Assembly (NCBI GenBank): GCA_017430145.1
Contig: JAFRNP010000175.1
Location: 1 to 35,762 of the forward strand
Source of the DNA: Clostridia bacterium
GTDB taxonomy: Bacteria; Bacillota; Clostridia; Oscillospirales; Acutalibacteraceae
DNA: 35,762 nucleotides
Direction of reading: 5' to 3'
Part shown: piece by piece, positions 1-35,762 of the stretch
How the letters are laid out: every line of letters begins with the position of its first letter
Position numbering within the stretch: the stretch's first letter is position 1
The notes under the pieces: generated by a model
What the model saw: only the letters and a program-made list of their open reading frames with translations
The model's database searches: none
What the model was told of the DNA's origin: nothing
Program-made: the position numbers and the translations under genes

Positions 1-153
1 CAATTCGCGGCGCACGCCTTGCTTGATCTTTATTCCGTCATCCTGCACAGATTTTCCTTGCCAACCGCCAGGTTGACGGCGTCAAATCTGTACAATCTGA
101 CGAAAAAATCTACTGCGCAATCCGCACACCGGAATTATGCAGTGTTGCCTAAA
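1..153. repeat. MITE-like element, distal part (includes 122-bp terminal direct repeat)
   Basis: Bases 1-122 are identical to 35641-35762. The element appears to end near 153, where GGAATTATGCAGTGTTGCC (131-149) is an imperfect inverted copy of GGCAACACCGCACAATTC at 35629-35646. Joining the window ends gives an element of about 165-170 bp with imperfect terminal inverted repeats and no coding capacity. The repeat identity and the inverted ends are visible; calling it a MITE is inference. Confidence 0.6.
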
Positions 154-206
154 AACTATCATTCCGACATTTTGACAGTCGAATGAAAAGAAGAGGGTAA
201 GACGAA

Positions 207-845
207 ATGAACGTATATGATTTTGACGGAACGATTTTTCCTTCAGACTGTGCCATCGGGTTTTGTATCTGGTGTATGAACCATCATCCAAAGCTCTGGT
301 TCACGTTTTTTCCGAAGGTGATCGGAATCACGGTTTTGAACAAGATGGGAAAAATACCGGAGTATCTGAAGCAGCGCAAGTTCTTCAGTTATCTGACTTT
401 GATCGATGATTTCGACGTGCAGATCGAACGGTATTGGGATAAAAACGAGAAGAGGATCGCATCATGGTACCTCGCGCAAAAAAGGCCGGACGATCTGATC
501 ATCAGCGCGTCGCCTTCATGTATCATTGAACCTATCGCAAAGCGGCTTGGCGTGCATTTCATGGCGTCGGAATACGACCGTGAATACGGGGTGTTCCTGA
601 ATAATCTCATGTATGCAAAAGAAAAAGCCAAATACATCTTTGACCACGGTTTCCCGCTGATCGAGAATTTCTATTCTGACTCCCTTGCCGATACGCCGCT
701 TGCTCTGTGCGCCGAAAAAGCCCATCTTGTAACCAACAAGGCAAGCACCGTTATTGATTGGCCTGCCCTGGATGAGGAAACGATGGGTAAGGTGAAAAAG
801 AAAATCGACACAGGTTGGAACGTCCACTTGAAAGAAGAAGAGTAA
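207..845 (+). CDS. HAD-superfamily hydrolase (phosphoserine-phosphatase-like, subfamily IB)
   Basis: A 212-residue cytoplasmic protein. The extreme N-terminus carries HAD motif I, DFDGT, with nucleophile Asp5 and acid/base Asp7. Motif II is the Ser in ISASPS (about residue 98), and a late SDSLADTPL stretch fits motif III/IV with metal-binding acidic residues. The order and size match the HAD-IB group that includes SerB-like phosphatases, so it probably dephosphorylates a small phosphoester; the substrate cannot be read from sequence. ATG at 207 follows an AGAGGG ribosome site. It stands alone: the left flank is the MITE-like repeat and the right flank is a strong terminator. Confidence 0.85.
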   Translation: MNVYDFDGTIFPSDCAIGFCIWCMNHHPKLWFTFFPKVIGITVLNKMGKIPEYLKQRKFFSYLTLIDDFDVQIERYWDKNEKRIASWYLAQKRPDDLIISASPSCIIEPIAKRLGVHFMASEYDREYGVFLNNLMYAKEKAKYIFDHGFPLIENFYSDSLADTPLALCAEKAHLVTNKASTVIDWPALDEETMGKVKKKIDTGWNVHLKEEE

Positions 846-887
846 ACAAGAGCGTTTGGGGTTCAAAAAAAGGACTGAGGCACCATG

Positions 888-916
888 AAAAACCTCGTCG
901 AAAGACGAGGTTTTTT
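888..916 (+). terminator. Intrinsic terminator of the HAD gene
   Basis: Stem CCTCGTC / GACGAGG with a GAAA tetraloop, extended by an A-tract pairing with the following run of six T (911-916). It lies 40 bases after the HAD stop codon. Confidence 0.9.
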
Positions 917-920
917 CAAC

Positions 921-1165
921 GAAATCCGTCCTGTCGGACGGGTGAAATCGCCTGCGGCGGTGAAATCCCTTTGGGGTGAAATCCCGCTGCGCGGGGTGAC
1001 GGACGGATTTCATTACGAGCAATGCGAGTAACAAGGTTCCGGGGTACCCGCCTCAAATCTTTGATTTGGTTGGCGGGTCGGGTTCTTATTTCACCGTGCG
1101 GCGAAGCCGAACGATTTCACCAAAAGCCAAGATTTTGATTTCACCGCGGCATCAGCCGCGATTTC
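921..1165. repeat. Array of short hairpins with GGTGAAATC spacers in both orientations
   Basis: GGTGAAATC occurs at 941, 959 and 975, each followed by a mini-hairpin (gcc-tgc-ggc, ccc-ttt-ggg, ccgc-tgc-gcgg). The reverse complement GATTTCACC occurs at 1113 and 1137, with ATTTCACC at 1088. An outer stem joins GAAATCCGTCC (921-931) to GGACGGATTTC (1001-1011). Another hairpin pairs ACCCGCC (1046) with GGCGGGT (1072). This fills the gap between the HAD gene and the XRE gene; no ORF here is convincing. It resembles dispersed palindromic intergenic repeats. Confidence 0.75.
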
Positions 1166-1378
1166 TCTATTGCAGTTTTGCATATTATCGGATTCCCGTA
1201 TAACGCAGACGAGTGTAAAAACCGTAGAAATACAAGACTGATACGAGCAGACAAGAGACATTGATTTTATAAGTCACATGTAACATTATAGTTTTGATAT
1301 GGCTGTTGGTTATCGGGCTTATTGAAAAAGCAGTATACCTTGATGAATTCCGGTTTTTCGAACGAAATACTCCGTAAA

Positions 1379-1421
1379 GAAAAATACCCGGAGCGTGGAA
1401 AAAATCCCATACTCCGGGTAT
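1379..1421 (-). terminator. Intrinsic terminator of the XRE-TPR gene
   Basis: On the minus strand, arms at 1412-1421 and 1384-1393 (ATACCCGGAG / CTCCGGGTAT, 10 bp perfect) are followed by TTTTTC. It lies about 70 bases past the stop of the regulator gene. Confidence 0.8.
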
Positions 1422-1489
1422 CCCTTTATTTGACGGAAAACCGAACCGGTTTCGGGCATTGCATAAGCCCGTGCTCCTTCTGTTTGCGC

Positions 1490-2524
1490 TCACATCAGCC
1501 CGCGGATCCTTTTTATTTCCCCGTCAGCATTTTCGATCTGTGTGCCTTCGTCAATGCCCCATTCTTTTTCAATGTTTTCTTTCACTTTTTCCCATGCTTC
1601 GACCGCTTCGTCATACCGGCACATGATTTCATACGTTCTTGCGATGCCGACCAGCGCATCGTACGTCCTCGGGCTTTCCTGCAGATCATAGGATTTTTGA
1701 TAGAATTCAATTGCCTTTTCATATTCGCAGATCTCCCCGTAGAAACCGGCAATGTCAAATACGGTCCCCTCGTCGTCGGGATATAAACGGTACGTTTCTT
1801 CGATAATGGCTATGGCGTCGTCTTTCCTGAAATCCGCAAGCGCCAGTTTGGCGCGGAAGATCGGCACCCATTCCTCTTTGTCAGCAAACCGTCTTTCGAA
1901 TTCGGCAATATATTCTTCCGCTTCCTTTACTCTGCGGTCCGCGATCAGGTTATAGATAATGGCGCAGTAATATCTCATTTCATCCGGGAAGCGCGAAACC
2001 ATCTCTTTCAGGAACGAAATGGTTTTGCTGTGGTTGGCGGTATCCCAGTCCGTGTAAACGGCGTGTTCGGTGTCCACCAGAAAACGCACGCAAAAAGACT
2101 TATCCGCGTCAAGCCGCATGGCTTTTTTGGCGTATTTGCCGACGATCTTTTTATCCCTTTCTATCCTGTTCAGATATAACTGCGCAAGAAGGTGCCAGAC
2201 GTCTGCCGTATCGTCATACACGCCTTCCTGTTCTTTCAGAAAGCTGAGCGCCGATCTGAATTCATCGTCTGACAGATAATCCTCCGTGTAATAGAATCTG
2301 CGGCGAAGGCGTTCGAGTTTTTCCTCCGGTGTCGGGTTGAATATTTCGTCGATGGTGACGCCGAAAAACAGCGCGATCGACGGGAGCAGGTTGATATCCG
2401 GCATTGTAATGCCGGTTTCCCAGCGGGATACAGCCTGATTCGACACGTTCAGCGCATTTGCAAGTTCTTCCTGCGTTACGCCTTTGTTCGTTCTCATCTG
2501 TCTGATTCTTTTTCCGATTTCCAT
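1490..2524 (-). CDS. XRE-family HTH regulator with C-terminal TPR-like helical repeats
   Basis: A 344-residue protein. Residues 1-62 form a classic XRE/Cro helix-turn-helix (MEIGKRIRQMRTNKGVTQEEL, then NVSNQAVSRWETG as the recognition segment). Residues of about 90-340 are helical, with TPR-like pairs such as EYEKAIEFYQKSYDLQ and RYDEAVEAWEKVKEN. This architecture (DNA-binding head, peptide- or protein-sensing TPR tail) is common in Firmicutes regulators and RRNPP-like sensors, but the ligand is unknown. No adjacent small peptide gene was seen. The start is fixed by AGGAAGGAG eight bases upstream. It is monocistronic, with its own promoter (2561-2589) and terminator. Confidence 0.9.
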   Translation of the reverse strand: MEIGKRIRQMRTNKGVTQEELANALNVSNQAVSRWETGITMPDINLLPSIALFFGVTIDEIFNPTPEEKLERLRRRFYYTEDYLSDDEFRSALSFLKEQEGVYDDTADVWHLLAQLYLNRIERDKKIVGKYAKKAMRLDADKSFCVRFLVDTEHAVYTDWDTANHSKTISFLKEMVSRFPDEMRYYCAIIYNLIADRRVKEAEEYIAEFERRFADKEEWVPIFRAKLALADFRKDDAIAIIEETYRLYPDDEGTVFDIAGFYGEICEYEKAIEFYQKSYDLQESPRTYDALVGIARTYEIMCRYDEAVEAWEKVKENIEKEWGIDEGTQIENADGEIKRIRGLM

Positions 2525-2560
2525 ACATAATGCTCCTTCCTATTTGTTGCCGGCAGATAT

Positions 2561-2589
2561 ATCTTACCAAATGAAAAGCGGTTTTACAA
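2561..2589 (-). promoter_or_regulatory. Sigma-A-type promoter of the XRE-TPR gene
   Basis: Read on the minus strand: -35 TTGTAA (2589-2584), 17-base spacer, -10 TAAGAT (2566-2561). The predicted start lies about 30 bases before the initiation codon. Confidence 0.6.
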
Positions 2590-2711
2590 TAAACAGTTTG
2601 CGGGAACGGAAACAACATAACTGAGAACCGGCGCCTTCACAGGGCGGATAAATGCTGTTGACCGTCTGCGTTTTCTGTTACACAGAAATCAAGAGGATCA
2701 TCACAGAATAA

Positions 2712-2966
2712 GACCTTTACATCCCGGGCGTATCATTATTTGAAAAAGCGTTTGAAAAATATGATACGGCCGTCGTTTCCTTCGACGCCGCGGAGATCGC
2801 TGCCGAGATCGAAGAGGCCGAGGCTCTCCGGAAACAGCTGGAGGCGCAGGCGCGCAAGGAGATGCGCGCGGCGAAAAAAGCCGATCACAAGCAAAAGATC
2901 GAGGAGAAACGCGCCGAGCTCAAAGAAGGCTTTGACGGCTTCAAGGCAAAATTCCAAAAGGCGTAA
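2712..2966 (+). pseudogene. Remnant: 84-codon C-terminal tail with charged helix, no start
   Basis: The open frame runs from just after an in-frame TAA (2709-2711) to TAA at 2964-2966. It encodes DLYIPGVSLFEKAFEKYDTA followed by a highly charged Ala/Glu/Lys/Arg helix (EALRKQLEAQARKEMRAAKK) and ends in FKAKFQKA. It has no ribosome site and no in-frame start codon near the front; the first Met is deep in the helix. The codon pattern is clearly coding-like and a terminator hairpin follows immediately, so it looks like the 3' end of a lost gene. I do not recognise the family. Confidence 0.55.
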
Positions 2967-2978
2967 AGACAAGAAAAA

Positions 2979-3091
2979 GGGGAGCCGGACCGGTTTCGGT
3001 CCGACTCCCGTTGCTTTCGTATCCGCGCAGGTTTTCTGCTTTTTCTATTATTAGTGCCGGTCCCGTTTTTTTCAGCGGGATCCGGTTTTTT
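2979..3091 (+). terminator. Two consecutive hairpins after the gene remnant
   Basis: First hairpin: GGGAG-C-CGGACCG pairs with CGGTCCG-A-CTCCC (2979-3009) with no clear T-tract. Second: CCGG-T-CCCG (3057-3065) pairs with CGGG-AT-CCGG, followed by TTTTTT (3085-3091), a good intrinsic terminator reading rightwards toward the convergent phosphoesterase gene. Confidence 0.65.
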
Positions 3092-3109
3092 ATCAGCCGT
3101 GCGGCGCCG

Positions 3110-4099
3110 TTACCGGATGGGGTTTTTCAAAAAGAATTCCCGTTCAAACGGTTCGCCGTTCTGCTGCGCCCACTCGCCGTAATAGAAGTTGCGCATACGG
3201 AACACCACCCGGTCCGGATACACTTCCACGACCTCGCCGAAGCCGGAGCCCTCGTAGATCTCGCCGTCCTCCGTCAGCTTGGTAAGCGACGGCAGATACG
3301 TATCCGGAAAGGCGTTCCACGTATGGAAGGAGTAATCGCCGGGGTCGGCGTGCAGGTGGCCGCACAGATAAAAGACGTCGGTCTCCCGGTTGTATTCCGC
3401 CAGCATCCGCCGCAGGTCGTAGTGTGAATCGGGGTCGATGGGGCTCGACATCCCGGGCGGGTAGTGGGCCAGCACGAATACGGGCAGCCCGCTTTCGGCC
3501 GCCTTCTCAAGCGTGTCCGCGAGCCATTCATACTGCGCCTCGCTCATGTGCATGCAGTCGATGTTCTGCTGCTCGTTGGCAAGCACGATAAACCAGAAGC
3601 CGTTCACGATCTCGCTGTAATAGGGTGTTTTGAGATCCAGGCCGAAAAACGCTTTGGTGTACCCGTACCAGCGATTCTGTATCCTTTCAAAATTGCCCTC
3701 GCCGTTGCCGAAGTCGTGGTTGCCCGGCACGGGAATGACCTTTCGGTCCTTCAGGTATATGGAGCACAGGCCGTGAAAGATCAGGTTTTCGATATTCTGG
3801 CCGTTCATGGTGCTGTCGCCCAAAAACAGATACGCGTCGCTGCCGTGCACGTTCTTTGAAAGGTCCTTTAAGCTGTCCGCGAACACCCTGTCGCGCGGGT
3901 AGTTGTTCCCCTCCACGTGCACGTCCGAAAATACCGTCAGGCTCAGCCGGCAGTTCTCCGGCTCTTTCACGTCGTATGGGGCCGAGTCGCAGACGCCCGG
4001 CGCAAAAAGAATGAGCATGGAAACGGCGACGATCAAAGCGATCGCGCGCAGAAAAACGGTTTTGACCATAAAAATCGCCATGCGATTCAGAATTCGCAC
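3110..4099 (-). CDS. Secreted/membrane-anchored calcineurin-like metallophosphoesterase
   Basis: Numbered from the GTG at 4099 (329 residues), a hydrophobic N-terminal segment spans residues of about 12-33, suggesting a signal peptide or anchor and action outside the cell. The metallophosphoesterase motifs appear in order: SDVHV (Asp59, His61), GDS (Asp95), GNHD (126-129), LAHYPP (about 210) and GHLH (about 248), which together bind a two-metal centre. Likely a phosphodiesterase or phosphomonoesterase of unknown substrate. The start is uncertain: no in-frame start (4099 GTG, 4081 ATG, 4069 ATG) has a ribosome site, whereas a strong AAAGGAG (4173-4167) serves a GTG at 4158 in another frame that closes after 11 codons. 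A 5' frameshift is possible. Confidence 0.85.
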   Translation of the reverse strand: MRILNRMAIFMVKTVFLRAIALIVAVSMLILFAPGVCDSAPYDVKEPENCRLSLTVFSDVHVEGNNYPRDRVFADSLKDLSKNVHGSDAYLFLGDSTMNGQNIENLIFHGLCSIYLKDRKVIPVPGNHDFGNGEGNFERIQNRWYGYTKAFFGLDLKTPYYSEIVNGFWFIVLANEQQNIDCMHMSEAQYEWLADTLEKAAESGLPVFVLAHYPPGMSSPIDPDSHYDLRRMLAEYNRETDVFYLCGHLHADPGDYSFHTWNAFPDTYLPSLTKLTEDGEIYEGSGFGEVVEVYPDRVVFRMRNFYYGEWAQQNGEPFEREFFLKNPIR

Positions 4100-4155
4100 A
4101 GAGTGGGATGAAATATCACACTTTATGCCCGAATCGTTCCTTTCTTCTGATTTTT

Positions 4156-4232
4156 CACACTAATGTCTCCTTTCGTTTGTGCGCCGGATGCCCGGCCTTT
4201 TTTATTATACCCATACGGGCGGAAAAAAGCAA
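4156..4232 (-). promoter_or_regulatory. Promoter and leader of the metallophosphoesterase
   Basis: Minus strand: -35 TTGCTT (4232-4227), 17-base spacer, -10 TATAAT (4209-4204). The leader contains AAAGGAG at 4173-4167 and a GTG at 4158-4156 with ideal spacing. That GTG is out of frame with the phosphoesterase and opens an 11-codon ORF. Confidence 0.65.
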
Positions 4233-4296
4233 GCCGGGCCGGCGGGATTTTACACTTTACAGGCAGGCGGGATTTTTCGCTTTCGGCCCTCTGACC

Positions 4297-6777
4297 TCAG
4301 TCGGCCGCCTCCCCGGTCAGGACGGTCCAGCCCTCCAGGCTGCCCTCGGCGACGCGGATAGATACTTCGCCGTTTCTGGCCGTGACCGTACCCAGTACGC
4401 CGGGCAGGCACAGCGGCAGCGTGACGTTCTGGGCGGCAGGCTGCAGCCGGATGGTCCGTTTTGCTGCGTCGACCTGCAGGCCCAGGGCGGCGGTCAGCGT
4501 GGTCCAGCTCGACATGGGGCGGGTGTAGTGGTGCCCGCACTCCCAGTGGTCCCACAGGGCGCCGAACCGGGCCTGGTTGTCGCGGATGGCCGTGACGAGG
4601 GCGTCGGCGTCTTCGCGCATGCCGACGCGCAGGCACAGCGCGGCCATCGCGTAGCCGATGCCCGTCCAGGTCGCTTCGACCTGGCAGTTTTTGTGGGAAT
4701 ACCGCGTGGTATGCCGCCCCTCGGGGCAGGAGGCGTTTATAAGGCCGCCGTCCGGGTCGAAGTTCCTTTCAAGGATGACTCGCATGACCGCCCGGATCCG
4801 CTCGTCGCACAGGTTGCCCCCGATCCCGGCCGCCCGCAGGAACCATTCGCCGTCGAGCTGGTCGGTCATCAGGGTCTCGTCCTTTTCCGTACCGGCGCGC
4901 CACAGGTCGTAGTACTCGCTGTTCCACAGTCTGTTTTCAAGGGAGGCAAGGCCTTTTTCAAGCAGGCGCCTCCACGCTTCGGCGCGCGCGGGGTCGCCCG
5001 TTTCGTCAGCCATACGGGCGGCGGCCTTCAGCGCGGCAAGCCACAAAAGAGAGATATATACCGGCGTACCGGAAAAATTCCAGGCGTCGTAGGTGTTTCG
5101 CTTCGTATCCCGGTCGGGAAGGCCGTCGCCGTCGCTGTCGAGGGCGCCGATGGAATCCACGGCGCTTACCACGTGCGGCCACATGTCTTTGAGGTACCCG
5201 GCGTCGCCGGTATACAGGTAGTCGCGAAGCACCATCAGTACGAACTGGTTGTTCATATCCACGCGTTCATACCCGCTGCCCACGTGGTCCAGATCCGGCG
5301 TGAAGAAGTGATGCACGCGCCCGTCCTCCCGCTGGAAGGCGGCGCCCATGCGCATCTGCCCCAGCTGCAGATCCGGAAACAGGGCCAGCAGGCCGAACGA
5401 CGCGTGGTAGGTGATGTCCGTCGTGTGGAAGCCGCAGAACCCCAGCCCCTCCCACAGGCCGAACTTGCCGTCTTTCAGATACCAGGAACACTTGACGATC
5501 GTGCTCAGGTGCCCGCTCCAGCAGTCCGGATACACCGCGGGCAGGTCCGTATCGTACAGAAGCCGTGCGAAAGCGGCGGCTTTGTCAAAAACCTCCGGCC
5601 GGTCCCGCAAAAAGGCGTTTGCCTGCGCGGCGCCGTCAAACAGGTTTTCATAGTAATGCCCGAGCCGCCGCCCGTCTTCCGTATAGTGGTTCGGGAAATA
5701 CCACGTCAGGATAAAGCGCACGGTTTTTTTCTCCCCCGGGGCCAGCTGCACCGTGCTGCAAAGGGCAGCCGCGCCGAACTCTTCGGGGTACAGGATATGC
5801 AGGCGGTCCTGCCCGCGCAGGCTTTTGATAAACGTCGCCCGTTCCTCCCGGTTTTCAGGGAACGCGGGGCTCAGATCGCGGATGCGGTTTAAAACGGACG
5901 CGGCAAAGGGGTATCTGATATAGGCGCTGAAAAGCCCTGAAAGCGCTTCGTCGGACAGCGCAAACGGATCTTCGGGGATCTCCGGCGGCAGCGTCCCTGC
6001 GCCGCTGTTCGGCAGATCTCCCGTTTCACGGAAGCCGAACAGCACGGATTCCTGGCTGACGCCGTAATTGTCGTCGTCGAAGATATATTCCCTTATAAAG
6101 CGCCGGAACTCTCCCGCAACGTAGCTTTTTTCGCCGTCACCGCCGATGCTCAGGCACGTTTCGCCGCAGTTCGGCGCATCGGTCTGCTGCGCCGGGCGCA
6201 TGGTGACGCTGACGCTTTCCCCGTCTGTGGTAAGATCGTTCCGGCACCCGCCGTTGTTGCAGAAATCCGGCACGAGGGTACCGAGCAGGCTTACCGTCAG
6301 CGGTTCGTCCCCCGGGTTTCCGATTTCAAAATCCATATAAAACCCGGGCGTTGCGGCAACGTCCGTCTGATGCGGCACGAACGGCGCTGCTGCGCGCCCC
6401 GTCAGCCGGCAGGGCAGCGCCGCGTCCTCGTAATGAAGCTCGCAAACGGGGAACCGCCCGTCGAAACGGATCCGTTCGACCGGTTTGTTCCAGGGGAACA
6501 GGCGGTAGGTGAAATCGTCCGGTTCGGTCCGCATGCCGAGCTTCCGCACGACGGGCCGCCTGCCCGCCTGTTTGGTCCGCACCCAGAACGACAGCGCGCC
6601 CGTGCTGCCCTCGCCGTCGTCGGCCTTATTCTCCCAGCAAACCTTTGTCAGCCGCGGCGGGTTCGCGATCTGCCAGTAGTGGAATTCGCCGTCGGGCATG
6701 AGCTCTACGCTGCCTGCGCCGATGCCCCCCAGCGCGATCCCGCTGCTGCTGGGCTTGGTCATGATGATCTCTGCCAT
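4297..6777 (-). CDS. GH116-family beta-glycosidase (glucosylceramidase/GBA2-like)
   Basis: An 826-residue enzyme without signal peptide. It has the two-part layout of GH116: an N-terminal beta-sandwich (about 1-380, starting with the GIALGGIGAGSVEL motif typical of the family) and a C-terminal (alpha/alpha)6 barrel. Glu443 in LWEGLGFCGFHTTDI aligns in position with the known GH116 nucleophile, and Asp564 in NTYDAWNFSG fits the acid/base. GH116 enzymes hydrolyse beta-glucosides, beta-xylosides or N-acetylglucosaminides with retention. The substrate here is unknown; an internal location suggests imported oligosaccharides or glycosides. AAGGAG precedes ATG 6777. It follows the FMN-binding protein gene by 29 bases, so the two are likely co-transcribed. 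The catalytic residue assignment is by eye. Confidence 0.88.
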   Translation of the reverse strand: MAEIIMTKPSSSGIALGGIGAGSVELMPDGEFHYWQIANPPRLTKVCWENKADDGEGSTGALSFWVRTKQAGRRPVVRKLGMRTEPDDFTYRLFPWNKPVERIRFDGRFPVCELHYEDAALPCRLTGRAAAPFVPHQTDVAATPGFYMDFEIGNPGDEPLTVSLLGTLVPDFCNNGGCRNDLTTDGESVSVTMRPAQQTDAPNCGETCLSIGGDGEKSYVAGEFRRFIREYIFDDDNYGVSQESVLFGFRETGDLPNSGAGTLPPEIPEDPFALSDEALSGLFSAYIRYPFAASVLNRIRDLSPAFPENREERATFIKSLRGQDRLHILYPEEFGAAALCSTVQLAPGEKKTVRFILTWYFPNHYTEDGRRLGHYYENLFDGAAQANAFLRDRPEVFDKAAAFARLLYDTDLPAVYPDCWSGHLSTIVKCSWYLKDGKFGLWEGLGFCGFHTTDITYHASFGLLALFPDLQLGQMRMGAAFQREDGRVHHFFTPDLDHVGSGYERVDMNNQFVLMVLRDYLYTGDAGYLKDMWPHVVSAVDSIGALDSDGDGLPDRDTKRNTYDAWNFSGTPVYISLLWLAALKAAARMADETGDPARAEAWRRLLEKGLASLENRLWNSEYYDLWRAGTEKDETLMTDQLDGEWFLRAAGIGGNLCDERIRAVMRVILERNFDPDGGLINASCPEGRHTTRYSHKNCQVEATWTGIGYAMAALCLRVGMREDADALVTAIRDNQARFGALWDHWECGHHYTRPMSSWTTLTAALGLQVDAAKRTIRLQPAAQNVTLPLCLPGVLGTVTARNGEVSIRVAEGSLEGWTVLTGEAAD

Positions 6778-6806
6778 GGGTCACATCTCCTTTTTAAACG
6801 CTAAGC

Positions 6807-7220
6807 TCAGAATACGAAGCTTTCCGTTTTCAGATCCTGATAATAGCGACCGCTCTGAGCAATAAACTGCAGCACGCAATAATCGGGGTCGGTCACGCCT
6901 TTTTTATAAAACATGGTATCGCCTGCCCGCCAGATCCGGTCTTTCGTCGCCTGATCCGTCAGTACGCGCATTGTTCCCTTCAGCATCACGCCGGTGTAAC
7001 GGAACCTGCCCCGGTGGTAGAAATAGACCGACGCTTTCGGGTCGTTCAGGTACTGTTTTACACGCATGGAAGAGGTGTTCGTCGTGAAGTAAAGGGTCCC
7101 GCCGTCTCTCTCCCGCGGAGAGAGCATCGCTTTGATATTCGGAAAACCGTCTTCATCAACGGATGCGATGAACGCCGTTTTCCGGGAATCGATAAAATCA
7201 AAGATCTCCTGCTGTGTCAT
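6807..7220 (-). CDS. Pyridoxamine 5'-phosphate oxidase-family FMN-binding protein
   Basis: A 137-residue split-barrel protein of the general-stress-protein-26 / PNPOx-like group. Visible family features are the N-terminal helix (QQEIFDFIDS), the strand pair FIASVDEDGFPNIKAML, LYFTTNTSSMRVKQYLNDPKA (flavin-phosphate-contacting region) and VYFYHRGRFRYTGVMLKG. These small proteins bind FMN or F420 and act as oxidoreductases or flavin carriers; true PNP oxidase activity is unlikely at this length. GAAAGGAAA lies before ATG 7220. It is the first gene of a likely two-gene unit with the GH116 enzyme; a functional link between the two is not obvious. Confidence 0.85.
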   Translation of the reverse strand: MTQQEIFDFIDSRKTAFIASVDEDGFPNIKAMLSPRERDGGTLYFTTNTSSMRVKQYLNDPKASVYFYHRGRFRYTGVMLKGTMRVLTDQATKDRIWRAGDTMFYKKGVTDPDYCVLQFIAQSGRYYQDLKTESFVF

Positions 7221-7258
7221 AATATGATTTCCTTTCAGAAAGTCTGTTGTCTGCAGCC

Positions 7259-7287
7259 ATTATACAACAAACCGGAAGAAACCACAA
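7259..7287 (-). promoter_or_regulatory. Promoter for the PNPOx-GH116 unit
   Basis: Minus strand: -35 TTGTGG (7287-7282), 17-base spacer, -10 TATAAT (7264-7259). Its -35 is weak but the -10 is perfect. Confidence 0.6.
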
Positions 7288-7366
7288 GAAAGAACCGGGC
7301 AGTTTTTTTCTAAACCGCCTTGTTTTGTTTAAAAACCGCGCAGACGGAAAGCATTGGTGATAATGC

Positions 7367-7395
7367 TTGACAATTATCCGGATAGATGGCATAAT
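7367..7395 (+). promoter_or_regulatory. Near-consensus sigma-A promoter upstream of the ABC-ATPase remnant
   Basis: TTGACA (7367-7372), 17-base spacer, CATAAT (7390-7395). It is followed by a GGAGG ribosome site at 7449-7453. Both signals are intact although the gene behind them is truncated. Confidence 0.75.
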
Positions 7396-7460
7396 AGAAA
7401 GTGTTTTTTTATTGGCCCAGACCAAAACGAAAACAACAAAAAGAAAACGGAGGAAAACAC

Positions 7461-7706
7461 ATTGACGAGCCGACGTCCGCGCTGGACCCCGAAATGGTGG
7501 GCGAGGTGCTTGCCGTTATGAAGGAGCTGGCGGCGGAAGGCATGACCATGGTGGTCGTCACGCACGAAATGGGCTTTGCCCGTGAGGTCTCCGACCGGGT
7601 CATCTTTATGGCGGACGGGCTGATCGTGGAGGAAGGGCCGCCCGCACAGGTGTTCGATTCTCCGAGAGAGGCGCGGACCAAAGACTTTTTGAACTGTGTT
7701 TTATAA
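7461..7706 (+). pseudogene. Remnant of a polar amino-acid ABC transporter ATPase (GlnQ/HisP-like), C-terminal third
   Basis: The frame begins with [17 protein letters not shown], which is the Walker B/D-loop block, and runs through [20 protein letters not shown] (H-loop) to the normal C-terminus [10 protein letters not shown]. About 160 N-terminal residues (Walker A, Q-loop, signature motif) are missing. A good promoter (7367) and GGAGG (7449) stand directly before the truncated frame, so the loss looks like an internal deletion joining the operon front to the gene end. No in-frame start follows the ribosome site; the TTG nearest to it is in another frame. No permease or binding-protein gene is adjacent. 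It is not expected to function. Confidence 0.85.
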
Positions 7707-7717
7707 ATGATGCTTCG

Positions 7718-7751
7718 TCAGCCTGCGGCGCAGTTCCGGCAGGCTGATTTT
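7718..7751 (+). terminator. Terminator after the ABC-ATPase remnant
   Basis: Perfect 9-bp stem TCAGCCTGC (7718-7726) / GCAGGCTGA (7739-7747) followed by TTTTA. Confidence 0.75.
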
Positions 7752-7792
7752 ATGCTTTGTAAAACGGATCGTATCCCGAAGGAGAAAAACGC

Positions 7793-8707
7793 ATGAAAAA
7801 ATATCTGTATCCCGTCCATCTGTTTTTGGAAAAGCGGCGCAAAAAGGAGCATAACCCCGGCCCGTATCTCGGCATGGAGCTCTACGTGCCGCGCGCGAAA
7901 TTGCCCGCCGTACACGTCCGGCTGTACCGGCCGGAAGAGGATAAACCCCTGCTGCCGGTGCTGTTCAACGTCCACGGCGGCTCCTGGATCTTCGGGGATT
8001 CGGAGGGGCTCGACCTGCAGTCGCAGTATCTTGCGAACCATCTGGGCTGCGCGGTGGTCAATATCGATTACCGCCTGCTGGACAGCTGCCCGTTCCCGTA
8101 CCAGCAGACGGAGGTGGCGGACGTGATCGCGTATTTTCTTTCCCATGCCGACGGCTTCCGCATCCTGCCGGACCGCGCGGCGCTCGCCGGGTATTCCGCC
8201 GGCGGGCATATCAGCGCAGGCGCCGCGATGCTGCTGCGGGAGCGGAACATCCGGCTCACAAAGCAGGTCCTGTGTTACCCGTTTTTGAATTACGTGGGGT
8301 TTGATCTCGCGAGCTACGTAAACCTTTCCGGCTTCAAAGCAAAGGTCATCAACCACCTGGCGGATCAGATCTTTTTTGAAAAAATGCCGAAGGACAGCGT
8401 TTTGCTCTCACCCGCAAACGCGTCCCCAAACGATCTGAAAGGTCTTGCCGACGCGATTATCATTACCTGCGGCGCGGGGGACGCGCTGCTGCCGCAGGGG
8501 GAGCTTTACGCCCGAAAGCTGAAAGAAGCAGGCGTGAACGCCGTGTACAAAGAATACGAAAAAGCCGAACACGGGTTTTTGGAGCATAATTTCCCCGACG
8601 ACCCCGCCGTATTTACAAAAGAGGGCCTGCAGGATACCCTGATGCGGCAGGCGGTGGATTTTATAAAGGCGCAGGATATTTTCAGCCTGAAGGAACCTGT
8701 CATTTGA
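7793..8707 (+). CDS. Alpha/beta hydrolase, HSL-type esterase/lipase
   Basis: A 304-residue cytoplasmic protein of the alpha/beta-hydrolase-3 type. It has the oxyanion-hole motif HGGSW (61-65), nucleophile elbow GYSAGGH with Ser135, acid Asp230 (CGAGDALL) and His260 (AEHGF). These match bacterial hormone-sensitive-lipase-like carboxylesterases acting on short acyl esters or acetylated substrates. AAGGAG precedes ATG 7793. It lies between terminators on both sides and appears monocistronic; no clear promoter was found in the 40 bases after the upstream terminator. Confidence 0.88.
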   Translation: MKKYLYPVHLFLEKRRKKEHNPGPYLGMELYVPRAKLPAVHVRLYRPEEDKPLLPVLFNVHGGSWIFGDSEGLDLQSQYLANHLGCAVVNIDYRLLDSCPFPYQQTEVADVIAYFLSHADGFRILPDRAALAGYSAGGHISAGAAMLLRERNIRLTKQVLCYPFLNYVGFDLASYVNLSGFKAKVINHLADQIFFEKMPKDSVLLSPANASPNDLKGLADAIIITCGAGDALLPQGELYARKLKEAGVNAVYKEYEKAEHGFLEHNFPDDPAVFTKEGLQDTLMRQAVDFIKAQDIFSLKEPVI

Positions 8708-8727
8708 CAAAAAACAAAAAAACCGAA

Positions 8728-8800
8728 GGCAGACGCGGTTTAATTGCGCCTGCCGCTTTTTTACGCAAAACAAAACCGGCGTCGGGAAATCCGGCGCCGG
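8728..8800. terminator. Bidirectional terminator pair between convergent genes
   Basis: GGCAG-A-CGC / GCG-C-CTGCC (8728-8754) is followed on the plus strand by TTTTTT (8757-8762), serving the esterase gene. CCGGCG...CGCCGG (8776-8800) is followed on the minus strand by TTTTGTTTT, serving the leftward 408-codon gene. Confidence 0.75.
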
Positions 8801-8858
8801 AACACGATTTGTTTTTCAGGGGTTATGCGTCGCTGACGACAGATCGGTTCTGCCGCGC

Positions 8859-10085
8859 TTACACCAGCGCTCTGCCGCAGTACTGGCAGGTGCCGTCCTT
8901 GTTTGGATAGGCGGTCGCGTTGCAGCCGGGGCAAGTGATGGGATAGTGCAGCCTGCGGTCCTCCTGCTGTACGGCCGGCGGTTTTACGGCGTCGGTTTTG
9001 ACCGTCAGGGGTTTTGCGGGCGTTTTTCTGTTATCGGTTTTTTCCTCCCCCATCTTTTTGTACACGCGGATGCCGATGGCAAGAAGGGCGATAAAGAACG
9101 GTACGAGCCCGGCGGCGATCTCTTCAAACGAATCGGAAGAATCGTAGGACTTCTGATCAATGATCGCCCAATACGCGTCGTCGTCTTCATAGCCTTCGTC
9201 GTTTTCGTAAGGCATCGACATGATGTCGCCGGCGCCGCACTCAAAGGCGATCGAAAGCTGTACGGAAAGGTCCTCCGTCGAATATAAGCATTCGTTCCGG
9301 ATGTCTTCCGTCAGCAGGGCGCAGGCGGTTTCGTTCATACCGAAGGCGTATGCCCCGCGGCCGACGCAGTAGTACACCCAGCAGGGCTCGGCTGCCTCCC
9401 CGGCTGCCGCTTCGCCGGTCTCTTCTTCGGCGTCGGCGTCGGCTTTGCCTGCGGCGTCGGCTTCGGTCTCGTCTGCAAACGCATCTTCATCGGACAGCAC
9501 AACGGTGATCTCTTCGTCCAGCAGGATGCTTTCATCCCACGCGATTTCGTCGCCGATCCTTTCGGGCAGCGCTTCCCGGACCAGCAGGACGAGCAGATGG
9601 CCGCCGTCTGTCCCGAACAGGCGCTGATATTTGTCTGTCAGCGCGTTTTGCAGCGCTTCCTCCGTCAGCGTGCTGCCGTCGCCGGTAAAGACTTCGGCAA
9701 CGGCCTCGTCGGCGGTCAGCGCCCCGGCGCCGTCTGCGGCGGCCTCTGTCTCAAGAAACGCGCCGACGGAATCGGTGAGGACCAGATACGGCTGTACGCC
9801 GGTCTGATCGTAAAAGATGCGCATGCCGTCCGTCAGATACAGCGGATCGGCGGGTGCTTCCCCTGCCGGATACTCGTACCAGGTCCCGATGGGGGTGCAG
9901 TAGCTGGGCTCCAGCGGCAGCAGAGCGCTTTCATTCTGTGCGGCGGCAGGCAGGCGCGCCGTCAGCAGTCCGCAGACGGCGGCGGCCAGCGTCAGGCACA
10001 GCCCGAGCGCTTTGTGCGGCGCCAGCCCTTTGCGAACCCGGCGCAGGAACGGCAGCGGAAATGAACGGGTCATAATGGTTTTCAT
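8859..10085 (-). CDS. Membrane protein with TPM-like extracellular domain and C-terminal zinc ribbon
   Basis: A 408-residue protein. The N-terminal hydrophobic segment (about 25-49) ending in LPAAAQN looks like a signal sequence. Residues of about 70-180 (GMRIFYDQTGVQPYLVL..., later HLLVLLVR) resemble the TPM fold of membrane-associated proteins such as YgcG. Residues of about 205-235 are a low-complexity Ala/Glu/Asp insert (EADAAGKADADAEEET). A second membrane segment (about 322-340, LVPFFIALLAIGIRVY) precedes a cytosolic tail ending in a zinc ribbon, CPGCNATAYPNKDGTCQYCG. Function unknown; TPM proteins are variously linked to envelope maintenance. GAGAGGAG lies upstream of ATG 10085. TPM assignment is moderate, the zinc ribbon is clear. 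Confidence 0.7.
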   Translation of the reverse strand: MKTIMTRSFPLPFLRRVRKGLAPHKALGLCLTLAAAVCGLLTARLPAAAQNESALLPLEPSYCTPIGTWYEYPAGEAPADPLYLTDGMRIFYDQTGVQPYLVLTDSVGAFLETEAAADGAGALTADEAVAEVFTGDGSTLTEEALQNALTDKYQRLFGTDGGHLLVLLVREALPERIGDEIAWDESILLDEEITVVLSDEDAFADETEADAAGKADADAEEETGEAAAGEAAEPCWVYYCVGRGAYAFGMNETACALLTEDIRNECLYSTEDLSVQLSIAFECGAGDIMSMPYENDEGYEDDDAYWAIIDQKSYDSSDSFEEIAAGLVPFFIALLAIGIRVYKKMGEEKTDNRKTPAKPLTVKTDAVKPPAVQQEDRRLHYPITCPGCNATAYPNKDGTCQYCGRALV

Positions 10086-10156
10086 GGTCTGCGGTCTCCT
10101 CTCTGCAGGATTCTTGCGGGGCGCTCTTGTTGCCCCGCTTTTGTTTTGCAGGGATC

Positions 10157-10185
10157 ATCATAGCACATCCATGAAAAAAAGTAAA
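10157..10185 (-). promoter_or_regulatory. Promoter of the TPM-like gene
   Basis: Minus strand: -35 TTTACT (10185-10180), 17-base spacer, -10 TATGAT (10162-10157), about 70 bases before the start codon. Confidence 0.6.
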
Positions 10186-10316
10186 GGATCGTATCAAAAC
10201 TGTAAAACTGCATGGTCACGCTGAACCTGTCAGCAGGTCCCGGGGACCTTCTGCCGTCCGGCTCCTGCCGCGCGGCGGTAAAAGGAAAACCGATACTGTT
10301 TTTGTTTATGGTCTGC

Positions 10317-10345
10317 TTGACAAAAACAGAAAAGAAAGATATAGT
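10317..10345 (+). promoter_or_regulatory. Strong sigma-A promoter upstream of the ABC/kinase relic
   Basis: TTGACA (10317-10322), 17-base spacer, TATAGT (10340-10345). It lies about 170 bases before the relic ORF, in an otherwise gene-free stretch (10186-10500). Confidence 0.65.
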
Positions 10346-10432
10346 TAAACCGGCAAAAAAAGCGCGCCGCTTTGCAGTTCTTCGTCTCCCGTTTTCAGCC
10401 GTCCGGCAGAAAAGCGGCCCGCCTTACAAAAA

Positions 10433-10449
10433 TGTCACACCGTTGTCAC
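10433..10449 (+). promoter_or_regulatory. Direct repeat TGTCAC with 11-bp period, possible response-regulator site
   Basis: TGTCAC at 10433 and 10444, one helical turn apart, as OmpR-family response regulators prefer. It sits upstream of a relic derived from an ABC transporter and its sensor kinase, which fits a BceRS-type autoregulated module. Inference only. Confidence 0.4.
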
Positions 10450-10518
10450 CCGATTCGATGGCGAAAACGGCCCTGTTCCGGTATCATGTACGTGATCAAT
10501 GAAACAGGAGGGAACGAT

Positions 10519-10912
10519 CCTGCCGATCCTTGAAGTCAAAGACCTAAAATAGACCTATACGGGCCGCTTCGGCTCCAGCCGTGTGGAGGCGCTGAAAGGC
10601 GTGACCTTTTCCGTGGAGGCAGGGGAGTACGTGGCGATCATGGGCGAATCCGGATCCGGAAAGACCTCGCTGCTCAATCTCCTTGCGGCGCTCGATAAAC
10701 CAACCGGCGGCAGCGTCGCGCCGGAGGATCTGCCGCGTATCTTTGAAAAGGGATATACGGGGCTCAACGGCAGGGAAAACGAGGGCTCCAGCGGGCTGGG
10801 GCTGTATCTTTGCGCCGAGGCGGCAAAATTGCTGAATATCCCGCTTGTCGCCGAAGGTGAGCCCGGAAAGGGGAGCCGCTTTGTTCTGGATCTGAAAGAA
10901 AAGATCGTTTAA
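10519..10912 (+). pseudogene. In-frame relic: ABC-ATPase N-terminus joined to histidine-kinase C-terminus
   Basis: After an AGGAGG ribosome site the frame reads PILEVKDLK, then an in-frame TAG (10549-10551), then [20 protein letters not shown] and a complete Walker [10 protein letters not shown], up to DKPTGGSV: the first ~65 residues of a BceA/MacB-type ATPase. At about 10720 it switches without loss of frame to [15 protein letters not shown]...GSSGLGLYL...[10 protein letters not shown], the N/G-box end of a sensor kinase ATPase domain. The expected start codon is a CTG. An internal deletion that removed the rest of the transporter and most of the two-component system would explain it. The intact part after the TAG could still be a 109-residue ORF from a GTG at 10583, but no ribosome site supports it. 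Confidence 0.85.
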
Positions 10913-10982
10913 GCCGTGCCGTGGGTTTATTGGGAGAAACGGAGAAGGCGCGCGTAAAAAAGCGGATCCTCCGCGCGGCGAC

Positions 10983-11011
10983 TTGACGAGCTTTCGTTTC
11001 TCGGGTATAAT
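10983..11011 (+). promoter_or_regulatory. Sigma-A promoter of the glycerophosphodiesterase gene
   Basis: TTGACG (10983-10988), 17-base spacer, TATAAT (11006-11011), 21 bases before the start codon. Confidence 0.85.
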
Positions 11012-11032
11012 GAAAAAAAGGGGAATATAAAA

Positions 11033-11932
11033 ATGAAGATGAAAAAGATCTGTTCTGCGGCCCTGGCGCTGCTTCTGGTGATGATTTTTGCCGTTCCGGC
11101 GTTTGCGGATTCGGTCTATCGATCATATAAGATCCCCGCCGGTACCATGCGTATGATCGCTCACCGGGGATATTCCGCCGTCGCGCCCGAAAATACGCTG
11201 CCCGCGTACCGCGCCGCCGGCGAATCGGATTTCTGGGGCGCGGAGTGCGATATCCAGCTCACGTCCGACGGCGTATGGGTCCTGATGCACGACGACACGG
11301 TGGACCGCACCACAAACGGTACGGGCAACGTGTCCGATCTGACCTACGCCGAGATCGCCGCGCTGACGGTCGACGGCGGGAACGGGCTGGAGCAGTACCC
11401 GGGGACAAAGGTCCCGACCCTTACGGAGTATCTGGACGTCTGCAAAGAATACCGCCTGCATCCCGTGATCGAGATCAAGCCCTCGGCCGACCCCGCATCG
11501 TTGGACGGCCTTGCGGCGAGCCTGTCGGCGCGGGAAGAAAAAAACATGTTCGTTATCATCTCCTTCGGGGGAGAGATCTGCGCGCGTATGAAGGAACTGA
11601 TGCCCGAAACGCCGGTCTATTATCTGTTCAGCGGCAGCGTTTCTGAACAGGCGATCGCTTTTGCGGCCGAAAACGGTCTGGACGGGCTGGACGTTTACTG
11701 CGGGATGCCCGACGATGCCGTGCAGGCGATCAAAGCCGCGGGGCTCGATACGATCGTGTGGACCGTGGACGACCTGGAGACCGCGGAGCGCTTTTATAAG
11801 CTCGGCGTCACCGCGGTCACTACCAACGCGCTGACCGCCTCGGCGCCCGAAGGCAACGTTTTTCAGCGGTTTTTCTGGAAGCTGCGGGATCTCTTTTATA
11901 AGCTGCGCCTGCTGATGGTCGCCGGCTCCTGA
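11033..11932 (+). CDS. Secreted glycerophosphodiester phosphodiesterase
   Basis: A 299-residue protein with an N-terminal signal peptide (KKICSAALALLLVMIFAVPAFA, cleavage near residue 25). The mature domain has GDPD motifs: AHRG...APENT (His and Arg, catalytic), GAECDIQLT (metal-binding Glu/Asp), HDDTVDRTTNGTG (second catalytic His) and VIEIKP (Glu). It should hydrolyse deacylated phospholipids or teichoic-acid-like glycerophosphodiesters to glycerol-3-phosphate plus alcohol, outside the membrane. The C-terminus adds an aromatic, basic amphipathic tail (FQRFFWKLRDLFYKLRLLM) beyond the usual barrel, similar in style to the tail of the giant surface protein at 30588. AGGGG precedes ATG 11033. 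Confidence 0.92.
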   Translation: MKMKKICSAALALLLVMIFAVPAFADSVYRSYKIPAGTMRMIAHRGYSAVAPENTLPAYRAAGESDFWGAECDIQLTSDGVWVLMHDDTVDRTTNGTGNVSDLTYAEIAALTVDGGNGLEQYPGTKVPTLTEYLDVCKEYRLHPVIEIKPSADPASLDGLAASLSAREEKNMFVIISFGGEICARMKELMPETPVYYLFSGSVSEQAIAFAAENGLDGLDVYCGMPDDAVQAIKAAGLDTIVWTVDDLETAERFYKLGVTAVTTNALTASAPEGNVFQRFFWKLRDLFYKLRLLMVAGS

Positions 11933-12290
11933 CGGCGAAGCCGCCCGGGGCAGGTAGCATTTTGGGAAAAGATCTGAAAAAAAGGTGCGATCCGGGCATA
12001 AAAGGCCGGATCATCATCCTTTTGTGCGAATACCGGATCGCATGGCGATTCGGGGAAAGATCGGCGCCGGCAGGCTTCTGCTTTTGCTTTTCAGACGAGG
12101 GGACCCGGAAGGCAAACGCCTGCGGCCAACGCAGACGATCGCCGGATAAAAACCGCTTGCTTTTTATTTTATAGTATGATAACATAAAACCGTACAGTTT
12201 TTCGGACGAAAAACTGAAAAGGAACGGATCCCCGTTCCCGGAAGCGGTATTCGGGGAAACGACGCATATGTATTTGCAGGGAAAGAAAGA
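11933..12290 (+). other. Intergenic leader with two strong hairpins
   Basis: No convincing gene. Two perfect hairpins lie just upstream of the radical SAM gene: CAGTTTTTCG / CGAAAAACTG (12195-12216) and GGAACGG / CCGTTCC (12221-12238). An AT-rich stretch with TATGAT-like elements near 12173 may hold the promoter, but no matching -35 was found, so I do not call one. Confidence 0.5.
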
Positions 12291-13799
12291 ATGAATGTAC
12301 TGTTGATCATGCCGTATCACTGCGATCTGATCCATGCGGTCTCGCTGCCGCTTGGAATTCTTTCTATTGCCTCTTATCTGGAAAAACACGGCGTAAACGT
12401 AAAGATCCACGATTTTTCCGTCCATAAAGCCTCGCCGAAAAACGTTTACCCCGATTTCAAGCCGGATATCGTCGGGCTGTCATTCCCGTCCTGCAAAGCG
12501 ATCGACGGCATGGTGAAGATCTCAAAGTATTACCGCAAGACCGGCGTCCCGATCGTCTGGGGCGGTTCGTTCTGCGACGTGGGGGATACGCAGCATTTCT
12601 TTGATACGGGGCTGGTGGATATCATCAGCTACTGCGAAGGGGAGGCCACCTGGCTCGACCTGGTGCGCACGCTGGAGCGCGGCGGGGACCTTGCCGACGT
12701 AGAGGGGATCGCGTATCTGAAGAACGGGGAAGTCACGGTCACGCCGCCCCGGGCGTTCATGGACCCTGCCGAGCTGCCGCAGCTTGACTTCAGCCTTGTG
12801 GACGTGCCGGATTATTATACCTATCTGTACGGGTGTTCAAAGCTGGTTTACGTCTATCTTTCCAAGGGGTGCCCGGCGCACTGCAATTTCTGCGTGAATA
12901 CCATGTGCCACCGCAATACGCGCCGCCGCCGTCCGTTGGACGTTTTTATGGCGGAGATAGAGGAGCTTGCGGGAACATACGGCGCGGACGGGTTTTATTT
13001 CGGCGACGAACTTGCGTTTGCCAGCGATAAAGAGCTGTATGAAGTCAGCGACGCTTTCAAAAATACCGGGCTGCCCTTCCACTGGGGCTTTCAGACGCGG
13101 ATCGGGATCTTAAGCGATCAGGCGATCCAGTACGCGTACGACTGCGGCTGCCGCTGGATCGATTTCGGCGTGGAAAGCGGCAACCGGGAGATGCTTGCCA
13201 AGGTCGCGAAGGGGATCCCGTACGATAAGATCGAATCCACGTTCCGCGCCTGCAGCAAGGCGGGGCTTATCTCCATCGCGAATTTTATCATCGGCTTTCC
13301 CGGGGAGACCGAGGAGCAGTTCCGGGACTCCATCGAACTGGCGCAGCGGCTGGAATCCACCCAGAACACGTTTGCCAAATATATTTTCGTGCCCAGCACC
13401 CCCGGCGGGCAGGAGGTCGTACGGACCTTCAGCAAATATCCGGTCTTCCGCAAGCTGAACGATTATAAGCAGATGGATTTTTTCAGGAACCGGCAGAAGC
13501 TCTCCCATATCCCGCAAAAGGATCTTGACGTTGTGCAGGCGTATTTTCTGATGAACGCGATCTTCCGCAAGGATTACAGTGATTCCCGCGATTACGACCT
13601 GCTGTTCAAATCCGTCCTTACGGTCGTGCGCAGGGTCAGCAAAATGCCGTTTGTGTGCGCCGTAAAAGCGCTGGAGGAGATATCGTCGGATTTTGCAAGG
13701 TTTGTGATCTGTCTCACGCTGCACCCGGGCATCCTGCGCAAATACGGGCTGAAACCGCCGAAAGAAAAAAGAAAGAATAAAAAAGATTCCCCTGAATGA
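12291..13799 (+). CDS. B12-binding-domain radical SAM protein
   Basis: A 502-residue protein. Residues of about 1-140 form the Rossmann-like cobalamin-binding fold (VLLIMPY...SLPLGILSIASYLEKHG...DIVGLSFPSC...IVWGGS...YCEGE). The radical SAM core follows with Cys194-x3-Cys198-x2-Cys201 (KGCPAHCNFC) for the 4Fe-4S cluster, and downstream GFQTRIG, FGVESGN and FIIGFPGET segments typical of the family. The DxHxxG cobalamin-ligand motif is absent, as in many family members. These enzymes mostly methylate unactivated carbons or rearrange lipids and natural products; substrate unknown. The C-terminal 80 residues are basic and end in a Lys/Glu-rich tail. It has no pathway neighbours and overlaps its own terminator. 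AGGGAAAG precedes ATG 12291. Confidence 0.88.
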   Translation: MNVLLIMPYHCDLIHAVSLPLGILSIASYLEKHGVNVKIHDFSVHKASPKNVYPDFKPDIVGLSFPSCKAIDGMVKISKYYRKTGVPIVWGGSFCDVGDTQHFFDTGLVDIISYCEGEATWLDLVRTLERGGDLADVEGIAYLKNGEVTVTPPRAFMDPAELPQLDFSLVDVPDYYTYLYGCSKLVYVYLSKGCPAHCNFCVNTMCHRNTRRRRPLDVFMAEIEELAGTYGADGFYFGDELAFASDKELYEVSDAFKNTGLPFHWGFQTRIGILSDQAIQYAYDCGCRWIDFGVESGNREMLAKVAKGIPYDKIESTFRACSKAGLISIANFIIGFPGETEEQFRDSIELAQRLESTQNTFAKYIFVPSTPGGQEVVRTFSKYPVFRKLNDYKQMDFFRNRQKLSHIPQKDLDVVQAYFLMNAIFRKDYSDSRDYDLLFKSVLTVVRRVSKMPFVCAVKALEEISSDFARFVICLTLHPGILRKYGLKPPKEKRKNKKDSPE

Positions 13800-13830
13800 T
13801 CGGCTCAAAACCGTCTTCAGGGGATTTTTT
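13788..13830 (+). terminator. Terminator overlapping the end of the radical SAM gene
   Basis: TCCCCTGAA (13788-13796) pairs with TTCAGGGGA (13816-13824), followed by six T. The left arm contains the last codons; the stop codon is in the loop. Confidence 0.9.
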
Positions 13831-13855
13831 ACGGTGATCGCGTGTCCGTCAATTG

Positions 13856-13890
13856 AAAAATCCTTTCTTTCTCCGGCGCCGGCGGGAGAA
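13856..13890 (-). terminator. Terminator of the DUF6273-like gene pair
   Basis: Minus strand: TTCTCC / GGAGAA arms (13885-13890, 13869-13874) enclosing a GC-rich loop with internal pairing, followed by TTTTT at 13860-13856. Confidence 0.55.
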
Positions 13891-13911
13891 GGCAACGGGG
13901 GTATCCGGTTG

Positions 13912-14970
13912 TTACGGAAGCCGGCTGAGCCGGATCGCGGGCCTGACGCCGGTGTCGACGCAGTCCGGCGTGTAGGGGGTGGTGAGCGTAAAACGGATGG
14001 AACCGTAGAAGTTGACGCCGAGGTTCATCATGGAGCTGATGCAGCCGGTCCTCAGCCACCACCAGACGGTGCCGTTCCTGTCAAAGTCCTGCATCGTACC
14101 GATCCCCTGGCAGACCGCGTAGTCGGTCGCGTACGCCGAGCGCAGGGGGTCGGTCTGATCCGCCGCTTTTGAAAATCCGTACGCCGGGTTTGTCGCTTCC
14201 GCATAGGACAGCAGAAACACCCGGTCAAGGGAAGCCGGGGAATCATATTCAGAATACCGTTTGCTCCACGCCGCGTTGTCCAGCTCCGTCTCCGTGATCA
14301 GCGCCGCTTCGTCGGCGGAAAACGCGGTCTCATAGAATTCGCCGTTCAGCCATGCGCGGAGGTCGCTTGTATAATAATCCGTGGCGTAGATCGTGAATGC
14401 TTCATCTTTATAAAACGCAGGCGCGTCAAACCCCAACTCCGGTTTTTTTGCATAGATGATACTGTTGAAGGGTTGTGAATCTAAAATCAGCTCGCTCATC
14501 AGGAGGTTTTCCGTTTTGCTCAGCACGACCCAGCGGATGGGGTCGAAGCGGTACCAATAGACCGTATCCAGGTCAAACAGAGCCGACTGCCAGGACGTCC
14601 CCTCCGGGTCCGTGTGGCAGCAGAAGGAGCGGTAATCCGAAAACCTGACCGCGCGGTAGGTCTCCCCCTCAAAGGCGACGTCGGCGTACTGCATATAGTC
14701 CGACTGTACTGCGGAACCGAGGCTGCCGTCGCCGTTATAATACCCGTAGGATTGCCACCGCAGGGGGAGCCGCTCCAGCTCTTTGATCAGTTTTTCATCC
14801 TTGACCTGCGACTGCGGGTACTTTCCGAAGCATACGTATGAAAGCTCCCGGTTTTTTTCGGGGATCTGTACCCCGCCTGCGGAAAGACGGCGGCAGACGG
14901 CGAAGCATGTAAGCAGCGCAATCACAAGGGCAGGTATAAGAAACAGAAAAAGCTTTTTTTTGTTTTTCAT
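13912..14970 (-). CDS. DUF6273-like extracellular protein, N-terminal membrane anchor (downstream paralogue)
   Basis: A 352-residue protein starting at ATG 14970 (GGGGGA ribosome site); the frame stays open further upstream into the neighbouring gene, but there is no ribosome site there. MKNKKKLFLFLIPALVIALLT is a signal/anchor. The mature part has the DUF6273 pattern: CFGKYPQSQV, DPIRWVVL, LLMSELILDSQPFN, SDLRAWLNGEFYETAFS, RVFLLSYAEA, YATDYAVCQG, VWWWLRTG and a terminal VRPAIRLS. Function is not established; the fold is common in secreted proteins of gut Clostridia. It follows its paralogue by 16 bases and must share its transcript. Confidence 0.8.
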   Translation of the reverse strand: MKNKKKLFLFLIPALVIALLTCFAVCRRLSAGGVQIPEKNRELSYVCFGKYPQSQVKDEKLIKELERLPLRWQSYGYYNGDGSLGSAVQSDYMQYADVAFEGETYRAVRFSDYRSFCCHTDPEGTSWQSALFDLDTVYWYRFDPIRWVVLSKTENLLMSELILDSQPFNSIIYAKKPELGFDAPAFYKDEAFTIYATDYYTSDLRAWLNGEFYETAFSADEAALITETELDNAAWSKRYSEYDSPASLDRVFLLSYAEATNPAYGFSKAADQTDPLRSAYATDYAVCQGIGTMQDFDRNGTVWWWLRTGCISSMMNLGVNFYGSIRFTLTTPYTPDCVDTGVRPAIRLSRLP

Positions 14971-14986
14971 GGTCTTTTCCCCCATG

Positions 14987-16126
14987 TCATTCCGAAACCG
15001 GGCGGTCGAACGCATCCGGTTTAAAAAACGCGGCGCACCGGATCCCGCCCAAAGAATGGGCGTAATAAAACTGGCGGTCGGAATTGATGATCTGTATCTG
15101 GGCGGACACGCTGAGCACGTCTGCGCAGCCGTCGCCCGGGGAGGAGAGCCAATACCAGGTGTAATACTCGCCCTCGTGGAGAAAGGTGTACGCGCCGCGG
15201 CACCGGGCATAGTCGGTAACGGGGACCAGGCGCGTCGCCGCCTCCTTGTCCGGGCCGCTGTAATTGGCGATATCTCTGAAAGACGGAAGAAAGATGCGGT
15301 CATAGCTTAACGACAGCAGCCCGTATTTCTTCCGTTCGGCGGATTCGTGGGCAAGATGCCCCGCCCGCCGGAGGGCGCGTTTTTCTTCTTTTGTAAACGC
15401 TTCGTCATAAAAACGGTTGTTCAGCCATTTGCGTACGGAGCTCGTTTTGTAAAGGTTTGCGGGCGTAAACAGGTTTTTTGTCGCCGAGAGCTCCCGGTCG
15501 ACAAACGGGGCTTTGTCAAAATCCCGGTCCACCCAATAATAGGAATCGTTGAACGGCATGGCGTCCAGCACGCTTTCGCTCATAACGAGCCCGGTGTTTT
15601 CGTCCAGAACGATCCACCGGATCGGCTCAAACCGGAACCAGCAGATCTCATTCAGAAGAAATCCGTTGTCGTCCTGCCGGGATTCCTCTTCGACTGCGGG
15701 GGAGAGGACGGAATCCGGACGGTACTGTTCGATCATCACGGCGCGGTACCGGTTCCCGTCAAGCTCCGTGTCCGCGTATTTCATGCAGTTCGTCTGTTCC
15801 ATGGTGCCGTAGAAACCGGCGCCGGTGTGGCAGTCGTCATAATACGTCCAGTCCAGCGGCAGGTTCCCCAAAGCGGCAAGGATTTCCCGGTCTTCTACCG
15901 CAGACTGCGGGTATGTACCGAACTGCAACGGTTGAGTTTCAACGGATACTCCTGCGGACGCCGTTCGGTCTTCAGCAGTACGGTATGCGGACGACAGAAT
16001 TATAAAGGGGAGAGCTGCAAAACAAAAGACGGCCGCGCAAAAAAAGGCGACCTTGCGAAGCAAGCGCCGTTTTCTCTGTTTTTCCCGTATGTACTTTTCC
16101 CGTTTCTTCTTATCCTTTTTCGACAT
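14987..16126 (-). CDS. DUF6273-like extracellular protein, N-terminal membrane anchor (upstream paralogue)
   Basis: A 379-residue protein. A very basic N-terminus (about 27 residues, KKDKKKREKYIREKQRKRRL) precedes one membrane segment (VAFFCAAVFCFAALPFIILSS), giving a type II topology. The outer domain has FGTYPQSAVEDREIL, EPIRWIVLDENTGLVMSESVLDAMPFN, SSVRKWLNNRFYDEAFTKEEKRAL, DRIFLPSF, VTDYARCRGA and YWLSSPGDG, the same order of motifs as in its neighbour. The last part is more diverged and ends in GGIRCAAFFKPDAF, where the paralogue has VRPAIRLS. The two are a tandem duplication that has since diverged strongly. Function unknown. Confidence 0.8.
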   Translation of the reverse strand: MSKKDKKKREKYIREKQRKRRLLRKVAFFCAAVFCFAALPFIILSSAYRTAEDRTASAGVSVETQPLQFGTYPQSAVEDREILAALGNLPLDWTYYDDCHTGAGFYGTMEQTNCMKYADTELDGNRYRAVMIEQYRPDSVLSPAVEEESRQDDNGFLLNEICWFRFEPIRWIVLDENTGLVMSESVLDAMPFNDSYYWVDRDFDKAPFVDRELSATKNLFTPANLYKTSSVRKWLNNRFYDEAFTKEEKRALRRAGHLAHESAERKKYGLLSLSYDRIFLPSFRDIANYSGPDKEAATRLVPVTDYARCRGAYTFLHEGEYYTWYWLSSPGDGCADVLSVSAQIQIINSDRQFYYAHSLGGIRCAAFFKPDAFDRPVSE

Positions 16127-16183
16127 GGTTATGGATCCTGTTTGTCCTCCGCCTTATACAGCCCGTATTTTTTTACGGATTAT

Positions 16184-16213
16184 AAGATACCATATTTTAT
16201 TGTATATTGTCAA
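16184..16213 (-). promoter_or_regulatory. Promoter of the DUF6273-like gene pair
   Basis: Minus strand: TTGACA (16213-16208), 18-base spacer, TATCTT (16189-16184), in an AT-rich gap, about 60 bases before the start codon at 16126. Confidence 0.6.
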
Positions 16214-16249
16214 TATCTCAGATGAAGAACGGCGTTCCGTCCGTTCCTT

Positions 16250-16798
16250 TTACAGCGGTTTATACATGAGGATATAATCCCGGAAGGTCCCGTCGTCAAG
16301 CTTGACGGCGTTATGCCGCCGTCCGGTTTCGATAAAGCCGCATTTTTTGTAAAGCGCCTGCCCCGGCGCGTTATCGGCGTAGACCTCCAGATCCATCTGC
16401 TCGTACCCGATTTGCCGGGCAAGCTCCGTCAGATACCCGACCAAGGCCGTGCCGATCCCCAGCCGGTGGAATTCTTTATACAGGGCGATCGCCATATCGC
16501 AGCGGTGGCGGATCTTCCGTTTGCGCGCAGTGCCGCTGAAGCTTGCGTTCCCGGCGATCCTGCCGTCGACGACGGCTGCGATCATCACGGCGCCCGGGTC
16601 GTTCAGCATATTTTCCAGAAACGCCGCTTCCTGTTCCGCAGTCATGGTGACCTCGTCCGGGTAACGCAAAAGAAAGTGCGTTTCGCCCGCGGTCGCCTTC
16701 ATAAATGCGATCATCGCTTCGGCGTCGTCGGGCGCTGCCGGCCGCAGCACGCAGGTCCTGCCGTCTTTCAGTAAAATACTTTTTTCGGGAAAATCCAT
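16250..16798 (-). CDS. GNAT-family N-acetyltransferase
   Basis: A 182-residue protein with a full GNAT fold: N-terminal LRPAAPDDAEAMIAFM, central VVDGRIAGNASF, RCDMAIALYKEFHRLGIGTALVGYLTELARQ (acetyl-CoA pyrophosphate loop RxxGxG/A) and EVYADNAPGQALYKKCGFIETGR, which is the typical end of the domain. The long N-terminal half with ATAGETHFLLRYPDE resembles ribosomal-protein or small-molecule acetyltransferases of Firmicutes. Acceptor unknown. AAGGAG precedes ATG 16798. It follows the aldo/keto reductase by 13 bases and is probably co-transcribed with it. Confidence 0.9.
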   Translation of the reverse strand: MDFPEKSILLKDGRTCVLRPAAPDDAEAMIAFMKATAGETHFLLRYPDEVTMTAEQEAAFLENMLNDPGAVMIAAVVDGRIAGNASFSGTARKRKIRHRCDMAIALYKEFHRLGIGTALVGYLTELARQIGYEQMDLEVYADNAPGQALYKKCGFIETGRRHNAVKLDDGTFRDYILMYKPL

Positions 16799-16811
16799 GG
16801 GGATACGCTCC

Positions 16812-17927
16812 TTACGTTTCTTTTATTCCGTACAGGTCATCCGCCTGTTTCAGATAGCCCGTGATCCCGAGCTGCTGCGGGCAGATGCGTTCGCACCGCT
16901 TACAGCCCACGCAGTTCGAAGCCTTACCGGCGTCCCGGGTGCAGGCGAGATAGGCGGCGCGCCCTTTTTCCGTCTGCCCGCTCACAAGGTGCATGTTCAG
17001 CGCTTCCATGATCCGCGGGATCGGGATCCCGGCAGGGCAGCCCTCCAGACAGTATCCGCAGGCGGTGCAGGGCACCGCTGCAGATTTTTCAAGGATCGAT
17101 TGCGCGAGCCGGATGATCTCCAGCTCCTCTTTGCCCAGCGGCCGGAATTCCCGCATATACGAAAGGTTGTCCTGCATCTGGGCAAGGTCGGACATGCCCG
17201 AAAGCACCGTCAGGACCCCGGGCAGAGACGCCGCGAAACGGATCGCCCAGGAGGCGTACGACGCGCCGGGGGCAAAAGCGTCCATCAGCTTGCGGACTTC
17301 CTTCGGCGGGGCGGCGAGCTTGCCGCCCTTGACCGGCTCCATGACGACGATCTGTTTGCCGTGCCTGCGGGCGACCTCATAATTGCGGCGCGCGGCCACC
17401 TTTTTGTCTTCCCAGTCCGCGTAGTTGATCTGCAATTGCACAAAATCCACGTCCGGGTGCGCGGTGAGAAGCTGATCCAGAAGATCGGGGCTGTCGTGGA
17501 ACGAAAACCCGTAGTGCTTTACCAGCCCCTGTGCCTTTTTCTCTTTTACAAAGCCCCAGATATCCAGTTTGTCGTATCGCTTTACGTTTCCCTTTTGCAG
17601 CGCGTGCAGCAGGTAGTAGTCGAAGTACCCGGCGTCGGTCCGCTTCAGGCTGGTCTCAAATTCATTTTTGACCATCTTTTCGGTCATGCCCGGGATCGCC
17701 GCGTTCATTTTCGTGGCGAGGGTGTAGCTCTCCCGCGGGTAACGGTCCACCAGCGCCTCTTTGGTCGCGGCTTCGCTGCCGGGATACAGAAACGCCGTGT
17801 CAAAATAGGTAAAGCCCGCTTCCAAAAACAGGTCCACCATGGCCTTCGTCTGTTCCACGTCGATGGACGCCAGCTTTTTGGGCAGTCGCATCAGGCCGAA
17901 GCCCAGTTTTTTAATATCCTGTTCCAT
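16812..17927 (-). CDS. Aldo/keto reductase with C-terminal 2x[4Fe-4S] ferredoxin domain
   Basis: A 371-residue protein. Residues 1-275 form an AKR barrel with the tetrad Asp43, Tyr48, Lys73 and His108 (YFDTAFLYPG, ATK, LLHAL). The C-terminal 90 residues carry two iron-sulfur motifs, CTACGYCLEGCPAGIPIP and CVGCKRCERICPQ, as in the ferredoxin-fused AKR family common in anaerobes. It probably reduces a carbonyl substrate using or passing electrons through the clusters. GGGAGG precedes ATG 17927. First gene of a two-gene unit with the GNAT enzyme. Confidence 0.92.
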   Translation of the reverse strand: MEQDIKKLGFGLMRLPKKLASIDVEQTKAMVDLFLEAGFTYFDTAFLYPGSEAATKEALVDRYPRESYTLATKMNAAIPGMTEKMVKNEFETSLKRTDAGYFDYYLLHALQKGNVKRYDKLDIWGFVKEKKAQGLVKHYGFSFHDSPDLLDQLLTAHPDVDFVQLQINYADWEDKKVAARRNYEVARRHGKQIVVMEPVKGGKLAAPPKEVRKLMDAFAPGASYASWAIRFAASLPGVLTVLSGMSDLAQMQDNLSYMREFRPLGKEELEIIRLAQSILEKSAAVPCTACGYCLEGCPAGIPIPRIMEALNMHLVSGQTEKGRAAYLACTRDAGKASNCVGCKRCERICPQQLGITGYLKQADDLYGIKET

Positions 17928-17956
17928 TTGTCTTCCCTCCCTTTTTTACGGATTCC

Positions 17957-17985
17957 ATTATAGCATACTTCTTTTTCCATTGAAA
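17957..17985 (-). promoter_or_regulatory. Extended -10 promoter of the AKR-GNAT unit
   Basis: Minus strand: -35 TTTCAA (17985-17980), 17-base spacer ending TGC, -10 TATAAT (17962-17957). Confidence 0.7.
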
Positions 17986-18005
17986 CATCATTTTGTAAAC
18001 AAATC

Positions 18006-18044
18006 AAAAACCTCCCCTCTTCTGCCTGCCGCAGAGAGGGGAGG
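18006..18044 (-). terminator. Terminator of the ypeB-spoVAE cluster
   Basis: CCTCCCCTCT / AGAGGGGAGG perfect 10-bp stem (18044-18035 with 18020-18011), followed on the minus strand by TTTTTG. It stands right after the spoVAE stop codon. Confidence 0.9.
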
Positions 18045-18049
18045 GATTT

Positions 18050-18403
18050 TTATTTCGGCTTGGGTTTTGTCATGAAAGACACCACCAGCCCCGCCATGAC
18101 CGCCGCCATGATGCCCGCGGCGCCGGCGGAGAGGGGTCCGGTGAGCGCGCCCAGCGCCCCGTGTTCAAGCACCGCCTGTTTCGTGCCGGTCGCAAGCAGG
18201 TTCCCGAACCCCGAAAGCGGCACCCTTGCGCCGCTGCCGGCAAACGCCACCAGTTTGTCGTACACCCCGAGGGCGCCCAGCGCCACGCCCGTGACCACGT
18301 ACCCCACCAGGATCCGCGCCGGCGTCAGCTTCGTTTTGTCTACCAGTATCTGCCCGATCACACACATCAGCCCGCCGATGGCAAACGCCCATAAATATTT
18401 CAT
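18050..18403 (-). CDS. spoVAE: Stage V sporulation protein AE
   Basis: A 117-residue integral membrane protein that matches SpoVAE along its whole length: MKYLWAFAIGG, CVIGQILVDKTKLTPARILV, LGALGVYDKLVAFAGSGA, VPLSGFGNLLATG and a terminal SFMTKPKPK. SpoVA proteins form the channel that moves dipicolinic acid into the forespore and out at germination. AAAGGAG precedes ATG 18403. The usual partners spoVAC and spoVAD are not adjacent; instead it is the third gene after ypeB and a coiled-coil lipoprotein, with a gap of only 23 bases. Co-expression in the forespore is implied by the sigma-G-like promoter at 20211-20240. Confidence 0.93.
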   Translation of the reverse strand: MKYLWAFAIGGLMCVIGQILVDKTKLTPARILVGYVVTGVALGALGVYDKLVAFAGSGARVPLSGFGNLLATGTKQAVLEHGALGALTGPLSAGAAGIMAAVMAGLVVSFMTKPKPK

Positions 18404-18426
18404 GCCGCCGGTCTCCTTTCGGCCGC

Positions 18427-18810
18427 TCAGCGTGAAGGGGCGTTCCCGTCAAGCGCCTCGCTCAGGTCCGTCGCGCCGTCCCGCAGGGCCTCGCCCGCGC
18501 CGGAGGCCGCTTCGCTGACGTTCGTTATGCCGTCGCGCAAAACCTCACCCGCGCCGGAGACCGCCTCACTGACGCCGGTCACGCCCTCTCTGAGCGCGTT
18601 GTCCGCGCCGGAGACCGCCTCGCTGAATTTTTCGCTCGCCCGGTCCAGCCCCTCGTCGATCTTTTCCCCGAGGTCCGCCTTCGTTTCGTCTGTCAGGCGC
18701 GTTTCACCGGCCCTTCGGCTTTCGCCCGCCCTGTCCGCGGCGCGGCAGCCCGCAAGGCAGCACGCGCTTGCGGCACGCGCCGCGCCGATGATGAGAACAC
18801 TTTTTTTCAT
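18427..18810 (-). CDS. Small lipoprotein with three 18-residue amphipathic repeats
   Basis: A 127-residue protein. The hydrophobic N-terminus ends in lipobox LAGC (Cys22), suggesting a lipid-anchored protein. Residues 63-116 are three tandem 18-residue repeats of form SEA-V/A-SGA-x2-x-LR-D/E-G-x-T-x-V/L, continuing a less regular upstream helix (EKIDEGLDRASEKF). At DNA level this is a 54-bp repeat at 18463-18624. The pattern predicts one long amphipathic or coiled-coil helix. I do not recognise a family. Its position between ypeB and spoVAE, with 17- and 23-base gaps and AGGAGG-type ribosome sites, suggests a forespore or spore inner-membrane role. Confidence 0.8.
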   Translation of the reverse strand: MKKSVLIIGAARAASACCLAGCRAADRAGESRRAGETRLTDETKADLGEKIDEGLDRASEKFSEAVSGADNALREGVTGVSEAVSGAGEVLRDGITNVSEAASGAGEALRDGATDLSEALDGNAPSR

Positions 18811-18827
18811 CTCGTTTCCTCCTTTTC

Positions 18828-20162
18828 TTATTTCGTCAACGTCCCGCCGTCCGCGTACAGCAGCAAAAGGATCTCCGTCTCCTGCCCGGTCTGCTTGTCT
18901 GTATACACCAGGACGTCCTGCCCGTTTTCATCTTCGCACATGATCTCCCACGCAAAGGTCTCGTAGCCGCCGCCCGTGGGGATCACGGCCTCCCTTACCC
19001 GCAGGATCCGCAGCCCTTCGGCCACCGCCGCTTCGGCGGCGGCGCGGGTGATCCCGGACGCCGGGGGCGTGCGTTCGGTATGGTTCATGAGATAGTCGGA
19101 GGCGTCCATCGACACGATCGAGCCGTCGCGCAGCGAAACGCCCACCTTGATCAGGTCCGGGTAGCAGACGACGCCGTTTTCTTTGTACGCAAAATTCACC
19201 GTGCATACGCCGTCGGCGCTCGCGTAATAGGAGGAGACCATCTGTTTGTAGCCGCATTCCCGTAAAAACGCGGCCGCAAGCGATACCGCCTCTTCGCCCG
19301 CCATGCCGGCCTCTCCCGCAGTCGTTTCGCTGAGCATAAACGCCGGGTAGCCGCCCTGTTTTGTGATCGCGACTGCGGCGCCGTTATAATGGAAGCGGTA
19401 GGTTTCGATCCTGCCGCCGGCGTCGCCGTCGGCGATCACCGTGTCCTCTTCCGCCTTTAAAAGCGCCGCCGCTTTCTTTTTCGCCTCGTCCCGCGGGATC
19501 TTTTCTGCGTTTTCAAGCAGCCGGGAGGTCTTGCTTAAAATGTTGTCCGAAAACGGGCCGTCGTAGATCAGCTTCGGAAAATCCGTCATGCTGTCCTCTG
19601 CGTCCGCCGCCATATCCATATACCCCAGAATCTGTTCGCTGTTCTGCTCGGTCTCGTCCAGCACGGTTTTTACGTCCTCAAACCGCAGGTATCCGCTGTT
19701 GAGCAGGTCGCACATATAGTCGAACCGGCGGCTGAGCGCCGAGGCGTAGCCATGCAGGCGCGTCAGCGTTTCCCGGTCCCCGTCCCCCTGTTTCCCTGCG
19801 TCCGTCTGCTTACCCATCGCGTCGGTGAACGCGCCCACCTGCGACAAAAATTTGTAGGTGTTTGAAAGCGTCCGCTCCCCGGCGCCGAGGGAGGAGAGCG
19901 CCGTTTTCGCACCCGCCGCCTGCGTGGAAAGGTCTGCGGCCAGGGACGACAGCATGGCGCCGGTGCCGCAGTACCGCGCCTTTTTCAGGTCGGTCTCGAT
20001 ATTTCCCAGATATTCGCCCGCCTGCAGCAGCGCCCGCTGCTGCGTGAGCGACACCTGCGTTTTATACTTCTTGCAGCCGACGCTCGCCGTTACCGCCCAG
20101 ATCAGCAGCACGGCAAAAAGCGCCAGCAGATAGGATCGTTTTCTGATAACAGTCCGCCGCAT
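18828..20162 (-). CDS. ypeB: Germination protein YpeB
   Basis: A 444-residue protein. One N-terminal membrane anchor (about 11-28) is followed by a helical region and C-terminal PepSY-like repeats. YpeB hallmarks are present: FPKLIYDGPFSDNILSKTSRLL near residue 195, then VAITKQGGYPAFMLSE, SSYYASADGVCTVNFAYKENGVVCYPDLIKVGVSL and DASDYLMNHTERT. YpeB stabilises and inhibits the cortex-lytic enzyme SleB in dormant spores. Its normal partner sleB is not next to it here, so SleB must be elsewhere or YpeB works with another lysin. AAGGAG precedes ATG 20162. It heads the three-gene unit with the lipoprotein and spoVAE. Confidence 0.92.
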   Translation of the reverse strand: MRRTVIRKRSYLLALFAVLLIWAVTASVGCKKYKTQVSLTQQRALLQAGEYLGNIETDLKKARYCGTGAMLSSLAADLSTQAAGAKTALSSLGAGERTLSNTYKFLSQVGAFTDAMGKQTDAGKQGDGDRETLTRLHGYASALSRRFDYMCDLLNSGYLRFEDVKTVLDETEQNSEQILGYMDMAADAEDSMTDFPKLIYDGPFSDNILSKTSRLLENAEKIPRDEAKKKAAALLKAEEDTVIADGDAGGRIETYRFHYNGAAVAITKQGGYPAFMLSETTAGEAGMAGEEAVSLAAAFLRECGYKQMVSSYYASADGVCTVNFAYKENGVVCYPDLIKVGVSLRDGSIVSMDASDYLMNHTERTPPASGITRAAAEAAVAEGLRILRVREAVIPTGGGYETFAWEIMCEDENGQDVLVYTDKQTGQETEILLLLYADGGTLTK

Positions 20163-20210
20163 GGCCGTATTTCTCCTTTTTCCTTTTTGATGCCATCCTT
20201 TTTCATCGCA

Positions 20211-20240
20211 TAGTTTGCGCCGTCTTTGGGCGCTCTATGC
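20211..20240 (-). promoter_or_regulatory. Sigma-G-like forespore promoter of the ypeB cluster
   Basis: Minus strand: GCATA (20240-20236), 18-base spacer, CAAACTA (20217-20211). This is one base from the Bacillus/Clostridium sigma-G consensus GHATR-N17/18-CATWHTA as I know it. The sigma-A signals present before most other genes in this window are lacking here. Caution: the site overlaps an imperfect inverted repeat (GCATAG...CTATGC). Confidence 0.55.
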
Positions 20241-20281
20241 GGTAAAAATGAAAAAACGGCCGGAAAAATCTGCTTTTTCTA

Positions 20282-20310
20282 TTGACAAACGGGGAAAAAC
20301 TGAATATAAT
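20282..20310 (+). promoter_or_regulatory. Consensus sigma-A promoter of the metal-efflux operon
   Basis: TTGACA (20282-20287), 17-base spacer, TATAAT (20305-20310): a perfect match in both hexamers. Confidence 0.95.
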
Positions 20311-20315
20311 AACAC

Positions 20316-20331
20316 TTGAACAGTTGTTCAA
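20316..20331 (+). promoter_or_regulatory. ArsR/SmtB-type operator
   Basis: Perfect palindrome TTGAACA-GT-TGTTCAA directly downstream of the -10, over the expected transcription start. It closely resembles the 12-2-12 operators of SmtB/ZiaR/CadC-family repressors (core TGAACA..TGTTCA). Binding here would block initiation until metal releases the repressor encoded next. Confidence 0.85.
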
Positions 20332-20357
20332 ATGTAAATAAAAACGGAGGGATACGT

Positions 20358-20744
20358 ATGGATATCTCCCTGCTGCGTACGGGCGCCGGGTCCGCCGACG
20401 CGCCGGTATGCGAGGAACACGCCGTCCACGGTGAGATCACCGCAAAGGCGCTGAAAAAAATGCCGGACGAGGATACGCTGTTCGATCTGGCGGAGCTGTA
20501 CAAGATATTCGGCGATTCCACGCGCATCAAGATCTTATATATCCTGTTTGAGGAAGAGATGTGCGTGTGCGACATTGCCGAGGCGCTGCAGATGACGGTG
20601 TCCGCCATCTCGCACCAGCTGCGCATTCTGAAGGCCGCCCGGCTCGTGACGTTCCGGCGGATCGGAAAAAGTATTTTTTATTCCCTTGCCGACGAGCACG
20701 TCCATTCGATCCTCGCCGAAGGCATGGAACACGTGACCGAGTAA
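20358..20744 (+). CDS. ArsR/SmtB-family metal-responsive repressor (CadC-like)
   Basis: 128 residues from ATG 20358, chosen for GGAGG seven bases upstream; an ATG at 20316 lies inside the operator. A winged-helix domain includes LYKIFGDSTRIKILYIL and TVSAISHQLRILKAARLVTFRR (recognition helix). Two metal-site types can be read: Cys69-x-Cys71 (CVCD, with Cys18 near the N-terminus) as in the alpha3N Cd/Pb/Zn site of CadC, and Asp112-x-His114...His125-x2-Glu128, the exact D-x-H-x10-H-x2-E spacing of the alpha5 Zn site. It should repress this operon and release with Zn, Cd or Pb. HMA and ATPase genes follow. Confidence 0.92.
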   Translation: MDISLLRTGAGSADAPVCEEHAVHGEITAKALKKMPDEDTLFDLAELYKIFGDSTRIKILYILFEEEMCVCDIAEALQMTVSAISHQLRILKAARLVTFRRIGKSIFYSLADEHVHSILAEGMEHVTE

Positions 20745-20766
20745 ACCCGGAGAAAGGAACCGCAAC

Positions 20767-20985
20767 ATGAAAAAAGCATACAAACTTGAAGATCTGGACT
20801 GCGCGAACTGCGCGTCCAAAATGGAGCAGGCGATCGCAAAGCTCGACGGCGTGAACAAGGTCACGGTCAGTTTTATGGCGCAAAAGCTGGTACTGGACGC
20901 GGACGACGCGCGCTTTGACGACATTTTGCAGCAGGCGGTCAGATGCATCAAAAAGGTGGACGACGGCTGCAGCGTGATCCTCTGA
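20767..20985 (+). CDS. Stand-alone HMA-domain metal-binding protein
   Basis: A 72-residue cytosolic protein that is one complete heavy-metal-associated domain, with LDCANCASK (Cys12, Cys15) as the metal-binding loop. The DCANCA form is typical of Zn/Cd/Pb P1B-ATPases rather than Cu chaperones (usually GMxCxxC). The ATPase encoded downstream lacks its own HMA domain, so this looks like a split-off N-terminal domain working as a metal donor or sensor for the pump. GGAGAAAGGAA lies upstream of ATG 20767, 22 bases after the repressor gene. Confidence 0.92.
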   Translation: MKKAYKLEDLDCANCASKMEQAIAKLDGVNKVTVSFMAQKLVLDADDARFDDILQQAVRCIKKVDDGCSVIL

Positions 20986-20995
20986 GAAAAAGGGA

Positions 20996-21037
20996 AAAGG
21001 GCTGCGCACAGGTCGGCGCGGCCACTTTGGTTTTTTT
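20996..21037 (+). terminator. Terminator-like hairpin inside the efflux operon, just before the ATPase start
   Basis: AAAG-GGCTGCGC (20996-21007) pairs with GCGCGGCC-(A)-CTTT (21016-21028), a 12-bp stem with one G-U pair and one bulge, followed by GG and seven T (21031-21037). The ATPase ATG comes only six bases later and has no ribosome site. It could act as an attenuator or an RNA stability element that lowers pump expression relative to the HMA protein. Confidence 0.65.
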
Positions 21038-21043
21038 ACTACG

Positions 21044-22906
21044 ATGAAAAAGAAGCAGAAAAAATTATTGGCGCGCATCCTGATCGCGGCGGCGCTGTTC
21101 GCCGCCGTGTACGCCGCCGACAAACTGACGGCGGCGCCCGGCTGGGCGGTGCTGCTGTGTTACCTCGTGCCGTATTTTACGGCGGGGTACGACGTGCTGC
21201 TGCGCTGTTTCAAGAGCATCCTGCACGGGCAGGTGTTCGACGAGTGCTTTTTGATGACGCTGGCGACCGTGGGGGCGCTGGTGATCGGGGAGTACCCCGA
21301 AAGCGTGTTCGTGATGGTGTTTTACCAGACCGGGGAGCTGTTCCAGAGCCTTGCGGTGGAAAAGAGCCGAAGCGAGATCGCGGGGCTGATGGAGCTGTGT
21401 CCCGATACGGCGGTGCGCCTGAACGGACAGGGGGAAGAGGAAGAGATCCTGCCCGAGGAGATCGAAGCCGGCGACGTGCTGATCGTGCGGCCCGGCGAAA
21501 AGATCCCGGTGGACGCCGAAGTGCTGGAGGGCGCTTCCGGCGTGGATACCGCGGCGCTCACGGGCGAAAGCCTGCCGAGGGACGTTGCGGCCGGCGACCG
21601 GGTCATTTCGGGCTGCATCAACCTGACGGGCGTATTGAAGCTGCGTGCAGCGTGCGCGTTTGAGGATTCTTCGGTCGCGCGGATATTGGAGCTGGTGGAA
21701 AACGCGCAGCTCAACAAATCCAAAAGCGAAAGCTTTATCACAAAATTTGCCCGGTGGTACACCCCTGCGGTCGTGGCAGGGGCGGCGCTGCTGGCGCTGG
21801 TCCCCTCTCTGATCACAAAAGACCCGGCGACGTGGGTCTATCGGGCGCTGATCTTTTTGGTGGTGTCCTGTCCCTGCGCATTGGTGATCAGCGTGCCGCT
21901 GGCGTTTTTCAGCGGGATCGGCGGCGCGTCCTCGCGGGGAATCCTGATCAAAGGCGGCAACTATCTGGAGGCGCTCGCAAACGTCACGACCGCCGTGTTC
22001 GATAAAACCGGCACACTGACGAACGGCGCCTTTGCGGTGACCGCGGTCGTTCCGGCGGCAGGCGCGGACGAAAAATCATTGTTGGAGGGCGCCGCGGCGG
22101 CGGAGCATTTTTCAAACCATCCGCTGGCGCTGGCGGTCAAGGCGGCGGCGGGATGTGAGGCCGTCCCGGACGACGCCGAAGAGCTGCCGGGGCTCGGGAT
22201 CGTCGCGCGTATCGGCGGCGATACGGTGGCGGCAGGCAGCCGCAGGCTGATGGAACGGCTCGGCGCCGAAGTCTCTTTAATAAAGGAACCCGACGGTACG
22301 GCGGTGTACGTTGCGAAAAACGGAAAGTTCCTCGGCGTCCTGGGCCTTGAGGACGTGCCGAAAAAGAACGCGGCGAAGGCGCTGGACGCATTGAAGGCCG
22401 AGGGCGTGAAAAAAACGGTGATGCTCTCCGGCGACCGGGCGGCGGCAGCCGAAAAGGCAGGCAAGACGCTCGGGATCGACGAGGTGTACGCAGAGCTTCT
22501 GCCGGCGGACAAAACAGCGCATATGGACCGGCTTTGCAGGGCGCAGGGGAAGAACGAACGGCTGATGTACGTGGGCGACGGCGTCAACGACGCGCCGGTG
22601 CTGGCCCGTGCGGATATCGGCGTCGCCATGGGGGCGCTGGGCGCGGACGCGGCGATCGAAGCGGCGGACGTGGTGATCATGGACGACGATCTGACGAAGC
22701 TTGCGCTCGCAAAGCGGATCGCAAAAAAAACGAAGCGGATCGTGCGGCAGAACGTGGTTTTCTCCCTCGGGGTCAAATTTGCGGTGCTCATTCTTGCGGC
22801 GTTCGGCGCTGCGAACATGTGGCTCGGTATTCTGGCGGACGTGGGCGTGGCGGTGCTGGCGATCTTAAACGCCATGCGGTGCTTAAAGGTAAAAAAAGAA
22901 AGTTGA
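21044..22906 (+). CDS. cadA: P1B-type Zn/Cd/Pb-exporting ATPase (CadA/ZntA-like) without HMA domain
   Basis: A 620-residue heavy-metal pump with the CadA transmembrane layout. Motifs in order: TGES (actuator), Cys276-Pro-Cys278 (membrane metal site), Asp320 in DKTGTLT (phosphorylated), SNHPLA (HP motif, nucleotide site), GDGVND (511-516) and Asp599 in the last helix (LADVGVAVLAILNAMR), equivalent to the Asp that makes the P1B-2 group select Zn/Cd/Pb. The N-terminal metal-binding domain of typical CadA proteins is absent, matching the separate HMA gene upstream. The ATG at 21044 lacks a ribosome site and follows a hairpin with a T-tract, so the start or the mode of initiation is uncertain. Last gene of the operon. 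Confidence 0.93.
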   Translation: MKKKQKKLLARILIAAALFAAVYAADKLTAAPGWAVLLCYLVPYFTAGYDVLLRCFKSILHGQVFDECFLMTLATVGALVIGEYPESVFVMVFYQTGELFQSLAVEKSRSEIAGLMELCPDTAVRLNGQGEEEEILPEEIEAGDVLIVRPGEKIPVDAEVLEGASGVDTAALTGESLPRDVAAGDRVISGCINLTGVLKLRAACAFEDSSVARILELVENAQLNKSKSESFITKFARWYTPAVVAGAALLALVPSLITKDPATWVYRALIFLVVSCPCALVISVPLAFFSGIGGASSRGILIKGGNYLEALANVTTAVFDKTGTLTNGAFAVTAVVPAAGADEKSLLEGAAAAEHFSNHPLALAVKAAAGCEAVPDDAEELPGLGIVARIGGDTVAAGSRRLMERLGAEVSLIKEPDGTAVYVAKNGKFLGVLGLEDVPKKNAAKALDALKAEGVKKTVMLSGDRAAAAEKAGKTLGIDEVYAELLPADKTAHMDRLCRAQGKNERLMYVGDGVNDAPVLARADIGVAMGALGADAAIEAADVVIMDDDLTKLALAKRIAKKTKRIVRQNVVFSLGVKFAVLILAAFGAANMWLGILADVGVAVLAILNAMRCLKVKKES

Positions 22907-22947
22907 AAGACTTCAAAAGCTATAGAATCAGGTTTTTATTGCCCATC

Positions 22948-22977
22948 CTGCATGAAATTTCACCTTTGTGGTATCAT
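22948..22977 (+). promoter_or_regulatory. Extended -10 promoter of the recombinase gene
   Basis: TGTGGTATCATA at 22967-22978 has the TGn extension before -10 TATCAT (22972-22977). The -35 region (22948-22954) is poor. The same TGTGGTATCATA motif recurs at 23918-23929, right after the recombinase gene. GGAGG follows at 22984. Confidence 0.5.
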
Positions 22978-22997
22978 AACCGCGGAGGTGTTTTTTT

Positions 22998-23834
22998 ATG
23001 GCATGGAATCCATCAGAGCGTGAACGGTATCGGGGCTGGCTGGTACTGCAGGAAAAAAGCCCGCATACCGTTCGCGCGTATCTCGGGCACGTTTCGTCGT
23101 TTGCGGCGGAGGTTGGCGCAGGCGAAGTAAGCCGGGAGGCGGTGCTCCGCTTCCGGGAGGGGCTTACACGGCGGGGGCGAAAGCCCACAAGCGTGAATGC
23201 GGCGCTGTGCGCGGTGAACAGCTATCTGAAGTATATAAACAAGCCCGAATGCCGCGTACGGCAGGTTAAGGCCCAGCGGCGTGTGTATCGGGAACCGGCG
23301 CGCACGCTGAACAGGGAGGAATACAAGCGCCTGGTGGCGGCGGCGCACAGGCTTGGGGACGCACGGATCGCGCTTATCATGCAGACACTGTGTTCCGCGG
23401 GGCTCAGGGTCAGCGAGCTGCGGTTTGTGACCGTGGAGGCGGCAGCCAGGGGCGAGGCAGCGGTGCGGTGCAAACGGAAAACGCGCGTTGTATTTCTGGT
23501 CCCGAAGCTCTGCAGGGCGCTTCTGGCGTACGCAAAAAAGCAGAAGATCACGTCCGGGCCGATCTTTGTCACCCGCGGGGGAAAACCGCTGGACCGCAGC
23601 AATATCTGGCGGCGGATGAAAACCCTGTGCGTCTCGGCGGAGGTGGCGCCCACCAAGGTGTTCCCGCACAATCTGCGGCGGCTGTTCGCCTGCAGCTTCT
23701 GGACGCAGGAGAAGGATATCGTAAAGCTTGCGGACCTGCTGGGCCACAGCAGCGTCAACACCACCCGTATTTACCTGCAGACCGACGGCGAGGACCACCG
23801 GCGCAAAATGGAGAAAATGCGGCTGGTGTGCTGA
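22998..23834 (+). CDS. Tyrosine recombinase (XerC/D- or phage-integrase-like)
   Basis: A 278-residue protein: N-terminal SAM-like core-binding domain (about 1-95; SPHTVRAYLGHVSSFAAEVG) and C-terminal catalytic domain with Arg137 (AGLRVSEL), His224-x2-Arg227 (PHNLRR), His250 (LGHSSVNTT) and nucleophile Tyr259. All five are present, so it should be active. No excisionase, phage or transfer genes are nearby, unlike for an integrase. It lies just left of a pair of inverted 30-bp palindromes (24308, 24541) flanking a promoter, so the likely job is site-specific inversion of that segment. It could instead be a remnant of a lost mobile element. GGAGG upstream of ATG 22998. Confidence 0.92.
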   Translation: MAWNPSERERYRGWLVLQEKSPHTVRAYLGHVSSFAAEVGAGEVSREAVLRFREGLTRRGRKPTSVNAALCAVNSYLKYINKPECRVRQVKAQRRVYREPARTLNREEYKRLVAAAHRLGDARIALIMQTLCSAGLRVSELRFVTVEAAARGEAAVRCKRKTRVVFLVPKLCRALLAYAKKQKITSGPIFVTRGGKPLDRSNIWRRMKTLCVSAEVAPTKVFPHNLRRLFACSFWTQEKDIVKLADLLGHSSVNTTRIYLQTDGEDHRRKMEKMRLVC

Positions 23835-23880
23835 GCGGCAGCGCTCCCCGAAAAAAAACAGAATAAAGCCGTGATTTATC

Positions 23881-23912
23881 AAAAAACCGCCTGTCTCAAA
23901 TGACAGCGGCGG
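23881..23912 (-). terminator. Leftward terminator behind the recombinase gene
   Basis: On the minus strand a stem of CCGC/GCGG plus CTGTC/GACAG (2-base bulge) is followed by TTTTTT (23886-23881). It would stop transcripts that leave the invertible segment leftwards before they run antisense into the recombinase gene. Confidence 0.6.
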
Positions 23913-23928
23913 CGGAATGTGGTATCAT
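23900..23928 (+). promoter_or_regulatory. Rightward extended -10 promoter after the recombinase gene
   Basis: ATGACA (23900-23905), 17-base spacer ending TGG, TATCAT (23923-23928). It points into the hairpin-rich stretch and the inverted sites, with no gene directly behind it. Confidence 0.5.
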
Positions 23929-23935
23929 ACCGTAA

Positions 23936-24307
23936 ACAATATAACTCAACTTTCCCACATAAAAAAGCACTTTAGCAGCAATAAGCCTGACCGTTTAGGG
24001 CAAAAGCCTATCCTTCCCCCTTATAGCACGGCGCACCTGTCGGAGCGTTAAGAAAATGTCCCGGCGGGACATTTTCAGCGCAGACCGACCGGGCTGTGCC
24101 CGGCGGGGCAACGCAAATCGGGTAATAGGAAACGTAGGTTCAGACGCGGCAGACATATCATATCCGCCGCAGGCGGCACAGATGATTACGGCTATCGCTA
24201 TTTGGTCCTGCCTTCGGCAGATATTCTATTCCTCGCCCGGAAGGGCATATACGGCGCAGGTGCGCCGCACTGCAAGGCTTTCCGCCATCGGGGAGGCGGA
24301 AAAACAA
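23936..24307. other. Hairpin-rich non-coding stretch between recombinase and left site
   Basis: No ORF with a ribosome site was found on either strand. The most regular element is a perfect 11-bp inverted repeat with a 3-base loop, GAAAATGTCCC / GGGACATTTTC (24052-24076). Several mini-hairpins of the CCGCC-gca-GGCGG and CTGCC-ttc-GGCAG kind follow to 24260. The stretch could encode a structured RNA transcribed from 23929 rightwards or from 24352 leftwards, or be decayed dispersed repeats. I recognise no known RNA family. Confidence 0.45.
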
Positions 24308-24337
24308 ATTACCACATAATCCGTATTATGTGGTAAT
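24308..24337 (+). repeat. Left inverted site of the putative invertible switch
   Basis: A palindrome with 13-bp arms, ATTACCACATAAT / ATTATGTGGTAAT, around an asymmetric CCGT core (24321-24324). The reverse complement matches the site at 24541-24570 at 25 of 30 positions, including the whole 16-bp centre. Confidence 0.85.
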
Positions 24338-24359
24338 CTGCCGAGTTTATAACGTACTT

Positions 24360-24388
24360 ATTCTAACATATCCATCAACTGTTTGCAA
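24360..24388 (-). promoter_or_regulatory. Extended -10 promoter inside the invertible segment (leftward as captured)
   Basis: Minus strand: -35 TTGCAA (24388-24383), 17-base spacer ending TGT, -10 TAGAAT (24365-24360). Both hexamers and the TGn extension match the sigma-A pattern well. I saw no comparable promoter on the plus strand of this segment. Confidence 0.75.
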
Positions 24389-24398
24389 GTATTTTCAC

Positions 24399-24484
24399 AA
24401 AAAAACCGGTAATCTGCGCGGTTTTTTTGCAAAAACAGCATACGAATCCGGACCTTTTTTACGACTGCGACAAAAAAGGTCTGG
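24399..24484. terminator. Two bidirectional terminator-like hairpins inside the segment
   Basis: AAAAAAACCG / CGGTTTTTTT (24399-24428), and CCGGACCTTTTTT / AAAAAAGGTCTGG with one G-U pair (24448-24484). They lie behind the promoter in either orientation, so they would insulate it from read-through of the rightward promoter at 23900. Confidence 0.65.
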
Positions 24485-24540
24485 GTTTCCGTTGTCCAAA
24501 CGCTGCGAAAAGCGGCCATGGGCCGTTATGCCGCGCGCGT

Positions 24541-24570
24541 TTTACAACATAATACGGATTATGTTGCAAA
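24541..24570 (-). repeat. Right inverted site of the putative invertible switch
   Basis: Centre CATAAT-ACGG-ATTATG (24548-24563), the exact reverse complement of the centre of the left site. The outer arms are diverged (CAAC / GTTG pairing instead of CCAC / GTGG). It lies 118 bases before the surface-gene start codon. Confidence 0.85.
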
Positions 24571-24687
24571 GGAGGGTAAGGTACTTCTTACAGGTGTGCG
24601 AAGCTGCGCGGGATATGACTGCCTGCGGCGTATTTTTTGTCGGCGCCGCGGCGTGTATGAAATATCTGAAAGGAGATTTTTTAGAAC

Positions 24688-27600
24688 ATGAAAGGATCCA
24701 AAAAAACCCTGTCCGTCATCCTTACGCTGGTAATGGTCCTTACGATGCTCCCCGCGATCTCGATCACCCTGACCGAACGCGCAAGGGCGGACGCCTGGGA
24801 CGGGACCTATACCGACGCGTCCGGTTTTTTAGAGAACATTTCCGCATTCGGTATCACGGATGAAAACGCCTTTGCCTATTTCGCGAAGACGGTGACCGCC
24901 GGCACCACCTACGCCGGCATGACCGTTTCGCTTGAAGCCGATCTGGATATGGGTAACGTGGACTTTGAGGGTATCGGCGAGACCGGGCACGCCTTTGAAG
25001 GGACCTTTGAGGGTAACGGACACACCATTTCCAACGTGAAAAACCCGAAGGCTGCGGCGGCGGGCCTCTTTAACGCGGTCGCCGGCGGCGCGGTGATCCA
25101 AAACCTGAACCTTGTAAACGTGCAGGTCACCGATACCGCAAACAGCAAGCACGCCGCCCTGATCGGCGGCGCGGTGGCAGGCTCGGTCGCAAGCACGCCG
25201 GTAAAGGTGCAAAACTGCACCGTCACCACGGCGGATATCAAGGGGATCGATAATACGGCGGCGCTGATCGGGTTCTGCTCCGCGCCCCTGACCGTGACCG
25301 ACTGCTCCGCGAGCGGCGTCACGGTCACCGCAACCGGCAAACAGATCGGCGGTATGGTCGGCTATCTGAATAAAGCTGCAACCTTTACAAACTGCTCCGC
25401 CAGCGGCGTCACCGTCACAGCCAACGGCGCATATGTAGGCGGCATAGTCGGTTATACTTATGACGTTACAACTTTTACCAATTGCTCTTTTAACGGTTCT
25501 GTATCCGCAAAAGGCATAGGTGTAGGCGGCATAGCTGGGTACGTTTGGCATTATGGCTGCACTTTTACGGATTGTATCACGTCCGGTTCCATCACATCCA
25601 CAGGTGCGCAAGTAGGTGGTATGGTAGGCGTTTTTTATGACGATGGAACGATTACATTCAGACGCTGTACGAACAATGCGAGAGTTCAGGGAAAAGAAGA
25701 AGTCGGTGGAATTGAAGGCTATTCCAAAGGACAAAGTAATTTCTACTATTGTACAAATAACGGTAATATAATCGGAACGACCATGACTGCTCAACCCGAA
25801 ATTAGTTCAGCAGCAGGTATTCTCGGCAACAACGAGGATGATGAGTTGGTGTTTGACCATTGTACAAATACCGGTGCGATTTCGGGCCATCGCGGCGTAG
25901 GTGGTATTTGCGGCGATACCGGCGGTGACGGTACCGCCAACTTCACCTATTGCTATAATATGGGCGACGTCAGTGATCCGGATGGACGTGCAGCCGGAAT
26001 CTGTGCATGGTCTCATACGGATGGCGTTGAAAAGTTTTATTACTGCATCAACTATGGATACATTTATTCCACAAGCTATTGTGCAGGTATTGTGAATACT
26101 TCAGAAAACGATACAGGAACAAAAGTAGATATTTATCGCTGCGCAAACTTTGGTAAGGTATATTCTTACACAGGATACGACATCGGCGGCATCGCGAGTG
26201 AAAACACGGGCACGACGAAAGAGAGCTTTAACGTTGGAGAAGTGTGCAGAGACAGCAATTCGAGCTATTCTGCCGGCGGTATTCAAGGCGGCGGTGGCAC
26301 GGTGATGTGGTGTTATAACGGCGGCAATATCCACACTGCTAACCATGTAGCGGGAATCGGCTGCTATGCGACTACCGTTACGGCCTCCTACAACTATGGC
26401 AACATTACCGGCGGCAAGCACTGCACCGGCCAGATCGTCGGCAGTCACCAAAGATATGACTCTGCTAGTCACCAGTATCTCTACCAAGGAACCGGCTATT
26501 ATCTCAACACCGCTTCGGGTACTGCATATTCCAACGCAACGTCAAGAACGTCTGCGCAATTGAAAACCGTTTATCTGGACACAGCAAACACGCCCTTTGT
26601 GCAGGATACCTGGAACGTGAATTCCGGTTACCCGATCCACCAGTGGTGGAGGGACGAATACTTTAAGTTCCCGATTCAGTTCATGGACGGGGACGAGACG
26701 GTAAAAGAACTGGAAACCTACGGTTACAACACCGCGATCACCTTGCCGGAGCCCTCCAAAGCCGGCTATTACTTTGACGGCTGGTACACCGAACCCGAGG
26801 GCGGCACAAAGATCGGCAACGCCGGCGATATTTTTACGGCAGGCGTTTCCGCGCCCACCGACACGGTCGCCCTGAAAACCGTAACCAGCGAGCATAAGCC
26901 CTACGTGGAGCCGGATACCATTACGTTCTACGCGCACTTTACCAAAAAATCCACCGCCGTCACGCTGGACGGCAACGGCGCGACCACGCCCGGTACCGCT
27001 TCGGTCACCGCGAATTATGACTGCGAGATGCCCGCGTACGCCAGCTCGCCGCAGAGAGCGGGCTATACCTTTGCGGGGTACTTCGACGACGCGCTTGCCG
27101 GCACGCAGTATTATAACGCGGACGGCACCTCCGCAAGAAACTGGGATAAGATAGACGAAGCCTATACCCTTTACGCCCACTGGCTTGTAAACGGCGACAC
27201 CCCGTTTACGGTGGAGCATTACTATATGACCACCGACGGCGAATGGAACGATTACCCCGACGTGACCGATACGACCAAGACCGGTGAAACCGACGCCGAC
27301 GTTCTGCACGCCGACCTTGCGAACACCCCCACGTGGTTTATCTACAACGCCGGCAAGTCCGGCGTCAAATCCACGATCAGCGGCGACGGCTCCACGGTGG
27401 TCAAGCTCTATTACGACCGCGAGAAGATCAACGTCACCTTTAAGAATTACGACGGCACGGTCATTGAAACAAAGCAGGTGTATTACGGCGCAAACGCCGC
27501 CGCCCCGGATATGGCGCAGTATCTGAAAAAGGATCTCAGCCAGCATTACCGCTTTGTTTCCTGGACCCCCTCGGACTATAACCCCATTACCACGGCGCCC

Positions 27601-30588
27601 GTCACCGTGACCGCGCAGTACGTGCCCGAGGAACACAACTGGGGAGAAAAGGTCTGGACCCGCCTTGCCACCTGTACCGACGGCGGCGAGTACACCATGA
27701 CCTGCGACGACTGCGGGCAGAACAAAACGGTTTCGCCCACCTCCACGGGCCACGACCTGCACTACGTGGACTGCGGCAACGGCACGCACCGCATCTACTG
27801 CACAAGGGGCGACTATGAGCTGTATGAGCCGCACACCTTTGTGGACGGCGTGTGCGTCTGCGGCGCGACGGAAAGCGCCGGCAGCCTGACCGTCACCTTT
27901 AAGGACTGGCAGGGCGAGGTGATCCAGACCATCACGAACGTACCGGCAGGTTCCACGCCCATGTACACCGGCGGCAACGCGGCGCTGAAACGCGAATCCA
28001 CCGCCGCCGCGGATTATGAGTTTGATAAATGGGTGCAGGAGGACGACAATACCAAGCTTTTGGGGCCGGTCGAAACGGATACCGTGTACGTGCCCGTGTA
28101 TACCGAAACCGCCCGCCTGTATACGGTCATTTTCCTGAACTGGAACGGCGACGTGCTGGCGGAGGAACAGGTCCCCTACGGCGCTTCCGCCTTGGCGCTG
28201 GCGCCGACGGCGACAAAAGAGGACGGCCGCCACACCTACGCGTTCACCGGCTGGCTGCCGGATCTCGGCAGCATCACCAAAACCACCTACGCCGTGGCGC
28301 AGTTTGAGGCCACCGACGCCGCCAACTGGACCGTGACCTTTCCCGACGGCGACGGCGCGACCCTGTACACGACGAAGGTCGCCGACGGCGAAGCCGCCGT
28401 GTACCCCTTCGACGCACCCGAAAAGGAAGGCTATACCTTCTACTGCTGGGATAAGGATCTCAGCCGGGTGCGCTACGACCTCACGGTCAACGCCCTGTTC
28501 GTGCCCGACGGCGGCGACATGGTGGGCGTCACCTTTGTAAACTACGACAACCGTTTCCTGAAAGCGGACGTGATCGCAAAGGGCGCCGACGCCGTTTACG
28601 ACCTTGCGGACCCCGTAAAACCCGAGGACGGCACGTACGCCTATACCTTTACCGGCTGGGACAACGCCCTTGAAAACGTGCAAGAGAACACCGTGTTCAC
28701 CGCGCAGTTTGAGGCGCACTCCGCGCATACCCACACCTTTGTCTACGTCCCGCAGCAGGACGCGGTCTGCGACGCGCCCGGCTTGCTGGCGCACTACGTC
28801 TGCGACGACTGCGGCAGGCTGTTTAACGGGGACTATAACGAGATTTCCGTAACGGATCTCACCATTCCCGCCCTGAACCACCGCAACAAGACCTACGTCG
28901 CGGCTGCCGCCGCCACCTGCGTGGCGCCCGGCGCCATCGCCCACTGGTATTGCCCCGACTGCGGAAAGCGCGCGGTCGACGAAGCCTTCGGCAGCGTTGT
29001 GGAGGACGTATCGACCTCCATTGACCTTGTCAACGGCCACCGCTGGGCGGCGATCACCTACGCTTGGAGCGACGATTACGCCTTCGTCACCGCCACCCGC
29101 GCCTGCCTTTTGGACGCGGACCACAACGTGACCGAAACGGTAGAGACGACCTATGCGGAGGTCACGCCCGCCACGCTTACCGCCAACGGCGAGGGCAAAT
29201 ACACCGCCGCGTTTACAAACCCGATCTTTACAGCGCAGACCCAGACCGTGGAGATCCCGAACCTGGATCCCGACTGGTACGCCCCCACCTATGCATGGAG
29301 CGACGATTATGCGACCTGCACCGCCACGCGCGTCAACCGCATCGATCCCGAGATCAAAGAGACCGAGACGGCGGACGGCGTTTACGGCGTGATCCGTGAA
29401 GCCGCCTGCGGCGCCGCGGGCGAAGCCGCCTACACGGCGACCTTTGAAAATCCGGTATTTGCGGCGCAGACCCATTCGGTAATCCTTGACGCCCTTACGC
29501 ACAGCTACTCCGCGCCCGTTTACACATGGAGCGACGACCACAAAACGGTGACCGCCACCATGACCTGTGAAAACTGCGGCGACGTGGTCACCGAGACCGT
29601 CACGGCGACCGAAACGGTGATTACCCCCGCCACCGTGGAAGCCGAGGGCGAATCGACCTTTACCGCCGTATTTACGAACCCTGCGTTTGAGACGCAAACG
29701 GTTACCGTGCCGACCGAAAAGCTCGATCCGGCGTGGGGCGAGACGACCTACGTCTGGAACGAGGACCACACCGAATGCACCGCCACGCGCGTCAGCACCA
29801 CCGACCCGACCGTTTCCGAAACCGAGACCGCAACGGCCTCCTATGAGGTAACGCTTGCGCCTACCTGCCACAGCAAGGGCCTGGGCGTATACACCGTTAC
29901 GTTCGCAAATACCGGCCTCGGCTCCGCCGCTTACACGGTGGAGATCCCGGCGACCGGCGCGCACGTCTGGGGGACCGACGTCACCTATACCTGGAACGCG
30001 GACCACACCCTGTGCACGGCGACCGTCCACTGCGTAAACGAGGGCTGCCCCGCGACGCTCTCCGAGACCGCCGCCGCCACCTACGTGGATACCACCCCCG
30101 CCACCGAGACCACGGAGGGCGTGCGAGAGTACACCGTGACCTTTGAGGACGAACGCTTCGGCACGCATACCTACGTCGGCGTCGCCCCGGTGCTGCCGCA
30201 CGGTTACGGCGAGGTAATCACAAAGCACGTCAAGTTCGTCGCCTTCCCGCGCATGCACTACCGCATCGACGACGAGGGCGGACAGTATTTCGACGTGTAC
30301 AACTCCACCACCGTGGAGTGGGTCTCCGCGCGCCCGCTGCGCTTCAAGGTGATGCGCAACCAGAACTTTGCCTTTGACGACGCGGTCATCTACATGAACG
30401 GCGTGGAGCTTCAGAAGGATCCGGACGGCTGGTACACGCTGCCGAAGAACGCGGATTCCGTTACGATCTCCGCCGCCGGTTACGTGAACGACGCCGCTTC
30501 CTCTACCGGCAAAAAATCGATCTGGGATACGATCCTGCAGCTTCTCAACCGCATCATTTCGATCTTCAAGGCGATCGGCAAAAAATAA
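24688..30588 (+). CDS. Giant secreted multidomain surface protein (GLUG-like and InlB/Flg_new-type repeats)
   Basis: 1966 residues. A signal peptide (KKTLSVILTLVMVLTMLPAIS, cleavage near 35) starts it. Residues ~60-600 hold about a dozen GLUG-like repeats (GGMVGY, GGIVGY, GGIAGY, GGICGD) with paired cysteines (TNCSASG, YYCTNNG), predicting a beta-solenoid. Residues ~660-1345 hold Listeria-Bacteroides/InlB-B-type repeats (GYYFDGWYTEPEGG, VTFKNYDGTVIE, FLNWNGDVLAEE). CxxC modules lie near 1006, 1372 and 1420 (CDDCG, CPDCG). From ~1452 come five repeats of about 75 residues beginning YxWSDDxxxxTAT and containing FTNPxFxxQT. No LPXTG or SLH domain; it ends in an amphipathic tail (IWDTILQLLNRIISIFKAIG). 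Likely an adhesin or surface layer component. AAAGGAG lies 12 bases before ATG. Bases ~25425-26590 are visibly AT-richer than the rest. Confidence 0.9.
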   Translation: MKGSKKTLSVILTLVMVLTMLPAISITLTERARADAWDGTYTDASGFLENISAFGITDENAFAYFAKTVTAGTTYAGMTVSLEADLDMGNVDFEGIGETGHAFEGTFEGNGHTISNVKNPKAAAAGLFNAVAGGAVIQNLNLVNVQVTDTANSKHAALIGGAVAGSVASTPVKVQNCTVTTADIKGIDNTAALIGFCSAPLTVTDCSASGVTVTATGKQIGGMVGYLNKAATFTNCSASGVTVTANGAYVGGIVGYTYDVTTFTNCSFNGSVSAKGIGVGGIAGYVWHYGCTFTDCITSGSITSTGAQVGGMVGVFYDDGTITFRRCTNNARVQGKEEVGGIEGYSKGQSNFYYCTNNGNIIGTTMTAQPEISSAAGILGNNEDDELVFDHCTNTGAISGHRGVGGICGDTGGDGTANFTYCYNMGDVSDPDGRAAGICAWSHTDGVEKFYYCINYGYIYSTSYCAGIVNTSENDTGTKVDIYRCANFGKVYSYTGYDIGGIASENTGTTKESFNVGEVCRDSNSSYSAGGIQGGGGTVMWCYNGGNIHTANHVAGIGCYATTVTASYNYGNITGGKHCTGQIVGSHQRYDSASHQYLYQGTGYYLNTASGTAYSNATSRTSAQLKTVYLDTANTPFVQDTWNVNSGYPIHQWWRDEYFKFPIQFMDGDETVKELETYGYNTAITLPEPSKAGYYFDGWYTEPEGGTKIGNAGDIFTAGVSAPTDTVALKTVTSEHKPYVEPDTITFYAHFTKKSTAVTLDGNGATTPGTASVTANYDCEMPAYASSPQRAGYTFAGYFDDALAGTQYYNADGTSARNWDKIDEAYTLYAHWLVNGDTPFTVEHYYMTTDGEWNDYPDVTDTTKTGETDADVLHADLANTPTWFIYNAGKSGVKSTISGDGSTVVKLYYDREKINVTFKNYDGTVIETKQVYYGANAAAPDMAQYLKKDLSQHYRFVSWTPSDYNPITTAPVTVTAQYVPEEHNWGEKVWTRLATCTDGGEYTMTCDDCGQNKTVSPTSTGHDLHYVDCGNGTHRIYCTRGDYELYEPHTFVDGVCVCGATESAGSLTVTFKDWQGEVIQTITNVPAGSTPMYTGGNAALKRESTAAADYEFDKWVQEDDNTKLLGPVETDTVYVPVYTETARLYTVIFLNWNGDVLAEEQVPYGASALALAPTATKEDGRHTYAFTGWLPDLGSITKTTYAVAQFEATDAANWTVTFPDGDGATLYTTKVADGEAAVYPFDAPEKEGYTFYCWDKDLSRVRYDLTVNALFVPDGGDMVGVTFVNYDNRFLKADVIAKGADAVYDLADPVKPEDGTYAYTFTGWDNALENVQENTVFTAQFEAHSAHTHTFVYVPQQDAVCDAPGLLAHYVCDDCGRLFNGDYNEISVTDLTIPALNHRNKTYVAAAAATCVAPGAIAHWYCPDCGKRAVDEAFGSVVEDVSTSIDLVNGHRWAAITYAWSDDYAFVTATRACLLDADHNVTETVETTYAEVTPATLTANGEGKYTAAFTNPIFTAQTQTVEIPNLDPDWYAPTYAWSDDYATCTATRVNRIDPEIKETETADGVYGVIREAACGAAGEAAYTATFENPVFAAQTHSVILDALTHSYSAPVYTWSDDHKTVTATMTCENCGDVVTETVTATETVITPATVEAEGESTFTAVFTNPAFETQTVTVPTEKLDPAWGETTYVWNEDHTECTATRVSTTDPTVSETETATASYEVTLAPTCHSKGLGVYTVTFANTGLGSAAYTVEIPATGAHVWGTDVTYTWNADHTLCTATVHCVNEGCPATLSETAAATYVDTTPATETTEGVREYTVTFEDERFGTHTYVGVAPVLPHGYGEVITKHVKFVAFPRMHYRIDDEGGQYFDVYNSTTVEWVSARPLRFKVMRNQNFAFDDAVIYMNGVELQKDPDGWYTLPKNADSVTISAAGYVNDAASSTGKKSIWDTILQLLNRIISIFKAIGKK

Positions 30589-30635
30589 GCGGCTGTCAGC
30601 TTCCTATATCCTCTTTTCTCCGGCGTCTCGCCGGT

Positions 30636-30663
30636 CCCCTCCCGCGTGCAAGCGCGGGAGGGG
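30636..30663. repeat. Perfect GC-rich palindrome after the surface gene
   Basis: CCCCTCCCGCG (30636-30646) / CGCGGGAGGGG (30653-30663). There is no T-tract on either side, so it may be a dispersed palindrome, or the 3' end of the surface-protein mRNA protected by a stem. Confidence 0.7.
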
Positions 30664-30685
30664 AAATATTTACTTGCGCTGAGGG

Positions 30686-30807
30686 TTTAAAGCCTTCCCC
30701 GAGGGGGGAAGGTGGCGCGGCGTAAGCTGTGACGGATGAGGGGTATAAATAACACGGCGCAAGCCGTGCACCAAACAAGCCTTCCCCCCTCGGGTGAAGG
30801 CTTTAAA
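30686..30807. repeat. 122-bp inverted-repeat element (dispersed GAGGGGGGAAGG type)
   Basis: TTTAAAGCCTTC-CCCGAGGGGGGAAGG at 30686-30711 is inverted at 30780-30807 with a single base difference in length. The interior has CACGGC-gcaa-GCCGTG and GACGGATGAGGGG. The GGGGAAGGTGGC...GACGGATGAGGGG type is a familiar dispersed intergenic repeat in Clostridia genomes. No coding capacity. Confidence 0.75.
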
Positions 30808-30906
30808 ACGTCGCTTTAAGTTGCTGACGCTGCTCCTCCAAGAAGGCTTAAAAAACGTAAAAAATTACCCGAAAAGACAAAAAAAAGATGCAATCCGCCG
30901 GAAATA

Positions 30907-30915
30907 TGTTATAAT
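30907..30915 (+). promoter_or_regulatory. Extended -10 promoter of the second metallophosphoesterase
   Basis: TGT-TATAAT (30907-30915) with no good -35. It lies 61 bases before the start codon. Confidence 0.55.
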
Positions 30916-30975
30916 AAAATTGCGACGGCCATTTCCCGCGCGTGTTTTTGCATGTATTGAAAGCAGGTGTTTACT

Positions 30976-31860
30976 ATGTTTGAAAAGCTGTTTACGACCG
31001 TTGTACTGATTCTGACGCTATTCCTTCAGAATCTGTTTGTTCTGCCGGTCAGACACGCGCAGGACGTACAGTTGAAGGCGGTGCTGATTGCGGATATCCA
31101 TGCGGACGCGGATTTTACCCGCGACCGCATGGACAATATGCGTGAGATGTTCGCCGCGATCGGCAGGACGCAAAACGACGCCGATACGATCGTCATGGCG
31201 GGCGATCTGACCAACAGCGGCTCGTTTTTGGAATACGTCCATCTGCAGAACTGCCTGAACGCCTATTGCCGCATCCCCGACCGGGTGCCGGAAATGGGCA
31301 ACCACGACAGCTGGAACCACAGCGACGACCCGGATTACGGGAATGCCGAACGGTATTTTAAGTCCTTTTGCAGATGGAACGGCATAAAAACAGAAAACGT
31401 GTATTACACAAAGCGCGTCAACGGCGTCCCGTTTATCGTTCTGGGCGTGGAAGCGTGCGATTTCGGCGACCCGTACCACTCCGAAACGCAATTAAACTGG
31501 TTTGAAAGGGAGCTGAACGCCGCCGTAACCGAAGGGACCCCCGTCTTCGTCGTCTGCCACAGGGATTTCAGAAATCTCGGCGAGAGCGCCGGGCGGATGC
31601 GGCAGATTTTGACGGACGCTTCCTTAGCGGCCAGCGCGCCCATTATTTTTGTCAGCGGACATTATCATACGATCGGCGCAAACACGTATAAACAGCAAAA
31701 CGACAAGCTTATTTTCCTCAACCTGCCGTCCATGCAGTATACGGACGACCGGGGGCTTATGTTCCTCGCCGAGGTCACGGCGAATACAGTGACCCTCACG
31801 GGAACCTATATCCTGCCAAACGCCCCGGCGCAGGGATACGCGTATACGATTGCGTATTGA
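30976..31860 (+). CDS. Membrane-anchored/secreted metallophosphoesterase
   Basis: 294 residues from ATG 30976 (AGGTG six bases upstream; a GTG nine bases earlier is in frame but would overlap that site). The first 26 residues are a hydrophobic anchor or signal (LFTTVVLILTLFLQNLFVLP). The calcineurin-like motifs follow: ADIHAD (Asp/His), AGDLTN, GNHDSW, VVCHRD and SGHYHTIG, giving a complete two-metal site. It differs from the phosphoesterase at 3110 in every linker, so they are distant relatives, not a recent duplication. Probably acts on a phosphodiester or phosphomonoester outside the membrane; substrate unknown. Monocistronic. Confidence 0.88.
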   Translation: MFEKLFTTVVLILTLFLQNLFVLPVRHAQDVQLKAVLIADIHADADFTRDRMDNMREMFAAIGRTQNDADTIVMAGDLTNSGSFLEYVHLQNCLNAYCRIPDRVPEMGNHDSWNHSDDPDYGNAERYFKSFCRWNGIKTENVYYTKRVNGVPFIVLGVEACDFGDPYHSETQLNWFERELNAAVTEGTPVFVVCHRDFRNLGESAGRMRQILTDASLAASAPIIFVSGHYHTIGANTYKQQNDKLIFLNLPSMQYTDDRGLMFLAEVTANTVTLTGTYILPNAPAQGYAYTIAY

Positions 31861-31908
31861 GCCAAACGAGAACAAAGATCTGTCTTTCCTTTCGCGCGTT
31901 CTGAACGA

Positions 31909-31942
31909 CAAACCCCGCCGCCCTTTCGGACAGCGGGGTTTG
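31909..31942 (+). terminator. Terminator hairpin of the second metallophosphoesterase
   Basis: Perfect 10-bp stem CAAACCCCGC / GCGGGGTTTG. The T-tract is short and inside the stem, so its strength is uncertain. Confidence 0.6.
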
Positions 31943-32091
31943 CACATAAAGAGGAGATGAGAAAAAATCAAGTCAATTGGCCGCGGCACTTTTTTGCCGG
32001 CGCGCTTGCGCCGACGGCGCCGGAGTCGATCGTATATGTACGCGGTTTCCCGCGGAGTTTTTCGGATCTTTGCCGGTGTGCGGCTTGCCTC

Positions 32092-32226
32092 TCAACGATT
32101 GTTGCAGCTCATCAACGCTTCAAGTTCGATGATCTTACCCAGCTTTTTGAGAGAAAACTTCATGCCGGAGATCTCTTTCATCAGCTGTTCTTCCATCGAT
32201 CTGATCTCTTTGTCGTAACTTTTCAT
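32092..32226 (-). CDS. Small 44-residue helical protein of unknown function
   Basis: ATG 32226 follows AAAGGAGAG with ideal spacing and a near-perfect promoter (32260-32287). The product starts MKSYDKEIRSMEEQLMKEI, continues SGMKFSLKKLGKIIELEALM and ends SCNNR. It is charged and amphipathic, predicted as one or two helices, with a single Cys near the C-terminus and no membrane segment. The strong promoter and ribosome site argue that it is really expressed. I do not recognise the family. Candidate roles are a regulatory or protein-binding small protein; nothing in the neighbourhood decides. Confidence 0.75.
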   Translation of the reverse strand: MKSYDKEIRSMEEQLMKEISGMKFSLKKLGKIIELEALMSCNNR

Positions 32227-32259
32227 TGTGATTCTCTCCTTTCGTTTGAGTACACCCTC

Positions 32260-32287
32260 ATTATACGCAAATTTTTCAATTTGTCAA
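32260..32287 (-). promoter_or_regulatory. Strong promoter of the 44-residue protein gene
   Basis: Minus strand: TTGACA (32287-32282), 16-base spacer, TATAAT (32265-32260). Both hexamers are perfect. Confidence 0.85.
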
Positions 32288-32448
32288 GCAAAATGCACAA
32301 ATACAGAAATAGGCGTTTGTTTAAATTGACGAATGTTTAAAACCCTTGCGGGCGCGAAAATGATTCACAGATTGCTGGGGAGCGAAAAAAGGTTACTGTT
32401 TAAAATGCACAATCACATGTTACAAAAATGTTGCAAAATGACGAAAAC
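32288..32448. other. AT-rich intergenic stretch
   Basis: I see no gene. A direct repeat TGTTACAAAAA / TGTTGCAAAAT with 11-bp period lies at 32418-32439; it could be a protein-binding site but nothing supports that further. Confidence 0.4.
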
Positions 32449-32482
32449 AGCCTCCCTTTTTTAAAGAGAGGCTTTCATTTTT
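32449..32482. terminator. Terminator at the end of the rluA operon (bidirectional)
   Basis: AGCCTC (32449-32454) / GAGGCT (32468-32473) with an AT-rich loop. A T-rich tract follows on the plus strand, and GTTTTCG on the minus strand after the pseudouridine synthase gene. Confidence 0.6.
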
Positions 32483-32516
32483 GTGAATGTTTTTTTTATT
32501 TTTTCCGCTCAGGCTG

Positions 32517-33500
32517 TTATTGCCGCCGGTCCTGCCGGTTCCCCAGCGTCCGGAACTCCTTTTGGAACCACACGTCACCGGCTGTGAACGATTTGCCTGC
32601 AAGGTAATTAAGGATCCCGGCGTCGGCGGTAAAGGCAAAGGTCAGTTTGTAGGAATACAGGAACTGCTTTTTGTACCCGCCGAACCGGGCGTTGAGGGCG
32701 TTCGTGCCGTACTTGCCGTCGCCGAGCAGCGGGCAGCCCAAAAACGCCATGTGCGCGCGGATCTGGTGTGTGCGGCCGGTCAGCAGGTCCACCTCGGCAA
32801 GGGTCAGCCCGCCGTATTCGTCCAGCACCCGGTAACGGGTGCGCATGGTCTTTGCGCCGGGGCGCGGCGCGGCGTAGACCTGCACGGTGTTCGTCTTTTC
32901 GTTTTTGAGGGCGTAGGCCTCGACTTCGGCTTCCTTTTCGGGCAGGGACCCGATCAGGACGCAAAGATACTGTTTTATGATCTCCCGGTCTTTGAGCTTC
33001 CGGTTCAGGATCCTGAGAGCCTCGGCGTTTTTTGCCGCGATCACGATGCCGCCGGTGTTGCGGTCGATGCGGTTGACCAGCGCCGGGGCGAAAGACTGCT
33101 CCGCACCGGGGTCGTACTCGCCTTTTTCATAGAGATACCGCTGCACCCTGCCGATCAGCGTGTCGGTGTATTCGCCCTCATCCGGGTGGGACAAAAGCCC
33201 CACCTTTTTGTCCAGCAGCAGAAGATTTTCGTCCTCATACACGATATGCAGCTCCCTGCCCGCGCCGAGAAAATCGTAGCGCGGTTTGACCGGGGCGAAA
33301 AACTCGTCGCCGATATAGAGTTCCAGCTCGTCGCCCGTTTCAAGCCTTTTGGAGATCTCGGTCTTTTTGCCGTTGAGCTTGATGCGTTTGGTCCGCAGGT
33401 ATTTATACATCAGCGACTGCGGCAGCGCGGGGACCGCCTTTGAAAGGAACTTGTCCACCCGCTGCCCGGCGTCGTTCGGTTCAATCTTCAAACGTTTCAT
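32517..33500 (-). CDS. RluA-family rRNA pseudouridine synthase (RluC/RluD-like)
   Basis: 327 residues. An N-terminal S4 RNA-binding domain (about 1-75; QRVDKFLSKAVPALPQSLMYKYLRTKRIKLNG) precedes the catalytic domain with Asp146 in NRIDRNTGGIVI (the usual HRLDxxTSG, here with Asn for His), LKNEKTNTVQV, and RTHQIRAHMAFLGCPLLGDGKYG. It isomerises uridines in 23S rRNA; exact sites cannot be told. The ATG overlaps the last 20 bases of the upstream membrane-protein gene, in another frame, suggesting translational coupling. Last gene of the four-gene leftward operon. Confidence 0.92.
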   Translation of the reverse strand: MKRLKIEPNDAGQRVDKFLSKAVPALPQSLMYKYLRTKRIKLNGKKTEISKRLETGDELELYIGDEFFAPVKPRYDFLGAGRELHIVYEDENLLLLDKKVGLLSHPDEGEYTDTLIGRVQRYLYEKGEYDPGAEQSFAPALVNRIDRNTGGIVIAAKNAEALRILNRKLKDREIIKQYLCVLIGSLPEKEAEVEAYALKNEKTNTVQVYAAPRPGAKTMRTRYRVLDEYGGLTLAEVDLLTGRTHQIRAHMAFLGCPLLGDGKYGTNALNARFGGYKKQFLYSYKLTFAFTADAGILNYLAGKSFTAGDVWFQKEFRTLGNRQDRRQ

Positions 33501-33801
33501 CGTCGTTTTTCGTCAGGTATACGCCCGCCCACAGGCACAGCACCATCGTGCCGACCAGAACGAGCATGGGGACGATGGTGTCGGTGAACAGCCCGGAAAC
33601 GCCGCTCGCGAGCGGCGCCACAGCCGTCAGTGCAAGGATCTTTGCGACTTTCAGCATATACTTTTTCGGGTTGCCCATTTTTGCGGCGTTCCGGCGGGCG
33701 TACGGCAGCAGCATAGGGTCGCGCTTGATCGCGATGATCCCTGCGTAAATGAGCAGCGCGCCGGAGAAGATAAACATCAGGATCGAATAACCGAATTCCA
33801 T
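33481..33801 (-). CDS. Small membrane protein, three predicted helices
   Basis: 106 residues from ATG 33801, which has GGGAGG seven bases upstream; a longer in-frame extension to 33921 runs into the amidohydrolase gene and has no ribosome site. Hydrophobic segments at about 5-24 (ILMFIFSGALLIYAGIIAI), 50-68 and 73-94, with a basic loop (RRNAAKMGNPKKYML) between the first two, put that loop in the cytoplasm. The acidic C-terminus is KNDDETFED. No family recognised. It lies 20 bases after the amidohydrolase gene and overlaps rluA by 20 bases. Confidence 0.8.
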   Translation of the reverse strand: MEFGYSILMFIFSGALLIYAGIIAIKRDPMLLPYARRNAAKMGNPKKYMLKVAKILALTAVAPLASGVSGLFTDTIVPMLVLVGTMVLCLWAGVYLTKNDDETFED

Positions 33802-33821
33802 TGGGAGACCTCCCGTCTTTT

Positions 33822-34730
33822 CTATAGCAGTATTTTTGCGTTTTCGTACAAAATCAGGCGTTTTTCTTCGTCTGTCAGCGGCAGGGCTTCGATTTTTGCC
33901 CGTTCCGAGGCCTGGCAGCACCAGGGGCTGTCGGTGCCGAACAGCACCCGCCCGGCGCCGAAGGCGCGAATGATCCGCACAAAGTCGTCGGGAGCGGCCA
34001 GCCGCCGGAATTCTTCCGGTTTCGTGCAGTCCGGGCGTACGGTCATCTCCCCCAGCGAAAACGCGGTGTCAATATAAACGTTTTTAAATGCCGCGAGCTT
34101 TTCGGCCTGTTCCCATTGCCTCCACGCGCCCATGTGCGCCAGCACCAGCCGCACGTTTCCCACCTGCCGCAGGGCGCTTTCGATCTTATCGGCCGTCGCG
34201 TGCCCGACGCCGGGGAACCCCACGTCCCACCCGGCGTGGGTGACCACGGTCAGCCCGTTTTCGGCGGCGGCGTACAGGATGCGGAGATACCGCGGGTCGT
34301 CAAAATCCACTCGTTGATAGACCGGGTGGAGCTTTACGCCCCGCAGGCCCAGCCGCGCGATCCGGCGGATCTCCTTTTCCGCGTCCGGCGTGTCCGGGTG
34401 GACGCCGCCGAAATGGACGATCCCGCCCCGGTCGTTCGCGGCGGAATAGTCGTTGATATGCGCCGCCTTTGCGGGGTTCGTCACCACCGGCAGCACCACG
34501 CTGCAAACGACGCCCGCCTGCCGCATGGACGCGGCAAGCGCCGCCTCTGTACCGGCGGTATGGTAAAGAAGCCCGCCGGCGCGGCTCATTTTTTCAAGCG
34601 TGGGCCCGGCGATGGCATCCGGAAAGGTGTGCGTGTGGAAATCGATCGCCGGCAGCAGATCGGGCGCCGGCGATCCGGTGAGAGCTTCGTCCGGCAGGCT
34701 GTCGGTACAGTTGACGTCGGATCCGTTCAT
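33822..34730 (-). CDS. Amidohydrolase-2-family metal-dependent hydrolase
   Basis: 302 residues. TIM-barrel amidohydrolase motifs: DFHTHTFPD (metal HxH, near residue 31), GVKLHP (Lys), VVTHAGWD (His), LVLAHMGAW (His) and FGTDSPW (Asp). This matches the ACMSD/TIM-barrel group, which hydrolyses or decarboxylates small aromatic or cyclic acids; actual substrate unknown. The ATG shares ATGA with the stop of the preceding alpha/beta hydrolase gene, so the two are translationally coupled and may act in one catabolic step series. The 20-residue N-terminal extension (NGSDVNCTDSLPDEAL) before the barrel is unusual. Confidence 0.88.
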   Translation of the reverse strand: MNGSDVNCTDSLPDEALTGSPAPDLLPAIDFHTHTFPDAIAGPTLEKMSRAGGLLYHTAGTEAALAASMRQAGVVCSVVLPVVTNPAKAAHINDYSAANDRGGIVHFGGVHPDTPDAEKEIRRIARLGLRGVKLHPVYQRVDFDDPRYLRILYAAAENGLTVVTHAGWDVGFPGVGHATADKIESALRQVGNVRLVLAHMGAWRQWEQAEKLAAFKNVYIDTAFSLGEMTVRPDCTKPEEFRRLAAPDDFVRIIRAFGAGRVLFGTDSPWCCQASERAKIEALPLTDEEKRLILYENAKILL

Positions 34731-35608
34731 AGGTACCTTTCTGCAAAGACAAACATGGCGTCCAGCCGTTTTTGCTGCATCTCCTCGGAGACCGACGCCG
34801 TGAAATGGTTGGTGTTTTCGTAGGTGACGAACAGGCTGTCCACGCCGTTTGCCTGCAGCTTTTCATACAGTAGTTCCGCGTTTTTGCAGGGAACGACCAT
34901 ATCGGCGTCGCCCTGGCATACGATCGTGGGCGGCACGTCCGGCGTGACCATCGACAGCGGCGTGATCGCGTCGATCGCCGACTGCAGGGCGGGGTCGTCC
35001 ACGTTCCCGGCGGTGATATTTTCTCCCGTAAGGCCTGTGGCGGCGATAAAGCGAAGGGCTTCCAGCGCCGTCGTCCCTTTGTCGTGCAAAAGCGGGTCGG
35101 CAGGCGCGGCGACGACGGTCACGAACGCGATCGGGATCGGCGCGTCGGCGTAATGCGTATAGGCGTAAATGAGCCCCAGATGCGCGCCGGCGGAATGCCC
35201 TGCAACGATCAGCTTCCCGGGCGTGACGCCGCGGCCTTCAAGCTCCGTTTTCACGCGTTCGCACGCGTTTGCGATATCGTCGACCATATCCGCCGCCGTC
35301 ACGTTGTAGTACAGCGACCGGTAATCTGCGGTCACGCCCACATAGCCGTACTGCGCCGCCTGTTTCGCGTAGCGGGCGAACTTGGTCTGGCTGCCGGTCA
35401 GCCACGAGCCGCCGTGCAGCACCAGCACCACGTTCACGCCGTCTTCCACGTCGTCGGGCAGGTACATGTCAAACGCCTGTTTCGGCGATTCCCCGTACTG
35501 TACGCGCACCCCCGTATTCGGAAGATCCTTTTGCGCCTGCAAAGGCGCAAAGAGCGACAGAAAAAAGGAGGTGAGGGAGAAGAGGAGGGAGAGGATGGAT
35601 TTTGTCAT
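34727..35608 (-). CDS. Secreted alpha/beta hydrolase (BD-FAE/esterase type)
   Basis: 293 residues from ATG 35608. The frame extends 33 bases further into the MITE-like repeat, but the natural start with its signal peptide is MTKSILSLLFSLTSFFLSLF, cleaved near residue 26. The hydrolase has HGGSW (65-69), GHSAG with nucleophile Ser139, Asp234 or Asp236 (CQGDADMVV) and His268 (ENTNHF). The type resembles feruloyl/acetyl esterases and kynurenine-formamidase-like enzymes. AGAAAGG lies about 10 bases upstream. The MITE-like repeat ends only about 17 bases before the start, so it may have displaced the original promoter. First gene of the four-gene operon. Confidence 0.85.
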   Translation of the reverse strand: MTKSILSLLFSLTSFFLSLFAPLQAQKDLPNTGVRVQYGESPKQAFDMYLPDDVEDGVNVVLVLHGGSWLTGSQTKFARYAKQAAQYGYVGVTADYRSLYYNVTAADMVDDIANACERVKTELEGRGVTPGKLIVAGHSAGAHLGLIYAYTHYADAPIPIAFVTVVAAPADPLLHDKGTTALEALRFIAATGLTGENITAGNVDDPALQSAIDAITPLSMVTPDVPPTIVCQGDADMVVPCKNAELLYEKLQANGVDSLFVTYENTNHFTASVSEEMQQKRLDAMFVFAERYL

Positions 35609-35624
35609 TGAGGTAAGGCCTTTC

Positions 35625-35762
35625 TTAAGGCAACACCGCACAATTCGCGGCGCACGCCTTGCTTGATCTTTATTCCGTCATCCTGCACAGATTTTCCTTG
35701 CCAACCGCCAGGTTGACGGCGTCAAATCTGTACAATCTGACGAAAAAATCTACTGCGCAATC
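35625..35762. repeat. MITE-like element, proximal part with terminal inverted repeat
   Basis: GGCAACACCGCACAATTC (35629-35646) is the first terminal inverted repeat. Bases 35641-35762 are identical to 1-122, and the matching inverted end is at 131-149. It abuts the ribosome site of the alpha/beta hydrolase gene. Confidence 0.6.

Follow-up and report, generated by a model that had tools for sequence, protein, structure and literature searches.

The window, the whole stretch of 35,762 nucleotides that was analysed, contains a short segment bounded by two inverted sites, with a tyrosine recombinase gene on its left and the gene of a giant surface protein on its right (Table 1). Both genes had been named in an earlier reading made from the letters alone (the sequence-only reading). 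The open reading frame of the recombinase, P0001, is intact and ends 473 bp before position 24308 as that reading had it, and the open reading frame of the 1966-residue surface protein, P0002, was confirmed to start at 24688. P0002 has a signal-like N-terminus, judged by a crude rule.

Table 1. Features of the locus in coordinates of the window
Feature	Position	Strand	Basis or remark
Tyrosine recombinase gene, 278 aa (P0001), presumed invertase	22998-23834	+	Pfam Phage_integrase, 1.1e-21
Spacer, about 300 of 471 bp dispersed genomic repeats	23835-24305		26 matches in own assembly, of which 2 are the stretch
ATGACA-N17-TATCAT, promoter-like, outside the segment and directed toward the surface gene	23900-23928	+	score 12.8
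Left crossover site, TTACCACATAAT-CCGT-ATTATGTGGTAA	24309-24336	+	core 24321-24324
Leftward promoter-like sequence in the segment, with extended -10, facing away from the surface gene	24360-24388	-	sequence match
Terminator-like hairpin behind the promoter, T runs on both strands	24388-24438		z -3.3 and -5.7 (two strands)
Second hairpin	24440-24492		z -5.2 and -3.6 (two strands)
Right crossover site, TTACAACATAAT-ACGG-ATTATGTTGCAA	24542-24569	-	core 24554-24557; inverted relative to left site
Gene of the giant secreted surface protein (P0002, 1966 aa), presumed target of regulation	24688-30588	+	Listeria-Bacteroides repeats (Flg_new)

The two opposed palindromic sites with a shared 16-bp centre and an asymmetric 4-bp core, as claimed before, were recovered as arms of 28 nt each that are 89% complementary (25/28). 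The common centre, CATAATCCGTATTATG, stands in opposite orientation in the two sites. Outside its core the left site is perfectly palindromic, the right site has one arm mismatch, and the cores CCGT and ACGG are reverse-complementary to each other. The sites can also be read in an 11-6-11 arrangement, as TTACCACATAA-TCCGTA-TTATGTGGTAA (left) and TTACAACATAA-TACGGA-TTATGTTGCAA (right). In the assembly of the window (3.03 Mb, about 87% complete) the 18-bp pattern ACATAAT-N4-ATTATGT matched these two sites only. Inverted-repeat sites with matching crossover cores, as known from invertons, are thus present in the window, and a promoter inside the segment, another inverton feature, is present by sequence match. 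An Rfam search of 22900-24800 gave a single match, far under its gathering score.

The promoter-like sequence in the segment is TTGCAA-N17-TAGAAT with an extended TG (-35 at 24388-24383, -10 at 24365-24360), and 28 bp separate the end of its -10 from the left 18-bp site. It lies where a leftward extended -10 promoter had been described and scores 13.0 on the matrix used here, a score that is not rare in the window: over both strands 18 positions score at least 11 and nine at least 13. Because of these nine positions, and because another promoter-like site, outside the segment and about 760 nt from the surface gene, is directed toward that gene, the promoter call is weak on its own. The earlier statement that the surface gene has no visible promoter of its own held from the right site to the start codon, where no promoter-like site scores 8.5 or more, and missed the plus-strand candidate at 23900-23928. 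The two hairpins described between the sites are both present.

Residues R137, H224, R227, H250 and Y259 of P0001, which we take to be the catalytic residues, occupy invariant columns across 30 aligned members. Together with the intact reading frame, these conserved residues make P0001 a putative invertase. It is the sole intact member of its recombinase family found in the assembly, where a search with P0001 at E 0.001 returned P0001 itself and one truncated remnant; including P0001, the assembly has seven tyrosine recombinase places. In a tree of 89 recombinases P0001 forms the longest branch (1.91), and it deviates at 6 of the 63 columns that are kept in at least 95% of its relatives, the most of any member. 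Assignment as a XerA, XerC or XerD equivalog was rejected, as the scores are far under the curated NCBIfam cut-offs (135 against 220, 114 against 335 and 107 against 330 bits, respectively). The nearest solved structures are those of a XerC-like protein (4a8e), XerA (5hxy) and XerD (1a0p).

The distance from P0001 to the 18-bp site is unusually long because dispersed repeats, with 24 further matches elsewhere in the assembly, fill the spacer. It amounts to 479 bp. Of the 34 paired loci that have a recombinase, 32 have a distance of -6 to 110 bp and one other (L084) has 263 bp. A near-perfect palindrome, GAAAATGTCCCGGCGGGACATTTTC, lies at 24052-24076 within this repeat-rich spacer. A decayed sister locus (L200) was noticed on contig C131 (G000:C131, about 5235-5456, minus strand), where the first approximately 75 codons of a P0001-like recombinase (62% identical) are followed by other DNA and then by a surface gene paralogous to P0002.

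Related cassettes and their matched cores

The pattern ACATAAT-N4-ATTATGT was present in 8 of 26 genomes of the genus, own genome included, and in 57 of 394 genomes sampled from the order; read backwards, it matched in 3 of the 394. A site-first collection of 51 regions (L061-L111) and five more gave, with the window, 57 loci, 56 of which carry the site at no more than one mismatch. A P0001 relative lies within 800 bp in 40 of the 56 site-first loci and has its 3' end toward the sites in all 40. The other 16 have no such relative within 800 bp, several of them being cut by contig ends.

A recombinase-first set was formed by the best 80 of 536 loci from a profile scan (recombinase alignment A1) of named genomes. 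These best 80 are for the most part MAGs of Oscillospiraceae and other Clostridia, often of gut origin, and a small number are isolates (e.g., Muricomes, Holdemania, Pseudoflavonifractor). At least 600 nt follow the gene in 65 of the 80. When the 750 nt behind the recombinase stop were searched without a motif, 60 of these 65 had an inverted repeat scoring 20/24 or higher, a count that takes any such repeat (L116 included), compared to 0 of 61 usable upstream controls. With the motif at up to two mismatches, a pair with reverse-complementary cores was found in 45 of the 65. Several loci without CATAAT arms follow the same plan with other arms, such as ACGGAAT or ACAAAAT, and on the tree of 89 recombinases those with the same arm class tend to group together (7 changes against a shuffled mean of 14.7). 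The site-first and recombinase-first sets are not independent, because they overlap, as do L122 and L096, and site-first loci were used to build the profile.

For comparison of the segments, 38 pattern-first segments (chosen with reverse-complementary cores) and 62 found de novo were combined. Of these 100, L116 (a repeat) and L140, L148, L183 and L189 (in which the script found no matched dyad) were dropped by hand and L120 and L149 as duplicates, leaving 93. Paired sites, matched cores, a neighbouring recombinase and a promoter-like sequence inside are common to the relatives and the window, and this likeness at the sequence level supports the earlier interpretation of the segment as a putative invertible promoter. 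Viral contigs carry the cassette too, since an inverted-repeat pair of at least 19/24 follows the gene in 10 of the 22 viral loci checked out of 56 (L210, L212, L213, L214, L217, L218, L220-L222 and L225; two are identical contigs); four of the 22 have no sequence after the gene. Viral locus L210 faces a gene that by eye is DNA methylase-like.

When sites were found by their arms alone, pairs 100-480 bp apart had reverse-complementary cores in 83 of 84 cases, identical cores in none and another relation in one; identical cores were found in 10 of 11 pairs less than 100 bp apart. The chance rate of a core match is about 1 in 256. There are 57 kinds of core among the 93 segments, and a palindromic core occurs in one of them against about 6 expected (p = 0.018, kinship ignored). 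Such matched and rarely palindromic cores are what strand exchange with core homology would demand.

We tentatively propose, with somewhat less than even confidence, that this large family of Xer-derived invertases uses a two-level address. The arms, mostly ACATAAT but also ACAAAAT and ACGGAAT and clustered on the tree, would be read by the protein and name the enzyme lineage, and the free, nearly always asymmetric 4-bp core would be a barcode of each locus that forces inversion and limits cross-talk within a genome. The proposal further includes promoters at whole helical turns from the site, switches that are mostly OFF in assemblies and a cargo as varied as surface proteins, SPFH proteins and defence-like helicases. 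A description of the core barcode or of the promoter spacing was not recognised in the open-access papers searched. Genome G371 has five site pairs with four different cores; the pairs at 2397994-2398192 (without a P0001 relative beside it) and 3745341-3745516 of G371:C1 both have GTGA. L112 and L115, which belong to one MAG, also have the same core. Because of these shared cores the barcode is not absolute.

Promoter direction and inversion between related genomes

Promoters in the segments were called with one matrix at a score of at least 11.5 and at 10-70 bp from the facing site, and a promoter directed toward the recombinase was termed OFF. Among the 93 segments, 59 had OFF calls only, 12 ON only, two both and 20 none, an excess of OFF (12 ON of 71, p = 1.3e-8, kinship ignored). 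Strong promoters lie 17-65 bp from the facing site, where 10-70 bp was allowed, with bunches near 27, 37 and 47 bp. A period of about 10.5 bp fits these distances, also when each 65% recombinase cluster is represented once (29 clusters), which suggests that the promoters may lie near whole helical turns from the facing site; this phasing is suggestive only, because periods of 10 and 11 fit about equally. Strong hairpins numbered 28 among the 71 segments, all of them behind the -35, and shuffles gave none as strong. Terminator-like hairpins at a threshold of -5 were directed with the promoter in 44 and against it in 53 of the same 71 segments, compared to 13 and 12 after shuffling. The promoter-like sequence of the window and the hairpin behind its -35 fit these places, and the state of the window is OFF-like.

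Comparison of orientation among relatives, proposed in the sequence-only reading, revealed both orientations. Of 57 pairs with calls, 54 gave the same answer by homology of the segment interiors as by promoter call, and two of the three exceptions are matches of 22 nt. In the related MAGs L150 and L154, which both have the core CCAT, the recombinase side aligns directly through the left site (82.6% over 821 nt), the interior matches the other strand, in mirror register, at 80.4% over 199 nt, and from the right site on the alignment is direct again (85% over 40 nt). The simplest reading of these alignments is that the interval between the sites was inverted after the two lineages parted. The earlier claim that inversion switches the surface protein on thereby gained its first half for the family, since homologous segments of L150 and L154 are oppositely oriented and the change occurs at the sites; for the window copy, inversion is a prediction. 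Flipping of the window copy is unseen, as no inverted copy of its segment was found in its own assembly or in 58 relatives. In IMG/VR, a search for one phage in two orientations gave like orientations only (pairs L220/L221 and L269/L270).

Some contigs were seen by eye to end no more than 4 nt from an 18-bp site (G428:C26, G189:C11, L119, L126 and L170) and others to start so that the site ends at base 141 (G416:C7, G189:C15 and G178:C2). Such contig ends fit, suggestively, assemblies in which both orientations are present.

Proposed mechanism and alternative explanations

We consider it very probable that the locus is a phase-variable promoter switch. The Xer-like tyrosine recombinase encoded upstream would bind the two near-palindromic, dif-like sites and exchange strands across their cores, which match only with the sites aligned in inverted orientation, and because of this the interval would flip. 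As the segment now lies, the promoter would face left, not toward the surface gene, and read-through from the left would be blocked by the hairpins (OFF). A flip would bring the predicted promoter to plus-strand positions of about 24490-24518, with a transcription start near 24525, and the transcript would cross the right site and enter the gene of the surface protein (ON), so that the state of the segment would set expression of P0002.

The main rival is a relic, that is, a locus of this family that no longer flips, with a drifted recombinase separated from its site by repeats and a promoter frozen in the OFF direction. It takes this place because P0001 is diverged, with the longest branch and most deviations of the family, because its distance to the site is long and filled with dispersed repeats, and because the sister locus has decayed; the reduction of the recombinase on C131, near a paralogous surface gene, to its first 75 or so codons indicates that decay does happen in this genome. 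We nevertheless regard a relic as unlikely, as P0001 has kept an intact reading frame and the presumed catalytic residues, both sites are well formed with matched cores, and the promoter and hairpin occupy the places usual in the family. That the sites serve another recombinase in trans, with P0001 as a bystander, is quite improbable. The six other tyrosine recombinase places in the assembly, and the two of four site pairs checked in G371 (of five) that have no P0001 relative beside them, speak for a trans-acting enzyme. Recombinase adjacency is common in relatives, however, and nothing in the assembly other than P0001 and the truncated remnant matches P0001 at E 0.001.

A terminator switch as in cwpV, for which there is a precedent in the parts of PMC2784873 used here, would have the fixed promoter-like site at 23900-23928 drive the surface gene, and inversion would alter termination instead of promoter direction. 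This site lies outside the segment and points at the gene, but at a considerable distance from it, and a promoter-like sequence is found inside the segment at the usual place of the family. In addition, the main hairpin, which forms on either strand, would be little affected by inversion, and we judge a terminator switch to be very improbable. Chance palindromes or a MITE are practically negligible as an explanation. Inverted repeats with hairpins can mark MITEs, and dispersal of the 263-bp unit had been named beforehand as evidence against a switch; no second copy was found in the assembly, where a MITE would be expected in multiple dispersed copies, so a MITE was rejected. Moreover, the arrangement is conserved, with matched cores, in many genera.

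Known systems and genes behind the switches

Invertible promoters beside tyrosine recombinases are well known, and the window switch is a further example of them. In the E. coli fim switch the promoter also lies in the segment and recombinase genes lie beside it, but there are two of these genes and the sites are different. The family of the window is probably inverton group 139, linked to tyrosine recombinase invertase group 35 in Clostridia (PMC11892184, 2025). In the parts of that paper that cover the group, 32 of 33 group 139 invertons are from Clostridia, nearly all near a tyrosine-type recombinase, two examples have about 205 and 227 bp between the repeats, and orientation shifts in reads are given for members from Intestinimonas and Clostridium sp. 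D5. Hosts, neighbouring recombinase and repeat spacing are alike, a likeness by description and not by comparison of motifs; core barcodes and promoter spacing, unlike in the account given here, are absent from those parts.

According to the parts of PMC2784873 used, the cwpV switch of C. difficile resembles the window in its XerC/D-type tyrosine recombinase (RecV), its inverted repeats (21 bp), its short segment (195 bp) and its surface protein. It differs in a promoter outside the segment, proposed terminator control and a recombinase gene that is not near the switch. Assignment of the window to this type by absence of a promoter from the segment was rejected, as a promoter-like sequence lies inside and one candidate also lies outside. 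Goldberg and colleagues (PMC5903667, in part) found short inversions from reads in many Clostridia, like those of the window family in size and host; their neighbours, unlike the surface gene of the window, are mostly signalling and chemotaxis genes. The E. coli dif site, GGTGCGCATAA-TGTATA-TTATGTTAAAT in the part of PMC3025954 used, shares with the window sites the 28-bp length, the 11-6-11 arrangement, the TTATGT half-site and the T-4N-A centre. The window sites differ from dif in having the TTATGT half-site on both sides, which makes both arms XerD-like, and in forming inverted pairs.

If the proposed switch is correct, the bacterium, which is uncultured and has relatives among the Clostridia, would hold its giant surface protein under heritable ON/OFF control. 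One cassette of recombinase, sites and promoter is seen to be reused in many genera in front of surface-protein, signalling and defence-like genes. The simple grammar of the sites makes such switches findable from sequence alone, and the varied matched cores are a natural collection for studying how tyrosine recombinases keep neighbouring switches apart.

Downstream proteins were available for 90 of the family switches, as three of the 93 segments have no open reading frame in reach, and 53 of the 90 have a signal-like N-terminus by the same crude rule. Pfam searches, which covered at most the first 560 aa and thus not the repeats of P0002 itself, recognised BspA-type LRR (8), Listeria-Bacteroides repeats (7), SPFH/Band 7 (7), SLH (5), dockerin (4), signal peptidase (4), ResIII (4) and HA helicase (4) domains. 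The C-terminus of P0002 and that of the surface protein at 7736-8284 of L010 have similar short, amphipathic-looking tails, in which no LPXTG motif was seen by eye; the shared tail is possibly an unfamiliar anchor. At L085, L141, L156 and L166 the switches precede helicase-like genes whose products have, by eye, an N-terminus in common, with ResIII and HA domains found in four targets, which suggests phase-variable defence. An N-terminus in common was also seen by eye in the proteins behind the switches at L067, L089, L102, L103, L131 and L155, and SPFH/Band 7 domains were found in seven targets.
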